DNA of 64,000 nucleotides, from contig NZ_JAGHRO010000003.1 of the NCBI RefSeq assembly GCF_017743735.1, positions 248,001-312,000 of the forward strand, in the 5' to 3' direction. Each line of letters opens with the position of its first letter. Positions within the stretch are counted from its first letter, which is position 1. Under the pieces are notes generated by a model. It searched no databases and was not told where the DNA came from. It was given only the letters and a program-made list of their open reading frames with translations. The DNA is from Shimia sp. R9_2 (GTDB lineage Bacteria > Pseudomonadota > Alphaproteobacteria > Rhodobacterales > Rhodobacteraceae). This document shows positions 1 through 64,000 of the stretch, in pieces. The position numbers were made by a program, and so were the translations under genes.

Positions 1-743
1 AACATGGTGTCAGCGGGCAAAGGACCGGCGATGTCAAAGCCCTCAGCGCGCAGTTTGGCGAGCACGGGGACGATCACGCTGGCATCCTCATGGCCCATGG
101 CGCCGCCCTCACCCGCGTGCGGATTGAGGCCCGCCACGGCGATCCGGGGATTGCTGAGACCAAACTGATCTGTGAGGCCTTTGGCGGTGATGCGGATGGT
201 TTCTTCCAGCAGTTCCGGTGTGAGTGCGGCAGGAACCTCAGACACAGGAATATGGATTGTGGTGGGCACGACGCGCAGCATTTCGGAGGCCAGCATCATC
301 ACCACATTGTCCACGCCGCCGAGATCCGCAAGGAATTCTGTATGGCCCGGATAAGCAAAATCCGCGCCGTCTTTCAGGGCTTTCTTGTGGATCGGCAGTG
401 TGCAGACCGCGCTGGCGCTGCCGGACATGGCCATATCAACCGCTTGGGAAATCACGTCAATCACGCCTTCGGCGTTCTCAGGATCTGCCTGACCGGGTGT
501 GCGTGGTGCACCAAAAGGATGGGGAAAGACCGGCAGCGCTTTGGGCATCAAACCCGCAGCCTCCGCCGGATCGTCAATCATCTGATGCGGCACTGTGCCG
601 GGCAAATGATCGGGGTCGGCAATCAGGAAGAACGGCAGTTCCTCTTTCAGGGACTGCCAAGCTTTCTCGGCGATCTCAAGGCCGATGCCCCCCGGCTCAC
701 CACAGGTGAGGGCAATGGGCGCGCGCGATGATGGGCTGGTCAC
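1..743 (-). CDS. pdxA: 4-hydroxythreonine-4-phosphate dehydrogenase PdxA (3' part outside window)
   Basis: PdxA oxidises 4-phosphohydroxy-L-threonine with NAD in the DXP-dependent route to pyridoxal phosphate. Translating the minus strand from a GTG at 743 gives a typical N-terminus (PIALTCGEPGGIG, residues 8-20), then VCTLPIHKKAL and the metal-site region NPHAGEGGAMG. The frame stays open to base 1, so the C-terminal part lies outside. The GTG start overlaps the surA stop by 4 nt (GTGA), which fixes the start and indicates translational coupling. PdxA after SurA in an lptD-surA-pdxA operon is a common proteobacterial arrangement, usually followed by ksgA. Confidence 0.95.
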   Translation of the reverse strand, partial: MTSPSSRAPIALTCGEPGGIGLEIAEKAWQSLKEELPFFLIADPDHLPGTVPHQMIDDPAEAAGLMPKALPVFPHPFGAPRTPGQADPENAEGVIDVISQAVDMAMSGSASAVCTLPIHKKALKDGADFAYPGHTEFLADLGGVDNVVMMLASEMLRVVPTTIHIPVSEVPAALTPELLEETIRITAKGLTDQFGLSNPRIAVAGLNPHAGEGGAMGHEDASVIVPVLAKLRAEGFDIAGPLPADTM

Positions 744-1984
744 TTTTCAATGATCCGAGCTTGGGCGCGCAGCTGGCTGAGATAGCTGTTGGCGTAGCTT
801 TCCAGACGCTGGTTGCGCAGGGCTTGGGCCACGTCTTCGCGCGAGATTTCCTCGGCCAGCTGGGCTGTGCGGCCGCAGAGCATCAGAAGAATGAGGTTCT
901 GCCCATCTGCGGTGGTCAGATTGTAGGAGGCCTCGTTGTCGTCGAGCTTGGCCAGCTCCAGCGCCACGTCCTGTGGAATTTCATTGGGCGCCTGTGTTTC
1001 GCGCACCAGAATTTCCGCGGGCTGATCCTGCGCAATGGCAAAGAGATCATCACAGCGGTCAAGGCTGCCAGCGAGTTCCTTGGCTTTTGCGAGGTTTTCC
1101 TCGGTGCGGCCACCCGGCAGATAATACTTCATATAATCGACGGCGGAATAGGTCGGTGTTGAGCGGCCTGTTTCAGCCACGTCGCGCAGCTGGAACAGCG
1201 CCACGGCGTTGGGCAGCGGCAGCGGACGGCTCACTTCGCCGGGGCGCAGAGCAGTCACAACCGGGCGCAATTCAGCCGGCAGATTGGTGACATTCATCCA
1301 GTCGACACGTCCGCCTTCGGCTTTGGTCGCTGAGGCGGAATAGGTGCGGGCGGCGTTTTCAAAGCTTTCAAAGCTGGTGAGTTCTGAAAGCTGCTCTGCG
1401 AGGCTGAGCACCTGACGCTGGTTTTGTGGCGTCAAAGGTATGATGATTTCATTCAACAGCACGCGCACGCCGCCGGAGCCGCTGTTCTGGGCGATGGCGC
1501 GGTCGATCTCTTCCTCGCTGACCTGGGCGTTGCCCCCGAAGCGGGACTGCACAACCCCGGTCCAGGTGATGTTGGAGATGATGAAGTCGCGTAGCGTTTC
1601 TTCGTCGATCCCTTCACCGGACAGGGCCTGAACCAGATCGTCGATGTTCATGTTGATGCGGTCGGCGAAGTTGTCGAGGCCGTTCTGGATGCCTTCATCC
1701 GTGGCCGCAATGCCGGTGAGGCGGGCGGCTTGCAATTTCAAGCGGTCATCAATCAGCTGTTCGCGGGCCAGTTTTCCGGGATCACCCGGCGCATTCATGA
1801 TGGCTAGCAGGCGAGCGCGCTGATCAAGCTCGTAGTAGCTGACGGCGGAGTCGTTCACCAAAATCGCTGGGCTGAAAGCGCTTTGCGCGGAGGCGGGGCC
1901 GGTCAGCAAGGCCGCTGCTGCGAGTGTGCTGGCCGTGCCCGTGAAGGAGCGCAGAAGGGAGCGGATGAAAGGGCGTCGCGTCAT
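740..1984 (-). CDS. surA: Periplasmic chaperone/peptidyl-prolyl isomerase SurA
   Basis: 414 aa. SurA escorts outer-membrane proteins, including LptD, across the periplasm. The N-terminus MTRRPFIRSLLRSF is followed by a hydrophobic stretch and a predicted signal-peptidase site after PASAQS. The mature start (ILVNDSAVSYYELDQR) is the usual SurA N-terminal chaperone-domain motif, and a PpiC-like parvulin domain follows at roughly residues 180-270. The frame is open much further upstream into lptD, but the signal peptide supports the ATG at 1984, which leaves a 22-nt gap to the lptD stop. Alphaproteobacterial SurA homologues are divergent, so the name rests on architecture and operon position. 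Confidence 0.9.
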   Translation of the reverse strand: MTRRPFIRSLLRSFTGTASTLAAAALLTGPASAQSAFSPAILVNDSAVSYYELDQRARLLAIMNAPGDPGKLAREQLIDDRLKLQAARLTGIAATDEGIQNGLDNFADRINMNIDDLVQALSGEGIDEETLRDFIISNITWTGVVQSRFGGNAQVSEEEIDRAIAQNSGSGGVRVLLNEIIIPLTPQNQRQVLSLAEQLSELTSFESFENAARTYSASATKAEGGRVDWMNVTNLPAELRPVVTALRPGEVSRPLPLPNAVALFQLRDVAETGRSTPTYSAVDYMKYYLPGGRTEENLAKAKELAGSLDRCDDLFAIAQDQPAEILVRETQAPNEIPQDVALELAKLDDNEASYNLTTADGQNLILLMLCGRTAQLAEEISREDVAQALRNQRLESYANSYLSQLRAQARIIEK

Positions 1985-2006
1985 GAGAGTGTCGTCTTCC
2001 TGTAAT

Positions 2007-4178
2007 TCAGCCACAGGTGCGGCTATAGCTCTTATCGTTTGAATTGACCGAAAATCCAAGCAGGGCCACGTTGATGCCAAAGGTGTTGCTGGATTGTACG
2101 GTATCGGATGTGGAGAAGCGGCGCGAGAGCGAAAGTTCGACCTGCACGCATTCGTTACGATACTGCAGTCCGAGGCCCGCGCGGGCCGATTTTCCGGCCA
2201 CGGCGTCATAGCGCCAGTCGACCAGTCCGGTCCAATGGCGCGAGAAACGGTAGCTGCTGTCCAAGGTCCATTCCGAGATGCGCTCGTCGCGCGCTTCTTC
2301 GGGATCTCTTGCCAGCCAAATGTAGCTGGCATCCACCATCAGCATCGGATTGCTCCAGCCCAGACGGGCGGCCGCCTTGTTGAGGGTACCGCCCGAATCC
2401 AGCAGGCCACGGGCAGAGGCCACCAAGCCGTTTTGATTGTTGAACTGACCCGCGATCAGCAGATCTGAGGTCTTGCCGGACAGGCCGGATGTTTCAGAAA
2501 AATCACCTTGGGACTGATCGCGGAACACTTGGCCAAAGGTGAAATGCCCTTCCCAGCCCTCTGAAGTAACGCGCGACCAGTTCACACCGAGAGCCGCAGC
2601 CGAGCCGCGTTCGCGCCGGTCATAAGACGGGAAGCGAGACAGGGCGAGCAGGTTGCCTTCGTCAAATTCCGCGCGGGTGCTTTCATCATTGGCGATGTCG
2701 AGATCGCTGCCACCGGTCCAGCCGATCTGTGCAAGAGGTTCCAGCAGATAGGTTGCCCCGTCGGTGCCGCGTTTGACCAACGGATAGCGCAGGTTCACGG
2801 CGACTGTGGGGGTGAAGCCGCTGTCAAATGAACTGAAATTGGAATCGTTCAGTGTTTTGTAAGCGTCAAAGGCCAACCCACCGGTTGCTCCTACGCGCAG
2901 GCCACCCGCCATCGTCCAATTGCGCAGCCATTCAACAGACGCGTTGGTGCGCGCCACATCGCGGCCGTCATCACCATCCGCACCTGAATCCCGTTGGTGG
3001 GAATGCGCCTCAAGCCGGGTGCGCAGCTCGCCGCCAATAAGGTTTGGGAAATAGCGGCGCTCGGTTTCGGCCTGAAACACCAGCGTGGGCAGGGTGTTGT
3101 TGTCTTCGTCATCGCGCAGCGAGCGGAAGTGGTACACGCCAAAGCTGGTGTTTTCGTAGCGAGAGGCGCGCTGCACCTTCACGCTGCTGTTGAGGCGGTC
3201 GAGATCTGAATAGTCGTAGTCAGAGAGATAAGCATCATCTGATACGGCTTTGATATCAAAGGTAAGTTTGTAGTCTCTTTGCAGCTGGAAGAGTCCATTA
3301 GCAAAGGCGTACCCACGAGTTTCTCCGGGGCGCAGGTCGTCATCAGAAATCGCACCATCAACCTGAAATCCGCCATTTTCAAACGCTTGCCGATAGCTGA
3401 ACTCCAGCGTGCGGGATTCGGTGGAGATATAAGGCGTGAGCGTGATGTCTTTGTCTTCGCCGATCGGGAAAAAGTAAGGCAGCTTCACCCCGTTGCCGAG
3501 CAGCGACGTGCGTGTGAATTGCGGAAACAGAAAGCCTTTGCTGCGTTTCAGCGTTGGATCGGGCATCCGCAGGTAGGGGAAATAGAACACGGGCACATCG
3601 CGGACGAGAAAGCTCGCCTGCTCAAAATACACCTGCCGCTCTTGCTGATCGTGAATCACCCGTTTGGCACGGATTTGCCAAAGCGGGGCTTCGCCGGTTT
3701 CGCAGATCCGACAGGATGAAACTGTCGTTTTGGTCAGGACGTTGTAGCGGCCCTCAACGCGATTGAGCTGTTGGGCGGCCATTTGCACCTGATCGGCAAG
3801 CACAAGGCGCGCGCTGCGGATCAGGCCTGAACGGAAATCGGCATCAAGCTCGGCAGAGTCGGCAACAATGGAAATCTCATCCCCATCACTGATCCGGATG
3901 GGGCCAATAAGGCTGATCTCGCCGGTCTCGTTATTATAGGTGACCTCGCGGGCTTGCAGACGGGTGTTGCCGGAGACGGCTTCGACATTGCCGCGCGCTT
4001 TGAGGATATTCTGGCCGACCAATTCCACGCTGTCGGCAATCAGCACCACATTTTGCGGCGCCTCTTGGGCGGTGTTTGAACCTGCCGCCGATGCAGGGGC
4101 GGATTGCGCGTAAGTGTGCGGAGCAAAAGCGCAAGTCAGTGCAGTGGCCGCCATCAGGCGGAAGAGGAGCTTCGTCAT
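2007..4178 (-). CDS. lptD: LPS-assembly outer-membrane protein LptD
   Basis: 723 aa. LptD forms the outer-membrane translocon that inserts lipopolysaccharide into the outer leaflet. It shows a signal peptide (cleavage near AQSAPA), an OstA-like N-terminal beta-jellyroll domain (about residues 40-140, with NVVLIADSVELVGQNILKAR), then a long beta-barrel region rich in alternating hydrophobic residues. Cysteine pairs such as SSCRICETG near residues 154-162 and a near-terminal Cys could form the disulfides seen in characterised LptD. The start has a good ribosome site (GGAGGACGG) and overlaps lptG by 4 nt (ATGA). The lptF-lptG-lptD order unites the permease and its outer-membrane exit. Confidence 0.95.
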   Translation of the reverse strand: MTKLLFRLMAATALTCAFAPHTYAQSAPASAAGSNTAQEAPQNVVLIADSVELVGQNILKARGNVEAVSGNTRLQAREVTYNNETGEISLIGPIRISDGDEISIVADSAELDADFRSGLIRSARLVLADQVQMAAQQLNRVEGRYNVLTKTTVSSCRICETGEAPLWQIRAKRVIHDQQERQVYFEQASFLVRDVPVFYFPYLRMPDPTLKRSKGFLFPQFTRTSLLGNGVKLPYFFPIGEDKDITLTPYISTESRTLEFSYRQAFENGGFQVDGAISDDDLRPGETRGYAFANGLFQLQRDYKLTFDIKAVSDDAYLSDYDYSDLDRLNSSVKVQRASRYENTSFGVYHFRSLRDDEDNNTLPTLVFQAETERRYFPNLIGGELRTRLEAHSHQRDSGADGDDGRDVARTNASVEWLRNWTMAGGLRVGATGGLAFDAYKTLNDSNFSSFDSGFTPTVAVNLRYPLVKRGTDGATYLLEPLAQIGWTGGSDLDIANDESTRAEFDEGNLLALSRFPSYDRRERGSAAALGVNWSRVTSEGWEGHFTFGQVFRDQSQGDFSETSGLSGKTSDLLIAGQFNNQNGLVASARGLLDSGGTLNKAAARLGWSNPMLMVDASYIWLARDPEEARDERISEWTLDSSYRFSRHWTGLVDWRYDAVAGKSARAGLGLQYRNECVQVELSLSRRFSTSDTVQSSNTFGINVALLGFSVNSNDKSYSRTCG

Positions 4179-5272
4179 CCGTCCTCCATATGCAACAACA
4201 GCCCCAGTGCCAATAAGACACTTGCAGAAGGTGGCGCCCAGGCTGCGAGGAGCACCGGGATCTGACCATTCTCTCCAAGGATCTGGGCGAAGTTGCGGAT
4301 GAAATAGAGGCTAAAGCCAACAAGGATGGCAAACAGAACGGCGACGCCGGTGTTGCCAAAGCGGGTGTGGCGCATGGTGAAAGCGGAGCCAACCAGAACC
4401 ATGGCCATCAGGAACAGAGGCTGGGCCAGCTCCATGTGCAGCCAAACGGTGTGGCGGCGCGATGAAAACCCTGCTTCGTCGAGCTCTTTGATAAATTGGG
4501 GCAAAAGCCAAACGGATATCGCAGAGGGGCTGCCGAAACGGTCGCGGATGCGGTCGGGCGTGAGATTGCTGGCCAGGTGGAGCGTTTCGTGATGCACGGC
4601 CTCGGCACCTTCGGTGACGCTGCGGTTGAGGTTCCAGACGCGGGCGTTGGTGAGTTCCCAGCCTTCCTCAAGCAGGCGCGCGGTCTCTGCTTCGATGCGC
4701 GATTGCGGCCCGCCGTTGTCGGCGTATGTGATGACGCTGAGGTTGATGAACTGGCTTGCATCCGCATTGGTGCGGTCGGCGTGAATGACCGCGTGGCCCT
4801 CCGGCCCGCCTTGGCGCAGCCAGATGCCTTCCTCGGTCAATGAGAGCGCCTCCCCGCCATTGTTGCGCAGGGCGTCGCTTTGCTTTTCGTATTCCAGAGA
4901 GGTTGTTGCGACCAACGGGTTGAGAACTGTCACCGCAAGCAGCCCCAGCAACATGGCCACAACAACAGGTGAGAGTACCGCGACGATCCCGGATCTGCCT
5001 GCGGCGCGCACAACCACCAGCTCTGAGCTGCGGGCCAAGCCGATGAACAGGGCCACGGTTGCCAGAATGACAATCAAAGGCAGGAGTTGGTAAAGCCCCT
5101 GTGGCGCGCGCAGTAGCGTAAGGCCGAGCACGCGATAAAACCCAACCTCATCCACATCAAAGCGGCGGAGTTGTTCCATCATGTCCAAAAGCATGGTCAG
5201 CACGAAGAAGACGGTCAGGATGCTGAGGAACATCCAGAGGAATTTGCGCGCGAAATAGAGGTGCGTGGTCAT
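4175..5272 (-). CDS. lptG: LPS export ABC transporter permease LptG
   Basis: 365 aa, YjgP/YjgQ family. With LptF and the ATPase LptB it extracts LPS from the inner membrane. Hydrophobic helices cluster at the N-terminus (residues about 10-30, 55-80, 95-120) and C-terminus (270-365), flanking a periplasmic beta-jellyroll segment (about 130-265), the standard LptF/G layout. It overlaps lptF upstream and lptD downstream by 4 nt each. Assignment as LptG rather than LptF rests on its second position in the operon and its N-terminus (LYFARKFLWMFLSILTVFF). Confidence 0.94.
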   Translation of the reverse strand: MTTHLYFARKFLWMFLSILTVFFVLTMLLDMMEQLRRFDVDEVGFYRVLGLTLLRAPQGLYQLLPLIVILATVALFIGLARSSELVVVRAAGRSGIVAVLSPVVVAMLLGLLAVTVLNPLVATTSLEYEKQSDALRNNGGEALSLTEEGIWLRQGGPEGHAVIHADRTNADASQFINLSVITYADNGGPQSRIEAETARLLEEGWELTNARVWNLNRSVTEGAEAVHHETLHLASNLTPDRIRDRFGSPSAISVWLLPQFIKELDEAGFSSRRHTVWLHMELAQPLFLMAMVLVGSAFTMRHTRFGNTGVAVLFAILVGFSLYFIRNFAQILGENGQIPVLLAAWAPPSASVLLALGLLLHMEDG

Positions 5273-6384
5273 GCGGTTGCCCTCCGCAGGCGCAGAGGAT
5301 TGGATGCGAAATAGAGCAAGCCAAAGGCCACAAAGAAGCCGAGGGCCGCGGGCAGATAAAGCAGCGGCCAGAGGTCCGGCGCATCCTGAACAGGGTCGGA
5401 CACCACATTTTTAAGCGCTTCGAGCACAACAAGGATGGCGAAGGCTGACAGGATCTGCCGCCAGACCCCAAAGCGGCTAAAACTGCCGATGATCAGCATC
5501 CCAAAGCCGATCAAGGCAAAGACGATACACATGACCGGTTGAGTAAAGCGGGCGTGGAATTCTTCGGTGACTTTCCCAAGGCTTTCTCCGGTCTCAGCAG
5601 ACACAGAGGCAAGGGCGCCAAAAACATCCCAGGTTGGCATGAAGTCGATAGAGCCGCGGGAGGCGACATCCGGGTCAACAAGGGCGCTGATGTCATAGGA
5701 GAAGTCAGCGAAGTTGGTGGTCATCAGGCGGTCCGTGCCGGTGGGGTTGAGCTGCATGAGGCCGTCGACCATCACCAGTTTGGGGCCGCTTTCGTCCTGT
5801 ACCAGATAGGCCTCCGCAGCCGTGTGGACCGTAGAACTGCCGGGGTTGCGGCTGTCAGCCATCAGCACGTCTCTGAGCACACCATCGGAGGTGATTTCGC
5901 GGATGTAGAAAGTGACCCCGTCAATGGGATGCAAAAAAGTGCCATCCGTCAAAAGGCGTGCGGTGACATTTTCGCTGATCTCGGACTGTCTCTGGCTCAG
6001 CTCTTTGGTGGAGCCAGGCACAAGAAAATGGGTCAGGGCGCTCATCATCAAAGCAGTGATTAGACCAAAGATGGCCACGGGACGGGCCAGACGCCACGGG
6101 CTGAAGCCGGTGGCCTGCATGACGGTCAGTTCGCTTTCATTGGATAGGCGGTTGGTGACATAGACCGTGCCCGCGAAAACCGCGATTGGCAGCACGCGCC
6201 GGATCACATTTGGCAAGGTCAGTACCGAAAGTTCCAGAAAAACAGCCACGTTCTGGCCGCTGGCGATCAGCTGGTCAAACAGTGACACAGCCTGATTGAC
6301 CCAATAGACCGACACAAGGATCAGTGCGAAGAAGCCAAACAGGGTTAGGAACTGCGACAGGATGTATCTGTCGAATCTGCTCAC
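5269..6384 (-). CDS. lptF: LPS export ABC transporter permease LptF
   Basis: 371 aa, YjgP/YjgQ family, first gene of the lpt operon. The N-terminus MSRFDRYILSQFLTLFGFFA is typical of LptF. TM helices lie near residues 10-35, 50-75 and 95-120, with three more near the C-terminus (from about residue 285), and a periplasmic domain between them. The motif SELTVMQATGFSPWRLARP after the second helix is the coupling-helix region that contacts LptB. A 144-bp divergent intergenic region separates it from pepA, so the operon promoter probably lies at 6385-6528. Confidence 0.94.
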   Translation of the reverse strand: MSRFDRYILSQFLTLFGFFALILVSVYWVNQAVSLFDQLIASGQNVAVFLELSVLTLPNVIRRVLPIAVFAGTVYVTNRLSNESELTVMQATGFSPWRLARPVAIFGLITALMMSALTHFLVPGSTKELSQRQSEISENVTARLLTDGTFLHPIDGVTFYIREITSDGVLRDVLMADSRNPGSSTVHTAAEAYLVQDESGPKLVMVDGLMQLNPTGTDRLMTTNFADFSYDISALVDPDVASRGSIDFMPTWDVFGALASVSAETGESLGKVTEEFHARFTQPVMCIVFALIGFGMLIIGSFSRFGVWRQILSAFAILVVLEALKNVVSDPVQDAPDLWPLLYLPAALGFFVAFGLLYFASNPLRLRRATA

Positions 6385-6528
6385 GCCGTGGACTCCCTCA
6401 AGTGCCTATTCTTTCGGCGCAGTTTAGTGGAATTGATTGCGCGGTGAAACTGCAATCTGGCGATGGCTACTGGTCAAGCCAGATCGGGCGCGCTAGGTGT
6501 TTGGCATCAGTAAAACGGAGACACCAGA

Positions 6529-7995
6529 ATGCGCCCTGTGCAGTTTGCTTTTGAAGAAACCCAATTGGACGAAATTGCAAAGGCAGAGGGGCGGATCGCG
6601 ATTTTTGTGCCTCAGGAGGGTAACCTCGATCAGGGCGCGCGTCGGATCAACCGGCTGACCCGTGGCGCGATTGAGCGTCTGCGTGAAGAAAAGGGTGAGA
6701 AAGCCTCAAATGGCGATCTGATCAGCCTCGCGTTTCCGGCTGGTTTGGCCGCAGAAGCCGTTGATGTTGTGGTGCTGCCGCGCCGTTGCAGCGTGGAAGA
6801 GGCGCGCAAGGCCGGAGCCGCGCTTGGTAAGGCGCGTGGCAAAGCGGCGCTGACCGTGCTGGCTGGCACCCATCCCAAAGCGGCGCAGATCGCTTTTGGC
6901 ATCGCAATGCGTGACTACGGTTTTGATGACCACAAAACCGCAGAGGCCAAGGATGATGCGCGCGCGGTGCGCATGATGGTGAGCAAGCCTGACGATGTTG
7001 AGGCCGCCGCCAGCCCCTTGTTGGCCGTGGCAGATGGGGCGTTTTTCACACGTGACCTGACCAATGAGCCCGCCAATGTGCTGACCACCACCGAATTTGC
7101 CGACCGTCTGGTGGCGCTGAAGGACATTGGCCTTGAGGTTGAGGTGCTGGAAGAGGACCAACTCAAGGAATTGGGCATGGGCGCGCTTCTCTCCGTTGGA
7201 GAAGGCTCTGAAAGCCCCTCCAAAGTTGTTGTGATGCAATGGAAAGGCGGCGACGCCAAGGCCGCGCCATTGGCGCTGGTTGGCAAAGGTGTGGTGTTTG
7301 ATACGGGTGGCATTTCGCTCAAACCGGCGGCCGGCATGGAAGACATGACCATGGACATGGGCGGCGCAGGTGTTGTGGCCGGCACCATGAAAGCGCTGGC
7401 GTTGCGCAAGGCAAAGGCCAATGTGGTCGGCCTTGTCGGCCTCGTGGAAAACATGCCGTCTGGCCGCGCGACCCGTCCGGGGGATGTGGTGACCTCTATG
7501 AAGGGCGACACCATTGAGGTGATCAACACAGATGCTGAGGGGCGTTTGGTGCTGTGCGATGTAATGCACTATGCGCAAGAGCGTTTCAAACCGGCGGGTA
7601 TGATTGATTTGGCCACTTTGACGGGTGCGATCATCATCGGTCTTGGCCATGAAAACGCGGGCGTTTTCTCCAACGATGACATGCTCTGCAACGCCTTCCT
7701 GAAAGCGGCGGATGCGGAAGGTGAAGGCGCGTGGCGGATGCCGCTGGGCAAAGGCTATGCCAAACAGCTGAAATCGCGGATTGCAGACGTGAAAAACGTT
7801 GGTGGCCGCCCAGCGGGGTCGATCACAGCGGCGGAATTCCTGCAGCGCTTTGTGCAGGAAGACATGCCGTGGATTCACCTCGATATCGCGGGCGTTGCCA
7901 GCGTGAAATCGGAAACCGCGCTTGCACCTGCTGGTGCAACCGGCTGGGGCGTGAGCGCGCTGAGCCGGTTGGTGGCGGACAACTTCGAGGTGTAA
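6529..7995 (+). CDS. pepA: Leucyl aminopeptidase (M17 family)
   Basis: 488 aa, the usual M17 length. A cytosolic dimanganese/zinc aminopeptidase that releases N-terminal residues from peptides. The C-terminal catalytic half carries GKGVVFDTGGISLKPA and the family signature NTDAEGRLVL near residue 330, which supply metal-binding Asp/Glu and catalytic residues. The N-terminal half is the variable macro-like domain. The ATG at 6529 is the first in frame. It diverges from lptF. holC begins 4 nt after its stop, a pairing often seen in alphaproteobacteria. Confidence 0.96.
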   Translation: MRPVQFAFEETQLDEIAKAEGRIAIFVPQEGNLDQGARRINRLTRGAIERLREEKGEKASNGDLISLAFPAGLAAEAVDVVVLPRRCSVEEARKAGAALGKARGKAALTVLAGTHPKAAQIAFGIAMRDYGFDDHKTAEAKDDARAVRMMVSKPDDVEAAASPLLAVADGAFFTRDLTNEPANVLTTTEFADRLVALKDIGLEVEVLEEDQLKELGMGALLSVGEGSESPSKVVVMQWKGGDAKAAPLALVGKGVVFDTGGISLKPAAGMEDMTMDMGGAGVVAGTMKALALRKAKANVVGLVGLVENMPSGRATRPGDVVTSMKGDTIEVINTDAEGRLVLCDVMHYAQERFKPAGMIDLATLTGAIIIGLGHENAGVFSNDDMLCNAFLKAADAEGEGAWRMPLGKGYAKQLKSRIADVKNVGGRPAGSITAAEFLQRFVQEDMPWIHLDIAGVASVKSETALAPAGATGWGVSALSRLVADNFEV

Positions 7996-7999
7996 GCCC

Positions 8000-8467
8000 T
8001 TGGGCGCGGCCTATTTTTATCACCTGACACAAGCGCCGCTTGATACCACGCTGCCGCGTCTTCTGGAGAAGGCGCGGGGCGCGGGTTGGGCCATTGCTGT
8101 GCGGGGGGTGGACCCGGGCCGCATGGAATGGCTGGATCAAAAGCTCTGGCTTTTGGGCGATGAGAGCTTTCTGGCGCATGGGCTGGCAGGTGGACCTTAT
8201 GACAGGTTGCAGCCCATCTTGCTGACGACATCTTCGGACAAGCCAAATGCGGCGGCATGCATCATGTCAGTGGATGGCGCGGCGGTGAGCGCGGAAGAGG
8301 TCAACACAACTGAGCGGGTCTGTATCCTGTTTGACGGGCATGACCCGGAGGCCGTTCAACATGCCCGGGGGCAGTGGAAAGCGCTGACCGATGCGGGTTG
8401 CGCGGCGCAATACTGGTCTGAAGAGACGGGTGTTTGGCAGAAGAAGGCGGAAAGCGGCGGGAACTAA
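8000..8467 (+). CDS. holC: DNA polymerase III chi subunit
   Basis: 155 aa. Chi links the clamp-loader complex to single-strand-binding protein at the replication fork. The N-terminus GAAYFYHLTQAPLDTTLPRL and the segment WLLGDESFLAHGLAGG match the alphaproteobacterial HolC pattern. The start is a TTG only 4 nt after the pepA stop. No better ATG/GTG exists nearby, so the start is moderately certain. The pepA-holC neighbourhood supports the call. Confidence 0.88.
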   Translation: MGAAYFYHLTQAPLDTTLPRLLEKARGAGWAIAVRGVDPGRMEWLDQKLWLLGDESFLAHGLAGGPYDRLQPILLTTSSDKPNAAACIMSVDGAAVSAEEVNTTERVCILFDGHDPEAVQHARGQWKALTDAGCAAQYWSEETGVWQKKAESGGN

Positions 8468-8477
8468 GATCCCAGGC

Positions 8478-9059
8478 TTACCGCGTTAGAATCAAACGGT
8501 TTCCGGCGATTGTGATCTGCGCATAGCGCTGCAGATAGGACATGCCGAGCAGCGACTGCGGCATTTCGCCTTCGTTCACCGTGGCGCGCACGTCGCGGTC
8601 TGTAAAATCTCCCAGAGAAATTTCCTCGATCCAGACAGGTGCAATGCGGACTTCGCCGTTTGCGGTCATGGCGCGGCCCCAATAGGCGAGGTTGTCCGGA
8701 TCAAGCCCGGCGCGGCGGGCATCTGCTTTGGACAGCACGATTTCAGATGCGCCGGTATCCACCACAAAGTCAATATTGGCACCGTTGAGGCGCAGCGTGG
8801 CGTAGTAGTGGCCATCGTTGCTGCGCGGGATTTCGATGCGGCTGCCGTCATCCAGCACGGTTTGCATGGGGCGCACCGTGGAGCGGATGTCTTCCCACAT
8901 GCCAGCCACCGCAATGGCCCCCAGAAATATCAGCACCCATATGGCCGCGTTACGCAGGGTCTGGCCAAGCGCAAGGCGGCCCGATGAAATGTACCACATC
9001 AGAACCATCACCAGTAGCAGGCTCAGATATGCGAGGTGGCCGATCTCAAATTCGCTCAT
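8478..9059 (-). CDS. Membrane-anchored retropepsin-like aspartic protease (TIGR02281 type)
   Basis: 193 aa. Two hydrophobic helices (about residues 9-24 and 38-54) precede a single retropepsin domain with the catalytic motif VDTGASEIVL (Asp101-Thr-Gly). A second conserved stretch, LLGMSYLQRY, corresponds to the hydrophobic-hydrophobic-Gly element of the fold. Clan AA proteases of this kind act as dimers, and the domain probably faces the periplasm. The substrate is unknown. The gene converges on holC (10-nt gap) and has no obvious operon partner except marC upstream on the same strand. Confidence 0.85.
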   Translation of the reverse strand: MSEFEIGHLAYLSLLLVMVLMWYISSGRLALGQTLRNAAIWVLIFLGAIAVAGMWEDIRSTVRPMQTVLDDGSRIEIPRSNDGHYYATLRLNGANIDFVVDTGASEIVLSKADARRAGLDPDNLAYWGRAMTANGEVRIAPVWIEEISLGDFTDRDVRATVNEGEMPQSLLGMSYLQRYAQITIAGNRLILTR

Positions 9060-9085
9060 GATGCGGATGTCCCAGATGCGCTTTG

Positions 9086-9709
9086 CTAGCCAACAAGCCC
9101 AAAATCTTTGAGGCCATCAAGGATAAACTGCACGGCAAGCGCTGCGAGCAGCATGCCGAGAAGGCGGGTGATCACGGTGATGCCGGTGCGGCCAAGCAGG
9201 CGTTCCAGATAACCTGCGGTGAGGAACAGACAGAACACAATTGCCAGAACCAGAAGCGCAACACCAAGCACCGCGAGGGTGGCCTGTACGCCGGTGTCCT
9301 GACCTGCGAGCAGGATCACAGAGGTGATCGCGCCGGGGCCTGCCAGCAGCGGAATGGCCAGCGGGAAGATCGAAGGATCCGGGTAGTCTTCCTCAGCTTC
9401 TTCGGCCTGATCTTCGCGCCGTTTGGTGCGGCGTTCAAAGAGCATGTCGAAAGCTGTTACAAAAAGCAGGATTCCACCCGCAATCCGGAACGCGGGCATG
9501 GAGATGCCAATGCCGTTCAGCACAGCTTCGCCAAGGAAGCCGAAGAGCGACAGGATCACAAAGGCCGTGACGCAGGAACGGATGGCGATTGTGCGCCGTT
9601 CGCGCGCGGGCACGCCTTGGGTCAGCGACACATAGATCGGAAAAAGTCCAATCGGGTCGATGATCACAAAAAGCGTCACAAAGGCCGTGATAAAGGCTGC
9701 GCTGTCCAT
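9086..9709 (-). CDS. MarC family integral membrane protein
   Basis: 207 aa, predicted about six TM helices. MDSAAFITAFVTLFVIIDPIGLFPIYVSL at the N-terminus contains the family's hallmark DP(I/V)G motif, and the region around residue 115 (IFPLAIPLLAGPGAI) is the second conserved motif. Despite the name, MarC proteins are not shown to confer antibiotic resistance and their transport role is unresolved. An acidic loop (REDQAEEAEEDYPDP) sits between helices 3 and 4. Confidence 0.9.
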   Translation of the reverse strand: MDSAAFITAFVTLFVIIDPIGLFPIYVSLTQGVPARERRTIAIRSCVTAFVILSLFGFLGEAVLNGIGISMPAFRIAGGILLFVTAFDMLFERRTKRREDQAEEAEEDYPDPSIFPLAIPLLAGPGAITSVILLAGQDTGVQATLAVLGVALLVLAIVFCLFLTAGYLERLLGRTGITVITRLLGMLLAALAVQFILDGLKDFGLVG

Positions 9710-9751
9710 GGTGGTTGGGTTTTCCTTTTAGTGATGGAGCAAAGGCTAAGG

Positions 9752-11602
9752 TCAGCCTTCGGCTTTTTCCAGCTTTTCCAGCGCTTTCATCCAAAGATCT
9801 TCGGCGCGGTCCTGGGCATCGCGGACTTCGGCATATTTCTTTTGCCAGACTTCCATCTCGCCAAGTTTCTCGCCCTCATAGAAAGCCGGGTCCGCCAGTT
9901 TGGTTGCCAGCTTGTCCGCCATCTCGTTGAGTTTTTCGACCCGCTGCTCTGACTTTCGCACCTCGGCGCGCAGAGCCAGAATCTCGTCGCGGCTGGCTTT
10001 TTTGGCCACGGGTTTGGCTTTTGGTTTTTCACTGGCCGGTTTGTCAGAGGTGAGCAGCAGTTTGCGGTAGGCCTGAAGGTCATCCTCATAGGGCTTCACC
10101 GTGCCATCTTTGACCAGCCAGAGGCGATCGGCCACCAAGGTGAGCAGGTGCATGTCGTGGCTGACCAGAATGACCGCGCCGGTATAGGCGGTGAGGGCCT
10201 CAACGAGGGCCTCGCGGCTCTCGATGTCGAGGTGGTTGGTCGGTTCGTCGAGGATCAGAAGATGCGGCGCATCCAAGGTGGCAAGCAGCAGCGATAGACG
10301 CGCCTTTTGGCCACCTGACAAGCGGCCCACTTCGGTCTCCGCCTGTGCGGCACCCAGGCCAAATCCAGCAAGTCGCGCACGCAGGCGCGCCTGACCTTCC
10401 GCCGGACGCTCGCGCATCAGGTGCTGGATGGGTGTTTCGTTCACGTAAAGCTCATCAACCTGATGCTGCGCAAAGAAGCCGATGCGCAGCTTGGATGAGG
10501 TGGTGAATTTGCCTCCCATCGGCTCAAGTCGGCTGGACAATAATTTCGCGAGAGTCGACTTACCCTGACCATTTTTGCCCAGAAGTGCGATGCGGTCATC
10601 CTGATCTATGCGCAAATTCAGGTTTTTGAGCACAACCGTTTCGCCGTAGCCTGTCGATCCACCTTCAATCGCGATGATGGGCGGGGACAGCTCTTCAGGC
10701 TTGGGAAAGGTGAAGACCACACGTGCTGCATCTTCAGGCGCGGTGATCGGAGTCATCTTTTCCAGCATTTTCACGCGGCTTTGCGCCTGTTTGGCCTTGG
10801 ACGCCTTTGCCTTGAAGCGGTCCACAAAGGCTTGCAGGTGCTCGCGCTGCGCTTGCTGCTTTTTGGCGGCAGCGGCCTGAACAGCGCGCTGTTCGGCGCG
10901 TTGGCGGGCGAATTGATCATAGGGGCCGGTGTAATAAGCCAGCTTGCGTTCATCCAAATGCAGGATTGCGCCGACGGAGCGGTTCAGAAGCTCGCGGTCG
11001 TGCGAGATGATCAGAACGGTGTGCGGATATTTGACCAGATAGTTCTCCAGCCACAGCGCGCCTTCGAGATCGAGATAGTTGGTCGGCTCGTCAAGCAGCA
11101 GGTAATCAGGCTGCGAAAAGAGCACAGCCGCCAAGGCCACGCGCATGCGCCAGCCGCCGGAGTAGTCAGAACACGGGCGCAGTTGATCTTCGTGATCAAA
11201 GCCAAGCCCCTTGAGGATGGAGGCGGCACGGGCCTCTGCACTCCAAGCGTCAATGTCGCTGAGGCGGGTTTGAATTTCGGCAATGCGGTCTGAGTCGGTG
11301 GCGGTTTCTGATTCAGCCAGCAAGGCTGCGCGCTCAGTGTCGGCCGCCAACACGGTGTCGATCAGTGATACCTCATTTGAGGGCACCTCCTGCGCCACGC
11401 CGCCGATACGGGCGCGCTGGGGCAGGGTGATGCTGCCACCTTCCAGAGACAACTCGCTGCGGATCAGGCGGAAAAGGGTGGTTTTTCCGGCACCGTTGCG
11501 GCCGATCAAACCCACTTTGTGGCCGGTGGGAATGGTCGCAGAGGCGCCTTCAAACAGCGGGCGGCCTTCGACGGAATAGGAGATGTCAGAGATCTTAAGC
11601 AT
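9752..11602 (-). CDS. ABC-F family ATPase (ribosome-associated type)
   Basis: 616 aa with two ABC domains and no membrane segments. Domain 1 has Walker A GLIGRNGAGKTTLF and signature YSGGWRMRVALA. Domain 2 has LLGKNGQGKSTLAK and LSGGQKARLSLL. The interdomain arm is rich in Lys/Gln/Ala, and a C-terminal coiled coil (about 530-610) is rich in Lys and Glu. This is the ABC-F layout; characterised members act on the ribosome rather than in transport. I place the start at ATG 11602 (MLKISDISYSVEGRPLF) rather than at the more upstream ATG, because homologues begin there. The exact subgroup (Uup-like or YheS-like) is not settled. Confidence 0.92.
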   Translation of the reverse strand: MLKISDISYSVEGRPLFEGASATIPTGHKVGLIGRNGAGKTTLFRLIRSELSLEGGSITLPQRARIGGVAQEVPSNEVSLIDTVLAADTERAALLAESETATDSDRIAEIQTRLSDIDAWSAEARAASILKGLGFDHEDQLRPCSDYSGGWRMRVALAAVLFSQPDYLLLDEPTNYLDLEGALWLENYLVKYPHTVLIISHDRELLNRSVGAILHLDERKLAYYTGPYDQFARQRAEQRAVQAAAAKKQQAQREHLQAFVDRFKAKASKAKQAQSRVKMLEKMTPITAPEDAARVVFTFPKPEELSPPIIAIEGGSTGYGETVVLKNLNLRIDQDDRIALLGKNGQGKSTLAKLLSSRLEPMGGKFTTSSKLRIGFFAQHQVDELYVNETPIQHLMRERPAEGQARLRARLAGFGLGAAQAETEVGRLSGGQKARLSLLLATLDAPHLLILDEPTNHLDIESREALVEALTAYTGAVILVSHDMHLLTLVADRLWLVKDGTVKPYEDDLQAYRKLLLTSDKPASEKPKAKPVAKKASRDEILALRAEVRKSEQRVEKLNEMADKLATKLADPAFYEGEKLGEMEVWQKKYAEVRDAQDRAEDLWMKALEKLEKAEG

Positions 11603-11736
11603 GACGCGGGTTTGGCGCAGTATTACGGCGGCGTCAATCATCGCTTTTCAAGTCGTTAATCGCGTGCTATCGGAGCGACAATTCGAATGCGGGGCGGGCG
11701 TGGTGCTGGCCCCAATCTTATATGGAGAAAAGAGAC

Positions 11737-12159
11737 ATGGCTCTGGAACGCACCTTCTCGATCATCAAGCCTGATGCCACCCGCCGCAACCTGACCGGCG
11801 CAATCAACGCCAAGTTCGAAGAAGCTGGCCTGCGCATCGTGGCGCAAAAGCGCATTCACCTGACCAAAGAGCAGGCAGGTGTGTTCTACGCGGTGCACGC
11901 AGAGCGTCCTTTCTACGACGAACTGTGCGAATTCATGGCATCTGCGCCAATCGTGGCACAGGTTCTGGAAGGTGAAGGCGCAATCGCGAAAAACCGCGAA
12001 GTGATGGGCGCAACCAACCCAGCAGACGCAGCACCAGGCACCATCCGCGCCGAGTTCGCTGAATCCGTTGGCGAAAACTCCGTACACGGTTCTGACGCAC
12101 CAGAAACCGCAGCGGTAGAAATCGCATACTTCTTCTCCGGTCTGGAGCTGGTGGGCTAA
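11737..12159 (+). CDS. ndk: Nucleoside diphosphate kinase
   Basis: 140 aa, the standard length. It transfers the gamma-phosphate among NTPs through a phosphohistidine. The N-terminus [18 protein letters not shown] and the active-site motif NSVHGSD (catalytic His near residue 117) are diagnostic. The ATG at 11737 is preceded by GGAGAAAAGAG, better than an in-frame ATG five codons upstream. Codon usage looks highly optimised (many GAA/CGC/CTG), consistent with strong expression. It diverges from the ABC-F gene. Confidence 0.97.
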
Positions 12160-12250
12160 GCATTGCCCCGGGGGGAGATTATCGCCACTATGAATTTACG
12201 GATGGGTCGCGGGAATGCCGCGGCCCATTTTTTGTTCTGAGAGGGTGCTG

Positions 12251-12787
12251 ATGGACGTTTGGAAAACAAAGGCGCGGGAAACGGTTTTTGAGGCTGCGCC
12301 TTATGTGAAGGTTGCCAAAGAAACGGTGGAGCTGCCCGATGGGCGGTTGATCGACGATTTCTACCAATTGGAGCTGCGGTCGTTTGCGCTGGTTGTACCG
12401 GTTATGGACGACGGCAGCGTGATGATGTTGCGGCAATACAAACATGGGCCGCGCAAAGTGTCTGTCACTTTTCCGGCGGGTTTCATTGATCCGGGTGAGG
12501 GGCCGGAGGCAGCAGCACAGCGCGAGCTGATGGAGGAAACCGGTTTGGCGGTTGGCACGCTGACCCCGATGGGCAGCTATGTCGACAATGCCAATCAGAA
12601 AGGATGCGAAGGCCACTACTTTCTTGCGCGGGGATGTCGTCGGGTTGCCAAGCCGGATGCCGGTGATCTGGAGGAAATGCAGGAAGAGCTTTGGACGATA
12701 GAAGAGCTGGATCGCGCCATGTTGAACGGTGATCTGGCGGTCACGCACCATGTGGCGGCCTGGGGCATGGCGCGCCTTCGGCTCTAG
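12251..12787 (+). CDS. NUDIX hydrolase (ADP-ribose pyrophosphatase-like)
   Basis: 178 aa. A full Nudix box matching GX5EX7REUXEEXGU runs from GFIDPGE to RELMEETGL (about residues 77-99). The layout resembles ADP-sugar or ADP-ribose diphosphatases that clean up nucleotide by-products, but the substrate cannot be told from sequence. Start ATG 12251 has GAGGGTG upstream. The stop codon interleaves with that of the convergent TfoX-like gene. Confidence 0.87.
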   Translation: MDVWKTKARETVFEAAPYVKVAKETVELPDGRLIDDFYQLELRSFALVVPVMDDGSVMMLRQYKHGPRKVSVTFPAGFIDPGEGPEAAAQRELMEETGLAVGTLTPMGSYVDNANQKGCEGHYFLARGCRRVAKPDAGDLEEMQEELWTIEELDRAMLNGDLAVTHHVAAWGMARLRL

Positions 12788-13113
12788 CGTTTTTCGATCA
12801 CGCCAATTTTGTTGAGCATGTCTTCGAGTTCTGAGCGCCCCTTGTCATGGGCGCGCGCCTTGAGCGCGTCAAAGCGTTTGCGCAGGGCGTCTTTCTCTTT
12901 GCCTTTGCAATCGTTCCAAGGACGGCCTTGCAGCCCCATCACCAGGACATAGTAACCGATGAAATGAGGCTTGGTTCCGGTCTTCAGGAGACGCGCGTAA
13001 GTTTCATCGGCCCCCAGCGCCCTCAGCTCTTCAGCGGTGTGAATACCGGCGCGGGCGCAGGCTTCTTCGTAGGCCGGGCCGAGGTTGCGGATGGAGGAAA
13101 TCGGGTCTGACAT
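12784..13113 (-). CDS. TfoX/Sxy C-terminal-domain protein
   Basis: 109 aa. The sequence contains the TfoX C-terminal fold pattern: SIRNLGPAYEEACARAGIHTAEELRALG, a helix-hairpin-helix-like stretch. It lacks the N-terminal domain of full-length Sxy competence regulators, as many alphaproteobacterial members do. Its function is unknown and a role in competence should not be assumed. The start at ATG 13113 is chosen over an upstream candidate because homologous sequence begins with MSDPISSI. Confidence 0.8.
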   Translation of the reverse strand: MSDPISSIRNLGPAYEEACARAGIHTAEELRALGADETYARLLKTGTKPHFIGYYVLVMGLQGRPWNDCKGKEKDALRKRFDALKARAHDKGRSELEDMLNKIGVIEKR

Positions 13114-13157
13114 GGCCCAACCATAAGGTGGGACCAAATCGTGAACAAGAGGGGATG

Positions 13158-13283
13158 TTAGATCATCGCCCAGTCAGTGAACTTTGCATCCGCGTTTGGC
13201 GCGGGCTTTGCTGCAGAAGCAGGGCTTTGCGGCTGTTGTGCGTTCTGTGAGGGGTGCTGTGATTCAGGTTTTGATGTGGCCAT
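13158..13283 (-). CDS. Small Gln/Pro/Ala-rich protein, 41 aa
   Basis: Unrecognised. ATG at 13283 is preceded by a strong ribosome site (AAAGGAG, 8 nt spacing), which argues for real translation. The product starts MATSKPESQHPSQN, is low-complexity (Gln, Pro, Ser, Ala) and ends ADAKFTDWAMI, so a disordered tail leads into a short hydrophobic/aromatic C-terminus. It lies 44 nt upstream of the TfoX-like gene on the same strand and could be its leader gene. An in-frame upstream ATG at 13418 would overlap the next gene and lacks such a site. Confidence 0.5.
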   Translation of the reverse strand: MATSKPESQHPSQNAQQPQSPASAAKPAPNADAKFTDWAMI

Positions 13284-13365
13284 GATCCTGCTCCTTTTGA
13301 TCTGAGTGTCTGATCTCTTTTGGTGTGCCTGTGATCCAACTTTGGGCACAGGCGTGAGGTGTCTC

Positions 13366-14013
13366 CTAACATTGCGCTGTAATGTGCGGCCGGAAGGCTT
13401 GCTTTGAGGCAAATTCATGCCCTTTCAGGTGGATTTGAGTAAACTTTGGGCGCGCTTTGCGTGTTTGATAAGAAGGTTCGCGGTCTAAGCCAGTTTGCAA
13501 CTCTGCGCGATTGGCAAGCGGGTGTTGGGGCTTCACATCGAGGTAGGTGATCTTTTCCTTGATGAGTCCGTTTTCAAAGACGAGCACATCCAAGGCCGGG
13601 AGCGTGAGCGAGGTCTCAGAATTTGTTTGCCGCCGTGGATCGCACGGTGCGACGGTTTTGGCATCAACCGTCAGGTCGTGTTTGAGAACCGCATAGTGTG
13701 CTCCGGAGAGAATGGTTTTGCGGCCGGTTTGCTTTGGCGGAGCTGCGGCATAGAGCGCGGCGAGTAAGGCGTTCAGGCTGTCGTTGTCCTGCGCGGGATT
13801 GATGCCAGCAGCGACCAGACGAAAGGCGGTGTCCTCGGGCTGGAGCGCGACAAGCGCGTCCATGTCGTGGCTTGCCCAACTTGAACCGTAGGTGGCCAGC
13901 AATGTGGCGAGATCCTGTTTGGCTGCGGCACTGGCCGAGAGCGTGGAGAGTGTGGCGGCAAGAGCGAGGGTTGCCGGAAGCGTGAAGAAGGCACTTGGGG
14001 CTGTCTTGGACAT
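13366..14013 (-). CDS. Secreted SnoaL/NTF2-like protein
   Basis: 215 aa. Signal peptide at residues 1-30 (MSKTAPSAFFTLPATLALAA, cleavage near ASAAAKQ), then DLATLLATYGSSWASHDMDALVALQPEDTAF, the opening helix pattern of NTF2-like/SnoaL domains. The fold's cone would bind a small ligand, but no catalytic residues can be assigned. Start ATG 14013 has GAAAGGAA upstream. The C-terminal 50 residues (after QTGLDREP) are basic and unlike the domain. The 271 bp upstream (14014-14284) show no supported gene. Confidence 0.7.
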   Translation of the reverse strand: MSKTAPSAFFTLPATLALAATLSTLSASAAAKQDLATLLATYGSSWASHDMDALVALQPEDTAFRLVAAGINPAQDNDSLNALLAALYAAAPPKQTGRKTILSGAHYAVLKHDLTVDAKTVAPCDPRRQTNSETSLTLPALDVLVFENGLIKEKITYLDVKPQHPLANRAELQTGLDREPSYQTRKARPKFTQIHLKGHEFASKQAFRPHITAQC

Positions 14014-14284
14014 GTCGCAATTCCTTTCGCGCAAAGAAGCGGTTGCGCCGAGATGCTCATGTGCCAAGGGCTTTTAGCTGGCTCTCATTGAGGTGCGGCA
14101 ATGGGCGCGGTGTATCTCCATGATAGGAACAGGCCGCGCTGCATCTGAATGTTGACTTCGGTCATGCAGACGACAGTTTCGGACAGGCGAGCCGATAGTG
14201 CGCGCCAAGTTTGGCCGCGACTGTTTTGGCCAAGACGGTGCAGTGCAACGTCTTGCAGGCCATGTTTGCTGAGGCTTGGACGCC

Positions 14285-15454
14285 TTAGAGCTTCACGATT
14301 TTGATCGCGGATCCTTTGGCGGCGAGGGCAACTTCGCCTGTGCAGAGACGCAGGGCGTCTGCACCAAAGACCTCATGCCGCCAGCCATGCAGCGCGGCAA
14401 CATCGCGCCCGCCGGAGGCCAGAGTATCCAGATCAGCGGAAGTCGCGATCAGCTTTGGCGCCACACCGGAGCTTTCGGTTTTGGCTTTCAGAAGCACGCG
14501 GAGAAGATCAGCCAATGCCGGGTTGACCTGTTGCTTGTCGTCACGTTTGGGCAGACGTGGCATCTCATCAGACGGGCAGGATACCCCCGCTTTGACAGCG
14601 GCGAGAATGCCATCGGCAATATCACCCTTGCGCGCTTCGCGCAGCAGAAGGCGGGAGCGGCCCAGATCCTGCATATTACCGGGTTTGGTTGAGGCCAGCT
14701 CTACCAGTGCGTCGTCTTTGAACACGCGGTTGCGTGGCACGTTGCGCTCCTGCGCATAAGCCTCGCGGAACTTTGCAAGCTCGCGCACGATCGCAAGGAA
14801 TTTGGGCGAGGTGGTGCGGGTTTTGACCCGTTTCCACGCATTTTCCGGATCGATGATGTAGGTCTCCGGACGGGTGAGCATCTGGATCTCTTCTTCCACC
14901 CAATGGGCGCGGCCGGTCTCTTTGAGCTTGGCAGCAAGGAATTCGTAGATTTTGCGTAGATGGGTCACATCTGCCAGCGCGTAGGTTTTCTGCGCTTCGG
15001 TCAGCGGACGGCGGGACCAGTCGGTGAAGCGGGAGCTTTTGTCCAAGCCCTGCTTTGCAATCTTGCGCACGAGGGTCTCATACCCAACCTGCTCGCCAAA
15101 GCCGCAGACCATGGCCGCAACCTGCGTGTCAAACAGCGGGTTCGGGAATACACCAGCCTCAACAAAGAAGATCTCAAGGTCCTGACGCGCGGCGTGGAAG
15201 ACCTTGACCACAGAAGTATCGCGGAAGAGCTCATAGAGCGGCTCAAGCGAGATACCGTCCACCAATGGGTCGACCAGAACCGCCTTGTCCTCTTCGTCAC
15301 CGGGCATGTCGCTGGGCACAGCGAGCTGAACGAGACACAGCTTGGAGTAGTAGGTGCGTTCCCGCAGAAACTCGGTGTCGATGGTAACGTAGGGGGCTTT
15401 GCGCGCCATTTCGCAGAACTGCGCAAGCTCTTCAGTGGTGGCGATGGTCTTCAT
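14285..15454 (-). CDS. rnd: Ribonuclease D
   Basis: 389 aa. A DEDD-type 3'-5' exoribonuclease that trims tRNA and other RNA 3' ends. Exo I motif YVTIDTEFLRERTYY (Asp/Glu pair near residue 21), the exo III region QKTYALADVTHL, and a C-terminal HRDC domain (about 210-290) define the family. The length matches alphaproteobacterial Rnd. It stands alone on the minus strand, with 85 nt to purN upstream. Confidence 0.95.
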   Translation of the reverse strand: MKTIATTEELAQFCEMARKAPYVTIDTEFLRERTYYSKLCLVQLAVPSDMPGDEEDKAVLVDPLVDGISLEPLYELFRDTSVVKVFHAARQDLEIFFVEAGVFPNPLFDTQVAAMVCGFGEQVGYETLVRKIAKQGLDKSSRFTDWSRRPLTEAQKTYALADVTHLRKIYEFLAAKLKETGRAHWVEEEIQMLTRPETYIIDPENAWKRVKTRTTSPKFLAIVRELAKFREAYAQERNVPRNRVFKDDALVELASTKPGNMQDLGRSRLLLREARKGDIADGILAAVKAGVSCPSDEMPRLPKRDDKQQVNPALADLLRVLLKAKTESSGVAPKLIATSADLDTLASGGRDVAALHGWRHEVFGADALRLCTGEVALAAKGSAIKIVKL

Positions 15455-15539
15455 AGGTGGCGTATCTTCTTCGTCCGTATTGCCGTGCTCTTCTAACCAG
15501 CACTAAGCAGAAACATAGGGGAAAGCAATTCACCAACCC

Positions 15540-16133
15540 TTAAAGCGTGAAGGGTGTGGTATTTCCGGCGGCGAAACGGCGCAGAGCGGCGGGATAAAGC
15601 CGGTGCTCCTGTACCAAAACGCGTTCCGCGAGAGTTTCCGGGGTGTCGTCAGGCAAGACCGGCACACGTGCCTGGCCCAGAATGGGGCCGTCATCCAGCA
15701 GAGGCGTGACCATATGCACGGTGCAGCCATGCTCCGCATCACCCGCTTCGAGCGCGCGCGCATGGGTGTGCAAGCCTTTGTATTTGGGCAGCAGGGACGG
15801 ATGAATGTTCAGCATACGGCCTTCCCAAGGGGCGACAAAGCCTTCTGTGAGCACACGCATAAATCCGGCCAGACAAAGGATGTCCGGTTGGACCTTATCA
15901 AGCTCTGCCTGAAGCGCTGCCTCAAAGGCAGGGCGGTCGCCCTTAAACGGGCGGTGGTCCACCGAGACGGTTGGCACACCCATGGCCGACGCTTTGGCGA
16001 GACCGCCAGCATCAGCGCTATTGGCAAGCACCAGAACCGGCTCTGCCTCATGGCCGGGTTCGACCATGTCCTCCAGCAGGCGGACCATATTGGACCCGCC
16101 GCCGGAGATAAAAATCGCAACGCGTTTTTTCAC
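15540..16133 (-). CDS. purN: Phosphoribosylglycinamide formyltransferase PurN
   Basis: 197 aa. It transfers formyl from 10-formyl-THF to GAR in step 3 of purine synthesis. Motifs: [15 protein letters not shown] (phosphate-binding loop), catalytic [14 protein letters not shown], and the folate loop [15 protein letters not shown]. Translation begins at a GTG overlapping the purM stop (GTGA), so it is coupled to purM. The purM-purN pair supplies consecutive pathway neighbours. Confidence 0.97.
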
Positions 16134-17179
16134 AGAAGCGATCCGCTGTAGGTGACGCCTTCGCCTTTGGTCACGGTGCCAAGGGTGTAGACAGTTTCAC
16201 CTTGCTCTCGCAGAAGCGCTGCAAGTGCATCGGCCTGATCCGCTTCCACAGATAGGATCATGCCGACGCCGCAGTTGAAGGTCTTGAGCAGCTCAGCTTC
16301 GTCCATGCCGCCGGTTTTGGCGAGCCATTGGAACACAGGAGGCAGCTCCCAGCTGGAGAGGTCAATCGCACCGGCCAGACCTTCTGGCAGCACACGGGGC
16401 AGGTTTTCGGTGAGGCCGCCGCCGGTGATATGGGCCAGAGCATGCACGCCACCTGCGCGCACGGCGGCCAGCGCCTGTTTCACATAAAGACGTGTCGGAG
16501 CGAGCAGGGCCGCGCCGAGGGTCTGGCTTGCGTCCCATGGGCAGGTGTCATCCCAGCCAAGGCCGGAAACTTCAACAAGCTTGCGTACAAGGCTGTAGCC
16601 GTTGGAGTGCACGCCATTGGAGCCAAGCCCCAGAAGCACGTCGCCCTCTTTTACGCCGGCAGGCAGGTCTGCGCCGCGTTCCATCGCGCCAACAGAGAAG
16701 CCCGCAAGGTCAAAATCGCCCGCTTCATACATGCCGGGCATTTCTGCGGTTTCGCCGCCGATCAGAGCGCAGCCGGACTGGAAGCAGCCTTCTGCGATGC
16801 CTTCGATGATACGTGCGGCGGTTTCGGTTTCGAGTTTGCCGGTGGCAAAATAGTCGAGGAAGAACAGAGGTTCAGCGCCCTGACACACCAGATCGTTCAC
16901 GCACATGGCCACCAGATCAATGCCTACGCCGTCAACATTGCCGGTGTCGATGGCAATGCGCAGCTTGGTGCCCACACCATCGGTGGCTGCGACTAGGATC
17001 GGATCAGTGTAGCCTGCGTCTTTGAGATCAAAGAGCGCGCCAAAGCCACCAAGGCCCGCCATCACGCCGGAACGTGTTGTACGTTTGGCAGCAGGCTTGA
17101 TGCGCTCCACCAGCGCGTTGCCTGCGTCGATGTCCACACCTGCATCTGCGTAGGTGATGCCGTTTTTGCCGTCGCTCAT
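16130..17179 (-). CDS. purM: Phosphoribosylformylglycinamidine cyclo-ligase PurM
   Basis: 349 aa. An AIR synthetase that closes the imidazole ring using ATP. It starts [21 protein letters not shown], the usual PurM opening, with [16 protein letters not shown] and [10 protein letters not shown] as the nucleotide and substrate motifs. I choose ATG 17179 over an in-frame start 7 codons upstream because homologues begin at MSDG. First gene of the purM-purN operon; its promoter lies in 17180-17286. Confidence 0.97.
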
Positions 17180-17286
17180 GGGGCGTGTCCTCTCAATCAA
17201 TACTTGGCGCGTTGCTTAAAGGATCACTTGGGCAAAGGGAACCATGGATTGCACCCTCTGCGCTAACAGACGGTGCATCTGAGTAT

Positions 17287-18252
17287 TTAGGCGCCGTATT
17301 GCCACGGAGCGGCCTGATAGCTGAAGCCATTCGCCGATTTCTGCACCTTGCCAAAGCCCGGGAAATTCAGATGCGCGCCGGTGACCAGCAGGTTGTCAGC
17401 GACGGCGCGGTCAAACATCTGCAGGCGGGTGTCGACGGTCTGTTTCGGATCTCCATCAAACGCGAGGGTGAGGCCGGGATTTGCGAACTGCAAGGCGGTC
17501 ATATGCACGATGTCGCCCCAGAACAGCAATTGCTCTCCGCCGGATTGCAGGAGGTAGCCGGTGTGCCCGGGCGTGTGTCCCGGCATAGGTAGAGCGACCA
17601 GCCCCGTCAAAGGCTCCTGTTCCTTGGTATGAAACAACAGCTGATCCTTGTAAGGTGCCACACTGTTGCGCGCCAATTGGAAGAAGCCACGACTACCCTG
17701 AGGCACGCCGGCCATGATGGCGTCATCGTGCCAGAAGTTAAATTCGGTTTCAGAAACCGAGATCTGCGCATTAGGGAAAGCAGCGCTGCCATCAGTGTTG
17801 AGCAGCCCGCCAGCGTGGTCAGGGTGCATATGGGTCAGCGCAACGGCGTCGATGTCCATAGCGGACACCCCGATGGCCTCAAGGGCTGCGCCCATCGCGC
17901 CAAGCGTGTCTCCCATCAGATTGGCTGAGCCCGCGTCGATCAGGGTTTTTCTGGCACCTTGCTCCATCAGAAAGGCATTTACAGGAATGCGCACGCCGCC
18001 CGGCTGGAGCGTTTGCTGTGCTTTAGCCAGTGCGGAGGAAATGGCTGGTTCGTCAAAATCAGACAACAGCCCGGGTGCAGCGTCGAGATAGCCGTCCAAA
18101 AGTGCCGTCACAGTCGCCTCACCGACCGTGAAGCGCACAGTGGCTGGCAAGGCTTTGGCGGCGGGGCCTTTGGCGTGGAGTACTTTCGGCAGGCTGATCA
18201 ATGCGGGGGCTGCCAATGAGGACATAAGGAAACGTCTGCGGGACAAAGACAT
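17287..18252 (-). CDS. Tat-exported metallo-beta-lactamase-fold hydrolase
   Basis: 321 aa. The N-terminus MSLSRRRFLMSSLAAPALIS is a twin-arginine signal, so the enzyme folds in the cytosol and is exported. Metal-binding motif THMHPDHAGG (HxHxDH) lies near residue 147, and further His/Asp ligands appear in MPGHTPGHTGY and LFWGDIVH. The substrate is unknown; such periplasmic enzymes include lactonases and others, and antibiotic hydrolysis should not be assumed. It is divergent from a LysR regulator with a palindrome between them, suggesting control by that regulator. Confidence 0.9.
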   Translation of the reverse strand: MSLSRRRFLMSSLAAPALISLPKVLHAKGPAAKALPATVRFTVGEATVTALLDGYLDAAPGLLSDFDEPAISSALAKAQQTLQPGGVRIPVNAFLMEQGARKTLIDAGSANLMGDTLGAMGAALEAIGVSAMDIDAVALTHMHPDHAGGLLNTDGSAAFPNAQISVSETEFNFWHDDAIMAGVPQGSRGFFQLARNSVAPYKDQLLFHTKEQEPLTGLVALPMPGHTPGHTGYLLQSGGEQLLFWGDIVHMTALQFANPGLTLAFDGDPKQTVDTRLQMFDRAVADNLLVTGAHLNFPGFGKVQKSANGFSYQAAPWQYGA

Positions 18253-18310
18253 AAGGAACTCCGATATCGGTCACAGGGGTTAATTCGCCAGCTTGTGCTG
18301 GTGATGATGA

Positions 18311-18325
18311 AATAGCACTGCTATT
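18311..18325. promoter_or_regulatory. Candidate LysR operator
   Basis: AATAGCACTGCTATT is a perfect 7+1+7 palindrome in the 125-bp space between the divergent hydrolase and LysR genes. LysR regulators typically bind interrupted dyads in such a position, often autoregulating and controlling the divergent gene. Confidence 0.5.
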
Positions 18326-18377
18326 CTGGCGCAGTAGCGGGCTGCGCCTGATAGTTAATATAAGAGATGCTAATACC

Positions 18378-19310
18378 ATGGATCGTCTGGGACTGCTGGA
18401 GACATTTGTAAGCGCGATTGCTGAGGGCAGCTTGTCTGCGGCGGGGCCGCATCGGGGGATCACCCAGTCTGCGGTGAGCCAACAGATCAGGCAGCTTGAG
18501 GCCGCCATGGGTCAGCAGCTTTTGCACCGCTCCCCCAATGGGGTTTCTGCAACGCGGGCAGGGGTGCTGGTCTGGGAACATGCGCTGAAGCTGCTTGAAC
18601 GCCATGATCTGATGCTGGCGGAGCTTGATGCGCTTGGCAGCGAGGTTGCGGGAACCTTGCGGATCAGCGTGGGACATTTTCTTGGGCGCGAGGTTTTTGG
18701 GCCGGTTCTGATCGGGCTTGGAAAAGAACATGCCGAGCTGGATATTGTGCTAAAGCTGGAAGACCGTTTTGTGGATGTGGTGCGTGAAGGGTTTGATCTG
18801 GCCATTCGTGCCGGAAAGCTGGGTGAAACCTCAGGCTACGGCCGTAAGATAGCGGCGTTGGAGACGGTGTTTTTTGCAAGCCCAAGCTATCTGGATCAGC
18901 ATGGGCGGCCGGAGAGGCCCGAAGACCTCAAGCGGCTCAAGTTCATTCAGCACCATGAGGACAAATCGCTGGGCTCGTTTTCAGTGACGCGGGACGGGAT
19001 CGAATATCAGGCTCCGGTCCGGATCGGTTTCACCGCGGACGATCCCGACATCATTTTCAAAGCGGTGAAATCAGGGGCTGGCTACACGCGGGTCGCGCGC
19101 ATGTTGATCCAGAAAGAGCTCGATGACGGTGTCTATGAAGAGATTTTGCCGGGCTTTGCTGCGCCGACAAAAGATTTGTTTGCGGTGACGCCGACGCGGA
19201 TCATTCCAGGCTCCAAGGTCGAGCTGGTGATCAATACGTTTGTTGAGAAATTGGCCGCGATCCACAGGCAGGCGGTCGCGGCGAACACGAATAACAAACT
19301 GACCGCTTGA
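18378..19310 (+). CDS. LysR family transcriptional regulator
   Basis: 310 aa. Winged HTH at residues 1-60 (DRLGLLETFVSAIAEGSLSAAG, then ITQSAVSQQIRQLEAAMGQQ), followed by a substrate-binding domain (about 90-300) with the LTTR pattern LRISVGHFLGREVFGPVL. Divergent orientation to the exported hydrolase makes that gene the likely target. The effector is unknown. Confidence 0.93.
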   Translation: MDRLGLLETFVSAIAEGSLSAAGPHRGITQSAVSQQIRQLEAAMGQQLLHRSPNGVSATRAGVLVWEHALKLLERHDLMLAELDALGSEVAGTLRISVGHFLGREVFGPVLIGLGKEHAELDIVLKLEDRFVDVVREGFDLAIRAGKLGETSGYGRKIAALETVFFASPSYLDQHGRPERPEDLKRLKFIQHHEDKSLGSFSVTRDGIEYQAPVRIGFTADDPDIIFKAVKSGAGYTRVARMLIQKELDDGVYEEILPGFAAPTKDLFAVTPTRIIPGSKVELVINTFVEKLAAIHRQAVAANTNNKLTA

Positions 19311-19345
19311 CGCCGTCTTTGGCATTTCATAACCAAGCATCAGGC

Positions 19346-19421
19346 GGGCCTGTAGCTCAACGGTTAGAGCAGAGCGCTCATAACGCTTTGGTTGCGGGTT
19401 CAAATCCTGCCGGGCCTACCA
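19346..19421 (+). tRNA. tRNA with CAU anticodon, probable tRNA-Ile2
   Basis: 76 nt with encoded CCA (19419-19421). Acceptor GGGCCTG pairs with CGGGCCT (one G-U and one U-G pair); anticodon loop CTCATAA has CAU at 19379-19381; T arm GCGGG-TTCAAAT-CCTGC. The body (GGTTAGAGCAG, the TTGGT variable segment, TTCAAATCC) resembles bacterial tRNA-Ile2, whose C34 is changed to lysidine by TilS so that it reads AUA. An elongator tRNA-Met is the alternative. It is not an initiator, since the anticodon stem lacks the three G-C pairs. Confidence 0.9.
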
Positions 19422-19511
19422 AACACCGCCAGTCTTTCCCAAGCATCTAAAAAAGAAAACCTCTGCCAAAGGCGAAATGCCTTTGACGTGAGGATGTTGG
19501 CTGCCGCGCCT

Positions 19512-20018
19512 TTAGCGTGCGCGGCGATCCAGAGTGTTGTTTGCTGCGGCCACGCGAATGGTGCGTACACCTGCCATCTGCTGATCCGTCAGCACCACCG
19601 CGGTGGTGATCTCACGTGTCAGATCCGAGCCGCCGAGGATCGGGTTTGCGGGCGGGATCGCCAGAAAATCAAGCGTCAGCACGCCGCCGTCGACACCGCC
19701 GTCGCGTGCAATCAGGCGGGCATCATGGGTGCCGTGCACAGAGGAGACGCCAACCGCCATAACAAGCTGGCCTTCGGTCACGCGATGTACCTCAACATTG
19801 GAGACCTGCGTTACCGGCTGCCCGACGTAGGCGACAATCTCGTCGCGGGCAAAGATCGAGCGGCCGCCTTCTTCCTCCTCATCGGGAATCAGCGGGTTGC
19901 CTTCCACGACTTGGTTGCTTTTGCCGCTGCCATCAAACCAGTTGACCGGGTTGAGGCGGGATTGGCAGGCGGTCAAAGCCAAGGTGGAGGTCAGCAAAAT
20001 CAGGACTGGAGTGCGCAT
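19512..20018 (-). CDS. Putative lipoprotein of unknown function
   Basis: 168 aa. The signal MRTPVLILLTSTLALTAC ends in a lipobox (LTAC, lipidated Cys18). An acidic stretch (IPDEEEEGG, about residues 44-52) precedes a compact domain without recognised motifs. I do not recognise a family. A similar lipoprotein next to sufE would be a useful context signal, but the two genes diverge here with 128 bp between. Confidence 0.7.
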   Translation of the reverse strand: MRTPVLILLTSTLALTACQSRLNPVNWFDGSGKSNQVVEGNPLIPDEEEEGGRSIFARDEIVAYVGQPVTQVSNVEVHRVTEGQLVMAVGVSSVHGTHDARLIARDGGVDGGVLTLDFLAIPPANPILGGSDLTREITTAVVLTDQQMAGVRTIRVAAANNTLDRRAR

Positions 20019-20146
20019 CGATAAGCCTCATTCTTTGACACCATGGGTTATCCTATTCGTATTGGCTTGAAAAGCATGGATAGCGGGGCTGGACCTTTTG
20101 TGACTGTCCACTTAGGTGAAAGACAGACAGAAGGAGAGCCGACCCT

Positions 20147-20557
20147 ATGGCTGCGCAAGCGTTTGAAGACATTGTCGAAGACTTCGAGTTCATCGAGGAT
20201 TGGGAAGACCGCTATCGCTATGTGATCGAGCAGGGCAAGGATATGGCCCCGCTGGATGAAGCGCTGCGCGTGCCAGCGACCAAGGTGGATGGCTGCGCCA
20301 GTCAGGTTTGGCTTCACCCCAAGATCGAAGACGGTGTTTTCAGCTTTGAGGGCGCAAGCGACGCGATGATCGTGAGCGGTCTGATTGCGGTGTTGCGCAA
20401 ACTCTACAACGGGCTGTCGCTGGCTGAGGTCTTGGCGGTGGATGCCCGCGCAGAAATGGAGCGGCTGGGGCTGAATGAGCATCTGTCTTCGCAACGTTCC
20501 AACGGATTGCGCGCGATGATTGAGCGTATCCGACTTGTGGCCGGTGAAGCAGCCTGA
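20147..20557 (+). CDS. sufE: Cysteine desulfuration protein SufE
   Basis: 136 aa. SufE accepts persulfide sulfur from the desulfurase SufS and passes it to the Fe-S scaffold. It starts MAAQAFEDIVEDFEFIEDWEDRY; the sulfur-accepting Cys is Cys50 in KVDGCASQVW, matching the E. coli Cys51 position. Ribosome site AGAAGGAGAG precedes ATG 20147. No other suf gene is in the window. Confidence 0.96.
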   Translation: MAAQAFEDIVEDFEFIEDWEDRYRYVIEQGKDMAPLDEALRVPATKVDGCASQVWLHPKIEDGVFSFEGASDAMIVSGLIAVLRKLYNGLSLAEVLAVDARAEMERLGLNEHLSSQRSNGLRAMIERIRLVAGEAA

Positions 20558-20567
20558 TCCTTTGAAC

Positions 20568-20584
20568 GCGCCCCAAAAGGGCGC
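20568..20584 (+). terminator. Hairpin after sufE
   Basis: GCGCCC-CAAAA-GGGCGC starts 10 nt after the sufE stop. The T run comes only later (20601-20606), after the adjoining repeat, so termination is plausible but not classic. Confidence 0.5.
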
Positions 20585-20622
20585 TGCCTCCGGCGGGGAA
20601 TTTTTTGGCAAGAGGAAGCCTG
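20585..20622 (+). repeat. Intergenic repeat copy 1 (TGCCTCCGGCGGGGA type)
   Basis: TGCCTCCGGCGGGGA followed by an ATTTTTTGGCAAGAGGAAG tail. A second copy at 31845 shares the core and the T-rich/GA-rich tail pattern, and both sit directly 3' of a plus-strand gene. Confidence 0.6.
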
Positions 20623-20626
20623 CGGG

Positions 20627-20860
20627 CTAAAGCGCGGCGGACTGCGCTTTGCTGCGATAGTGGTTGAGAATGTAGAGGCGGATGGCTGTGGCAAGGCCCG
20701 CCTCCAGATCGCGATCTGCATCAATTTGCGCCGCTAATTCGTTGATTGGAATTGATTTTTCCTCCGAGATTTCTCGGAAGGCGCGCCAGAAATCTTCTTC
20801 TAGAGAGACGCTCGTGCGGTGGCCGCGCAGGGTCAGCGAGCGTTTTTGAGGGCGGCTCAT
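20627..20860 (-). CDS. Ribbon-helix-helix domain protein
   Basis: 77 aa. KRSLTLRGHRTSVSLEEDFW gives a short beta strand followed by helices (EEDFWRAFREISEEKS), the ribbon-helix-helix pattern of Arc/MetJ-like DNA-binding proteins; a helical C-terminus follows. The partner gene (DUF4169-like) overlaps its start by 4 nt. It may be a small transcriptional regulator. A toxin-antitoxin role is not supported, since the neighbour does not look like a toxin. Confidence 0.75.
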   Translation of the reverse strand: MSRPQKRSLTLRGHRTSVSLEEDFWRAFREISEEKSIPINELAAQIDADRDLEAGLATAIRLYILNHYRSKAQSAAL

Positions 20861-21042
20861 TCCGGATCTTTGCTGCGTTCTTTGCCGTCGAGATCCCGCT
20901 CGGACTTCTCCGCCTGTGCCTCTTCCAATTGTTTCTGCGCCTTGGTGCGTCCGAATTTTATAGCGTTCTCTTCTGCCAGCGCTTTTTGATCAGCGCGTGC
21001 GCGCGCTTTGCGGAATTTGTTCAGGTTGATAATCTCGGCCAT
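20857..21042 (-). CDS. DUF4169-like small basic protein
   Basis: 61 aa, starting MAEIINLNKFRKARARADQ, the pattern of the DUF4169 family in alphaproteobacteria. It is highly charged, with alternating Lys/Arg and Glu/Asp blocks that suggest one long helix. The function is unknown. The start is placed at ATG 21042, where family members begin. The stop overlaps the start of the ribbon-helix-helix gene, so the two are translated together. Confidence 0.75.
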   Translation of the reverse strand: MAEIINLNKFRKARARADQKALAEENAIKFGRTKAQKQLEEAQAEKSERDLDGKERSKDPE

Positions 21043-21118
21043 GAACCCAAGGTATCGCGGCGTGCCTGATTTGCATAGAGGCCTTTGCATTTGATCCGAA
21101 ACGCTTTTTGCACGCTTT

Positions 21119-21256
21119 TCAGAGGCCCATCACATCGAGAGACTTTGCGCAGGCCAAGCCGCCATCGGTGGCAAAGACCGGCGAAGAGGCGAGGGACAGG
21201 CCGCCAAGTACAAAGATGATCAGCAGAAAGAGTGGAGGAAGAAATTGACGTTTCAT
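21119..21256 (-). CDS. Small secreted or membrane peptide, 45 aa
   Basis: ATG 21256 opens a 45-codon frame starting MKRQFLPPLFLLIIFVLGGL: a basic N-terminus, a hydrophobic core and a likely signal-peptidase site near SPVFATDG. The mature part would be only about 17 residues with one Cys. It sits 76 nt upstream of the DUF4169-like gene on the same strand. No family is recognised. Confidence 0.45.
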   Translation of the reverse strand: MKRQFLPPLFLLIIFVLGGLSLASSPVFATDGGLACAKSLDVMGL

Positions 21257-21338
21257 AGGACGCTCGTTGGTCAGGATATAGAGCTGATACGGGCGCGGCG
21301 TTGAATTCCGTCGCTGGTATTTGACATTTCCAAAAGAA

Positions 21339-21363
21339 AAGGCGGCCCGAAATGGACCGCCTT
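21339..21363 (-). terminator. fumC terminator
   Basis: AAGGCGGCCC-GAAAT-GGACCGCCTT (one mismatch), followed on the minus strand by TTCTTTTGG. It lies 21 nt beyond the fumC stop. Confidence 0.8.
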
Positions 21364-21384
21364 GATGTTGTTATGTCTGAGTGA

Positions 21385-22779
<1,395 letters not shown>

Positions 22780-22840
22780 CGTGACCTCCGGTAAAATATG
22801 TCAGGAGTGTCATAGCGGAATGGGGCCAAAGTGCAATACA

Positions 22841-22858
22841 GTATACCGTGGGATACCG
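22841..22858. promoter_or_regulatory. Direct repeat upstream of fumC (candidate operator)
   Basis: GTATACCG and GGATACCG are spaced exactly 10 bp apart, one helical turn, 60-80 bp upstream of the fumC start. The arrangement suits a dimeric regulator binding one DNA face. The protein is unknown. Confidence 0.35.
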
Positions 22859-22931
22859 CTAACGCAGCTGTCAAACTTCAAGCAAACTGGTGCAAATTGG
22901 CGAAGCCCGCGACGATTGGCGCGGTGAGCCC

Positions 22932-23402
22932 TTACTTGCGGAAGCTGTCCAGTGAGACAACTTCGGCGTCTTTGCGGGGCTCTTCGACAATCTCTTCGAG
23001 GTTGATTTCCTCGGGCAGCTCGTCGAGCTCTTCATCTTCCAGCTCGTCTTCCTGCGTTTCAAAGCGCAGGCCAAATTCGACGGACGGGTCCACGAAGGTC
23101 TTGATGGCGTTGTAAGGAATATACAGAGGCTCAGGTGAGTCGCCGAAGTTCAGCGTGACCGCAAAGCCTTCGTCAGAGACTGTGAGATTGTCATACCAAT
23201 GCTGCATCACCACGGTCATTTCGCCGGGGTAGCGATCTGCCAGCCATTCGGCGATCTCCACATCCGGGTGCTGTGTGTCAAAGGTGATGAAGAAGTGGTG
23301 CTCGCCCGGAAGTCCATTGGATTGCACGTCGGTCAGAACCGTCTGGATCAGACTGCGCATCGCGCGGTGCATAAGGTTTCCGTAGTCGATGGTTCCGGAC
23401 AT
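22932..23402 (-). CDS. sspB: SspB family ClpXP adaptor
   Basis: 156 aa. The alphaproteobacterial SspB delivers ssrA-tagged proteins to ClpXP. It starts MSGTIDYGNLMHRAMRSLIQ; the central fold (HHFFITFDTQHPDVEIAEWL, then VTLNFGDSPEPLYIPYNAI) matches the family, and a long acidic linker (DELEDEELDELPEEINLEE) leads to a short C-terminal ClpX-binding tail (VVSLDSFRK). The tmRNA that supplies its substrates' tags is encoded 2 kb away. Confidence 0.9.
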   Translation of the reverse strand: MSGTIDYGNLMHRAMRSLIQTVLTDVQSNGLPGEHHFFITFDTQHPDVEIAEWLADRYPGEMTVVMQHWYDNLTVSDEGFAVTLNFGDSPEPLYIPYNAIKTFVDPSVEFGLRFETQEDELEDEELDELPEEINLEEIVEEPRKDAEVVSLDSFRK

Positions 23403-23481
23403 GGGCTAGCTCCGATGGTCTACAATTCCGACAATAGCTCATTGAGCGGGAAACGAAAGATGATGCATGTCAAAAAGTGCA

Positions 23482-24738
23482 TCATATCCAACCCAAAGCT
23501 GTCGCGCTTGCGGCGCTGATAAACAGTGTTGTGAGGAGTGGCAACCGAAGGGTGAGCAGAGCGACGCCCGCGAGGACACAAAGGAGCGCGGCTTGCAGGT
23601 CAAAACTGGTTAGAACGGGCAGGGGGCCAAAGCCGGTTTGCACGGTTTCTCCAAACAGCAGATTGAGCGTGAACCACAGGCTCAAATTGAGGATCACGCC
23701 AAGAACCGCTGCCGAGATCAGGCTGAGGGCGTGGCTGAGGCGCGGCTCGGATAGGATGCGCGCAACATGCGGGGCACCTGCGAATATCCAAAGAAAACAA
23801 GGGATAAAGGTGCACCAGAGCGCTGTCAGCCCTGCGGTGAAGGCGAGCCATGGTCCGCCCTGCAAAGCGCCGGAAAGGGTTGCGACAAATTGGGTGACAA
23901 GAATCAGCGGGCCGGGAGTGGTTTCGGCAAGGCCGAGCGCATCCATCATCTGATCGGTCGACAGCCAGCCGAAGTCTTGCACCACGGTCTGCACCATGTA
24001 AGCGAGCAAGGCATAGGCGCCGCCAAAGCTGACGACCGCCAGTTTTGAAAAGAACAGCGCGACGTCTTTTAAGAAGCCTCCCTGCATCCACAGAAAGAGT
24101 GCGGGAGCGGCCCAAAGGCTGCCCCAGACCAGAATGGCCTTGAGCGACGTTGTGATGGGCTTGCCGCTGGATGGTGTCGGGCTTGCCGCGACATGTGTGC
24201 TGTCTTTGGACGGGATCAGAAAGCCGATTGCCGCAGCGATGAGAATGACCGCCGGAAAAGGAAGGAGAGCTGAGAAAAGTGCCAGAAAGCTTGCCAGAGC
24301 AACGGCGGTGTTTAGCTTGTTTGTCAGCACCTTGCGTGACAAACCTAACAGCGCTTGCAGAATGATCGCAACCACGGCGGCTTTGACACCCACAAAGGCG
24401 GCAGCGACCAGGGGCAAGTTGCCATAAGCGGCGTAGCCGGCTGCAAGGCAGAAGATAAGCGCCGCACCGGGCAGGACAAACAGACTGCCGGCGATGAGGC
24501 CGCCAAGAGCGCCGCGCAGTTTCCAGCCACAGAAAGTAGCGAGCTGCATGGCCTCGGGGCCGGGCAAAAGCATACAGAAGGAGAGCGCGCCAAGGAACTC
24601 GCGTTCCTCAAGCCAGGGGCGGCGCTCAACCAGTTCCTGATGCATCAAGCTGATTTGCGCCGCCGGACCACCAAAGGACAGCAGACCTATGCGTCCAAAA
24701 ACGCGATAAAGATCGGAAAGAAGCGGCGTCTGTGACAT
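23482..24738 (-). CDS. chrA: Chromate efflux transporter ChrA
   Basis: 418 aa, two homologous CHR halves: half 1 has RIGLLSFGGPAAQISLMH (residues about 14-31), half 2 has SKLAVVSFGGAYALLAYM (about 220-237). Around ten to twelve TM helices are predicted. CHR proteins export chromate in antiport, though many genomic homologues are untested and could carry other oxyanions. The ATG at 24738 is chosen over an upstream in-frame ATG because homologues begin shortly before LLSDLYRVFG. Confidence 0.9.
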   Translation of the reverse strand: MSQTPLLSDLYRVFGRIGLLSFGGPAAQISLMHQELVERRPWLEEREFLGALSFCMLLPGPEAMQLATFCGWKLRGALGGLIAGSLFVLPGAALIFCLAAGYAAYGNLPLVAAAFVGVKAAVVAIILQALLGLSRKVLTNKLNTAVALASFLALFSALLPFPAVILIAAAIGFLIPSKDSTHVAASPTPSSGKPITTSLKAILVWGSLWAAPALFLWMQGGFLKDVALFFSKLAVVSFGGAYALLAYMVQTVVQDFGWLSTDQMMDALGLAETTPGPLILVTQFVATLSGALQGGPWLAFTAGLTALWCTFIPCFLWIFAGAPHVARILSEPRLSHALSLISAAVLGVILNLSLWFTLNLLFGETVQTGFGPLPVLTSFDLQAALLCVLAGVALLTLRLPLLTTLFISAASATALGWI

Positions 24739-24789
24739 GCGCTCATGGCTAGCGACGCGGGTCACAGATGCAAGAGATTCGTTTCAGTC

Positions 24790-25221
24790 TTAGGCGACCT
24801 TTTGTCCGGTCAGGCAGAGTGCGATGGTTTGCTCTGGCAGAAGGCCGAGCTGCTGGAAAAATCCAACCATATCAAAGTTGTTATAGGCTTCGACCATAAC
24901 TTCGCCTTCAAAGCGGACGAAAAGCTGGCCAAAGCCTTTGATGCGGTCCCCGCCGGTCGGGTTGGCGATGCTCATGGTCCAGAGTGCTGCGGCCCAATCG
25001 CCATCGTCCATCACCTTGTCCACGGTCACGATCGGATCTTCGACCAGCGCCAGATACATGGTCGCCATTTCCCGGAAGTCGTCAGGGCCGACGCCAAAGC
25101 CGGGAAGAACCCCTTCGGCGGTGCTGTCCGGACGGAACATCTCGTCGATGGCGTCCATATCTTGTTCGACCCAAACCCGACGAAACCAGTCCTTGATGAT
25201 TTGCTGCTTGTCCACAGTCAT
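24790..25221 (-). CDS. SnoaL-like (NTF2 fold) protein
   Basis: 143 aa, cytosolic, no signal peptide. The opening MTVDKQQIIKDWFRRVWVEQDMDAIDEMF and the phrase VMDDGDWAAALWTMSIANP fit the SnoaL-like polyketide-cyclase/NTF2 domain. No catalytic function can be assigned. It lies upstream of chrA on the same strand with a 51-nt gap and may be cotranscribed. Confidence 0.8.
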   Translation of the reverse strand: MTVDKQQIIKDWFRRVWVEQDMDAIDEMFRPDSTAEGVLPGFGVGPDDFREMATMYLALVEDPIVTVDKVMDDGDWAAALWTMSIANPTGGDRIKGFGQLFVRFEGEVMVEAYNNFDMVGFFQQLGLLPEQTIALCLTGQKVA

Positions 25222-25439
25222 TGTTTCGTACCCTACTTTGTTATCCCCACGAACACGCTAGGTATTAAAGAGTAAGTGAAAGGTTAAAAAATTAGATCAA
25301 AAGGTGGCGAAAATGTGTTTTTTGCACCTGACACCGCCTTTGAAGATCTAAGTTCTTAGTAGCCACTCGCCAAGGTTGAGCCATTAACCAATTTCACGTT
25401 GGATTCCAAAGCTCTCGTCAGGTTTGTGGGTAGTGTCTT

Positions 25440-25772
25440 AACCTAAATTAGGTGCAGGTTTCTGTTGCCAGGTACCTGCGAACCCCGCCTGAAGCTGCAA
25501 GCGTCAGGGCTTAAAGTTCGGTGTTAGGCACTGCTTACGCAGCGACTGCTACCGGTGCACGATTGTCATTTGCAATTGTACGATTTTCGCCGATAACGGT
25601 GGCAGACAGCCGAGACAAAGCTAACTTCTTTAGACGTCCGTCGATCCTATTTCGTCCCCATGATCCCCAAATGAAGGATGTTTGGTGGAGACGCCGGGTA
25701 CCGCCCCCGGGTCCGATCCGTTTATTACAAGCGCGTTTATGTCCATAGTCCCCGAGGAGACACCCTTTAGAT
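25440..25772 (-). ncRNA. ssrA: Circularly permuted two-piece tmRNA
   Basis: Read on the minus strand, an acceptor piece (about 25772-25683) ends CCGGG-GGCGGTA-CCCGG-CGTCTCC-ACCA, with CCA at 25683. After a 23-nt spacer, a coding piece begins at 25659 with GGGGACGAAATAGGATCGAC. GGGGACG pairs with CGTCTCC to rebuild the alanine-type acceptor stem. The coding piece carries a tag frame ending at TAA 25535-25537, read as ANDNRAPVAVAA (25538-25573). The order acceptor-then-coding is the permuted arrangement known in alphaproteobacteria. The 3' end of the coding piece and the 5' end of the acceptor piece are approximate. The flank 25222-25439 holds no gene. Confidence 0.93.
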
Positions 25773-25919
25773 AGTCCGGAGCCGTTGCGTGTGCAAGCGG
25801 GTGTTAACGAGTTTTTTCTGCGTCGGTATTGCGTCTGTATTGCGGCTGTATCGCGGCGGTGCGAATTTCGGTCGGCTGAATTGTGTTAATCGACCGTACG
25901 TTGCGCCGCCGCTGGCAAG

Positions 25920-26567
25920 TTAAGCGGCGTAGGACGCATCCCAGAAGGCGCGCTCCAGTTTGGCGGCGCGCAGAAACAGCGCCTCCACTTCTGCTTTGGC
26001 CTCATCAGACAGCGTTGCCCAAACCGCATCCAACTGGCCGCGCAGATAGTCCACCACGCCTTCGAAGCCTTCGCCCGCGTGCAGGGTGATCCACTCGGCA
26101 AAATAAAACGGCAGATCCTCTTTGGGCGGGTTCACCGGGGTGGCCCAGCTGAGGTAGACCCATTCAGCGACCACGAGCACCGCCAGCATCAGCTCATAGC
26201 GGCCCGATGCCGCGGCCTCTGCCATCAGCGCGATGAAACCTTCGGTGGGGGCAGCAGGCGGCGGGGTCTGGGCGGCTTCGTCCATGCCCAGCGCCTCAAA
26301 GGAGCGCAGGAAGTAGGTGTTTTCCGGACCTGTGACCAAAGCCAGAAACTGCGCCGCTGGAACAGAATCAGCGAGTGACGGCGCATGGGCAATGGCGCTG
26401 GCTAAGAGCCGCACAAAGCCGTCGATGAACTGGTAGTCCTGCGCCAGATACCAGCGCATCTTGTCCAGATCCAATGTGCCCTCTGCAAGCTCTGCGCAAA
26501 ACGGGTGGGTTGTGGCGGCGATCCAGTCTTCTCCGGCAAGCTCTCGCAGATGATCAGTGGGGCGCAT
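25920..26567 (-). CDS. TenA-family protein (variant without the catalytic Cys)
   Basis: 215 aa, all-helical TenA/thiaminase-2 fold: THPFCAELAEGTLDLDKMRWYLAQDYQF and a C-terminal EWITLHAGEGFEGVVDYL. Classical TenA uses a Cys in a PCYWIY-like motif to hydrolyse aminopyrimidines in thiamine salvage; here the aligned stretch is VVAEWVYLSWA with no Cys, as in the TenA_E subgroup. The function may still be thiamine salvage by another mechanism. No thiamine riboswitch or thi gene is near. Confidence 0.85.
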   Translation of the reverse strand: MRPTDHLRELAGEDWIAATTHPFCAELAEGTLDLDKMRWYLAQDYQFIDGFVRLLASAIAHAPSLADSVPAAQFLALVTGPENTYFLRSFEALGMDEAAQTPPPAAPTEGFIALMAEAAASGRYELMLAVLVVAEWVYLSWATPVNPPKEDLPFYFAEWITLHAGEGFEGVVDYLRGQLDAVWATLSDEAKAEVEALFLRAAKLERAFWDASYAA

Positions 26568-26645
26568 GGGGGTCTCCTGTCCGTCGGGCGTTTTGCCCCG
26601 TTTTGGCGGAGAAAAGCGTTTGACGCGGCAAACCGCAAGCAGGTT

Positions 26646-27278
26646 TTAGCGGCGACGGCGCGGGCGGCATACCCGAACGTCCCAAAGCACCCAGAGGGTG
26701 ATGGCAAGTACGGCTATGCAGGTGAGCCATTTTGAAACCGTGCCCATGGTGCCCTCGATCAGAAGCGCATGCACCACGGTGGAGATCACGATGATCAGGG
26801 CCAGCGTGTTGTGCAGGATCGACCAATGCAGAAACCGCAGCGGCAGGCGCTGGCGCAGCGTGACCAACAGCGCGGTGACGATCAGCCCATAAAAGGCAAT
26901 CGCGCCATAGAGCGAAAATGGCGTAGGCGCGACCAGCAGGAGCGCATCCAAAGCATCCGGCGGGCTGGTCAGATAGAGCCCTCCAATGTGCACGGCCACG
27001 GCGATCAGGATCAGGCTGCCCGTGGCGCGGTGCCAGAGGCGGGCGCTGCGCGGGCGCAGTCCGGGTAGCTGGTTGGCCGCCAGCAAAGGTTGCACAAAAA
27101 ACAGCAGCAGCGCGATGATGCCCGCAAACCCGGCCAGGATATAGGCGAGGTTGCGATAGGCGAGATAGGGGCTTTGGGAGGCTATGATCAACGGCAACAG
27201 CAAGGCCATGCCAAGCGCACTCCAGATGAGCGCGGCCTTGCTAGGCGTGGCTATGGGCTTCTCTGTCACTTCTGCCAT
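26646..27278 (-). CDS. Ferric-reductase-like transmembrane protein
   Basis: 210 aa. About six TM helices, with His residues in the helices (LRPRSARLWHRATGSLILIAVAVHIGG, LHWSILHNTLALIIVISTVVHALL) placed like the paired haem ligands of ferric-reductase or cytochrome-b domains. No FAD/NADPH domain follows, so it is a membrane-only version. The stop of the upstream exported dioxygenase-like gene sits 1 nt before its start, so they form one transcription unit. Start ATG 27278 (MAEVTEKP). Confidence 0.8.
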   Translation of the reverse strand: MAEVTEKPIATPSKAALIWSALGMALLLPLIIASQSPYLAYRNLAYILAGFAGIIALLLFFVQPLLAANQLPGLRPRSARLWHRATGSLILIAVAVHIGGLYLTSPPDALDALLLVAPTPFSLYGAIAFYGLIVTALLVTLRQRLPLRFLHWSILHNTLALIIVISTVVHALLIEGTMGTVSKWLTCIAVLAITLWVLWDVRVCRPRRRR

Positions 27279-27279
27279 G

Positions 27280-27765
27280 CTAGGCGGGCTGCAGCACAAA
27301 ATCGACGGTGAGCGAGGTGTCTTGCGCGCTTGGCATCACCGGGCGCAGGAAGAGTGTTTTATACGCACTGTCGTCATAAGCGAGATGGGCATGCGGCTCT
27401 CCGAAGTTTGGCACGATCTGCTCCATCTCCAGACTGTAGCTGCCGTCCGCGCGGGTCAGTACCGAGCCGTGATTGCGCGGCTCACGTTCTCCGCCAAGCG
27501 TGGTTGCGGCCCAGATCTGGATGCGGGTGTTGGCAACCGGTGCGCCGTTGCCAGCGCGCAGAACGGTGCCGGAGACAATGAAACCTGAGCCGAGACGATC
27601 GACCAGCGGCGCATTGGGGCGATAGTTGTTTGAGCCGCCGCGCATGGTTTGGGTGGGTCTTAGACCTGCGGCCTGCGCGGGGGACACAAGGCCTACCGCC
27701 AGTGCTGTGCCAGCAAGACCCGCCCCGATGAGAAAGCGGCGGCGGTTGTAGTAGGGGGTATTCAT
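27280..27765 (-). CDS. Tat-exported intradiol-dioxygenase-like protein
   Basis: 161 aa. Twin-arginine signal YNRRRFLIGAGLAGTALAV (residues about 6-24), then a beta-sandwich opening with FIVSGTVLRAGNGAPVANTRIQIWAA, as in intradiol ring-cleavage dioxygenases. Those enzymes bind Fe(III) with two Tyr and two His; here the visible candidates are a single PHAHLAYDD His pair and scattered Tyr, so catalysis is uncertain. Start ATG 27765 has GGAGCCTCC upstream. It is coupled to the haem membrane protein. Confidence 0.75.
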   Translation of the reverse strand: MNTPYYNRRRFLIGAGLAGTALAVGLVSPAQAAGLRPTQTMRGGSNNYRPNAPLVDRLGSGFIVSGTVLRAGNGAPVANTRIQIWAATTLGGEREPRNHGSVLTRADGSYSLEMEQIVPNFGEPHAHLAYDDSAYKTLFLRPVMPSAQDTSLTVDFVLQPA

Positions 27766-27876
27766 GAGGAGGCTCCTTTCTCGAAAAGAACAGGTGCGGT
27801 CCTCAAAAGTGTGCCACAGCCCTGCAAGGAGAGTGCACACAAATTCGTGAGCTGCCTTGGAAAGGCAGGAGATGGC

Positions 27877-28623
27877 TTATCGCTCTGATTGCGCCTTGGC
27901 AGCGGCGCGGGCGGCCATGGCCTCTTCTCCAAGGGTCAGGGTATAGGCCGTGAGTTCAGCGAGCGCGGTGTCTGCGGCGGCGCCGTCCTGAGCCTCCAGA
28001 GCGTCTGCGATGCGGGTGTGCAAACCGATGATCACATCGCGGTTGCGCTGGGTGAAGGTGATCATGTTCATCAGGGGCTGCATCGCCTCAACTGCGCCGG
28101 CCAGTTGATAAGACAGCACCGGATTGGAAGCCCCATCCACCAGCGCGCGGTGAAAGGCCACGTCTGAATCACAAAACCGCTCGTCTGACAGGCCGGGCTG
28201 GGCCTGACGATGGATTTCGGCGCGCATGGTGGCCAGATGGTCCGGGGTGCGGCGTTTCGCTGATAGGCGCGCGCAGGCGCGCTCCAGCGCAAAGCGGGCC
28301 TCACAGGCGGTTTCAAAATCCACCGCATTCATGGAGAGCAAAAGCGTGCTGGTTGTGATATGCTGGGCAAAGGCTTCGTCATATGACAGCCTGCGCACAA
28401 AGGCCCCGCCGGAGGCGCCACGCTGTGTGCGGATCAGATTTTGCGCGGCCAGACGTTTGAGCGCTTCACGCACCGTGGGGCGGGAAACCTGAAACTGATC
28501 TGCCAGTTCTGCCTCTGAGGGCAGGCGCTCATCCACGATCATCTCCCCCGAAATGATGGCATCCCGGATCGATTTGGCGATTTGCGCCGAAAGGTCGGCG
28601 GAGCTTTTGGGGTCAATTTTCAT
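27877..28623 (-). CDS. dmdR: GntR/FadR-family (FCD) regulator, probable DmdR
   Basis: 248 aa. Winged HTH at residues 10-75 (RLPSEAELADQFQVSRPTVREALKRLAAQNLI) followed by an all-helical FCD ligand domain (about 95-230). It diverges from the dmdA-containing run; in characterised roseobacters a GntR regulator beside dmdA-acuI represses them and responds to acryloyl-CoA. ATG 28623 immediately follows one operator-like repeat and lacks a clear ribosome site; a TTG 11 codons upstream is the alternative. The gene symbol is inferred from context. Confidence 0.8.
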   Translation of the reverse strand: MKIDPKSSADLSAQIAKSIRDAIISGEMIVDERLPSEAELADQFQVSRPTVREALKRLAAQNLIRTQRGASGGAFVRRLSYDEAFAQHITTSTLLLSMNAVDFETACEARFALERACARLSAKRRTPDHLATMRAEIHRQAQPGLSDERFCDSDVAFHRALVDGASNPVLSYQLAGAVEAMQPLMNMITFTQRNRDVIIGLHTRIADALEAQDGAAADTALAELTAYTLTLGEEAMAARAAAKAQSER

Positions 28624-28667
28624 TTGTCTGACATTTAATGTTTGCTGCACCTTCAATTGTCTGACAT
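28624..28667. promoter_or_regulatory. Two tandem TTGTCTGACAT operators
   Basis: TTGTCTGACAT occurs at 28624-28634 and 28657-28667, 33 bp apart (about three helical turns), between the GntR gene and the DUF2182-to-dmdA run. TTGTC-TGACA resembles FCD-type GntR operators (TTGTCNGACAA-like), so autoregulation plus control of the divergent genes is likely. Confidence 0.65.
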
Positions 28668-28704
28668 TAAATAGGGAAATGCACGAGTCGCCAAGGGAGG
28701 GGAG

Positions 28705-29508
28705 ATGTCGCGCTTTGATTTTCTTTCCGTAAGAAGCATTTTATGGCTGAGTTTCTTTGTAGCCATTCTGGCCGCATGGTGGGTCATGTACGATATGGCC
28801 ATGTCGATGGACGTGGATCTGATCGGGCGTCCCGGAGAGATGGGCGCGCGTATGGCGGCGATGGATCCGCGCATGCCGATGTATATGCCGATGGCGAATT
28901 TCGGCCCGCTGTTCGTGATGTGGGCGGTGATGATGGCGGCGATGATGCTGCCGACCATGGTGCCCACATTGACCAATTATCAGCGCCTGATGACCTCTGC
29001 GGATGGCAGCTGGGGCGGCTGGGTTGGCGTTTTGCTGGGCTATTTGATTGTCTGGGTGGCCTTTGCGGCGGTGATCACCGGGGTGCAGCTTGCTCTGCTG
29101 TTTGGCGGCGTGATCGACATGCTCGGCATTGCGAAAAGCCCCTGGGTCTCGGCAGGTCTGCTGATCGTCGTGGGCGCGTTTCAATTCACCCGTGCCAAAG
29201 AGGTGTGCCATGGAGTGTGCCACAGCCCGATGACCTATTTCCTTGGCCACTGGCGCACCGGTTTTGACGGTGGGCTGCGCATGGGGCTTGGGCTTGGGGC
29301 CTTTTGTGTCGGCTGCTGCTGGGGCTTTATGGCGCTGGGTTTTGTCGGCGGTGTGATGAGCCTGTTGTGGATGGGCCTCGCCACGCTTTTCATGGTGCTT
29401 GAGAAACTGCCACAGATTGGCCATCGGGTGACCAAACCCATGGGCGTGGCGCTGATTGCTGGGGGTGGCGTTCTGATCGCCATGCCAAGCTTGTTTTATG
29501 GAGGATAA
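28705..29508 (+). CDS. DUF2182 integral membrane protein
   Basis: 267 aa, about six to seven TM helices. The family is described as a predicted metal-binding membrane protein. Met/His/Cys-rich segments stand out: MDPRMPMYMPMANFG and MWAVMMAAMMLP near the N-terminus and EVCHGVCHSPMTYF mid-protein, followed by FCVGCCWGFMALGF. These are soft-metal-type ligands. It is first in a run with DUF1326, DinB and dmdA (gap of 2 nt to the next gene). DUF2182 and DUF1326 genes are commonly adjacent; why they sit in a DMSP locus is unknown. Confidence 0.88.
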   Translation: MSRFDFLSVRSILWLSFFVAILAAWWVMYDMAMSMDVDLIGRPGEMGARMAAMDPRMPMYMPMANFGPLFVMWAVMMAAMMLPTMVPTLTNYQRLMTSADGSWGGWVGVLLGYLIVWVAFAAVITGVQLALLFGGVIDMLGIAKSPWVSAGLLIVVGAFQFTRAKEVCHGVCHSPMTYFLGHWRTGFDGGLRMGLGLGAFCVGCCWGFMALGFVGGVMSLLWMGLATLFMVLEKLPQIGHRVTKPMGVALIAGGGVLIAMPSLFYGG

Positions 29509-29510
29509 AC

Positions 29511-30215
29511 ATGGCTTTGGAGCGTAAACCTGACGCAGAAAAACTGCCGGTGTCACAGCGGATCGACAACCGGATGAGCAACCCCAAGCGCCGTAAGATG
29601 ACGCCGACGGAATGGGCGATCAAAGGCGAGTTGATCCTGAACTGTTCCTGCACCGTATTTTGCCCCTGCGTGGTCTCACTGGGTCAGCATCCGCCCACCG
29701 AAGGCGACTGTAAGGCCTGGATGGCGATTGCCATTGATGAGGGACATTATGAGGGCGAAGACCTGAGCGGGCTGAATGTGGGTCTGATGGTCTATATCCC
29801 GGGCAAGATGGCCGAGGGTGATTGGCGTGTGGCGGCCTATGTGGATGAGCGCGCCAGCGGCAAGGCCTATAACGGTCTGTTGCAGATTTTCTCGGGTCAA
29901 GCGGGCGGCACCACGGGCCTCTTTACCATGCTGGTGAGCGACATCTTCTCCGCTGAGCGCGAAAAGGTCGACATCATTCGGGATGGCAAGAAGCGTGCGC
30001 TCTATGTGGGTCGCAAAATTCAGGGTGAGGTGGAGATGCTGGAGGGTTCTAGCCCGGATCATCCGGTGATGATTTCCAACTCCAAATACTGGATGGGGCC
30101 GGACATCATTGCCGCTGTGGGCACGAAGTCCAAAGTGCGCGACTTTGGCCGGGTCTGGGACTTTGGCGGCAAATCCGCAGAGATCTGCCCGATTGACTGG
30201 AAAGGCCCGCGGTAA
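29511..30215 (+). CDS. DUF1326 protein with N-terminal Cys cluster
   Basis: 234 aa. The N-terminal hallmark NCSCTVFCPC has Cys45, 47, 51 and 53 (CxCxxxCPC), with another Cys at 67, a likely metal or redox centre. The rest is a soluble alpha/beta domain ending with CPIDWKGPR. No signal peptide is evident. Start ATG 29511; an alternative in-frame ATG at residue 30 (MTPTEWAIKG) is closer to some homologues. The stop overlaps the next start by 1 nt (TAATG). Confidence 0.88.
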   Translation: MALERKPDAEKLPVSQRIDNRMSNPKRRKMTPTEWAIKGELILNCSCTVFCPCVVSLGQHPPTEGDCKAWMAIAIDEGHYEGEDLSGLNVGLMVYIPGKMAEGDWRVAAYVDERASGKAYNGLLQIFSGQAGGTTGLFTMLVSDIFSAEREKVDIIRDGKKRALYVGRKIQGEVEMLEGSSPDHPVMISNSKYWMGPDIIAAVGTKSKVRDFGRVWDFGGKSAEICPIDWKGPR

Positions 30216-30730
30216 TGATTTCGCCTGCGTACTGTCAGATGATGGCGCGTTATAATGCTTGGCAAAACAGTCAGTTGCGCAATGTTTGCGACACTTTGAG
30301 CGATGCAGAGCTGCGCGAGGATCGCGGGGCATTTTTTGGATCGATCATGGCGACGCTGAACCACATTCTGTGGGGCGATACCCTGTGGATCAGCCGTCTG
30401 GACGGGGGCGCAGGGCCCAAATGGCCTGCCAAACAGCACGCGGATCTCTGTGCGACCTATGCTCTTTGGTCTGAAGAGCGCTTGGCCGTGGACCGGCGGA
30501 TCGCCGCGTGGGCCGAGGCGCTGCGCGCGGAGGATCTGGAAGGCGATCTGAAATGGCACGCCCAAATGCTGAACGCGGATATGCAAAAACCGGTTGCGCA
30601 ATGTGTGGTGCAACTTTTTAACCACCAGACCCATCACCGTGGCCAGATCCATGCCATGCTGACCAGCATTGGACATGATCCCGGCGATACAGATGTGGCG
30701 TTGTTGCCGGAGGGCGCGACATGGCTTTGA
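30215..30730 (+). CDS. DinB-family protein
   Basis: 171 aa, four-helix DinB/YfiT fold. The metal triad is visible: His50 in ATLNHILWGD, and His137 with His141 in NHQTHHRGQIH. DinB-family members include thiol S-transferases that use bacillithiol or mycothiol, but most are unassigned. The gene is translationally coupled to DUF1326, and its last 10 nt overlap dmdA, so it is part of the dmdA run. A role in handling an electrophile such as acrylate is only an inference. Confidence 0.88.
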   Translation: MISPAYCQMMARYNAWQNSQLRNVCDTLSDAELREDRGAFFGSIMATLNHILWGDTLWISRLDGGAGPKWPAKQHADLCATYALWSEERLAVDRRIAAWAEALRAEDLEGDLKWHAQMLNADMQKPVAQCVVQLFNHQTHHRGQIHAMLTSIGHDPGDTDVALLPEGATWL

Positions 30731-31824
30731 TTTCTCCATCCCGGCGCCTGCGCCGCACGCCGTTCTCCGACGGTGTCGAAGCTGCCGGTGTGAAAGCCTA
30801 CACCGTTTACAACCGTATGCTTCTGCCGACGGTGTTCCGTTCGGTTGAGGAAGATTACCGTCACCTTAAGACTGCGGTACAAGTCTGGGATGTGGCCGTG
30901 GAGCGGCAGGTGGAACTGCGTGGACCGGATGCCGGACGTCTGATGCAGATGCTGACCCCACGCGATCTACGCTCGATGTTGCCAGGCCAGTGTTTCTATG
31001 TGCCGATAGTCGATGAGACCGGCGGAATGCTGAATGATCCGGTGGCGGTGAAGCTGGCTGAAGACCGCTGGTGGATTTCCATTGCCGACAGTGATCTGCT
31101 GTTCTGGGTCAAGGGCATTGCCTATGGCTATCGTCTGGATGTGCTGGTGGATGAGCCGGATGTGAGCCCGCTGGCGGTGCAAGGCCCCAAGGCCGAAGAG
31201 CTGATGGTGCGGGTGTTTGGCGACAAGATCCGTGACGTGAAATTTTTCCGCTTTGGCTGGTTTGATTTTCAGGGCCGCAATCTGGTGGTGGCGCGCTCGG
31301 GCTACTCCAAACAGGGCGGGTTTGAGATCTATGTGGAAGGCAGCGACATTGGCATGCCCCTGTGGAACGCGCTTATGGAAGCGGGCAAGGATCTGGATGT
31401 GCACGCGGGCTGTCCCAATCTGATTGAACGGATTGAGGGCGGATTGCTGAGCTATGGCAATGACATGACCGATGACAACACGCCCCATGAATGCGGGCTT
31501 GGGCGGTTCTGTAACACAAACACCGCGATTGGCTGTGTCGGGCGCGATGCATTGTTGCGGGTGGCACAGGAAGGGCCGGTGCGTCAGATCCGGCCGATTG
31601 AAATCCATGGGGAGGCCGTGCCGCCCTGTGACCGGCTCTGGCCGGTGATGGATGGAGATCAGCATGTGGGCAATGTGAGCAGTGCAGCCTGGTCGCCGGA
31701 CTTTAACACCAATGTGGCCATCGGCATGGTGCGCATGACCCATTGGAATGGCGGTACCGAGCTGGATGTACTGACACCGGATGGGGTGCGTGCGGTCACG
31801 GTCTGGGAAGCTTTCTGGAGCTGA
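30721..31824 (+). CDS. dmdA: Dimethylsulfoniopropionate demethylase DmdA
   Basis: 367 aa, GcvT-like tetrahydrofolate methyl-acceptor fold. DmdA moves a methyl group from DMSP to THF, giving methylmercaptopropionate. The N-terminus SRRLRRTPFSDGVEAAGVKA and the motifs GCPNLIERIEGGLLSYGND (from about residue 230) and HECGLGRFCN agree closely with Ruegeria DmdA, as recalled. Ordinary GcvT proteins lack these. It overlaps DinB by 10 nt. acuI follows after 105 nt. This anchors the locus as DMSP catabolism. Confidence 0.94.
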   Translation: MALISPSRRLRRTPFSDGVEAAGVKAYTVYNRMLLPTVFRSVEEDYRHLKTAVQVWDVAVERQVELRGPDAGRLMQMLTPRDLRSMLPGQCFYVPIVDETGGMLNDPVAVKLAEDRWWISIADSDLLFWVKGIAYGYRLDVLVDEPDVSPLAVQGPKAEELMVRVFGDKIRDVKFFRFGWFDFQGRNLVVARSGYSKQGGFEIYVEGSDIGMPLWNALMEAGKDLDVHAGCPNLIERIEGGLLSYGNDMTDDNTPHECGLGRFCNTNTAIGCVGRDALLRVAQEGPVRQIRPIEIHGEAVPPCDRLWPVMDGDQHVGNVSSAAWSPDFNTNVAIGMVRMTHWNGGTELDVLTPDGVRAVTVWEAFWS

Positions 31825-31844
31825 CACCTGCGGCGGAGGTTGAA

Positions 31845-31884
31845 TGCCTCCGGCGGGGATATTTTGAGAATGAGAAACCTGAAA
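31845..31884 (+). repeat. Intergenic repeat copy 2 (TGCCTCCGGCGGGGA type)
   Basis: TGCCTCCGGCGGGGATATTTTGAGAATGAG, 20 nt after the dmdA stop. CGGAGG just before it (31834-31839) can pair with CCTCCG. Same core as copy 1 at 20585. Confidence 0.6.
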
Positions 31885-31929
31885 TGACATGCGCCTAGGG
31901 CGTTTGGCGCAACAGTTAGGAGAGATGAG

Positions 31930-32922
31930 ATGTTTAAGGCATTGGTGATGACGCAGGGTGAGGATGGTCTTGCCAGCGGGGCCATTCAGGAGCTGGATGA
32001 GAGCCAGCTGCCTGAAGGAAATGTGACCGTTGCGGTGGAATATTCCACGGTGAACTACAAAGACGGGCTGTGCCTGTCCCCCAAAGGCGGCGGGCTGGTG
32101 CGCGCCTATCCGCATGTGCCGGGCATTGATTTTGCCGGCACCGTGGAGAGCTCTGAGGATGAGCGCTACAAGCCGGGCGACAAGGTTGTGCTGACCGGCT
32201 GGCGCGTGGGTGAGGTGCATTGGGGCGGCTACGGCCAGAAAGCCCGTGTAAAAGCCGATTGGCTGGTGCCGCTGCCGGAAGGGCTGAGCACCAAACAGGC
32301 CATGGCTGTGGGCACGGCGGGCTTTACCTCCATGCTGTCGGTGATGGCGCTTGAGGATCACGGTGTGACACCTGAGAAAGGTCCGGTTCTGGTGACCGGT
32401 GCGGCGGGGGGCGTTGGCTCTGTGGCCGTGGCGATTTTGGCCAACCTTGGGTATGAGGTGGCCGGTGTCACCGGGCGTCCAGAGACAGCTGACTATCTGA
32501 AATCGCTGGGCGTGAGCCAGATTGTGGCGCGTGAGGAGCTGAATGAAACCGTGAAACGCCCACTGGAAACAGAGACATGGGCAGGGTGTGTTGACGCCGT
32601 GGGTGGCGAGATGCTGGCGCGGGTGCTGGGCCAGATGAAATATGGCGGCTCGGTTGCCGCTGTGGGTCTTGCCGGTGGTGCAGGTCTGCCTGCAACCGTG
32701 ATCCCCTTCCTGCTGCGCGGTGTGAACCTCTTAGGCATCGACTCTGTGATGCGTCCGTATGAAGACCGCGTGCGCGCCTGGCAGCGGATTGCCAGCGATC
32801 TGCCGATGGAGAAGCTGGAAGCAATGGTGAAGCCTGCGAATTTGTCGGATCTGCCGCAACTGGGCGCCGATATTCTCAAAGGTCAGGTTCAGGGGCGTGT
32901 CGTGGTGGATGTGAACACCTAA
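31930..32922 (+). CDS. acuI: Acryloyl-CoA reductase AcuI (MDR family)
   Basis: 330 aa. A zinc-independent, NADPH-dependent medium-chain reductase converting toxic acryloyl-CoA to propionyl-CoA. N-terminal GroES-like half (STVNYKDGLCLSPKGG, HVPGIDFAGTV), Rossmann motif VTGAAGGVGSVAVAIL near residues 156-172, then GVNLLGIDSVM. Members of this yhdH-like group beside dmdA are AcuI. Start ATG 31930 has GGAGAGATGAG upstream. A TGCGCC-N10-GGCGCA inverted repeat lies at 31890-31911, just upstream. Confidence 0.93.
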   Translation: MFKALVMTQGEDGLASGAIQELDESQLPEGNVTVAVEYSTVNYKDGLCLSPKGGGLVRAYPHVPGIDFAGTVESSEDERYKPGDKVVLTGWRVGEVHWGGYGQKARVKADWLVPLPEGLSTKQAMAVGTAGFTSMLSVMALEDHGVTPEKGPVLVTGAAGGVGSVAVAILANLGYEVAGVTGRPETADYLKSLGVSQIVAREELNETVKRPLETETWAGCVDAVGGEMLARVLGQMKYGGSVAAVGLAGGAGLPATVIPFLLRGVNLLGIDSVMRPYEDRVRAWQRIASDLPMEKLEAMVKPANLSDLPQLGADILKGQVQGRVVVDVNT

Positions 32923-32947
32923 CACACACCGAGAGTGAACGTATCAG

Positions 32948-32978
32948 GGCATCCCTCCGGGGGTGCCTTTTCTTTTTT
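32948..32978 (+). terminator. acuI terminator
   Basis: GGCATCCC-TCCG-GGGGTGCC followed by TTTTCTTTTTT, 25 nt after the acuI stop. A textbook intrinsic terminator closing the DMSP unit. Confidence 0.92.
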
Positions 32979-33123
32979 GAGGAGAATCATATTCATATAA
33001 TTGAATGTATATGATTTCGATCAAAGGCGCGGAGATCGCTTTGTGGTGCTGTGACATCCAGAAATGTCTCCGCATTATCCCTTTGCGGGCATCTGTCTGA
33101 TTTATGGATGAAAGGATGTCATT

Positions 33124-33567
33124 GTGACCCGATTGAAAACACACCTTGCGACCGCTGCCACTGCTCTTTGTCTTTATGCTAGCGCTGCGGCAGCGCAGGA
33201 GGCGCCAAAGCTGGTGACCATTCTGACCGAGGCCGAACCGCAGACGCAGTTGATGGCGATGGTGTTGACGCTTCAGGCGGCGAAACAGGGGGCGGCTCCG
33301 CATGTGTTGCTGTGTGATGCGGGCGGTGCGCTGGCGCTGAAAGATGCGCCGGAGAGCGCCACTGCCGGGCAACCGCCGATGGATGTGAGTCCTCAAGGGC
33401 TGATGCAGAAGATCATGACCTTGCCCGGCGCAAAGGTTGAGGTCTGCGCGCTTTATTTGCCGGGGTTGGGGCAGGGGCCGGAGATCCTTCTGGAGGGTGT
33501 GGGTGTCGCCAAACCCGCTGCCATGGCGCAGGCGATGATGGCGGCGGATGCGCGTATGAGCTTCTGA
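33124..33567 (+). CDS. Exported DsrE-like protein
   Basis: 147 aa, starting at GTG. A signal peptide (residues 1-25, cleavage near AAAAQEA) precedes a DsrE/TusD-like Rossmann fold: LVTILTEAEPQTQLMAMVLTLQAAKQG, then APHVLLCDAGGALAL and VEVCALYLPGLG. DsrE folds often carry persulfide Cys; here Cys residues lie near residues 64 and 107. The role is unknown. It is alone between acuI's terminator and the HIT gene. Confidence 0.72.
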   Translation: MTRLKTHLATAATALCLYASAAAAQEAPKLVTILTEAEPQTQLMAMVLTLQAAKQGAAPHVLLCDAGGALALKDAPESATAGQPPMDVSPQGLMQKIMTLPGAKVEVCALYLPGLGQGPEILLEGVGVAKPAAMAQAMMAADARMSF

Positions 33568-33690
33568 TCCGCCCGCGCGGCTTTTTGTTCACCTCCCATG
33601 TCGGGTGCGGTTGCAAATCGGCTTGCACTCGGGGGGTGGCAGAGGCACCTTGGCGGCCAACGAACACCACCACAGCGGAGCGGCGTGGCC

Positions 33691-34107
33691 ATGTCTTATG
33701 ACAGCGACAATATTTTTGCAAAAATCCTGCGGGGCGAAATCCCGAGCGAGAAACTTTATGAGGATGAAGACACCTATGTGTTTATGGACATCATGCCGCG
33801 CGCGGATGGCCATTGTCTGGTGATCCCGAAAACGCCTTGCCGCAATATGCTGGACGCAACACCCGAACAGCTCGCCGCCTGTCTGAAAACGGTTCAGAAG
33901 ATGGGCCATGCGGTGATGAAGGCGTTTGATGCGGATGGTGTGACCGTTCAGCAATTCAATGAGGCCGCAGGCGGGCAGGAGGTGTTCCACCTGCACTATC
34001 ACGTGTTGCCGCGCCATGAAGGTGTGGGCGTGCGCCCGCCGGGCACCATGGCCGATTTTGACGTGCTGAAGGCGCAGGCCGATAAGATACGGGCCGCGCT
34101 GGCTTAA
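33691..34107 (+). CDS. HIT-family nucleotide hydrolase/transferase
   Basis: 138 aa. HIT motif HLHYHVLPRH (HxHxHxx) near residue 101, with DNIFAKILRGEIPSEKLYED at the N-terminus, as in HinT/YcfF proteins that hydrolyse AMP-linked purine phosphoramidates. The frame is open upstream, but the family begins at MSYDSDN (ATG 33691). It is followed by a desulfurase-like gene after 83 nt. Confidence 0.93.
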   Translation: MSYDSDNIFAKILRGEIPSEKLYEDEDTYVFMDIMPRADGHCLVIPKTPCRNMLDATPEQLAACLKTVQKMGHAVMKAFDADGVTVQQFNEAAGGQEVFHLHYHVLPRHEGVGVRPPGTMADFDVLKAQADKIRAALA

Positions 34108-34190
34108 TCTGTTTTGGCGGGGCGCATCCCCGCTTGACCTTCCCCTGCATCAAGGCTCTTCTCTGACGCAATCAAAAGTGGAGAGCCCTG

Positions 34191-35411
34191 ATGCTTGATG
34201 TGGAGTTTGTACGCAGCCAGTTCCCGGCCTTTGGCGAGGATGCGCTGAAGGGGCAGGCGTTTTTCGAGAATGCCGGGGGCAGCTACACCTGCGCGCCCGT
34301 GATCGAGCGGCTCACACGGTTTTACCGCGAACGTAAGGTGCAGCCCTATGCGCCTTACCGCGCCTCAGAGCTGGCGGGAGCGGAGATGGATGAGGCGCGT
34401 GCGCGCCTTGCCGCTGTGATGGGGGTGGACACCGACGAGGTGTCCTTTGGCCCGTCCAGCACGCAAAACACCTATGTTCTTGCGCAGGCCTTTCGTCAGT
34501 GGATGGACCCAGGGGATGCCATCATCGTCACGAACCAAGACCATGAGGCGAACAGCGGCCCCTGGCGGCGCCTGGCGGATGAGGGCATCGAAGTGCGCGA
34601 ATGGAGCATTGATCCTGAAAGCGGGCATCTGGACCTTGAGGCGCTGTCTGAACTGCTTGATGATCGTGTGCGGCTGGTGTGTTTTCCGCATTGCTCCAAT
34701 GTGGTTGGGGAGATCAATCCGGTGGCCGAGATCACGGCGCTTGCGCATGCGGCGGGGGCGTTTGTCTGTGTCGATGGCGTGAGCTATGCGCCTCACGGGT
34801 TGCCGGATGTGGGCGCGATGGGGCCTGATATCTATCTTTTCTCCAGCTACAAGACCTATGGTCCGCATCAGGGGATCATGGTGATCCGGCGCACGCTGGG
34901 GGAGCTTTTGCCCAATCAGGCGCATTACTTCAACGCGGGCACGCTTGACAAACGGTTCACACCGGCAGGTCCGGATCACGCGCAGGTCGCGGCCTGTGCC
35001 GGAATGGTGGACTACTTTGAGGCGCTGGCCGCCCACCATGGGGTGATGGGCAGCACCGCAGCGGCAACTGGGTCAGCGGTGCATGATCTGATGAGAGATC
35101 ATGAAATCAAGCTCTTACAGCCGCTTCTTGATTTTGCGTCCACACGCAATTCAGTGCGTCTTTTAGGCCCCAAAGATGCGGAAAACCGCGCGCCAACCGT
35201 TGCGATGGTTGCGCAAGCGCCCGGTGCTGCCCTGGCCGAACGGCTGGCGGCGCATGATATCATGGCGGGGGGCGGAGATTTCTACGCGGTGCGCGCGCTG
35301 GAGGGCATGAATGTGGATGTGATCCATGGTGTTTTGCGGGTCAGCTTCGTGCATTACACCTCTGAACAGGAGGTCTCAAGGCTGATTGACGCGCTGGACG
35401 CGGTTTTGTGA
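34191..35411 (+). CDS. Cysteine desulfurase-like aminotransferase class V
   Basis: 406 aa, PLP fold type I. The PLP Lys lies in FSSYKTYGPHQGI near residue 224, and the Asp/His pocket residues in CVDGVSYAPHGLPDVG. It belongs to the TIGR01976-like group of desulfurase homologues rather than to SufS/IscS, as no catalytic Cys loop is evident, so sulfur transfer is not assured. It starts MLDVEFVRSQFPAFGEDA. Only 9 nt separate its stop from the photolyase promoter-like element. Confidence 0.85.
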   Translation: MLDVEFVRSQFPAFGEDALKGQAFFENAGGSYTCAPVIERLTRFYRERKVQPYAPYRASELAGAEMDEARARLAAVMGVDTDEVSFGPSSTQNTYVLAQAFRQWMDPGDAIIVTNQDHEANSGPWRRLADEGIEVREWSIDPESGHLDLEALSELLDDRVRLVCFPHCSNVVGEINPVAEITALAHAAGAFVCVDGVSYAPHGLPDVGAMGPDIYLFSSYKTYGPHQGIMVIRRTLGELLPNQAHYFNAGTLDKRFTPAGPDHAQVAACAGMVDYFEALAAHHGVMGSTAAATGSAVHDLMRDHEIKLLQPLLDFASTRNSVRLLGPKDAENRAPTVAMVAQAPGAALAERLAAHDIMAGGGDFYAVRALEGMNVDVIHGVLRVSFVHYTSEQEVSRLIDALDAVL

Positions 35412-35420
35412 AGATTCGTG

Positions 35421-35450
35421 TGATCCACTCTCTGTAAAATCCCGTAAACT
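35421..35450 (+). promoter_or_regulatory. RpoE/ChrR-type promoter candidate for photolyase
   Basis: TGATCC (35421-35426), an 18-nt spacer, then TAAACT (35445-35450), 29 nt before the photolyase TTG start. Rhodobacter sigma-E promoters have TGATCC at -35 and TAAG-type -10 elements. The -35 is exact and the -10 degenerate. Confidence 0.45.
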
Positions 35451-35479
35451 CAGAAACATACGGGATAGGACAACCAGAC

Positions 35480-36907
35480 TTGGCCCAGAACCAAAACTCC
35501 AAAGCCACCACTCTCTTTTGGTTCCGGCGCGATTTGCGGCTGTGCGACAACCCTGGCCTTGCGGCTGCGGCCGCACGCGGGGATGTGGTGCCTGTCTTTG
35601 TATATGACGACGTGGTCAAGCGACTGGGGGCAGCGTCAAAGCTGCGGCTTGAGTCGTCGTTAAGGGCGCTGGCGCAGGATCTGGACGCGCACGGAATTCG
35701 GCTGATCCTGCGCCGTGGTGCGCCAGCGGACATACTCCGAGAGATCGCAGAGGAAACCGGCGCAGATGCGGTGCATTGGAGCCGGGCCTATGCGCCGGAT
35801 TGGGTGGCACGGGATACAGCGGTTAAAGCGACACTAAAGGCCGCGGGGCTTGATGCGCAAAGCTTTGCAGGCACGCTATTGTTCGAACCCTGGACGGTGG
35901 AGACCGGGCAGGGCATGCCTTATCGGGTCTATACGCCGTTCTGGAAGGCTGTGCGGGGGCGCTTTGTAGAGGCACCGCTTGCTGCGCCAAAGCTGACAGC
36001 GCCGCAGGTTTGGCCGGATAGCGACGATCTGGAAGACTGGGGTCTTTCGGCAGAGATGCGTCGCGGCGGCGCTGTGGTGACGCAGTTTGTTGCCGCCGGT
36101 GAAGCTGCCGCGCAGGAAACTCTGGCGCGGTTTCTGGATGAAAAAATCGCAGATTACAAAGACGCGCGGGACCGGTTGGATCAGGCGGCGACCTCTGAAT
36201 TGTCTGATGCACTGACCTTTGGGGAGATCAGCCCGGCGCAGATGTGGCACGGTGGCCAGCGTGCGCTTGGGACTGGTGCGGCGGGCGCGGAGCATTTCCT
36301 TAAGGAGGTGGTATGGCGCGAATTTGCCTGGCATTTGCTGTGGCATTTTCCGCAGTTACCGGAGGCCAATTGGCGCGAGGGCTGGAATCAGTTTGACTGG
36401 ATTGAGGATCCGGAGCATCCGCATTTTCAAGCCTGGTGTCAGGGGCGCACTGGGGTGGCCGTGGTGGATGCCGCGATGCGCGAACTCTACATCACCGGCA
36501 AGATGCACAACCGCGCGCGGATGATCGTGGCCAGCTATCTGACCAAACATCTGCGCATTCACTGGAAGCTGGGCCTGAAATGGTTTGAGGATTGTCTGGT
36601 GGATTGGGATCCGGCCTCCAACGCCATGGGCTGGCAATGGGTGGCTGGCTGCGGGCCGGATGCGGCACCTTATTTTCGGATCTTCAATCCGGACACGCAG
36701 GCCGACAAGTTTGACCCCGATCAGCGCTATCGCCGCCGCTGGCTGGCGCATGAGGCGGGGGCTGGCAGCGCGACTGCGCAGCTGTTTTTTGAGGCGATGC
36801 CGCTCAGTTGGCAGGCCGGTTTTGACCGCCCGCAGATGCAGCCGATTGTCAGCCTGCCGGAAGGGCGCGCACGGGCCTTGGCCGCCTATGAGGCTTTCAA
36901 AGCTTAA
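35480..36907 (+). CDS. phr: CPD DNA photolyase (class I)
   Basis: 475 aa. A flavoenzyme that repairs UV cyclobutane dimers. Antenna domain: TLFWFRRDLRLCDNPGL. FAD-binding signature: EVVWREFAWHLLWHFPQLP, then RTGVAVVDAAMRELYITGKMHN and NAMGWQWVAGCGPDAAPYFRIFNP. Class I length and motifs favour a photolyase over a cryptochrome regulator, though the substrate class is inferred. The start is TTG 35480. The gene heads a plus-strand run with cfa. Confidence 0.94.
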   Translation: MAQNQNSKATTLFWFRRDLRLCDNPGLAAAAARGDVVPVFVYDDVVKRLGAASKLRLESSLRALAQDLDAHGIRLILRRGAPADILREIAEETGADAVHWSRAYAPDWVARDTAVKATLKAAGLDAQSFAGTLLFEPWTVETGQGMPYRVYTPFWKAVRGRFVEAPLAAPKLTAPQVWPDSDDLEDWGLSAEMRRGGAVVTQFVAAGEAAAQETLARFLDEKIADYKDARDRLDQAATSELSDALTFGEISPAQMWHGGQRALGTGAAGAEHFLKEVVWREFAWHLLWHFPQLPEANWREGWNQFDWIEDPEHPHFQAWCQGRTGVAVVDAAMRELYITGKMHNRARMIVASYLTKHLRIHWKLGLKWFEDCLVDWDPASNAMGWQWVAGCGPDAAPYFRIFNPDTQADKFDPDQRYRRRWLAHEAGAGSATAQLFFEAMPLSWQAGFDRPQMQPIVSLPEGRARALAAYEAFKA

Positions 36908-36920
36908 TAATTTCTTGCCG

Positions 36921-36960
36921 CTAGGCGGTTTCTGCGCCTAGGATTCAGACCACGCTAAGA
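36921..36960 (+). promoter_or_regulatory. cfa upstream element: dyad plus RpoE-like promoter
   Basis: CTAGGCG (36921-36927) and CGCCTAG (36935-36941) form a dyad. TGCGCC at 36933-36938 and TAAGA at 36956-36960 are 17 nt apart, resembling a sigma-E-type promoter with a weak -35. cfa starts 12 nt later. Confidence 0.35.
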
Positions 36961-36972
36961 GGAGGGAGAAAG

Positions 36973-38184
36973 ATGTTCCTGACTTCAACACAAGGTGAGA
37001 CCAACTTGCCGCGCTATTTTTCCGCTGTTTTTGCGACAGCCCAAAAGATCAATCACGGGCGGATTGATTTTGTGATGGAGGATGGCCGTGTGTTCCGAGC
37101 CGAAGGTCCAAAGCCCGGTCCGGTCTGTGAGATGCATGTGCACAATGGCGATACATTTGGCCGCTTGATGCGCGAAGGCGAACTTGGGTTCTCTGAGGCC
37201 TATCTGGAAGGCTGGTGGAGCACGCCGGATCTGCAGGCGTTTTTTGATTTTCTGCGCGCGGACAATGACGCGCTGTACGACGGTTTTCCGGGGATGTTCT
37301 TTGTGCGCGCCTATGAGCGTATGCGCCACTGGATGAACAACAATTCCAAGACGCAGGCCAAGAAGAACATCAGCTATCACTATGATTTGGGGAATGAATT
37401 TTACGGTCTGTGGCTGGATGACACGATGACCTACAGCTCGGCCCTGTTCAAAACTGGTCAAGAGAGCATGGAGGCGGCGCAAACCGCCAAATATGCCTCC
37501 ATGGTGGATCAGATGGGCGTGAAGCCCGGCGATCACGTGCTGGAAATTGGCTGTGGCTGGGGCGGTTTTGCGGAATATGCCGCCAAGGAGCGCGGGCTGC
37601 GTGTGACCGGCCTGACCATTTCAGAAGAGCAGCTCAAATATGCGCAGGATCGCATTGAAAAGGCTGGTCTTTCTGATCTTGTGGATTTCAAGCTTCAGGA
37701 TTATCGCGACGAGACCGCGCATTATGACGGGATTGCCAGCATCGAGATGTTTGAGGCCGTGGGCGAGAAATACTGGCCGGTCTATTTCCAAACCGTCCGG
37801 GATCGTCTGAAGCCCGGTGCCAAGGCCACGCTGCAGATTATCACGATCACCGAAAGCCGCTTTGAAGAGTATCGGAAGGGCGTTGATTTCATTCAGAAAT
37901 ACATCTTCCCGGGTGGCATGCTGCCGAGCCCAACCGCGCTCAAGGATGAGGTAAAGAAGGCAGGTCTGCTGTTCACCGGGTCGATTGAATTTGGCGAGAG
38001 CTACAGCCAGACCCTGCGCCGCTGGTATGACACGTTTAATGCGCAATGGGAGCGTATTCAGCCCATGGGGTTTGATGAAAGGTTTCGCAGGATGTGGAAT
38101 TTTTACCTAACCTCTTGTGCCGCGGCGTTTCACAGTGGAAGTTGTGACGTAACGCAAATCACAATATCCAAACCGGGCGCATGA
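36973..38184 (+). CDS. cfa: Cyclopropane-fatty-acyl-phospholipid synthase
   Basis: 403 aa. It adds a methylene bridge from S-adenosylmethionine to unsaturated acyl chains. SAM motif VLEIGCGWGGFAEYAAKE near residue 188, NISYHYDLGNEFYGLWLDD before it, and FIQKYIFPGGMLPSP after. Good ribosome site GGAGGGAG before ATG 36973. The stop overlaps trgA by 4 nt (ATGA), tying the gene to the tellurite genes. In Rhodobacter a cfa homologue is a singlet-oxygen (RpoE) target. Confidence 0.96.
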   Translation: MFLTSTQGETNLPRYFSAVFATAQKINHGRIDFVMEDGRVFRAEGPKPGPVCEMHVHNGDTFGRLMREGELGFSEAYLEGWWSTPDLQAFFDFLRADNDALYDGFPGMFFVRAYERMRHWMNNNSKTQAKKNISYHYDLGNEFYGLWLDDTMTYSSALFKTGQESMEAAQTAKYASMVDQMGVKPGDHVLEIGCGWGGFAEYAAKERGLRVTGLTISEEQLKYAQDRIEKAGLSDLVDFKLQDYRDETAHYDGIASIEMFEAVGEKYWPVYFQTVRDRLKPGAKATLQIITITESRFEEYRKGVDFIQKYIFPGGMLPSPTALKDEVKKAGLLFTGSIEFGESYSQTLRRWYDTFNAQWERIQPMGFDERFRRMWNFYLTSCAAAFHSGSCDVTQITISKPGA

Positions 38185-38615
38185 TCTCATCCAACAAACT
38201 GATTGCTGCCATCTCACTCGCCGTGGTCGGCGGGTTTGTGGCGGAATTCGCCAAACCGCAAATGCCGGAAGGCTCAAACCCCGGCTATATGACGTTGATC
38301 TCCGCAGCTGTGGGGCTTTGTGTTGGCTGGCGCATTATGGGGCCGCGTGCGGGGCGCAGCGGCTCCATCGGTTTGGGGATGCTGGGTGTCGTGTCATTGG
38401 TGTTCTGGGGATTGGCGGTGTTTGGCACCATCGAGATGCTCAGGCTTGCCATGCGCCGACGGTTTGACGAACCGGTTGAGGCGCTTGAGATGATTGTGAC
38501 CATCGCGTTGAAATATGGGCAATATCTCGCAGCGACGCCGGTCTATATCACCCTTGCGGTTGGCATTGTGATCAGCGGATATGTCACCAACTTTGCTTAT
38601 CGCCGCTGGGGTTGA
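38181..38615 (+). CDS. trgA: TrgA-family membrane protein (tellurite resistance)
   Basis: 144 aa, four predicted TM helices (residues about 5-25, 37-52, 68-92, 118-140). The opening NKLIAAISLAVVGGFVAEFAK and KPQMPEG, with GWRIMGPRAGRS, match the TrgA pattern of Rhodobacter sphaeroides. There trgA-trgB sit next to cysK in a tellurite-resistance locus, the same order as here. The molecular function is not established. Confidence 0.9.
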   Translation: MISSNKLIAAISLAVVGGFVAEFAKPQMPEGSNPGYMTLISAAVGLCVGWRIMGPRAGRSGSIGLGMLGVVSLVFWGLAVFGTIEMLRLAMRRRFDEPVEALEMIVTIALKYGQYLAATPVYITLAVGIVISGYVTNFAYRRWG

Positions 38616-38618
38616 TTT

Positions 38619-39746
38619 ATGAAAAATCTGTTTGTGTATGGCACGTTGCGACACGTGCCTTTGCTTGAGGCTGTGCTTGGAAAAACCGCCGAAGCGCTGA
38701 AGCTGGCGCCCGCACGCCTGAAGGATCACGCGGTTTATGCGGTGCAGGGGCAGGATTTCCCGATCATCAAGGACGCGCCGGGCGAGGTTGCCGAGGGGCT
38801 TTGGATTGGCGCGCTCACCGAGGCGGATGTGGCGCGCTTGGAGTTCTATGAGGGCGGCTTTGATTATGATCTTGAGCCGGTCACTGTGGATCTTGATGGC
38901 ACTACCCAGACCACGGAGGTGTTCAAAAGCGAAGACGCGGGTTGGGTGCCGGATGGGCCTTGGTCACTCAGCGCGTGGCAGGAACGATATGGCGTGGCAG
39001 CGGTGTTTGGTGCCATCGAGGAGATGAGCTATTTCGGCACGCGCAGCCGAGAGGACGTGGACAGGATGCTGCCGATGATCCGGGCGCGGGCGACATCCAA
39101 AGCACAGGCGCAAGCGCGCAATCTGGCGGTCAGCCCAAGCGGTATGACCCGCGACGACGTCAGCGATGTGATGCTGAACCGCCCCTATGCAAAGTATTTC
39201 ACGCTCGATGAGCTGACCCTGAGCTTTCGCCGTTATGACGGTGCGCAAAGCGAGATGGTGGAGCGAGCGGTATTTGTGGCGACAGATGCGGTGATCGTGC
39301 TGCCGTATGATCCGGTGCGTGACCGTGTGATGCTGATTGAGCAGTTCCGGCCTGGACCTTATGTGCGTGGCGATGCGTTGCCTTGGCAGCTGGAGCCGAT
39401 TGCCGGGCGGATTGATGCCGGGGAAACAGCGGAGAACACCGCGCGTCGAGAGGCTGAGGAAGAAGCTGGACTGACGCTGGGCGCGCTGCATGAGGTGGCC
39501 AATTGTTATGCTTCGCCGGGCTGCACAACCGAATTTTACAACATATTTGTCGGGCTCGCGGATCTGCCGGATGACGTGATCGGTGTCTCTGGTCTGGATC
39601 AGGAGGCAGAGGATATCCGCTCTTATCTGTTCAGCTATGACAGGCTTATGGAGATGGTGGATCAGATGCAGGCGGTGAATGCGCCGCTGGTGCTGGCGGC
39701 GCTGTGGTTGGCACGCCATCGTGATCGTCTGCGCAGGACCGCTTGA
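38619..39746 (+). CDS. trgB: TrgB: gamma-glutamylcyclotransferase-like domain fused to NUDIX domain
   Basis: 375 aa. Residues 1-120: AIG2/gamma-glutamylcyclotransferase-like fold (MKNLFVYGTLRHVPLLEAVLG). Residues about 190-370: Nudix hydrolase with box GRIDAGE then REAEEEAGL, in the ADP-sugar pyrophosphatase group. The fusion is the known TrgB form. The gene follows trgA by 3 nt and precedes cysK. Neither domain's natural substrate is known; tellurite resistance is the only phenotype reported for the locus. Confidence 0.92.
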   Translation: MKNLFVYGTLRHVPLLEAVLGKTAEALKLAPARLKDHAVYAVQGQDFPIIKDAPGEVAEGLWIGALTEADVARLEFYEGGFDYDLEPVTVDLDGTTQTTEVFKSEDAGWVPDGPWSLSAWQERYGVAAVFGAIEEMSYFGTRSREDVDRMLPMIRARATSKAQAQARNLAVSPSGMTRDDVSDVMLNRPYAKYFTLDELTLSFRRYDGAQSEMVERAVFVATDAVIVLPYDPVRDRVMLIEQFRPGPYVRGDALPWQLEPIAGRIDAGETAENTARREAEEEAGLTLGALHEVANCYASPGCTTEFYNIFVGLADLPDDVIGVSGLDQEAEDIRSYLFSYDRLMEMVDQMQAVNAPLVLAALWLARHRDRLRRTA

Positions 39747-39804
39747 GTTCCGGCGCGCCCTTGCCTACACAGGTTTTCAAACATCCATAAAAGGACCGCG
39801 CAAC

Positions 39805-40842
39805 ATGCATATTGCCCGTGATCTTGCCCAAGCGATCGGCAACACCCCTTTGATCCGTCTCAACAAAGTGAGCGAGGCGACCGGCTGTGAGATTTACGGC
39901 AAGGCGGAATTCATGAACCCTGGCCAGTCGGTGAAAGACCGTGCGGCGCTTTACATCATCAAAGATGCGCTTGAGCGCGGTGAGCTGAAGCCCGGTGGCA
40001 CCATTGTGGAAGGCACCGCCGGCAACACCGGGATCGGTCTTGCGCTGGTGGGCGCCTCCATGGGGTTCAAGACCGTGATTGTGATCCCTGAGACGCAATC
40101 TCAGGAAAAGAAAGATATGCTGCGCCTTGCGGGTGCGGAGTTGGTGCAGGTGCCCGCCGCGCCTTACCGCAACCCCAACAACTATGTGCGCTACTCTGGC
40201 CGTCTGGCCGCAGAGCTGGCCAAGACCGAGCCAAACGGCGCGATCTGGGCAAACCAGTTTGACAACGTTGCCAACCGTCGTGCCCATGTGGAAACCACCG
40301 GCCCCGAAGTTTGGGAACAGACCGGCGGCAAAGTGGACGGCTTTATCTGTGCGGTCGGCTCTGGCGGCACGCTGGCGGGTGTGGCCGAAGCCATTCAGAG
40401 CAAAGGCGTGAAAATCGGTCTGGCCGACCCAATGGGTGCGGCGCTGCACAGCTTCTACACCACGGGTGAGCTGAAGTCCGAAGGTGGCTCGATCACCGAA
40501 GGAATCGGTCAGGGCCGGATCACGGCCAACCTTGAGGGCTTTACTCCGGACATGAGCTACCAGATCTCTGATGAAGAGGCGCTGCCTTATGTCTTTGATC
40601 TGTTGCAGGACGAAGGCCTGTGCCTTGGCGGCTCTTCCGGTGTGAACATCGCGGGCGCGGTGCGCATGGCGAAAGAGATGGGCCCGGGCCACACCATTGT
40701 GACCATCCTCTGTGACTATGGCACACGCTATCAGTCCAAACTCTTCAACCCGGCGTTCCTGAAGGAAAAAGGCCTGCCGACCCCGGAATGGCTGGGCAAC
40801 AAAGGCCCATCCAGCATTCCGGGCGTGTTTGAAGACGTCTAA
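39805..40842 (+). CDS. cysK: Cysteine synthase (O-acetylserine sulfhydrylase)
   Basis: 345 aa. A PLP enzyme making cysteine from O-acetylserine and sulfide. PLP lysine Lys44 in GQSVKDRAAL; phosphate-binding loop EGTAGNTGIGLAL; CAVGSGGTLAGVAE. Start ATG 39805 (MHIARDLAQAIGNTPL). It is the third member of the trgA-trgB-cysK trio; raised cysteine supply may blunt tellurite toxicity. A slightly longer C-terminus than E. coli CysK is seen. Confidence 0.95.
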   Translation: MHIARDLAQAIGNTPLIRLNKVSEATGCEIYGKAEFMNPGQSVKDRAALYIIKDALERGELKPGGTIVEGTAGNTGIGLALVGASMGFKTVIVIPETQSQEKKDMLRLAGAELVQVPAAPYRNPNNYVRYSGRLAAELAKTEPNGAIWANQFDNVANRRAHVETTGPEVWEQTGGKVDGFICAVGSGGTLAGVAEAIQSKGVKIGLADPMGAALHSFYTTGELKSEGGSITEGIGQGRITANLEGFTPDMSYQISDEEALPYVFDLLQDEGLCLGGSSGVNIAGAVRMAKEMGPGHTIVTILCDYGTRYQSKLFNPAFLKEKGLPTPEWLGNKGPSSIPGVFEDV

Positions 40843-40854
40843 GGGCAACTGACG

Positions 40855-43314
40855 ATGCGCGCTTTCGCCCGGACCCTGCTAGCGGCAACCCTGTGTTTGG
40901 TTGTCTGGATGACGGCGGTCTGGGCGCAAAGTGCCAGCGGGCCAGATGCCGGGCCAAACTACGAGGATTGGCGCTCCGTCGCGGCCCGTGCCGAATTGGC
41001 CATTGAAAACAATCGCGCCTCTGAAGGCGCGATGACCGAGCTGCGCAAACAGCTGGTGGACTGGCGCCGACAGTTTGCCGCCGACAGTTCGCGCAGCAGC
41101 GTGTCTTCTCAGACCTTGGAGGCACAGCTCAACCGTCTGGGGCCGGTGCCTGAGGGCGGTGAGGCCGCTGATGTGGCGGCCGAGCGGCAGCGATTGGAAA
41201 CCCAGCTTTCTGAGGCGCAGGCCCCAATCCGGCAAGCAGAGCTCGCCCAAGCGGAGGCCAATGAGCTGATCCGCGCGATTGATGCTTTGCTGCGCGACCG
41301 ACAGACAGAATTGCTTTTGGAACCGGGACCAATCCCACTGATCCCCTCGCTGTGGCCTGCGGCCTTTGTTGAAGTGGGCAAGACCATCCGCCTGCTGACG
41401 CTGGAGTTTGAGGGCAACTGGAAACAGCAGCGCCTGCGCCATGAGCTGCGCAAGTCATTGCCGCTGATGCTGTTCTATCTGGCGATTGGCGCCTTGCTGG
41501 TGACGCGCGGTATGCGCTGGACCGATGCCGCCCTGAGCCGGATTGTTTCTCAAAGCGAGCATATGTCGGCGCTGCGCTGGATCTCGGTCTTCTTGCTATC
41601 CTTTGGTCAAGTGCTGTTGCCGATGCTGGGCGCGGTGGCTTTGGCAGAGGCGGTCTATGCCACTGATCTGGCTGGGCTGCGCGGTGGCGTGGTTCTGTCA
41701 TTGCTGCCGCAGATGACCTTTGAGTTGTTGGTGGCCAAATGGCTTGGAGAGCGCTTTTTCTCCCGCCATGAGCGTCCATTGATGCCGGTCAATCTAACGG
41801 AGAAAGACAAGCGTCGCGGACGTCGGGCGGCTACGGTGCTGGGCGCATTGCTGGCTTTGGCGACGCTTACCAGCGAAATGTCTCGCTTTGAAAGCTGGGA
41901 TCGCGGCACAGAGTCGGTGGTGTTCTTTGTGCTCTGCGTTCTGGCGGCTTTCTGTCTGGTGCAGATCGCATTGCTGGGCAAGAAACACGCCCATAGCCTG
42001 ACCGATGAGACCTCGCTGAGCCGGTCTGCGCTTGAGCAAATGCTGCGTATTCTGGCGGTTTTTGCAATGGGCGCTGCGGTTGTCGGGATCGCGGTGTCGC
42101 TGGCTGGTCTGGTGCGCGGCGGCAGTTTCCTGATTTTCTCCACCGCCAAGACCATGTTGTTGGTGGGTTTCTTGCTGGTTTCCCAACGGGTGATCCAGAA
42201 GGTCTACGCCGCGCTGGAAGGGCGCGATGACGATGAAAGCTCACTGGCGGCGGTGATCACGGGCATCGCCATGGTGATTGCCGCGCTGCCGATACTGGCC
42301 CTGACCTGGGGTGTGCGCACTGCGGATTTGCAGGAGCTGTGGACCCAGTGGAACAACGGGCTGAGCTTCAGCGGGTTGACCCTGTCACCGCGGGTGATCC
42401 TGATCCTGATTGTGGTGTTTGTGATCGGTCACGGCATCACGCGTTTGATGCAGAGCTTTCTGCGCGACAACATCCTGCCAAAGACGCGCGTGGATGTGGG
42501 TGGGCAGACGGCGATTGTGTCCGGTGCCGGCTACATTGGTAATTTCATCGCCATTCTGGTGGCCCTGTCGATTGCTGGCATCAACCTGAGCAATGTGGCG
42601 CTGTTTGCCGGGGCGTTGTCTGTGGGAATTGGTTTTGGTCTGCAGACCATCGTGTCCAACTTTGTGAGCGGGATCATCCTGCTGATCGAGCGCCCGGTGA
42701 GCGAGGGCGACTGGATCGAGGTCGGCGGCCAGATGGGCTATGTGCGCGATATTTCGGTGCGCTCCACACGGATTGAGACCTTTGACCGCACAGATGTGGT
42801 GGTGCCGAACTCTGATCTGATCTCTGGCACGGTGACCAACTACACGCGCGGCAACACGGTTGGGCGTGTGATTGTGCCGGTGGGCGTGGCCTATGGCACC
42901 GATACGCGGCGGGTTGAGAAGATCCTGATGGAAATTGCAGAGGGCCATCCGATGGTACTGGCCAATCCGGGACCGGCAGTGGTGTTTCAGGGCTTTGGCG
43001 CGGATGCGTTGGACTTTGAAATCCGCGCTATTCTGCGGGATGTGAACTGGATGCTGACCGTAAAAAGCGATCTCAACCACGCGATTGCGGAGCGGTTTGT
43101 TGCGGAAGGCATCGAGATACCTTTTGCGCAGCGCGATATCTGGCTGCGCAATCCGGAAGCTTTGCGTGCTGCACCTGCTACCGGGCCGAAGCCGATGGAT
43201 GCGGAGGCCAGAGCGTCAGTTGTGTCCGCCAAGAGCAAGCTGACGCCGCCTGACGCGGAGGATATGGGCGGTGACGGGACCGCTGAGGGGGAGCCTGACG
43301 GGGAGGGGCGATGA
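40855..43314 (+). CDS. DUF3772 mechanosensitive channel (MscS family, large)
   Basis: 819 aa. Signal peptide (cleavage near VWAQSAS); a periplasmic coiled-coil DUF3772 domain (about 25-190, rich in Ala/Glu/Gln repeats); several TM helices; then the MscS core from about residue 500 (NVALFAGALSVGIGFGLQTIVSNFVSG pore helix, IERPVSEGDWIEVGG beta domain). It gates on membrane tension to release solutes. It lies 12 nt after cysK and overlaps the alaX start by 4 nt. Confidence 0.92.
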   Translation: MRAFARTLLAATLCLVVWMTAVWAQSASGPDAGPNYEDWRSVAARAELAIENNRASEGAMTELRKQLVDWRRQFAADSSRSSVSSQTLEAQLNRLGPVPEGGEAADVAAERQRLETQLSEAQAPIRQAELAQAEANELIRAIDALLRDRQTELLLEPGPIPLIPSLWPAAFVEVGKTIRLLTLEFEGNWKQQRLRHELRKSLPLMLFYLAIGALLVTRGMRWTDAALSRIVSQSEHMSALRWISVFLLSFGQVLLPMLGAVALAEAVYATDLAGLRGGVVLSLLPQMTFELLVAKWLGERFFSRHERPLMPVNLTEKDKRRGRRAATVLGALLALATLTSEMSRFESWDRGTESVVFFVLCVLAAFCLVQIALLGKKHAHSLTDETSLSRSALEQMLRILAVFAMGAAVVGIAVSLAGLVRGGSFLIFSTAKTMLLVGFLLVSQRVIQKVYAALEGRDDDESSLAAVITGIAMVIAALPILALTWGVRTADLQELWTQWNNGLSFSGLTLSPRVILILIVVFVIGHGITRLMQSFLRDNILPKTRVDVGGQTAIVSGAGYIGNFIAILVALSIAGINLSNVALFAGALSVGIGFGLQTIVSNFVSGIILLIERPVSEGDWIEVGGQMGYVRDISVRSTRIETFDRTDVVVPNSDLISGTVTNYTRGNTVGRVIVPVGVAYGTDTRRVEKILMEIAEGHPMVLANPGPAVVFQGFGADALDFEIRAILRDVNWMLTVKSDLNHAIAERFVAEGIEIPFAQRDIWLRNPEALRAAPATGPKPMDAEARASVVSAKSKLTPPDAEDMGGDGTAEGEPDGEGR

Positions 43315-44030
43315 CGGACTTGTTGTTTTTGAAAGATGCGTATCTGAAGGAAGCACCAGCAAAGGTGATCGGACACACGCCGGAAGGCGGCATCCTGCTG
43401 GATGAGACGCTGTTTTACGCCACCAGCGGCGGACAACCCGGCGACAGCGGCGAGCTGCGCTGGGATGGTAAGACGCTGAAAATCGCCACGGCTGTCAAAG
43501 TGCCGGAAGGCGGCATTGCGCTGTTGCCTTCGGAACCGGAGGAGCTGCCACCCGTAGGGGCGCAGCTGATGCAGGTGTTAGATTGGCCCCGTCGTCACCG
43601 CCACATGCGTGTGCACACGGCGCTGCATCTGTTGTCTGTGGTGATCCCGCTGCCGGTGACCGGTGGGTCGATTGGCACCGAGAAAGGCCGGCTTGATTTT
43701 GATATGCCGGAGGCGCCTGAGGACAAAGAGGCCTTAACGGAAGCGCTTAACGCGCTGATCTCTCAGGATTTTGCAATATCAGAGACCTGGATCACGGATG
43801 AGGAGCTGGAAGCCAATCCGGGGCTTGTGAAGACCATGTCTGTCGCTCCGCCTAAAGGCGCCGGTCGTGTGCGGCTGGTGCGGATCGGCTCTGACACGGA
43901 ACAGGTGGATTTGCAGCCCTGCGGCGGTACACATGTGGCGAGCACCGCTGAGATTGGACGCGTGCGGATCGGCAAGATCGAGAAAAAAGGGCGTCAGAAC
44001 CGCCGCGTATATCTTCATCTTGAGGGGTAA
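43311..44030 (+). CDS. Alanyl-tRNA editing protein (AlaX type)
   Basis: 239 aa. A freestanding homologue of the AlaRS editing domain that hydrolyses Ser- or Gly-tRNA(Ala). Zinc ligands appear in RVHTALHLLSV (HxxxH) and CGGTHVASTAEIG (CxxxH). The N-terminal AlaRS-like beta domain with LFYATSGGQPGDSG makes it the longer AlaX class. The frame ends before a 13-bp hairpin terminator. Confidence 0.9.
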   Translation: MTDLLFLKDAYLKEAPAKVIGHTPEGGILLDETLFYATSGGQPGDSGELRWDGKTLKIATAVKVPEGGIALLPSEPEELPPVGAQLMQVLDWPRRHRHMRVHTALHLLSVVIPLPVTGGSIGTEKGRLDFDMPEAPEDKEALTEALNALISQDFAISETWITDEELEANPGLVKTMSVAPPKGAGRVRLVRIGSDTEQVDLQPCGGTHVASTAEIGRVRIGKIEKKGRQNRRVYLHLEG

Positions 44031-44107
44031 AGTCGCAGCGGGGCTCAAGCGCAACATCTATGCGCGAGCTGTGTTCTTTAGCGCTTTGAATTCACGGTAA
44101 AAAACGA

Positions 44108-44148
44108 AAAAAGGCGAGGTGCCATGACCAAATAGACCTCGCCTTTTT
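44108..44148. terminator. Bidirectional terminator
   Basis: AAAAAGGCGAGGT (44108-44120) and ACCTCGCCTTTTT (44136-44148) form a 13-bp perfect stem with a 15-nt loop. It can end both the alaX transcript (plus) and the PAS gene transcript (minus). Confidence 0.9.
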
Positions 44149-44177
44149 CGTGACCAGTGGAGGGATCTCCAGAGGTC

Positions 44178-44876
44178 TTAACTGTCAGTCACCACAAGCC
44201 GCAGGTGGGCATGTTTGGTGGGCGCCAGAGTTGTCTGCACAGCTGTCTTGGGCGCTTTGGCGCTTTGAGCGGCAGGATCAAACTGAGGCATGGAAATTTT
44301 CTGCGGGCGCAGGATTGTCGCGACCGGCTCAGAGCTATTCTCGCTTGCGGCTTCGATGCGGCGCAGGAAGCTGCCTTCCAGATCAAAGCGTTCCGGGCTG
44401 CGGCCAACGTCGCCATCGATGGTGATCGCGCCGAGGATACGGTTCACCTCACCGGAGTCGCTGCGCAGGGGCAGGAGCATCATTTCGCCTTGCAGACCGG
44501 TGCGGCCAAAGCTGCGGCGGGAGGTGAGCTCAAGACGGCCTACGGCGGGTGCGGAGAACACTTTTTCCAGCACTTCGCCAAAACCTTCGCGGGAGTCGCC
44601 GTTGATCAGGGCAGACATTGGCATGCCGCGCATGTCCATGCCCATCACGTCAGACAGGGTGTTGCAGGAGACGCGCAGGCGGGCGAGGCCCGGTGCAATA
44701 CGCTCCAGAATGAAAGCGTGCTTCAGGAGTTTCTGGATACGGCGCGGATCAACATCGCTGCGGTATGGGATGGAGTCTCCATCGCGGAGACCTTCCCAGT
44801 AGGCTTTCACCTCCTGCATCACCTCGATGCTGTGCACTTTGGCGGCACCAGATTTTCCGTCTCCAAAAATTCTCAC
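44178..44876 (-). CDS. PAS-domain protein of unknown function
   Basis: 232 aa, cytosolic. A PAS_5-like domain spans residues about 20-170: EVMQEVKAYWEGLRDGDSIPYRSDVDPRRI and later RIAPGLARLRVSCNTLSDVMG, TGLQGEMMLLPLRSDSG. The C-terminal 60 residues are disordered (Pro, Ala, Thr-rich). No output domain is attached, so it may sense or bind rather than catalyse. Upstream lies a GTTAACGC dyad. Confidence 0.8.
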   Translation of the reverse strand: MRIFGDGKSGAAKVHSIEVMQEVKAYWEGLRDGDSIPYRSDVDPRRIQKLLKHAFILERIAPGLARLRVSCNTLSDVMGMDMRGMPMSALINGDSREGFGEVLEKVFSAPAVGRLELTSRRSFGRTGLQGEMMLLPLRSDSGEVNRILGAITIDGDVGRSPERFDLEGSFLRRIEAASENSSEPVATILRPQKISMPQFDPAAQSAKAPKTAVQTTLAPTKHAHLRLVVTDS

Positions 44877-45029
44877 AACTCTCTCCCCGAATACCTATGG
44901 CGTTAGTCGTTACTCGTACGCAGAAGCTTTCGTTCTTTCTTGATTATCTGTCGGAACGGAAAGCGTTTACAACTCGTAAAACACTTATCTCACATTTTAT
45001 TTGTTTTGCGCCCAAAATAGTCAAAATTG

Positions 45030-45051
45030 GTTAACGCATCGGCGCGTTAAC
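45030..45051. promoter_or_regulatory. Inverted repeat GTTAACGC-N6-GCGTTAAC
   Basis: Perfect 8-bp arms 6 nt apart in the 235-bp divergent region between the PAS gene and yicC. This is typical of a dimeric regulator site. Which gene it controls, and by what protein, is unknown. Confidence 0.45.
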
Positions 45052-45111
45052 ATTGCTCTTCAGCTCAGAATAGATTTAGGTGCAGCAATAGCTTAGCGGC
45101 AGGAGGATCTG

Positions 45112-46002
45112 ATGCTGGAGTCAATGACAGGATATGCGTCCCTAAAGGGAGACGCGCTGGGACACAGCTGGACGTGGGATCTGCGCAGTGTGAATGCCAA
45201 GGGGTTGGACCTGCGTCTGCGGGTGCCTGACTGGATTGAGGGGCTGGAGCCAGCGGTGCGCGGCGCTTTGTCCAAGGCGCTGTCACGCGGGAGCGTGAAC
45301 CTGTCGCTGCGTGTTCAGAAAGAAGAAGAGCAGGGCGCGCTGTCGGTGAACGCCGGACAGCTGGTCGCCGTGCTGAGTGCGATCAAGACGGCAGAGGCAC
45401 AGGCGGCAGAAGCCGGTGTGACACTCGCGCCGTCAAAGGCCAGCGATGTACTGGGCATCCGGGGCGTGTTGGAAACCACCTCTGAGGAGACCGACACCAA
45501 AGCGCTGTTGCAGGCGCTGATGGCGGAGGTCCCGGCGCTGCTTGAGAGCTTCAAGGCGATGCGCCAACAAGAAGGTCAAGCGCTTCAGGCCGTGTTGATG
45601 GATCAGCTCAGCCAGATTGAAACACTGACCGCACAGGCTGCGGAGGCGGCAGAGGCGCGGCGGGCCGAAAGCGCGGACACCCTGCGCAGCAATCTGGCGC
45701 GGGTTCTTGAGAACAGTGATGGAGCTGATGAAGCTCGGGTGGCACAAGAGCTGGCGATGCTGGCCGTGAAATCCGACGTTATGGAAGAGCTGGACCGGCT
45801 GCGCGCCCATGTTGAGGCTGCGCGCGGGCTGATCGAAACCGGAAGCCCGATTGGCCGCAAACTCGATTTTCTGATGCAGGAATTCAACCGTGAGGCCAAT
45901 ACGCTCTGTTCCAAGGCGCAATCGGTGGATTTGACGCGGATTGGGCTGGACCTCAAAGCCGTGATAGATCAGATGCGGGAACAGGTTCAAAACGTGGAAT
46001 GA
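45112..46002 (+). CDS. yicC: YicC family endoribonuclease-like protein
   Basis: 296 aa. YicC/YloC-family proteins are cytosolic RNA-degradation factors in bacteria. Opening [18 protein letters not shown] and the C-terminal [47 protein letters not shown] match the family signature. It is 4 nt upstream of gmk, the widespread yicC-gmk pairing. Confidence 0.93.
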
Positions 46003-46006
46003 GACT

Positions 46007-46648
46007 ATGAGCAACAGACGCGGCCTTCTGATCATTTTGTCGAGCCCCTCCGGCGCAGGGAAATCAACGCTGGCGCGGCGCCTGATGGCCTGGGATCCTG
46101 GCCTGAAGTTTTCGGTTTCTGCCACCACGCGCGCGCCGCGCCCCGGCGAGGAGCACGGGCGCGAATACTTCTTCATGAAAGAAGATGCATTCAAGGCGCA
46201 GGTGGCGGAAGGACAGATGCTGGAGCACGCACACGTCTTCGGGAATTTCTACGGCTCTCCGGCGGGCCCTGTGAAAGAGACCATCGATTCCGGTCAGGAT
46301 GTGCTGTTTGACGTGGATTGGCAGGGCGAGATCCAGATCCGCAATTCGGATCTCGGCAAACACGCGCTGTCGATCTTTATCCTGCCGCCAAGCATTGTTG
46401 AGCTGCGCCGCCGTCTGGAAACCCGCGCGCAGGACAGTGAAGATGTGATCGCCAAGCGGATGCTCAAGAGCTGGGATGAGATCAGCCACTGGGGCTATTA
46501 TGACTATGTGCTGGTAAATGATGATCTGGATGAGACTGAAGCGCGCTTGAAAACCATTGTCGAAGCCGAGCGCATGCGCCGGATTCAGCAGCCGGAGCTG
46601 CAGGACCATGTGCGCCAGTTGCAGATGCAGTTTGAGGAGATGTCCTGA
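46007..46648 (+). CDS. gmk: Guanylate kinase
   Basis: 213 aa. It phosphorylates GMP to GDP. P-loop [15 protein letters not shown] near residue 12; GMP-binding stretch [35 protein letters not shown]. Coupled to yicC and, by a TGATG overlap, to the carbonic-anhydrase-like gene. Confidence 0.97.
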
Positions 46649-47169
46649 TGGCGATTTACGAGCTGGATGGGGTGCAGCCGCAGCAGGACGAGAACAGCTG
46701 GTGCGCGCCGGATGCCAATCTGATCGGCAATGTGGTGTTGGAAGCCGGTGCTTCGGTCTGGTTTGGCAGCACGTTGCGCGGTGACAACGAGGAAATCCGT
46801 GTTGGCGCGGGCTCCAATGTGCAGGAAAACTGCGTGCTGCATACGGATATGGGCTTTCCGCTTTCGATCGGCGCTGGATGCACGATTGGCCATAAGGTGA
46901 TGCTGCATGGCTGCACCATCGGCGAGAACAGCCTGATCGGCATGGGCGCAATCGTTTTGAATGGGGCCAAGATTGGCAAGAACTGCCTGATCGGTGCAGG
47001 GACGTTGATCCCGGAAGGCAAAGAAATCCCGGATGGCAGCCTTGTGATGGGCACGCCAGGCAAGGTGGTGCGCGCGTTGGATGAGGCGGCGATTGCCAAG
47101 CTGCGGCTGTCGGCGCTGCATTATCAGGAGAACTTCCTGCGCTACAAAACGGGGCTGCGCGAAATCTGA
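46648..47169 (+). CDS. Gamma carbonic anhydrase family protein
   Basis: 173 aa, left-handed beta-helix of hexapeptide repeats ([44 protein letters not shown]). The zinc His residues expected in gamma anhydrases are visible in GHKVMLHG and upstream VLHTDMG. Activity is unproven for many members. It overlaps gmk by 1 nt. Confidence 0.9.
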
Positions 47170-47214
47170 CGCGTGGGCGGTGAAATATGACAAAGCTGGC
47201 TTTGCTGGCCGGGT

Positions 47215-47232
47215 TTGTCATATCTCTGTTAC
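47215..47232 (+). promoter_or_regulatory. Pho box upstream of phoR
   Basis: TTGTCAT (47215-47221) and CTGTTAC (47226-47232) are 11 bp apart, as in PhoB sites. The upstream half also forms an inverted repeat with ATATGACAAA at 47185-47194. phoR starts 69 nt on. Confidence 0.6.
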
Positions 47233-47301
47233 AAATCTGCGGTTTGAGCCTTGCAAGTGCGCCATGCCGGATTGGCGCGGTGTTTGAGGCAGGGAGTCGA
47301 C

Positions 47302-48390
47302 ATGCAGCGTGAGTTTTACAGGTCTTATCTGGAGGCCATCCCGCTACCGGCGGTGCTGGTGGACAGCCGCGCCCGGATCATTGGCGGCAATGCGGCGGCG
47401 GTGAAGCTGAACCCGCATGCGGATGGGGATCGCCCCCTGATCCTGGTGTTTCGTCAGCCGAGCCTGAACACGGCGGTTGAGGACTGTCTGCGCGAGGGCG
47501 AAGCGCAGCGCGCGATCTATTTGCACAGCGAAGGCCCGCAGGAACACCGCTATGATGTGACCTGCTCCCCTGTGACACTGACACCTGATGACAGCGGCCC
47601 TCGGGGTTTGCGACTGCCGCAAGGCGGGCAGAGCTTCAAAGGTGTGCTGATCTGCTTTCAGGACGTCACGGAAATGCAGCAGCTCGATCAGATGCGTCGC
47701 GACTTTGTGGCCAATGTGAGTCACGAGCTGCGCACGCCGCTGACCGCAATCCTTGGATTCGTTGAGACCCTGCAAGGGCCTGCGCGGGCGGATCCCAAGG
47801 CGCAGGACCGTTTCCTTGGCATCATGTCGGCAGAAGCAAGCCGGATGAACCGCCTTGTGGGGGATCTGCTGTCTTTGAGCCGTGTGGAAGAGGTTTCACG
47901 GATGCGGCCCACGGATCCGGTGGATCTGGATCAGGTGGTCCGCTCTGTGCTGCAAAATCTTGGGCCAATGGCAGAAGACAACGATTGCGCGCTGATCTAT
48001 GAGCGGGAGCGCGATCCGGCCGTGGTGGCAGGCGATGCGGATCAGCTTTTGCAGGTTGTCACAAACCTTGTGGAGAACGCGCTGAAATACGGCGGGAACG
48101 GCACGCAGGTGACTGTGACCCTCAAAGAGCGCAGCAATAGCAATGGCGTGATGGGGCCAGGCTTTGCGCTGGCGGTCAAAGATGACGGTCCGGGAATCGA
48201 CTCTGTGCACATTGCACGTTTAACGGAGCGTTTTTACCGGATCGACTCTCATAGGTCGCGGGAAATGGGCGGAACCGGCCTTGGACTCGCAATTGTAAAA
48301 CACATTATTAACCGTCACCGGGGGCGTCTGCAGATCGACAGCGTGGTGGGTAAAGGTAGTGTTTTCAAGGTGTTGCTTCCGCTGCGTTAA
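47302..48390 (+). CDS. phoR: Phosphate-regulon sensor histidine kinase PhoR
   Basis: 362 aa. PAS-like domain (residues 8-105: PLPAVLVDSRARIIGGNAAA), HisKA with phospho-His141 (FVANVSHELRTPLTAILGF) and HATPase_c (NLVENALKYGG, DDGPGI, GGTGLGLAIVK). No membrane helices are seen, so this is a soluble or peripheral version: E. coli PhoR has an N-terminal membrane anchor. Start ATG 47302 has GGGAG upstream. The gene is separated from phoB by the whole pst-phoU block, but they are a cognate pair. Confidence 0.93.
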   Translation: MQREFYRSYLEAIPLPAVLVDSRARIIGGNAAAVKLNPHADGDRPLILVFRQPSLNTAVEDCLREGEAQRAIYLHSEGPQEHRYDVTCSPVTLTPDDSGPRGLRLPQGGQSFKGVLICFQDVTEMQQLDQMRRDFVANVSHELRTPLTAILGFVETLQGPARADPKAQDRFLGIMSAEASRMNRLVGDLLSLSRVEEVSRMRPTDPVDLDQVVRSVLQNLGPMAEDNDCALIYERERDPAVVAGDADQLLQVVTNLVENALKYGGNGTQVTVTLKERSNSNGVMGPGFALAVKDDGPGIDSVHIARLTERFYRIDSHRSREMGGTGLGLAIVKHIINRHRGRLQIDSVVGKGSVFKVLLPLR

Positions 48391-48437
48391 CTTTTACCTA
48401 ACGTCTTTTTTGCGCAAAAGACATATTTTCTGGCCCA

Positions 48438-48466
48438 CTGTCATACAGCTGTTACATAGCCGTCAC
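48438..48466 (+). promoter_or_regulatory. Triple Pho box before pstS
   Basis: CTGTCAT (48438), CTGTTAC (48449) and CCGTCAC (48460) are spaced exactly 11 bp, a PhoB binding array 78 nt before the pstS ATG. It should drive the pst operon under phosphate starvation. Confidence 0.88.
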
Positions 48467-48543
48467 AAAAGCTTCGAACAGGCGCATTAGACCGCGTCGT
48501 GAGACTGACAACGACACAGTCCACAACACATGGAGTTAAATTA

Positions 48544-49581
48544 ATGTCTGTCAAACTGACTGCCTCTGCTCTGGCCATCGCGGCCGTTGCTGCCACTTCT
48601 GCCGCCGCGCGTGACCAAGTTCAGGTCGCCGGTTCCTCCACGGTTCTGCCTTACGCTTCCATCGTTGCAGAAGCTTTCGGCGAAAACTTCGACTTCCCAA
48701 CCCCGGTTGTTGAATCCGGTGGGTCTTCCGCAGGTCTGAAGCGCTTCTGCCAGGGTGTTGGCACCGAGCACACCGACGTTGCAAACGCGTCCCGCAAAAT
48801 CCGCGACAAAGAAATCAAAGCCTGTGCCGAGAACGGTGTGACCGACATCATCGAAGTGCGCATCGGTTATGACGGCATCGTGTTTGCTTCCCAGCTGAAC
48901 GGCCCTGAGTATGTGGCTTTCACGCAGTCTGACATCTTCAACGCGCTGGCACCAAAAGTGATGGTTGACGGCAAGCTGGTTGATAACCCGCATAAGAAAT
49001 GGTCCGACTTCAACGCTGACCTGCCAGCAGAAGACATCCTGGCGTTCATCCCAGGCACCAAGCACGGCACCCGCGAAGTGTTCGAAGAGAAAGTTGTTGC
49101 AGCGGGCTGTGAAGCCACTGGCGCTTTTGAAGCGATGATGGCGGCTGGCATGTCTGAGGACGATGCAGAAGACGCATGTCTGGAAGTGATGTCTGACGGC
49201 CGCGCCGTGGACATTGACGGTGACTACACCGAGACTCTGGCATCCATCGACGCCAACGCAAACGGCATCGGCGTGTTCGGCCTGGCGTTCTATGAGAACA
49301 ACACCGACAAGCTGAAAGTGGCGACAATGGCGGGCGTTGAGCCTTCCACCGAAACCATCTCCACCGGTGAATACCCTGTATCCCGCCCGCTGTTCTTCTA
49401 CGTGAAGAAAGCGCACATCGGCGTGATCCCAGGCCTGAAAGAATATGCTGAGTTCTTCATCTCCGATGAGATCGCAGGCGGCGACGGCCCTCTGGCAGAG
49501 TACGGCCTCGTGTCCGACCCAGCACTGGTTGAAACTCAGGATGCAGTTGCTGCTGAGAAAACCATGGGTGGCGACAGCTAA
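48544..49581 (+). CDS. pstS: Phosphate ABC transporter substrate-binding protein PstS
   Basis: 345 aa, periplasmic. Signal peptide 1-20 (MSVKLTASALAIAAVAATSA), then RDQVQVAGSSTVLPYASIVAEAF, the PstS phosphate-pocket motif, and VVESGGSSAGLKRFCQGVG. Start ATG 48544 fits the Pho-box promoter. Codon use is strongly optimised, suiting a highly expressed binding protein. It is followed by a hairpin before pstC. Confidence 0.96.
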   Translation: MSVKLTASALAIAAVAATSAAARDQVQVAGSSTVLPYASIVAEAFGENFDFPTPVVESGGSSAGLKRFCQGVGTEHTDVANASRKIRDKEIKACAENGVTDIIEVRIGYDGIVFASQLNGPEYVAFTQSDIFNALAPKVMVDGKLVDNPHKKWSDFNADLPAEDILAFIPGTKHGTREVFEEKVVAAGCEATGAFEAMMAAGMSEDDAEDACLEVMSDGRAVDIDGDYTETLASIDANANGIGVFGLAFYENNTDKLKVATMAGVEPSTETISTGEYPVSRPLFFYVKKAHIGVIPGLKEYAEFFISDEIAGGDGPLAEYGLVSDPALVETQDAVAAEKTMGGDS

Positions 49582-49609
49582 TCCGACCTGAGTGTCGATG
49601 AAACAAATT

Positions 49610-49636
49610 GAGGCGGCGCCCGTCGCCGCCTCTTTT
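49610..49636 (+). terminator. Attenuating terminator between pstS and pstC
   Basis: GAGGCGGCG-CCCGT-CGCCGCCTC followed by TTTTCC. It probably lowers pstC and downstream expression relative to pstS. Confidence 0.8.
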
Positions 49637-49671
49637 CCAATTTGTCTTGGAATAAGACTACTGGGGGACCC

Positions 49672-51144
49672 ATGCCTGTAATTTGGCTCTGTGTGATTGT
49701 GCTGGCGATATCCATCGTCGGCTTTATTTTTGGGAGACAGCGCGCGTTGAGCAGCGCTGGTGGTGACGCGCGAAATCTCCATTCCCTGCCGAACTACTAC
49801 GGCTGGAATGTGTTTATGAAAGTCGTGGCCCCCGCGTTCGGGTTGATGATCGTTTGGCTGATTGCTCAGCCACTTGTCGTCCAGAACAGCATTTCCGGTA
49901 TGATCCCTGAAACCGAGATCAAAGAAGGCTCCAGCATTGGCCTCGTGATGGCCGAGGTGCGCCGCACCGCGGACGGGCTGAACAACGCGGTGGCCGCCGG
50001 TGTGATCTCTCAGGATCTCTCAAACGATCCGGGTGCCGATGTTGAGGCGCTGACCGCCAGCTTGAAAGAGGCGGGGCAGGTTGTGACCTCCACCATCACC
50101 CAGCCAATTCTACTGGCCGCACAGGCCTACCGCACCATGACCAACACCGGCAGCCTGATTTTGGCCGCACTGGTGCTTCTGGTTTCGCTGGGTGCCGCGG
50201 GCTTTGCCGTGCGTCAGGCCGACAAGGACTACAAAGCGCGCAATGTGGTTGAGCAGGGCGTTCTGGCGCTGCTGATGGCGGCGGCCTCTGTCGCGATCCT
50301 CACCACCATTGGCATCGTGCTGTCGCTGGTGTTCAACACCGCCGAATTCTTCCGCCTCTATCCGGCGGCGGACTTCTTCACGCTACTGGAATGGGCGCCA
50401 AGCTTCTCCGGCCGTGGTGGCGCCTCCAAGCTGGGCATCCTGCCACTGCTGTGGGGGACGATCTATATTTCGATCATCGCGCTTCTGGTGGCTGTGCCGA
50501 TTGGCCTGTTCGCTGCGGTATACTTGTCTGAATATGCCACGCCACGTGTGCGCGGCATTGCCAAGCCGCTGCTGGAGATCCTCGCGGGTATCCCGACCAT
50601 CGTTTACGGTCTCTTCGCTCTGCTGACCATCGGGCCGCTACTGGTTTCCGTGTTTGGCGAAGATGGCGCGGGCTGGATGAGCGGCGGTCGCGCGGTGATG
50701 ACCGCTGGTATTGCGATGGGCATCATGCTGATCCCATTTGTGAGCTCGCTGTCTGATGACATCATCAATGCTGTGCCTCAGGCGATGCGTGACGGCTCCT
50801 ATGGTCTGGGCGCAACCCAGTCTGAGACCATCAAACAGGTGATCCTGCCAGCCGCATTGCCGGGCATCGTCGGCGCGATCCTTCTGGCTGCAAGCCGCGC
50901 GATTGGCGAGACCATGATTGTGGTGATGGGGGCAGGGGCCGCTGCACGGCTATCCCTCAACCCGTTTGAGGCGATGACCACCGTGACCGCCAAGATCGTC
51001 TCTCAGTTGACCGGAGACTCCGACTTTGCCTCCCCTGAGGCGCTGGTGGCCTTTGCCCTAGGGATCTCACTTTTTGTTCTGACTTTGGGGCTGAACGTCT
51101 TTGCCCTCTACATCGTCCGTAAGTATCGGGAGCAGTACGAATGA
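49672..51144 (+). CDS. pstC: Phosphate ABC transporter permease PstC
   Basis: 490 aa, longer than E. coli PstC (319) owing to an N-terminal extension with extra TM helices and a soluble region (about 30-230). The C-terminal permease core has LPLLWGTIYISIIALLVAVPIG and the EAA motif region QAMRDGSYGLGATQSETI. Start ATG 49672 (MPVIWLCVIVLAISI) has GGGGG upstream. It overlaps pstA by 4 nt. Confidence 0.95.
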   Translation: MPVIWLCVIVLAISIVGFIFGRQRALSSAGGDARNLHSLPNYYGWNVFMKVVAPAFGLMIVWLIAQPLVVQNSISGMIPETEIKEGSSIGLVMAEVRRTADGLNNAVAAGVISQDLSNDPGADVEALTASLKEAGQVVTSTITQPILLAAQAYRTMTNTGSLILAALVLLVSLGAAGFAVRQADKDYKARNVVEQGVLALLMAAASVAILTTIGIVLSLVFNTAEFFRLYPAADFFTLLEWAPSFSGRGGASKLGILPLLWGTIYISIIALLVAVPIGLFAAVYLSEYATPRVRGIAKPLLEILAGIPTIVYGLFALLTIGPLLVSVFGEDGAGWMSGGRAVMTAGIAMGIMLIPFVSSLSDDIINAVPQAMRDGSYGLGATQSETIKQVILPAALPGIVGAILLAASRAIGETMIVVMGAGAAARLSLNPFEAMTTVTAKIVSQLTGDSDFASPEALVAFALGISLFVLTLGLNVFALYIVRKYREQYE

Positions 51145-52496
51145 CCGACGCAAGCCTTCCCACAGGCGGCGCAAAGCCGCAGTCCGGCTCGCTCACGACC
51201 GTGGATGCGCGCACCAAGAAGCGCAATGCCGCTGAGAAACGCTTCCGCGCCTATGGTGTCGCGGCGATTTCGACAGGCATCCTATTTCTGATCGTGCTGC
51301 TGTTTTCCATCGTAACAAGCGGTATTGGCGCTTTCCAGCAGACCTTCATCACGGTGCCGGTCTATCTGGATGAAGCCAAGCTCGACAAAAAGGGCAACCG
51401 CAACATTGACGACATCAAGAAGGTTTCAACCTTCGGCTATAACCCGCTGATTCAAAAGGCGGTTCTGAAATCTGTGCAGGATGCGGGCATCGAAACACCG
51501 CTGACCAAATCCAAACAGATGAAGGCGCTGATTTCGGCCTCTGCAGCTGGTCAGGTGCGCGCGGCTGTGATCGACAATCCGGCGCTGATTGGTCAGACTG
51601 TTGAGTTCAAGTTCCTCGCTTCCAGCCGCGTTGACGGCTATCTGAAGGACCGCGTGAAGCGTGAACATCTGGCGCGTGACAAGAACATCGACGCAGAGCA
51701 CCTCGACATCGTGGATGGGCTTCAGGACGCGGGCGTTCTCGCAAAAACATTCAACCCGGCCTTCATCTTCGGCGCGGATGCATCCGAAAGCCGCGCAGAG
51801 CAAGCGGGTATCGGTGTCGCCATGCTGGGCTCGCTCTTCATGATGTTTGTGGTGCTGTTCCTGGCGCTGCCATTGGGCGTGGCCGCTTCGATCTATCTTG
51901 AGGAATTTGCGCCTAAGAACCGCCTGACAGATCTGATCGAGGTGAATATCTCCAACCTCGCAGCGGTGCCTTCCATCGTGTTCGGTATCCTTGGTCTGGC
52001 GGTCTTCATCCAGTTCATGCACCTGCCGCAATCCGCGCCACTGGTAGGGGGGCTGGTGCTGACGCTGATGACCTTGCCGACCATCATCATCTCGACCCGC
52101 GCGTCGCTGAAATCCGTGCCGCCAAGCATCCGTGATGCAGCGCTGGGGGTAGGGGCCTCCAAGATGCAATCGGTCTTCCACCACGTGCTGCCACTGGCTG
52201 CGCCTGGCATCCTGACCGGCACCATCATTGGTCTGGCGCAGGCGCTTGGGGAAACCGCACCTCTGCTGCTGATCGGTATGGTGGGATACATTGCCTCGAA
52301 CGCGCCTGACGGCATTGCCAGCGGTCTGCTCGATCCGAATTCCGCGATGCCCGCGCAGATCTATGAATGGGCAAAACGGGCTGACCCGGCCTATTATGAA
52401 CGCGCCTGGGGCGGGATCATCATTCTGTTGGTCTTCCTCATCTCAATGAACACTCTCGCAGTCATCCTGCGCCGCCGGTTTGAGCGCCGTTGGTAA
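51141..52496 (+). CDS. pstA: Phosphate ABC transporter permease PstA
   Basis: 451 aa. Also longer than E. coli PstA (296): one TM helix (about 40-62) and a large periplasmic segment (residues about 70-220) precede the permease core, which begins at [28 protein letters not shown] and contains the EAA-loop [20 protein letters not shown]. Coupled to pstC by ATGA overlap. The extended form is common in alphaproteobacterial pst operons. Confidence 0.94.
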
Positions 52497-52513
52497 GCAA
52501 AGGATTGAAACAC

Positions 52514-53311
52514 ATGTACGATCAAGCTGAACTGGGGGCCGCTGTGGACCAGAATTCAACCAAAATTTCCGCCCGTAACGTGCAGGTCTATTACGGCGAC
52601 ACCCATGCGATCAAAGACGTGAACGTCGATATCGACGCCAAAGCTGTGACCGCCTTCATCGGTCCGTCCGGTTGCGGCAAGTCCACTTTCCTGCGTTGTA
52701 TCAACCGGATGAACGACACAATTGATGTGTGCCGCGTGAAAGGCGACATCCTTATTGATGGCGAAGACATCTATGACAAGCGCGTCGATCCTGTGCAGCT
52801 GCGCGCCAAGGTCGGCATGGTGTTCCAGAAACCGAACCCGTTCCCAAAGTCGATCTATGACAACATCGCTTATGGCCCGCGCATCCACGGTCTCGCCAAG
52901 AACAAGGCAGATCTCGATGATATCGTTGAGAAATCCCTGCGCCGTGGTGCGATTTGGGATGAGGTGAAAGACCGTCTGCACGCGCCGGGCACCGGTTTGT
53001 CCGGTGGTCAGCAGCAGCGTCTGTGCATCGCACGCGCTGTGGCAACCGAGCCAGAAGTGCTGCTGATGGACGAGCCATGTTCTGCGCTTGACCCGATAGC
53101 AACCGCACAGGTCGAAGAGCTGATTGACGAGCTGCGCCACCAGTATTCCGTGGTGATCGTGACGCACTCCATGCAGCAGGCCGCGCGCGTCAGCCAAAAA
53201 ACCGCGTTCTTCCACCTGGGCAATCTGGTGGAATTTGGGGAGACCTCGCAGATCTTCACCAACCCAAAAGACGAACGCACCGAAAGCTATATCACTGGCC
53301 GGATCGGCTAA
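52514..53311 (+). CDS. pstB: Phosphate ABC transporter ATPase PstB
   Basis: 265 aa. Walker [19 protein letters not shown], signature [14 protein letters not shown], Walker [14 protein letters not shown]; the H-loop is in VTHSMQQA. It starts MYDQAELG at ATG 52514, the family start, rather than at an upstream in-frame GTG-like codon. It also couples import to PhoR-PhoU signalling. Confidence 0.97.
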
Positions 53312-53323
53312 GGAGACTGGATT

Positions 53324-54019
53324 ATGAACGACCAACATATTGCCTCTGCCTTTGACCGTGACCTTGAGGGCATTCAGGCGCATGTGATGAAAATGGGCGG
53401 CCTTGTTGAGGCGGCGATCGGTGATGCGGCCACCTCCATGCAGAACCGCGACGAAGAGCTTGCAGCTGAAGTGCGCAAAGGCGACAAGGCGGTGGACGCG
53501 CTTGAGGATCTGATCAACGAGCAATGCGCCAATCTGATTGCGCTGCGTGCGCCAGCGGCTGTGGATTTGCGGGTTGTGCTGTCGGTGATGAAAATCGCCT
53601 CCAACCTGGAACGCATTGGCGACTATGCCAAAAACATGGCCAAGCGCACCGCGGTTCTGGTGCATATGGAGCAGGTTGAAGGCGCGCACAGCTCGCTGCG
53701 CCGGATGGCACAGGAAGTGCAGCTGATGCTCAAAGATGTGCTGGATGCCTTTATCCAGCGCGACGTTGCATTGGCCCAGGACGTGCTGGAGCGCGATCAG
53801 AACATCGACCAGATGTACAATGCGCTGTTCCGCGAATTCTTGACCTTCATGATGGAAGATCCGCGCCACATCACGCCCTGTATGCACCTGCATTTCATGG
53901 CAAAAAACACCGAGCGCATGGGCGACCATGTGACCGCGATTGCCGAACAGGTGATCTATCTGGTGACCGGCTCCATGCCGGAAGAAGCGCGCCCAAAGGC
54001 GACCCGACTGGACGCCTGA
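53324..54019 (+). CDS. phoU: Phosphate signalling protein PhoU
   Basis: 231 aa, two PhoU three-helix-bundle repeats (residues about 16-104 and 120-205), each with the E/DxxxD metal pattern (RIGDYAKNMAKRT; RMGDHVTAIAEQ). It represses PhoR-PhoB when phosphate is sufficient and restrains Pst. It starts 12 nt after pstB. Confidence 0.96.
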   Translation: MNDQHIASAFDRDLEGIQAHVMKMGGLVEAAIGDAATSMQNRDEELAAEVRKGDKAVDALEDLINEQCANLIALRAPAAVDLRVVLSVMKIASNLERIGDYAKNMAKRTAVLVHMEQVEGAHSSLRRMAQEVQLMLKDVLDAFIQRDVALAQDVLERDQNIDQMYNALFREFLTFMMEDPRHITPCMHLHFMAKNTERMGDHVTAIAEQVIYLVTGSMPEEARPKATRLDA

Positions 54020-54042
54020 CGGCGGTTTGAGAGGCAAAGCAG

Positions 54043-54732
54043 ATGGCAAAAGATCATCCCACAGTTCTCGTTGTAGAAGATGAGCCGGCGCAGCGCGAAG
54101 TGCTGAGCTACAACCTTCAAGCAGAGGGTTTTGACGTGGAGGCCGCCGCAGATGGCGATACGGCACTGCTGATGGTTCAGGAAGTGCTGCCGGATATTAT
54201 CGTGCTTGACTGGATGCTGCCGGGCACATCTGGCATCGAAATCTGTCGGCGTCTGAAAACGCGTGCGGAGACCAAAGACATTCCGGTGATCATGCTGTCT
54301 GCGCGCTCTGAAGAAGTGGACCGTGTCCGCGGGCTTGAAACCGGTGCGGATGATTATGTGGTCAAACCATACTCTGTGATGGAGCTGATGGCGCGGGTGC
54401 GCAACCAGCTGCGCCGTGTGCGGCCATCCTCGGTGGGCCAAACGCTGACCTATGAGGATATCATTCTGGACGCGGAAACCCATCGCGTGACGCGCTCTGA
54501 CGAAGCGCTGCGTTTGGGGCCAACCGAGTTCCGGCTGCTTGCGACCTTTATGGAGAAGCCGGGCCGGGTCTGGAGTCGGGAGCAGCTTCTGGATCGGGTT
54601 TGGGGCCGTGACATCTACGTCGATAGCCGCACGGTGGATGTGCATATCGGGCGGTTGCGTAAAGCGCTCTGTGTGCATGGCGGAGAAGATCCGCTGAGAA
54701 CAGTGCGCGGTGCAGGCTACGCGCTTGGGTGA
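54043..54732 (+). CDS. phoB: Phosphate regulon response regulator PhoB
   Basis: 229 aa. Receiver domain with the phospho-Asp at residue 56 (IIVLDWMLPG), acidic pocket VEDEP, and conserved Lys in VVKPYSVMEL. C-terminal OmpR-type winged helix (LRLGPTEFRLLATFMEKPG, TVDVHIGRLRKAL). It ends the pst-phoU unit and binds the Pho boxes listed here. Confidence 0.96.
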   Translation: MAKDHPTVLVVEDEPAQREVLSYNLQAEGFDVEAAADGDTALLMVQEVLPDIIVLDWMLPGTSGIEICRRLKTRAETKDIPVIMLSARSEEVDRVRGLETGADDYVVKPYSVMELMARVRNQLRRVRPSSVGQTLTYEDIILDAETHRVTRSDEALRLGPTEFRLLATFMEKPGRVWSREQLLDRVWGRDIYVDSRTVDVHIGRLRKALCVHGGEDPLRTVRGAGYALG

Positions 54733-55042
54733 TTTTCTTTTGTGTCATTAGATAGGCAGGGCGCGTTGAGGCGCGCCTTGTATGCGGTTGAGAATCAAGA
54801 GAAGTTCGGATGTTAGATTAAGTTTGGCTACGTGATCTGCGTTTCATATAATTGGTATTATGTAATTTTATGACGCACCAACGACCATGAAACCACCTCT
54901 GGACACATAACTGGGCTTTACTATAGCTTAAGGATTAGTTCGTGGGGATGAACGGTCCTGATGAAAACTCGAAATTCTGCCGAAATGAGCGCCCGTAGAC
55001 CGATCCGGCGCTTGTTCGTCTACTTGCCAAACGGATGCACGT
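54733..55042. other. Intergenic region phoB-luxR
   Basis: 310 bp without a gene. AGGGCGCG-TTGAGG-CGCGCCTT (about 54760-54781) is a hairpin with no T run, possibly ending phoB. AT-rich DNA around 54846-54871, including the imperfect dyad CATATAATTGGTATTATG, is the likely luxR promoter. Nothing else is supported. Confidence 0.5.
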
Positions 55043-55807
55043 ATGGACGAATCTTTGGATTATGTTGAAACGGTGATGAACCAGACCAGCCTTGAGGCGC
55101 TCTGGGAATTGCACTGCGCCAAAATGGCGACCTATGGTTTTGACAAAATCATCTATGGCTACACCAACTATCGCAGCGGTATGTCGCTGGGTGATGTGGA
55201 AGATTTCTTTATCCTGTCCAACCACCAGCGCGACTATCTCGACAAGTATATCGGTGAAGGCCTCTATTTTGACGGCCCTATGATGAAATGGTCGCTGGAC
55301 AATGCTGGCGCACAAAGCTGGAGCATCATTCAGAACGCCTTTGCGGCTGGAAATCTGACCGAAAAACAGATGCGCGTTTATAAGGTCAACAGAAGCTACG
55401 GTTTGAACGCTGGCTACACTATTAGTTTTCCGACGGTTTCGTCACGGCACAAAGGTGCGATTTCACTGGGTGCGCGCACAGACATGTCTCAGGAAGAGGT
55501 TGATAAGCTGTGGAAATCTGTAGGTCGAGAGATCTCTCTGATCAACAATGTGGCACATCTTAAGATCCAGTCCCTGCCCTACAAAAACCCAGAACGGGAA
55601 CTCACAAAACGTCAAAGAGAAGTTTTGGAATGGGTCGGAGATGGCAAAACTATTCAGGATATTGCCCTGTTGATCGAGCGCACTCCCGCGACAGTTGAGA
55701 AGCATTTGCGACTCGCCAGAGACGCCATGAATGTAGAGACAACGGCGCAAGCTTTGCTAAAGGCGTCATTTATGCGTCAAATTTACTTGCTAGAGGGGCA
55801 AAACTGA
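55043..55807 (+). CDS. LuxR-type autoinducer-binding regulator, no luxI partner nearby
   Basis: 254 aa. N-terminal autoinducer-binding domain (residues about 15-165) and C-terminal LuxR HTH (ELTKRQREVLEWVGDGKTIQ, TPATVEKHLRLARDAM). Of the acyl-homoserine-lactone pocket residues, Tyr69, Asp77 and Trp93 match TraR Tyr61, Asp70 and Trp85, but Tyr65 replaces the normally conserved Trp57. No luxI homologue is in the window, so it looks like an orphan (solo) regulator. The start codon is weakly supported; no good ribosome site is seen. Confidence 0.88.
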   Translation: MDESLDYVETVMNQTSLEALWELHCAKMATYGFDKIIYGYTNYRSGMSLGDVEDFFILSNHQRDYLDKYIGEGLYFDGPMMKWSLDNAGAQSWSIIQNAFAAGNLTEKQMRVYKVNRSYGLNAGYTISFPTVSSRHKGAISLGARTDMSQEEVDKLWKSVGREISLINNVAHLKIQSLPYKNPERELTKRQREVLEWVGDGKTIQDIALLIERTPATVEKHLRLARDAMNVETTAQALLKASFMRQIYLLEGQN

Positions 55808-56079
55808 CGCATGATAGGGTCATTAGTATGGTATCCCTGACTTGTTGGTTATTTGTCAGACTGGCACTATCGAATTGTTCCGTGAGTGGTGGCTTTGGCC
55901 TTGGAACACATCGGCACTGATCCTCGCAATTACGAGGCTCTCTGGGTCGACCGGTATCAACCCGGACGTTAGCTTTGGTTTATTTTAACTAGGAGCTGAC
56001 ACTTTTCGGTGGCCTCCCCATCCCCATGTTTTGGAGGCCTTGAAAAAGGGCGGCGTCATCTTTAGGTGGCGTCGCTTTT
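55808..56079 (+). ncRNA. Candidate small RNA(s) in gene-free region
   Basis: No ORF of convincing type. Hairpins in plus orientation: CCTCG-N6-CGAGG (55922-55937), GGCCTCC-N15-GGAGGCC (56011-56039), then a 12-bp stem GCGGCGTCATCT-TT-AGGTGGCGTCGC (with G-U pairs) followed by TTTTC (56050-56079), an intrinsic terminator. With no gene 200 nt upstream except luxR, this could be luxR's 3' UTR or an independent sRNA. The rest of the stretch (56080-56290) has only weak hairpins. Confidence 0.35.
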
Positions 56080-56290
56080 CTGTTTGGTGCGGAGTTTTTG
56101 CACTCCCGAGAATCGACTGCTTAGAAGATTCGGTTTCATACCAACGTGGGCAAGGCGCTGTACTGTTAGGGTTTAAGGTATGACGAGGCCGATCACCTTG
56201 CGCGTGCATTCTGAGAGATGGAAGGCCTTTTGCCTCTCAGACCTTTGCACCTAAATGCATAAAGTGATCCAACGGCTTTGTTGTAACGTA

Positions 56291-56320
56291 AAGAGCCATT
56301 CGAGCTGGCCCTCTCTTTTT
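56291..56320 (+). terminator. Second terminator-like hairpin with T6 run
   Basis: AGAG-CCA-TTCGAGC-TGG-CC-CTCT (two-nt bulge) followed by C and at least six T. No ORF ends here, so it may close a small RNA transcribed from 56080-56290. Confidence 0.45.
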
Positions 56321-56433
56321 TAAGCCTTTGTTTTTGAGGCAATTTCACTGCCATTTCTTCAGGCTACGCCTATGCGAGATGGCTCTCAAAACGCCCTCCC
56401 CTCATCAAACGCCTGATCAACTCTTTTGCGCGT

Positions 56434-56448
56434 TTAACCGTTCGTTAT
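56434..56448 (+). promoter_or_regulatory. CtrA-like site before chemoreceptor gene
   Basis: TTAA (56434-56437), seven nt, TTAT (56445-56448): one mismatch from the CtrA site TTAA-N7-TTAA, about 80 nt upstream of the chemoreceptor start. CtrA controls motility genes in this group. Confidence 0.4.
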
Positions 56449-56527
56449 CGCCAATTTCTGAGTGTCGCCAAAAGACATGCGGTGGCTTCTGTGGCGATCG
56501 CGACAGGCTATAGGAAATGGAGAAGAC

Positions 56528-58339
56528 ATGAACAACCTAGCCATCGGTACACGATTATTTGTCACGTTTGGTTTTATGTTGGTTCTCATGATTGGCCTCG
56601 CGATGGTCGCCGTTTGGAGGGTTGAAGCAGCCCGCGAAACGCTGGCGCAGATCAACGAGATCAATTCTGTGAAGCAACGTCATGCAATTAACTTTCGCGG
56701 CAGCGTACACGACAGGGCCATTGCGATCCGCGATGTTGTCTTGATCCCTGCTGGAGCGGAACGCGATGCGCAGATTGATCTGATCGAAAAACTGGCTGCG
56801 GATTATGCGGAAAACGAGGTGCAGCTGACCCAACTTCTGTCTGACAGCACGCAAGCGCAGCCCGAAGAAATCGAAATCGCCGCGCGTATTGCTGAAGTGC
56901 AGGCCAAGACCAATCCACTGGTCGACGAGATCGCCGCCAAGATCTATTCGGGTGACCCTCAGCAGCAAGCGCAGGCGCTAGAACTGCTTTATGTGGTGTC
57001 GCCTCTGTTTTCTGCCTGGCTCGGGGTGATCAACGAGTTCATCGACTTTGAAGAAGCCGCGAACCAAGCGGCCGGGACGGAAGTAACAGCCGCAATGGAC
57101 AGCTTTGGCATGCATGTGGTGATCATTCTTTTGTCAGCCGTTGTTTTGTCCGCCTTTGCTGCGCTGTCGGTCACCCGCTCTGTCACCCGCCCGATCGCGC
57201 ACCTGCAGGCTTTGCTGAGCCGTATGGCGGATGGGGATGTGACCGCGGACGACAGCCTAGCCCAGAGAAAAGATGAGATTGGTGCGCTGGCGCGCGTGGT
57301 GGCGTCTCTGCGTGAGGCGCTTGAGGACAATCAGCGCAAGGAAGAGGAAATCCGCGAGAATGCTCAGCAGGTCGAAACCGTTGTTGAGGCACTCGGCAAG
57401 GGACTTAAGGAGCTTTCGAAGGGCGATTTGACCTATCGTCTGGACACGGCTTTTGCCGGCTCGATGGACACTCTGCGTAAAGACTTCAACACCTCAGCGG
57501 AGAAGCTGAACTCCCTGTTGGCTGCGATCCGTGCAAACTCCTCGACCGTGAAGCATTTCTCCTCTGAGTTGGCGAGCGCTTCTCGTGAGTTGGCACAACG
57601 TACCGAAGGCCAGTCGGCGACGCTTGATGAAACCACCTCTGCCATGGAAGATCTGACAGCCAGTGCAAAGTCTGCAGCACAAAGCGCGCGCAACGTCGAG
57701 CAGATCGTATCAGAAGCTCGGGAAGAGGCGGATCAAAGCGGCGAGATTGTCTCTATGGCCGCGAATTCGATGACCAAGATTGAGACCTCCTCTAACCAGA
57801 TTTCGGCGATCATCGCGGTGATCGAGGATATCTCTTTCCAAACCAATCTATTGGCGCTGAATGCAGGTGTGGAAGCCGCCCGCGCCGGAGAAGCTGGACG
57901 GGGGTTCGCGGTTGTCGCCTCCGAAGTGCGCTCACTGGCGCTCAGATCCACAGACTCTGCGCAGGAGATCAAAGATCTGATCGCAGTCAGCTCGGATCAG
58001 GTGTCTGAAGGTGTGGATCTGGTGGCGCGCATGGGCGGAGAGCTGAAGAGCATCGCTGACAAGGTTGGCGGGATTTCCGATGTGGTCGGAGAGATTGTGC
58101 AGGTGGTGGATCAGCAGTCCAATACGATTGCAGAGGTCAACACCGGTATTGCGCAGCTGGATCGTGTCACGCAGCAGAACACTGCGATGGTCGATCAGAC
58201 ACAGCAGCACTGTACAACGCTGGAAGACAACTCCGTTGAGTTGATCCAGCAGATGTCCGTCTTTGAGATCGAAGAGACGGTTGGCTCCGCTGACGGTGAT
58301 GTTGTCACTGAGACGGAAGCGCAGCACATCGCGGCCTGA
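56528..58339 (+). CDS. Methyl-accepting chemotaxis protein
   Basis: 603 aa. TM1 at residues about 10-30 ([20 protein letters not shown]), a periplasmic helical ligand domain (about 31-195, four-helix-bundle type), TM2 about 196-215, HAMP (about 216-270), a second linker and the signalling hairpin with [21 protein letters not shown] and [17 protein letters not shown]. The ligand is unknown. Start ATG 56528 has GGAAATGGAG upstream. No CheR-binding pentapeptide end is evident; the C-terminus is acidic. Standalone receptor. Confidence 0.94.
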
Positions 58340-58365
58340 TCAACGCAGATTGTAGAACCAACGTG

Positions 58366-58390
58366 AGGGGATCCTGTTTCAGGGTCCCCT
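58366..58390 (+). terminator. Chemoreceptor terminator
   Basis: AGGGGATCCTG-TTT-CAGGGTCCCCT (58366-58390). A second stem GGCCTTC-TGA-GAAGGCC follows at 58401-58417. Neither has a long T run, but the first is strong. Confidence 0.7.
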
Positions 58391-58510
58391 TATGCATTCT
58401 GGCCTTCTGAGAAGGCCGTATGGCGGCCTTTAGGATGAGAGCCGGAGAGATGCAGCCCCCTGCCCCTAAACGCTCCGTAGATGAAAAACAGAGCCGTTCG
58501 GATACAAAAA

Positions 58511-58540
58511 AACGCCGCACACTCTGCAGTGTGCGGCGTT
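58511..58540 (-). terminator. rpsB-tsf terminator
   Basis: AACGCCGCACACT-CTGC-AGTGTGCGGCGTT, a 13-bp perfect stem with T6 on the minus strand (AAAAA before it on plus), 25 nt past the tsf stop. Confidence 0.93.
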
Positions 58541-58564
58541 CAAAATTTTCGACTTCAGAGGGGC

Positions 58565-59440
58565 TTAGCCCTGAGCGGCTTTCGCCACTTCTGCTGCGAA
58601 GTCTTCTTCTTTCTTCTCGATGCCTTCGCCCACTTCCATGCGGACGTAGCCAACGATTTCCGCACCTGCTTCTTTGGCAGCTGCTTCAACGGTCAGGTCT
58701 GGGTTGATCACGAAGTTCTGGCCCAGCAGGGTCACTTCGGACATGAATTTCTTCATGCGGCCCACGATCATCTTCTCGATCACCTGCTCCGGCTTGCCGG
58801 ATTCACGTGCGATCTCGATCTGAACGTTTTTCTCTTTTTCAACGATGGCTGGGTCGAGGTCTGCTTCGCCCAGGGCCTGCGGGTTGGCCGCTGCGATGTG
58901 CATGGCAACCTGCTTGCCGAATGCTTCGTCGCCGCCTTTCAGCGCCACGAGAACGCCGATTTTGCCCATGCCGTCGGTCGCTGGGTTGTGAACATAAGAG
59001 GTCACAACGTCACCTTCCACGGACGCCATGCGGCGCACGGACATGTTCTCACCGATGGTGGCAACAGCGTCGGTTACGGTTTCTTCAACGGTCTTACCGC
59101 CCAGATCCGCTGCTTTCAGCGCGTCAACGTCAGCAACGTTGATTGCTGCGCCAGCAATTTTGGCAACCATGGACTGGAAGTCAGCGTTTTTGCCAACAAA
59201 GTCGGTTTCGGAGTTCACCTCGACGGCAACACCTTTGCCACCTTCAACGGTGACAGCCACCAGACCTTCGGCTGCGGTACGGCCGGATTTCTTGGCCGCT
59301 TTTGCCAGGCCTTTGGTGCGCAGCCAGTCGATTGCTGCTTCCTGATCGCCATCGGTTTCGGTCAACGCTTTTTTCGCGTCCATCATGCCTGCGCCGGTCA
59401 TCTCGCGCAGTTCTTTAACCATTGCTGCTGTGATCGCCAT
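58565..59440 (-). CDS. tsf: Elongation factor Ts
   Basis: 291 aa. The guanine-nucleotide exchange factor for EF-Tu. N-terminal UBA-like start [23 protein letters not shown] and the core motif [18 protein letters not shown] are diagnostic. Highly expressed codon pattern. It follows rpsB by 75 nt containing a hairpin. Confidence 0.98.
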
Positions 59441-59471
59441 CTGTGGCTCTCCTCGTCAGAATTCGGATTGT

Positions 59472-59494
59472 GGGGGCGGGTGTACCCTGCCCCC
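59472..59494 (-). terminator. rpsB-tsf intergenic hairpin
   Basis: GGGGGC-GGG-TGTA-CCC-T-GCCCCC forms a stem with one bulge in the 75-nt gap. No T run, so it may be an attenuator or processing/stability element rather than a full terminator. Confidence 0.55.
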
Positions 59495-59515
59495 ATGTCA
59501 GATTTGTAACGTCGC

Positions 59516-60286
59516 TTACGCGTCTGCTGCGGCTTCTTCGGCCACGGCTTCTTCAACCGGAGCTTCGAATTCGCCCAGATCCACACCTGCGGCGCCCAGC
59601 TGTGCGGTCATGCCGTCCAGAGCAGCGCGGGCTGCGAGGTCACAGTACAGGGAGATCGCGCGGGAGGCGTCGTCGTTGCCTGGGATGATGTAGTCAACGC
59701 CGTCTGGGGAGCAGTTGGTGTCAACCACAGCCACAACTGGGATGCCCAGTTTGTTGGCTTCGGCGATGGCCAGTGCTTCTTTTTTCACGTCGATGACGAA
59801 CAGCAGGTCAGGAACGCCGCCCATGTCGCGGATACCGCCGAGAGACGCTTGCAGCTTCTCCTGGTCGCGCTCGATGCCCAGACGCTCTTTCTTGGTCAGG
59901 CCTTCTGCGCCGGATGCCAGCTTCTCGTCGATCTCTTTCAGACGGTTGATGGACTGGGAAACGGTTTTCCAGTTGGTCAGCGTGCCGCCGAGCCAGCGGT
60001 GGTTCATGAAGTACTGAGCGGATTTCTCTGCTGCATCTGCGATTGGCGCTGCGGCCTGACGCTTGGTGCCAACGAAGAGAACGCGGCCGCCCTTTGCAAC
60101 AGTGTCACGAACGGCTGTCAGAGCCTGGTCCAGCATAGGAACGGTCTGGGTCAGGTCCATGATGTGGATGCCGTTGCGGGAGCCGTAGATGAACGGGCCC
60201 ATGCGTGGGTTCCAGCGCTGTGTTTGGTGACCAAAGTGAACGCCAGCTTCCAGCAGCTGACGCATGGAGAACTCGGGAAGAGCCAT
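59516..60286 (-). CDS. rpsB: 30S ribosomal protein S2
   Basis: 256 aa. Starts [20 protein letters not shown]; core motifs [21 protein letters not shown] and [19 protein letters not shown]. The frame is open upstream, but ATG 60286 with GGAAAA upstream fits the family start. The acidic C-terminus ([11 protein letters not shown]) is usual in alphaproteobacteria. rpsB-tsf is the universal pairing. Confidence 0.98.
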
Positions 60287-60608
60287 GCTATTTTCCTTTT
60301 CCGGTTTACGCCTTGGCGGGGAGAAGTGAGAGCGGATGCTCCAACCGGCGGACCGACAGGGATGTCTCCCCTGCCCAAGCCCAAACCCCGCCTGCGGGTT
60401 TGAATGGCGCGCGTCTACAGCAGGTTTTACTATCATGCAAGGGCCGAGTGGCAGACTTGGCCGCAAAAGGTGCAAAACACCGCTGCTTTGGGTTGACCTT
60501 ACCTCACAGCACGGCAAAATCCTTAATAGGTTTACGATTGCACAGCAAGCGCCGCTGACTGTAGGCGGCGCCGTGACCTGTGCGACCACTCAGCTAAGGA
60601 GCTGTTTT
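60287..60608. other. rpsB leader and GST promoter region
   Basis: 322 bp without a gene. It contains the minus-strand rpsB leader, where S2 autoregulation is usual in other bacteria though no specific structure is identified here, and plus-strand promoter-like TTGACC (60494-60499) upstream of the GST gene. Nothing else is supported. Confidence 0.4.
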
Positions 60609-61223
60609 ATGATCAAACTCTATCACCTCAACCGATCGCGTTCCCTGCGGATCATGTGGCTTCTGGAAGAAATAGGGGTCGAGTACGAGCTTTGCGCCTA
60701 TCAGCGGAACAGTGAGACCTTTCTGGCACCCGAAGTGCTGAAAGACATCCACCCGCTGGGCAAAGCGCCGATGCTGGAAATCGACGGGCAGCTGATCACG
60801 GAGTCTGCCGCGATTGTCGAGATCCTGTGCCAAAGATTCGCGCCGCAAATGATCCCGGCCGCCACAGATGTCGCGGCCTCCCTTGAACATCTGCAGCTGA
60901 TGCATTTCGCGGAAGGCTCCGCGATGACGCCTTTGTTGCTGGGGATTTATACCAGCACTTTGGGGGATGCCGCCGCGCCGCTGCAACCGCGCATCCAGTC
61001 AGAAACCAAGAACCACTTTCACTATATGGAGGGGCTGATCCGCCCGTCAGGTCATTTTGTGCTGGATGAGCTGTCTGCCGTGGATGTGATGATGCTGTTC
61101 CCCGCGCAATCTGCGATCCATCGTCTGGGATTGGCAGAGACCTACCCTAAGCTGGCGGCCTATGTCGCGGCGATTGAGGCGCGGCCCGCGTTTCAGCGCG
61201 CAGTGGCGCGTGACAACGGATGA
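60609..61223 (+). CDS. Glutathione S-transferase family protein
   Basis: 204 aa. N-terminal thioredoxin-like domain MIKLYHLNRSRSLRIMWLLEE with DGQLITESAAIVEIL (the glutathione-binding Ser), then the helical C-terminal domain. Substrate unknown. Start ATG 60609 has AAGGAG upstream. It diverges from rpsB. Confidence 0.9.
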   Translation: MIKLYHLNRSRSLRIMWLLEEIGVEYELCAYQRNSETFLAPEVLKDIHPLGKAPMLEIDGQLITESAAIVEILCQRFAPQMIPAATDVAASLEHLQLMHFAEGSAMTPLLLGIYTSTLGDAAAPLQPRIQSETKNHFHYMEGLIRPSGHFVLDELSAVDVMMLFPAQSAIHRLGLAETYPKLAAYVAAIEARPAFQRAVARDNG

Positions 61224-61278
61224 CAAAAGGCTTCTGTAGGACGCTTTGAGCTGATCAAGAGCGCCCCATTGGCGACAT

Positions 61279-62097
61279 TTACTGGCCAAGCCCGGCGCGG
61301 ATCTGATCTTCAGCGGCCCGCGCCAGAGCTTTGCGGTTGGCGAAGTCTGAAACCTTCAGGGGCGGATGATAGACCACCTCTACATTCCCCTGCCGCGCAG
61401 CAGCCAAGGTCGATAGAAGATGTGGGCCAAAGTCCATATCGCCCCACCAGCCGTAAAACCGCGGCTCTGCCCCTTTGGGGGCCGTGTAATGCACTGTGAC
61501 AGGCTGGATCAGCATTTCCTCGCGCAGGCGGGGATCAAAGAACGCCTCAAACAGCGTTGTTTTGAAAGGCAAAACCCGCAAGCTGTCGCTGCTGGTGCCT
61601 TCCGGGAAGAACAGGAGCTGATGCCCGGCCAGCAGGCGATCCTCAAACATGGTTTTGTGCGCCCGTGCTTCGCGGCGGTCGCGTCGAATGAACAGCGTGC
61701 CCGTGGCGCGGGCCAGCCAGCCGATGCCGGGCCAATTGGCCACCTCAGCTTTGGAGACGAAGTAGACCTGCTGCGGCGCGTTGAGGGCAAAGATGTCAAG
61801 CCAGGAGGAGTGATTGGCCACCACAGCACCGCGATCTTTGATTGGCGTGCCGGAAACTGAAAAGCGGATGCCCAAGAGACGGAAGGCGTTTCTGCAGACA
61901 AATTGCGTGATGTAGGGCGTCCATGGGCGGCGCAGGCCGAAGAGCGGCCGCTCGATCAGGCGCAGCAAAAGCAGGAGCGCGAGGCAGCCAAAAACAAGGA
62001 GCGCCAAAGGAAGCCCACGCAGGATGGCGCGCACTATGCCCATGGCGCCAAGCTTGGGCAGCATTGGATAGCCGTCTTCGCTTTCCCAGGTGCTCAC
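61279..62097 (-). CDS. olsA: Lyso-ornithine lipid acyltransferase OlsA-like (PlsC fold)
   Basis: 272 aa. 1-acylglycerol-phosphate acyltransferase fold with motif VVANHSSWLDIFALN (HX4D type: NHSSWLD) and LLFFPEGTSSDS. One N-terminal TM helix (about 22-48). Start is GTG 62097 overlapping the OlsB stop (GTGA). Paired with OlsB, it would add the second fatty acyl chain to lyso-ornithine lipid. Phosphatidic-acid synthesis (PlsC proper) is the alternative, but the pairing favours ornithine lipids. Confidence 0.9.
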   Translation of the reverse strand: MSTWESEDGYPMLPKLGAMGIVRAILRGLPLALLVFGCLALLLLLRLIERPLFGLRRPWTPYITQFVCRNAFRLLGIRFSVSGTPIKDRGAVVANHSSWLDIFALNAPQQVYFVSKAEVANWPGIGWLARATGTLFIRRDRREARAHKTMFEDRLLAGHQLLFFPEGTSSDSLRVLPFKTTLFEAFFDPRLREEMLIQPVTVHYTAPKGAEPRFYGWWGDMDFGPHLLSTLAAARQGNVEVVYHPPLKVSDFANRKALARAAEDQIRAGLGQ

Positions 62098-62873
62098 AGT
62101 GAACGCTCCTTGGTATATAGCGCGCGGTTTTTCTCGTTCATCCGAGCGGTGTCGAGGATCAGGCAGACGTCCGTGGTGTTAAATGCATGGTCGAGATAGG
62201 CCCCCTCCCCGACAAAGCCGCCAAGACGCAGATAGGCCTTGATCAGAGGTGGCACGGACAGCATGGCCGCGCGGCGGTCGATCTCCTCTTCGGGGATGAG
62301 GTCCATCGGTTGGAACACATCGGCCTGTGTGCGGGTGCGGATGTCTTCAGGGGCCAGATGCCGGCTGTGCAGCAGGGACAGCGCGGCCGCATGTTCGGTT
62401 ACATCGGTGCCGTGGAAACTGGCGACTCCAAAGAGCACCTCGATTTCATGCGCGGCGACATAGGCGGCCAGCGCATTCCAGAGATGAAACATCGCCGCCC
62501 CGCCGCGGTAGTCTGGATGCAGGCAGGATCGACCCAGTTCCAGAAGGCGGCGGCCTGAGGCCTTCAAGGTGGAGAGATCATATTCATCCTCCGAGTAGAA
62601 CTGTCCGATCTCTTGGGCTTTCTCATCAGTAAGAAGACGGTAGACACCGACCACCTGATCGATGGGATCGGCCTCTCGCGCGTGATCCATCAGGATCAGA
62701 TGGTCAAAATGCGCATCAAAGCGGTCCTGCTCAAGTTTGGCCTCGTGATCCACCATCGGCCCGTCGGCGCCGAGCTCTTCCACAAAAACGCGATACCGCA
62801 GGCGTTGAGCGGCCTTTAATTCGGCCTCAGAGCTCACAATTTTAACTTCGAAATCAGGCGCCTGCGCAGTCAT
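62094..62873 (-). CDS. olsB: L-ornithine N-alpha-acyltransferase OlsB-like
   Basis: 259 aa, GNAT-like acyltransferase fold: AAQRLRYRVFVEELGADGP, LLELGRSCLHPDYRGGAAMFHLW and VASFHGTDVTEHAAALSLLH. It N-acylates ornithine with a hydroxy-fatty acyl from ACP, the first step of ornithine-lipid synthesis. It is translationally coupled to olsA. Ornithine lipids can replace phospholipids under phosphate limitation, but no Pho box is visible in the 120 bp upstream. Confidence 0.93.
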   Translation of the reverse strand: MTAQAPDFEVKIVSSEAELKAAQRLRYRVFVEELGADGPMVDHEAKLEQDRFDAHFDHLILMDHAREADPIDQVVGVYRLLTDEKAQEIGQFYSEDEYDLSTLKASGRRLLELGRSCLHPDYRGGAAMFHLWNALAAYVAAHEIEVLFGVASFHGTDVTEHAAALSLLHSRHLAPEDIRTRTQADVFQPMDLIPEEEIDRRAAMLSVPPLIKAYLRLGGFVGEGAYLDHAFNTTDVCLILDTARMNEKNRALYTKERSL

Positions 62874-62994
62874 GGGAATGAGGCTTCCTCTTTGTTTTTA
62901 GGGTTCTTAGGCAGGGATGTGCGCAAAATCAACCGGCGTCGTTGGGTCGGCGTGTTGACGTTTTCAGATGCGCATGCACAATTTGTTAACCAAA

Positions 62995-63177
62995 TTAGGT
63001 TTCTGATGCGGGCATCAACATGATACGCGTTCCATCGATGACAACTTTGCCCGCGTCTCGGAAATTGACGGTAACTTTGCCGCCGATGTTGGATTGCACC
63101 TGCCCCAGCCCCCAGTCAGGTTGGTCCGGATGGGTCACCAACATTCCGGGTTCAAGAAAGGCATTGAGATCGTCCAT
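62995..63177 (-). CDS. DUF3553 protein
   Basis: 60 aa. Small all-beta protein: AFLEPGMLVTHPDQPDWGLGQVQS, then GKVTVNFRDAGKVVI, the DUF3553 pattern. Start ATG 63177 (MDDLNAF), where homologues begin; a longer in-frame start is rejected. It diverges from chpT with only 29 nt between the starts, so they share a promoter region. Confidence 0.8.
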   Translation of the reverse strand: MDDLNAFLEPGMLVTHPDQPDWGLGQVQSNIGGKVTVNFRDAGKVVIDGTRIMLMPASET

Positions 63178-63206
63178 TGGGCCACTCGTCTCTAAAAGGA
63201 ATACAG

Positions 63207-63803
63207 ATGTCAGATAATACGGATTTCTCCGCATTGGTAGGGTCACGGATTTGCCACGACCTGATCAGCCCGGTCGGTGCCATTGGCAACGGGCTTGAAT
63301 TGCTCTCGCTGACAGGCGACGCCAAAGGCCCGGAAATGGAGATGATCGAGGACAGCGTAAAAAACGCCAACGCCCGCATCCGTCTCTTCCGGGTGGCTTT
63401 TGGTCAGCCGGGGGATGAGCAGATGGTCGGCGCGCAGGAGATCCAGTCCATCCTTGCGGATCTGGCACCAAGCTCGCGGGTGGAAACCTTCTGGGAAGTC
63501 GAAGGCCCTGTGGCACGGCCCGAGCTGCGTCTCGCCTTCCTCACCCTCATGTGTTTTGAGGCTTCCATGCCCTTTGGCGGCACAATCAGCATCGCGAACG
63601 AAGGCGCGGGTTGGTACCTGCTGGCGGAAAGCGAAAAACTGCGCGCGGACACGGAACTTTGGGGGGCGGTGTCTCATGGCGACGTGCCTGCGGGGTTGGT
63701 GCCTGCAAAAGTTCAGTTTGGGCTTTTGCCTCAAGGCGCAAAGCTGCTTGGGCGTCCGCTCAGCGTGTCCATGACGGATATGAGTTTGGAAGTGCGCTTC
63801 TAA
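63207..63803 (+). CDS. chpT: Histidine phosphotransferase ChpT
   Basis: 198 aa. The phospho-His is His17 in SRICHDLISPVGAIGNGLEL, the ChpT DHp motif; a degenerate CA-like domain follows. ChpT passes phosphate from hybrid kinase CckA to CtrA and CpdR, controlling cell cycle and, in this group, motility and gene transfer. Start ATG 63207 has AAAGGA upstream. A terminator follows. Confidence 0.92.
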   Translation: MSDNTDFSALVGSRICHDLISPVGAIGNGLELLSLTGDAKGPEMEMIEDSVKNANARIRLFRVAFGQPGDEQMVGAQEIQSILADLAPSSRVETFWEVEGPVARPELRLAFLTLMCFEASMPFGGTISIANEGAGWYLLAESEKLRADTELWGAVSHGDVPAGLVPAKVQFGLLPQGAKLLGRPLSVSMTDMSLEVRF

Positions 63804-63810
63804 ACACGAA

Positions 63811-63841
63811 AAAGGCGCCGGAGATCGGCGCCTTTCTTTTT
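63811..63841. terminator. chpT/proA terminator
   Basis: AAAGGCGCCG-GAGAT-CGGCGCCTTT then CTTTTTT on plus. AAAAAGG before the stem lets it serve minus-strand proA too. Confidence 0.9.
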
Positions 63842-63861
63842 TCTCAGGTGTCGTCGCTGTG

Positions 63862-64000
63862 TCAGGCGCGCGTGGTGCCGTCACCTTCGACCAGATATTT
63901 GAAGCTGGTCAGCTGAGCCGCACCCACCGGACCACGGGCGTGCATTTTGCCGGTGGCGATGCCGATTTCCGCCCCCATGCCAAATTCGCCGCCATCGGCA
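63862..64000 (-). CDS. proA: Glutamate-5-semialdehyde dehydrogenase ProA, C-terminal end
   Basis: The last 45 codons of pro[21 protein letters not shown] and [19 protein letters not shown], the conserved ProA C-terminus. The start and most of the gene lie beyond base 64000. The enzyme reduces glutamyl-5-phosphate in proline synthesis. Confidence 0.95.

Follow-up and report, generated by a model that had tools for sequence, protein, structure and literature searches.

Roseobacter-type DMSP operons are often headed by two or three uncharacterised proteins that probably bind metal

Results

Structure of the dmdA-acuI locus

All coordinates are positions within the 64,000-nt stretch of Shimia sp. 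R9_2 DNA that was analysed (the window). The forward strand carried, in order, genes for a PpoB2-type integral membrane protein (PF09948, formerly DUF2182; 28705–29508; 204 bits against a Pfam cut-off of 28.7), a DUF1326 protein (PF07040; 29511–30215; 166.9 bits, cut-off 25) and a DinB-family protein (PF05163; 30215–30730; 94.2 bits, cut-off 23), followed by dmdA, the DMSP demethylase gene (30721–31824; NCBIfam equivalog NF009133, 691.6 bits, cut-off 410), and acuI, encoding acrylyl-CoA reductase (31930–32922). The acuI call passed its NCBIfam equivalog cut-off narrowly (NF051456, 443.1 bits against 440; TIGR02823, 457.5 bits). A GntR/FCD regulator gene with matches to the PF00392 and PF07729 profiles was divergent from these genes, on the reverse strand (27877–28623). 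The first-pass annotation had described three genes directly preceding dmdA, beside a GntR gene, and both the ORFs and the profile matches agreed; the ORF coordinates likewise reproduced the 2-nt gap between PpoB2 and DUF1326, the 1-nt overlap of DUF1326 with DinB and the 10-nt overlap of DinB with dmdA.

The same annotation had taken the three genes to be co-transcribed with dmdA. This is supported indirectly by the conserved gene order, the overlaps, the presence of one operator in front of the leading gene and a hairpin 3' of acuI (32946–32969, forward strand; 10 pairs with a T-rich tail), which is a consensus match only, since 6 terminator-like matches were observed in the region against 3.2 (sd 1.7) in shuffles. 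On the other side, nothing resembling a promoter turned up in front of PpoB2 in a simple scan, which did pick up three more terminator-like matches inside genes on the operon strand.

Two operator-like copies were located between the regulator and PpoB2: copy 1, TTGTCTGACATTTAA, at 28624–28638, and copy 2, TTGTCTGACATTAAA, at 28657–28671, both read on the forward strand. Because copy 1 begins at 28624, ATG 28623 is more likely to be the start of the GntR gene than TTG 28656 of the ORF list. At up to one mismatch, this pair represented the only two sites in the whole 4.47-Mb genome. The operator core, TGTCNGACA, was exact in 132 of 179 GntR-operon regions against 0 of 179 shuffled regions, where shuffling preserved single-base composition only. 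The regions were cut by script; this failed for 8 of the 179, and for others the intergenic stretch was probably not captured. The count also contains some duplicates, because the 80 closest-relative loci overlapped the rest of the set.

Conserved residues and predicted folds

Pfam has replaced the name DUF2182 with 'PpoB2, copper chaperone' for PF09948. Residues M72, M76, M80, M81, C168, C172, C201, C204, C205 and M209 of the Shimia protein were retained in at least 98% of 151 homologues. The PpoB2 protein of Marinomonas is reported to transfer copper to tyrosinase (PMC2855505), and from this one distant homologue we infer a copper role for PpoB2 here. Comparison of PpoB2 with solved structures by sequence returned 0 chains at E ≤ 1, and a Foldseek search for fold relatives gave no match below E 0.77.

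A histidine triad is characteristic of the DinB family; H50 was present in 100% of 75 homologues, and H137 and H141 in 97% each, which together with the PF05163 match upheld the earlier description of a DinB metal-triad protein. Sequence matches in the PDB were 'DinB-like Protein' (3di5) and 'Uncharacterized protein yizA' (2qe9).

Five cysteines of DUF1326 (CxCxxxCPC...C) were invariant in 141 close sequences. Searched by sequence against solved structures, DUF1326 matched one chain only, at E 0.84. Its AlphaFold model (pLDDT 92.5) resembled the acetoacetate decarboxylase superfamily (3bgt, MppR 4jmd, 4zbt), with Foldseek E-values down to 2.3e-5 at low TM-scores (approximately 0.4) and rmsd of at least 9 Å. 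VIA returned Z-scores of 10.3–11.0 for 12 entries of this superfamily, the next rows being 8.5 or less; the best match (Z = 11.0) superimposed at 3.8 Å over 161 residues. DUF1326 is thus predicted to adopt an acetoacetate-decarboxylase-like barrel, which describes a likeness of the model and is not proof of descent. A conserved Schiff-base lysine is a feature of acetoacetate decarboxylase, whereas DUF1326 had no lysine conserved at 97% or more in the 141 close sequences, and none invariant in 42.

Conservation of gene order around dmdA

The survey set comprised 141 dmdA loci, with approximately one genome per genus, the window included and one dmdA place per genome; these were taken from 146 genomes over the dmdA cut-off, five being left out. 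Using profiles built from the same loci and fixed bit thresholds, DUF1326 was counted near dmdA in 113 loci, PpoB2 in 112, acuI in 112 and GntR in 100. DinB was present in only 63 of the 141 loci, so the trio is no fixed unit. The commonest order, i.e., a divergent GntR gene followed by PpoB2, DUF1326, optionally DinB, dmdA and acuI, was found in 76 loci (45 with DinB and 31 without), and most of those remaining were variants of it. The 80 closest-relative loci, which enter the operator and SBP56 counts, were not independent, at least five of them having contigs equal in length to others in the set.

Among relatives, with start codons picked by script, DUF1326 and DinB were spaced by 20 nt or less in all 69 pairs, and DinB and dmdA were tightly spaced in 53 of 57. 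Tight spacing was less frequent between PpoB2 and DUF1326 (62/135), between DUF1326 and dmdA where DinB was missing (10/54), and between dmdA and acuI (37/97).

At the level of whole genomes, DUF1326 of either subtype was present in 124 of 146 genomes with dmdA, compared with 56 of 199 others; it was absent from 22 of the 146 and is therefore not needed for DMSP demethylation everywhere. Among the 345 genomes, PpoB2 was found in all 180 that carried DUF1326, while DUF1326 was absent from 5 of 185 PpoB2 genomes.

DUF1326 loci without neighbouring dmdA

Loci of the close DUF1326 subtype also numbered 141, which is a different set from the 141 dmdA loci above. dmdA was adjoining in 113 of these; among the 28 others, acuI was downstream in 22 and divergent nearby in two. 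Scattering independent of dmdA, named in the first-pass annotation as an observation that would count against coupling, was thus seen in part, and coupling of the module to dmdA alone was rejected; the head genes mostly stay with acuI even where dmdA is missing. In a quick tree, on which changes in dmdA were counted and whose long branches the tree program itself distrusted, dmdA beside the close subtype had changed at least eight times on well-supported branches. The 40 DUF1326 regions without neighbouring dmdA were selected from the places listed, and include second copies and loci with dmdA elsewhere in the genome (L176, L177).

The distant subtype was found within the family at 12 loci with neither dmdA nor acuI nearby. 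Outside the family, the close subtype occurred in nine genomes (one of them 64% complete), seven of which lacked dmdA and eight acuI near the pair; here an acyl-CoA ligase gene directly followed PpoB2-DUF1326 in five loci (in L273 as identified by phmmer) and followed dmdA in two. Within the family there were 14 ligase loci. A divergent ORF cluster produced by automatic grouping (L146, 5609–6508) was dropped, having no Pfam match and being found in only 3 loci by direct search.

Methanethiol oxidase and DMSP lyase

No match to PF05694 (SBP56, the methanethiol oxidase MtoX) was found in the whole Shimia genome (completeness 100), nor was a cupin DMSP lyase found there using PF16867, the one lyase profile applied. 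SBP56 was near dmdA in 18 loci, a count that contains duplicates (17 were distinct) because of the overlap of the 80 closest-relative loci with the rest of the set. DUF1326 was present in 84 of 106 SBP56 genomes compared with 96 of 239 others; this association was weak among genomes without dmdA (p = 0.045) and not evident among those with dmdA (p = 0.25). SBP56 was missing from 51 of the 124 genomes that had both dmdA and DUF1326.

Discussion

DMSP, an algal sulfur compound, is one of the main currencies of marine sulfur, and the dmdA-acuI operon stands at the branch point between its demethylation and its cleavage. The patterns above suggest that Roseobacter-type DMSP operons are often headed by two or three uncharacterised proteins, which probably bind metal. 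According to Todd et al. (2012; PMC3338564), acuI immediately follows dmdA in most Roseobacters, as it does in Shimia, and acrylate induces the two together in Ruegeria pomeroyi; no discussion of the genes preceding dmdA was found in the text of that paper. The ppoB1-ppoB2 tyrosinase operon of Marinomonas mediterranea, as described in PMC2855505, likewise combines a PpoB2-family membrane protein with an operon partner, but in Shimia the partner is DUF1326 and there is no tyrosinase.

Two plasmids carry comparable rows, although neither has a DinB gene listed. In Antarctobacter heliothermus pSMS3-2 (NZ_CP022542), a divergent GntR gene is followed by DUF2182, DUF1326, dimethylsulfoniopropionate demethylase and an MDR oxidoreductase, the pair being annotated as DUFs only. 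In Marinovum algicola DG 898 pMaD9 (CP010864), a divergent 'Transcriptional regulator' is followed by the pair, an acyl-CoA synthetase, 'DMSP demethylase (DmdA)', 'Alcohol dehydrogenase' and SBP56, so that, relative to Shimia, the synthetase and methanethiol oxidase are added; its depositors labelled the pair 'Transmembrane protein involved in DMSP breakdown' and 'protein involved in DMSP breakdown'. That phrase was not found in CC-licensed PMC full text, and nor was any mention of DUF1326 or DUF2182; dmdA together with DinB produced only an unrelated mention in the same corpus, outside which subscription journals mostly fall.

Our preferred reading, to which we assign a probability of roughly 0.4, is that the trio forms the head of a five-gene, GntR-controlled operon in which PpoB2 loads a soft metal onto DUF1326, which would work on the acrylate/acyl-CoA side of DMSP catabolism. 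GntR would release the two operator copies upon an acrylate- or DMSP-derived signal, allowing one message for all five proteins. The Met/Cys-rich membrane helices of PpoB2 would then take up a soft metal, Cu(I) being the likeliest, and pass it to DUF1326, its near-obligate partner, whose cysteines would hold it in or beside the predicted barrel. Metal-loaded DUF1326 may bind or act on a compound of the acrylate/DMSP route, either a small acid or an acyl-CoA, so that metal would flow through PpoB2 and DUF1326 into a pathway whose toxic intermediate AcuI clears; DinB, where present, would assist in a metal-dependent way, perhaps as a thiol transferase. It had been proposed initially that the trio handles either a metal or reactive products of DMSP. 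The family name of PpoB2 and the invariant cysteines of DUF1326 favour the former and acuI, as the other lasting neighbour, the latter, while metal supply to methanethiol oxidase is contradicted by the Shimia genome. If the head genes do load and use metal, then the turnover of DMSP and acrylate would hinge on traces of copper or some other soft metal, a dependence missing from the models we have seen. DUF1326, and its pairing with PpoB2 found across bacteria and archaea, would also gain their first clues to function.

The most serious alternative, although on the whole an unlikely one, is that PpoB2 and DUF1326, with or without DinB, buffer thiol and metal stress without catalysis, sequestering Cu(I) and shielding thiols; on this view acryloyl-CoA and methanethiol would bind or consume cellular thiols and copper while the pathway runs. 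Such a buffer is consistent with a lasting neighbour that clears a toxic CoA ester, with conserved Cys and Met in both proteins and with the optional status of DinB; the ligand-pocket type of fold in the DUF1326 model would be superfluous to it, which is weak counter-evidence. A stronger version of our preferred reading, which we consider rather improbable, makes DUF1326 a metal-thiolate enzyme of a new class, built on a fold like that of acetoacetate decarboxylase, matured by PpoB2 as its own metal chaperone and performing an unrecognised acrylate/DMSP step in more than 100 genera of Rhodobacteraceae/Roseobacteraceae; DMSP breakdown would then be copper-dependent by a route other than methanethiol oxidase.

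It is less probable again that a general-purpose pair has simply joined a well-regulated operon without being linked biochemically to either DMSP or acrylate. Unrelated neighbourhoods in proteobacteria, actinobacteria, a cyanobacterium and archaea do hold distant DUF1326 genes, most of them paired with DUF2182. The close subtype, however, adjoins dmdA in 113 of its 141 loci, and 22 of the remaining 28 have kept acuI; on the quick tree, dmdA beside this subtype changed repeatedly. Very unlikely, in our view, is a metal-free DUF1326 enzyme of acetoacetate decarboxylase type, working through a lysine Schiff base while PpoB2 moves an organic substrate or aids folding: the structural likeness (Foldseek E = 2.3e-5; VIA Z of 10–11) would suit it, but the lack of a conserved lysine disfavours this chemistry, as do the five invariant cysteines and the assignment of PpoB2 as a copper chaperone. 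Copper supply to MtoX, described as copper-dependent (PMC5739008; PMC10936201) and encoded near some dmdA genes, including that of pMaD9, is excluded in Shimia because its genome has no methanethiol oxidase, and scarcely credible as the general purpose of the module given the 51 genomes without SBP56.

Distant DUF1326 genes were also found in 16 of 18 plasmid regions inspected, among 118 records with a match (60 among the matches listed), and mostly had no clear link to copper, DMSP or acrylate. Their contexts included siderophore transport, cobalamin synthesis, an amidase, CopC, phosphate transport and others; being so mixed, these hint only weakly at metals. One such gene adjoined both CopC and a metal-sensitive regulator.

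Organization of the operon in Shimia sp. R9_2

Open reading frames and profile matches placed five genes head to tail on the forward strand of the window: those for the membrane protein PpoB2 (formerly DUF2182; 28705-29508), DUF1326 (29511-30215) and DinB (30215-30730), followed by dmdA (30721-31824) and acuI (31930-32922). The spacings given in the first-pass annotation for the first four genes (a 2-nt gap, a 1-nt overlap and a 10-nt overlap) were exact according to the ORF coordinates. A GntR/FCD regulator, recognized by profile match, lay upstream of PpoB2 on the reverse strand and was divergent. Downstream, a terminator-like hairpin was located 3' of acuI (32946-32969, forward strand); the same scan returned three more matches within genes on the operon strand (29290, 30311, 30314), which is about the number obtained after shuffling. 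A simple scan found no promoter-like site 5' of PpoB2. The closest named relative of the DUF1326 protein was from Shimia sp. R10_1 (99% identity). Beyond GntR, at 26646-27840, there was a pair made up of a Tat-signal protein with a weak likeness to dioxygenases and a membrane protein resembling ferric reductases; this pair stood beside the operon in 2 of 80 named loci and in 0 of 180 fetched regions.

Two copies of an operator-like site, TTGTCTGACATTWAA, were identified 5' of the PpoB2 gene on the forward strand (28624-28638 and 28657-28671), against 0.01 expected in the window. When up to one mismatch was allowed, the 4.47-Mb genome contained no site other than these two; a reversed-pattern control produced 1 match. 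ATG 28623 is the more likely start for GntR, because TTG 28656 would place the first copy within the GntR coding sequence. Across 179 GntR-operon regions from related loci (including some duplicates), the core TGTCNGACA was exact in 132, had one mismatch in 13 and two to four in 26, with 8 regions not extractable; the shuffled control gave 0 exact matches and 21 with one mismatch. At seven loci GntR faced dmdA without PpoB2 or DUF1326 between them (DinB intervened at one), and here the core was exact in five and had one mismatch in two. The same site therefore precedes dmdA whether or not the leading genes are present, a pattern that fits PpoB2 and DUF1326 belonging to one transcription unit with dmdA. 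In R. pomeroyi, dmdA-acuI is induced by acrylate (PMC3338564, PMC5395565, PMC9769926). GntR is a putative acrylate sensor.

Distribution across the Rhodobacteraceae

Across 345 genomes from 344 genera of the family, PpoB2 was present in 185, DUF1326 in 180, dmdA (above the cut-off) in 146 and the methanethiol oxidase SBP56 in 106. DUF1326 of either subtype, close or distant, occurred in 124 of 146 genomes with dmdA and in 56 of the remaining 199, an odds ratio of 14 (p = 1e-26, a nominal value given that the genomes are related). PpoB2 accompanied DUF1326 in 180 of 180 genomes, and DUF1326 was missing from only 5 of the 185 with PpoB2.

The surroundings of dmdA were taken from 140 genomes and, with the window, provided 141 mapped loci. 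Of the trio proposed to be tied to dmdA, DUF1326 was near it at 113 loci, PpoB2 at 112 and DinB at 63; AcuI was near at 112 and GntR at 100. The commonest order was divergent GntR followed by PpoB2, DUF1326, DinB, DmdA and AcuI (45/141), while the same order without DinB accounted for 31/141, and dmdA stood by itself at 14/141. Among the 80 named loci, picked by their similarity to the DUF1326 of the window, the stretch examined contained dmdA in 74 and acuI in 77.

Association with acuI and acyl-CoA ligases

The close subtype, i.e., DUF1326 resembling that of the window, comprised 141 loci scoring at least 300 bits against a profile built in this analysis, and the distant subtype comprised 12. 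Close-subtype genes had dmdA nearby at 113 loci, with AcuI downstream in 101 of these. The coupling was not to dmdA alone: 28 close-subtype loci had no adjacent dmdA, and yet AcuI lay downstream within 1.8 kb in 22 of them. Of the others, two had a divergent AcuI (L169, L170), two were cut off by the end of a contig (L143, L146), and AcuI was missing at L150 and L175. All 28 retained PpoB2 within 1.5 kb, and DinB was near in 13. A quick tree built from 150 DUF1326 sequences showed 22 changes in the adjacency of dmdA, against a mean of 31.7 after shuffling; at least eight of the changes fell on well-supported branches. Given the retention of AcuI without dmdA and these repeated changes, the module is a companion of acuI at least as much as of dmdA. 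Neither dmdA nor AcuI was nearby at any of the 12 distant-subtype loci, 11 of which had the reversed order, DUF1326-PpoB2.

In a sample of 385 alphaproteobacterial genomes, 48 had a DUF1326 match (E <= 1e-20); a break in scores (at least 295 versus at most 161 bits) assigned 13 to the close subtype, four within the family and nine outside it. Among these nine, dmdA adjoined the PpoB2-DUF1326 pair in two and acuI was near it in one. Non-family loci also included an AMP-forming acyl-CoA ligase, either immediately 3' of the pair (L268, L269, L271, L272, L273) or after dmdA (L267, L270). NF006020 was the best model for six of these seven ligases, that of L273 being matched by phmmer only. Within the family, 17 loci had some match to this ligase type near dmdA, and 14 scored above 460 bits on the same strand (e.g., L034, L054, L072, L075). 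The common thread of the neighbours (dmdA, ligase, acuI) is small acyl-CoA chemistry. The PRK08162/NF006020-type ligase found inside these dmdA or PpoB2-DUF1326 clusters (L267-L273 and the 14 family loci) scored far under the cut-off for 3-(methylthio)propionyl-CoA ligase, and could represent a second type of MMPA- or acrylate-CoA ligase.

The linkage of dmdA and acuI has been described already (PMC3338564). On plasmid pMaD9 of Marinovum algicola, the PpoB2 gene was annotated by the depositors as 'Transmembrane protein involved in DMSP breakdown' and the DUF1326 gene as 'protein involved in DMSP breakdown', so the neighbourhood had been noticed at the level of annotation. Within the CC-licensed PMC full text, no paper named DUF1326 or DUF2182, or contained the pMaD9 phrase on DMSP breakdown. 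To this the present analysis adds that the coupling is systematic and that the module is retained with acuI, together with the operator-like site and a fold prediction for DUF1326.

Predicted structures and putative role

Cysteines 45, 47, 51, 53 and 67 of DUF1326 were present in 141 of 141 close sequences; among 42 diverse sequences, C45, C47, C51 and C67 were invariant and C53 occurred in at least 90%. The best solved matches of its AlphaFold model (pLDDT 92.5, pTM 0.83) belonged to the acetoacetate decarboxylase superfamily, with an E-value of 2.3e-5 in Foldseek and a Z-score of 11.0 in VIA (3.8 A across 161 residues). Foldseek TM-scores were low (about 0.4, rmsd at least 9 A), so the likeness of the modelled fold to this superfamily is distant. 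The usual chemistry of the superfamily proceeds through a Schiff base, which is unlikely for DUF1326 because sequence alignments revealed no conserved lysine. The PpoB2 model was all-helical save for isolated bridges (pLDDT 88), and a structure search found no solved protein of related fold. Across 151 sequences, conservation of at least 98% was seen for five Cys and several Met. DinB retained its His triad in at least 97% of 75 sequences, and a sequence search of solved structures gave only weak matches, to DinB-like entries for which no function is stated.

The near-perfect co-occurrence of PpoB2 and DUF1326, their proximity (within 1.5 kb at 138 of 141 close-subtype loci) and the conservation of thiols and thioethers in both suggest that PpoB2 would be a metal donor and DUF1326 its dedicated acceptor. 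Based on gene ties to acuI, dmdA and acyl-CoA ligases, DUF1326 in its metal-loaded form probably serves the acrylate/acyl-CoA branch of DMSP catabolism, either by acting on it as an enzyme or by protecting it as a metal buffer. By analogy, copper would be the likeliest metal: the Pfam name of the PpoB2 family is copper chaperone, and a review describes PpoB2 of Marinomonas mediterranea passing copper to a tyrosinase (PMC2855505).

The contexts of distant DUF1326 genes were varied. One adjoined CopC and a metal-sensitive regulator in a region where no DUF2182 was annotated, and others adjoined siderophore or cobalamin genes. On a plasmid of Novosphingobium sp. ES2-1 (L298:1229-10378), a distant DUF1326-DUF2182 pair had a TonB receptor/PepSY protein on one side and genes of cobalamin biosynthesis on the other, a hint that metals besides copper are involved. 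Another such pair, on a plasmid of Rhodococcus sp. M8-50, a strain from nitrile-contaminated soil, followed an aliphatic amidase and was close to an acetate--CoA ligase (L297:1400-6526); it is possibly another acrylate context.

Supply of copper to methanethiol oxidase was also considered. SBP56 was associated with DUF1326 when dmdA was ignored (84 of 106 genomes with SBP56 versus 96 of 239 others), but this role is excluded for Shimia sp. R9_2, whose genome is without SBP56, and it is not the general reason, since the oxidase was absent from 51 of 124 genomes with dmdA and DUF1326. SBP56/MtoX was located within the dmdA neighbourhood at 18 loci, namely L017, L031, L104 and 15 of the named ones, among which L244 is a duplicate of L017. 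In a further region (L293:11457-12854), SBP56/MtoX was followed by a 218-aa hydrophobic protein without a Pfam match, a relative of which was present in 17 of the 18 SBP56-dmdA loci.
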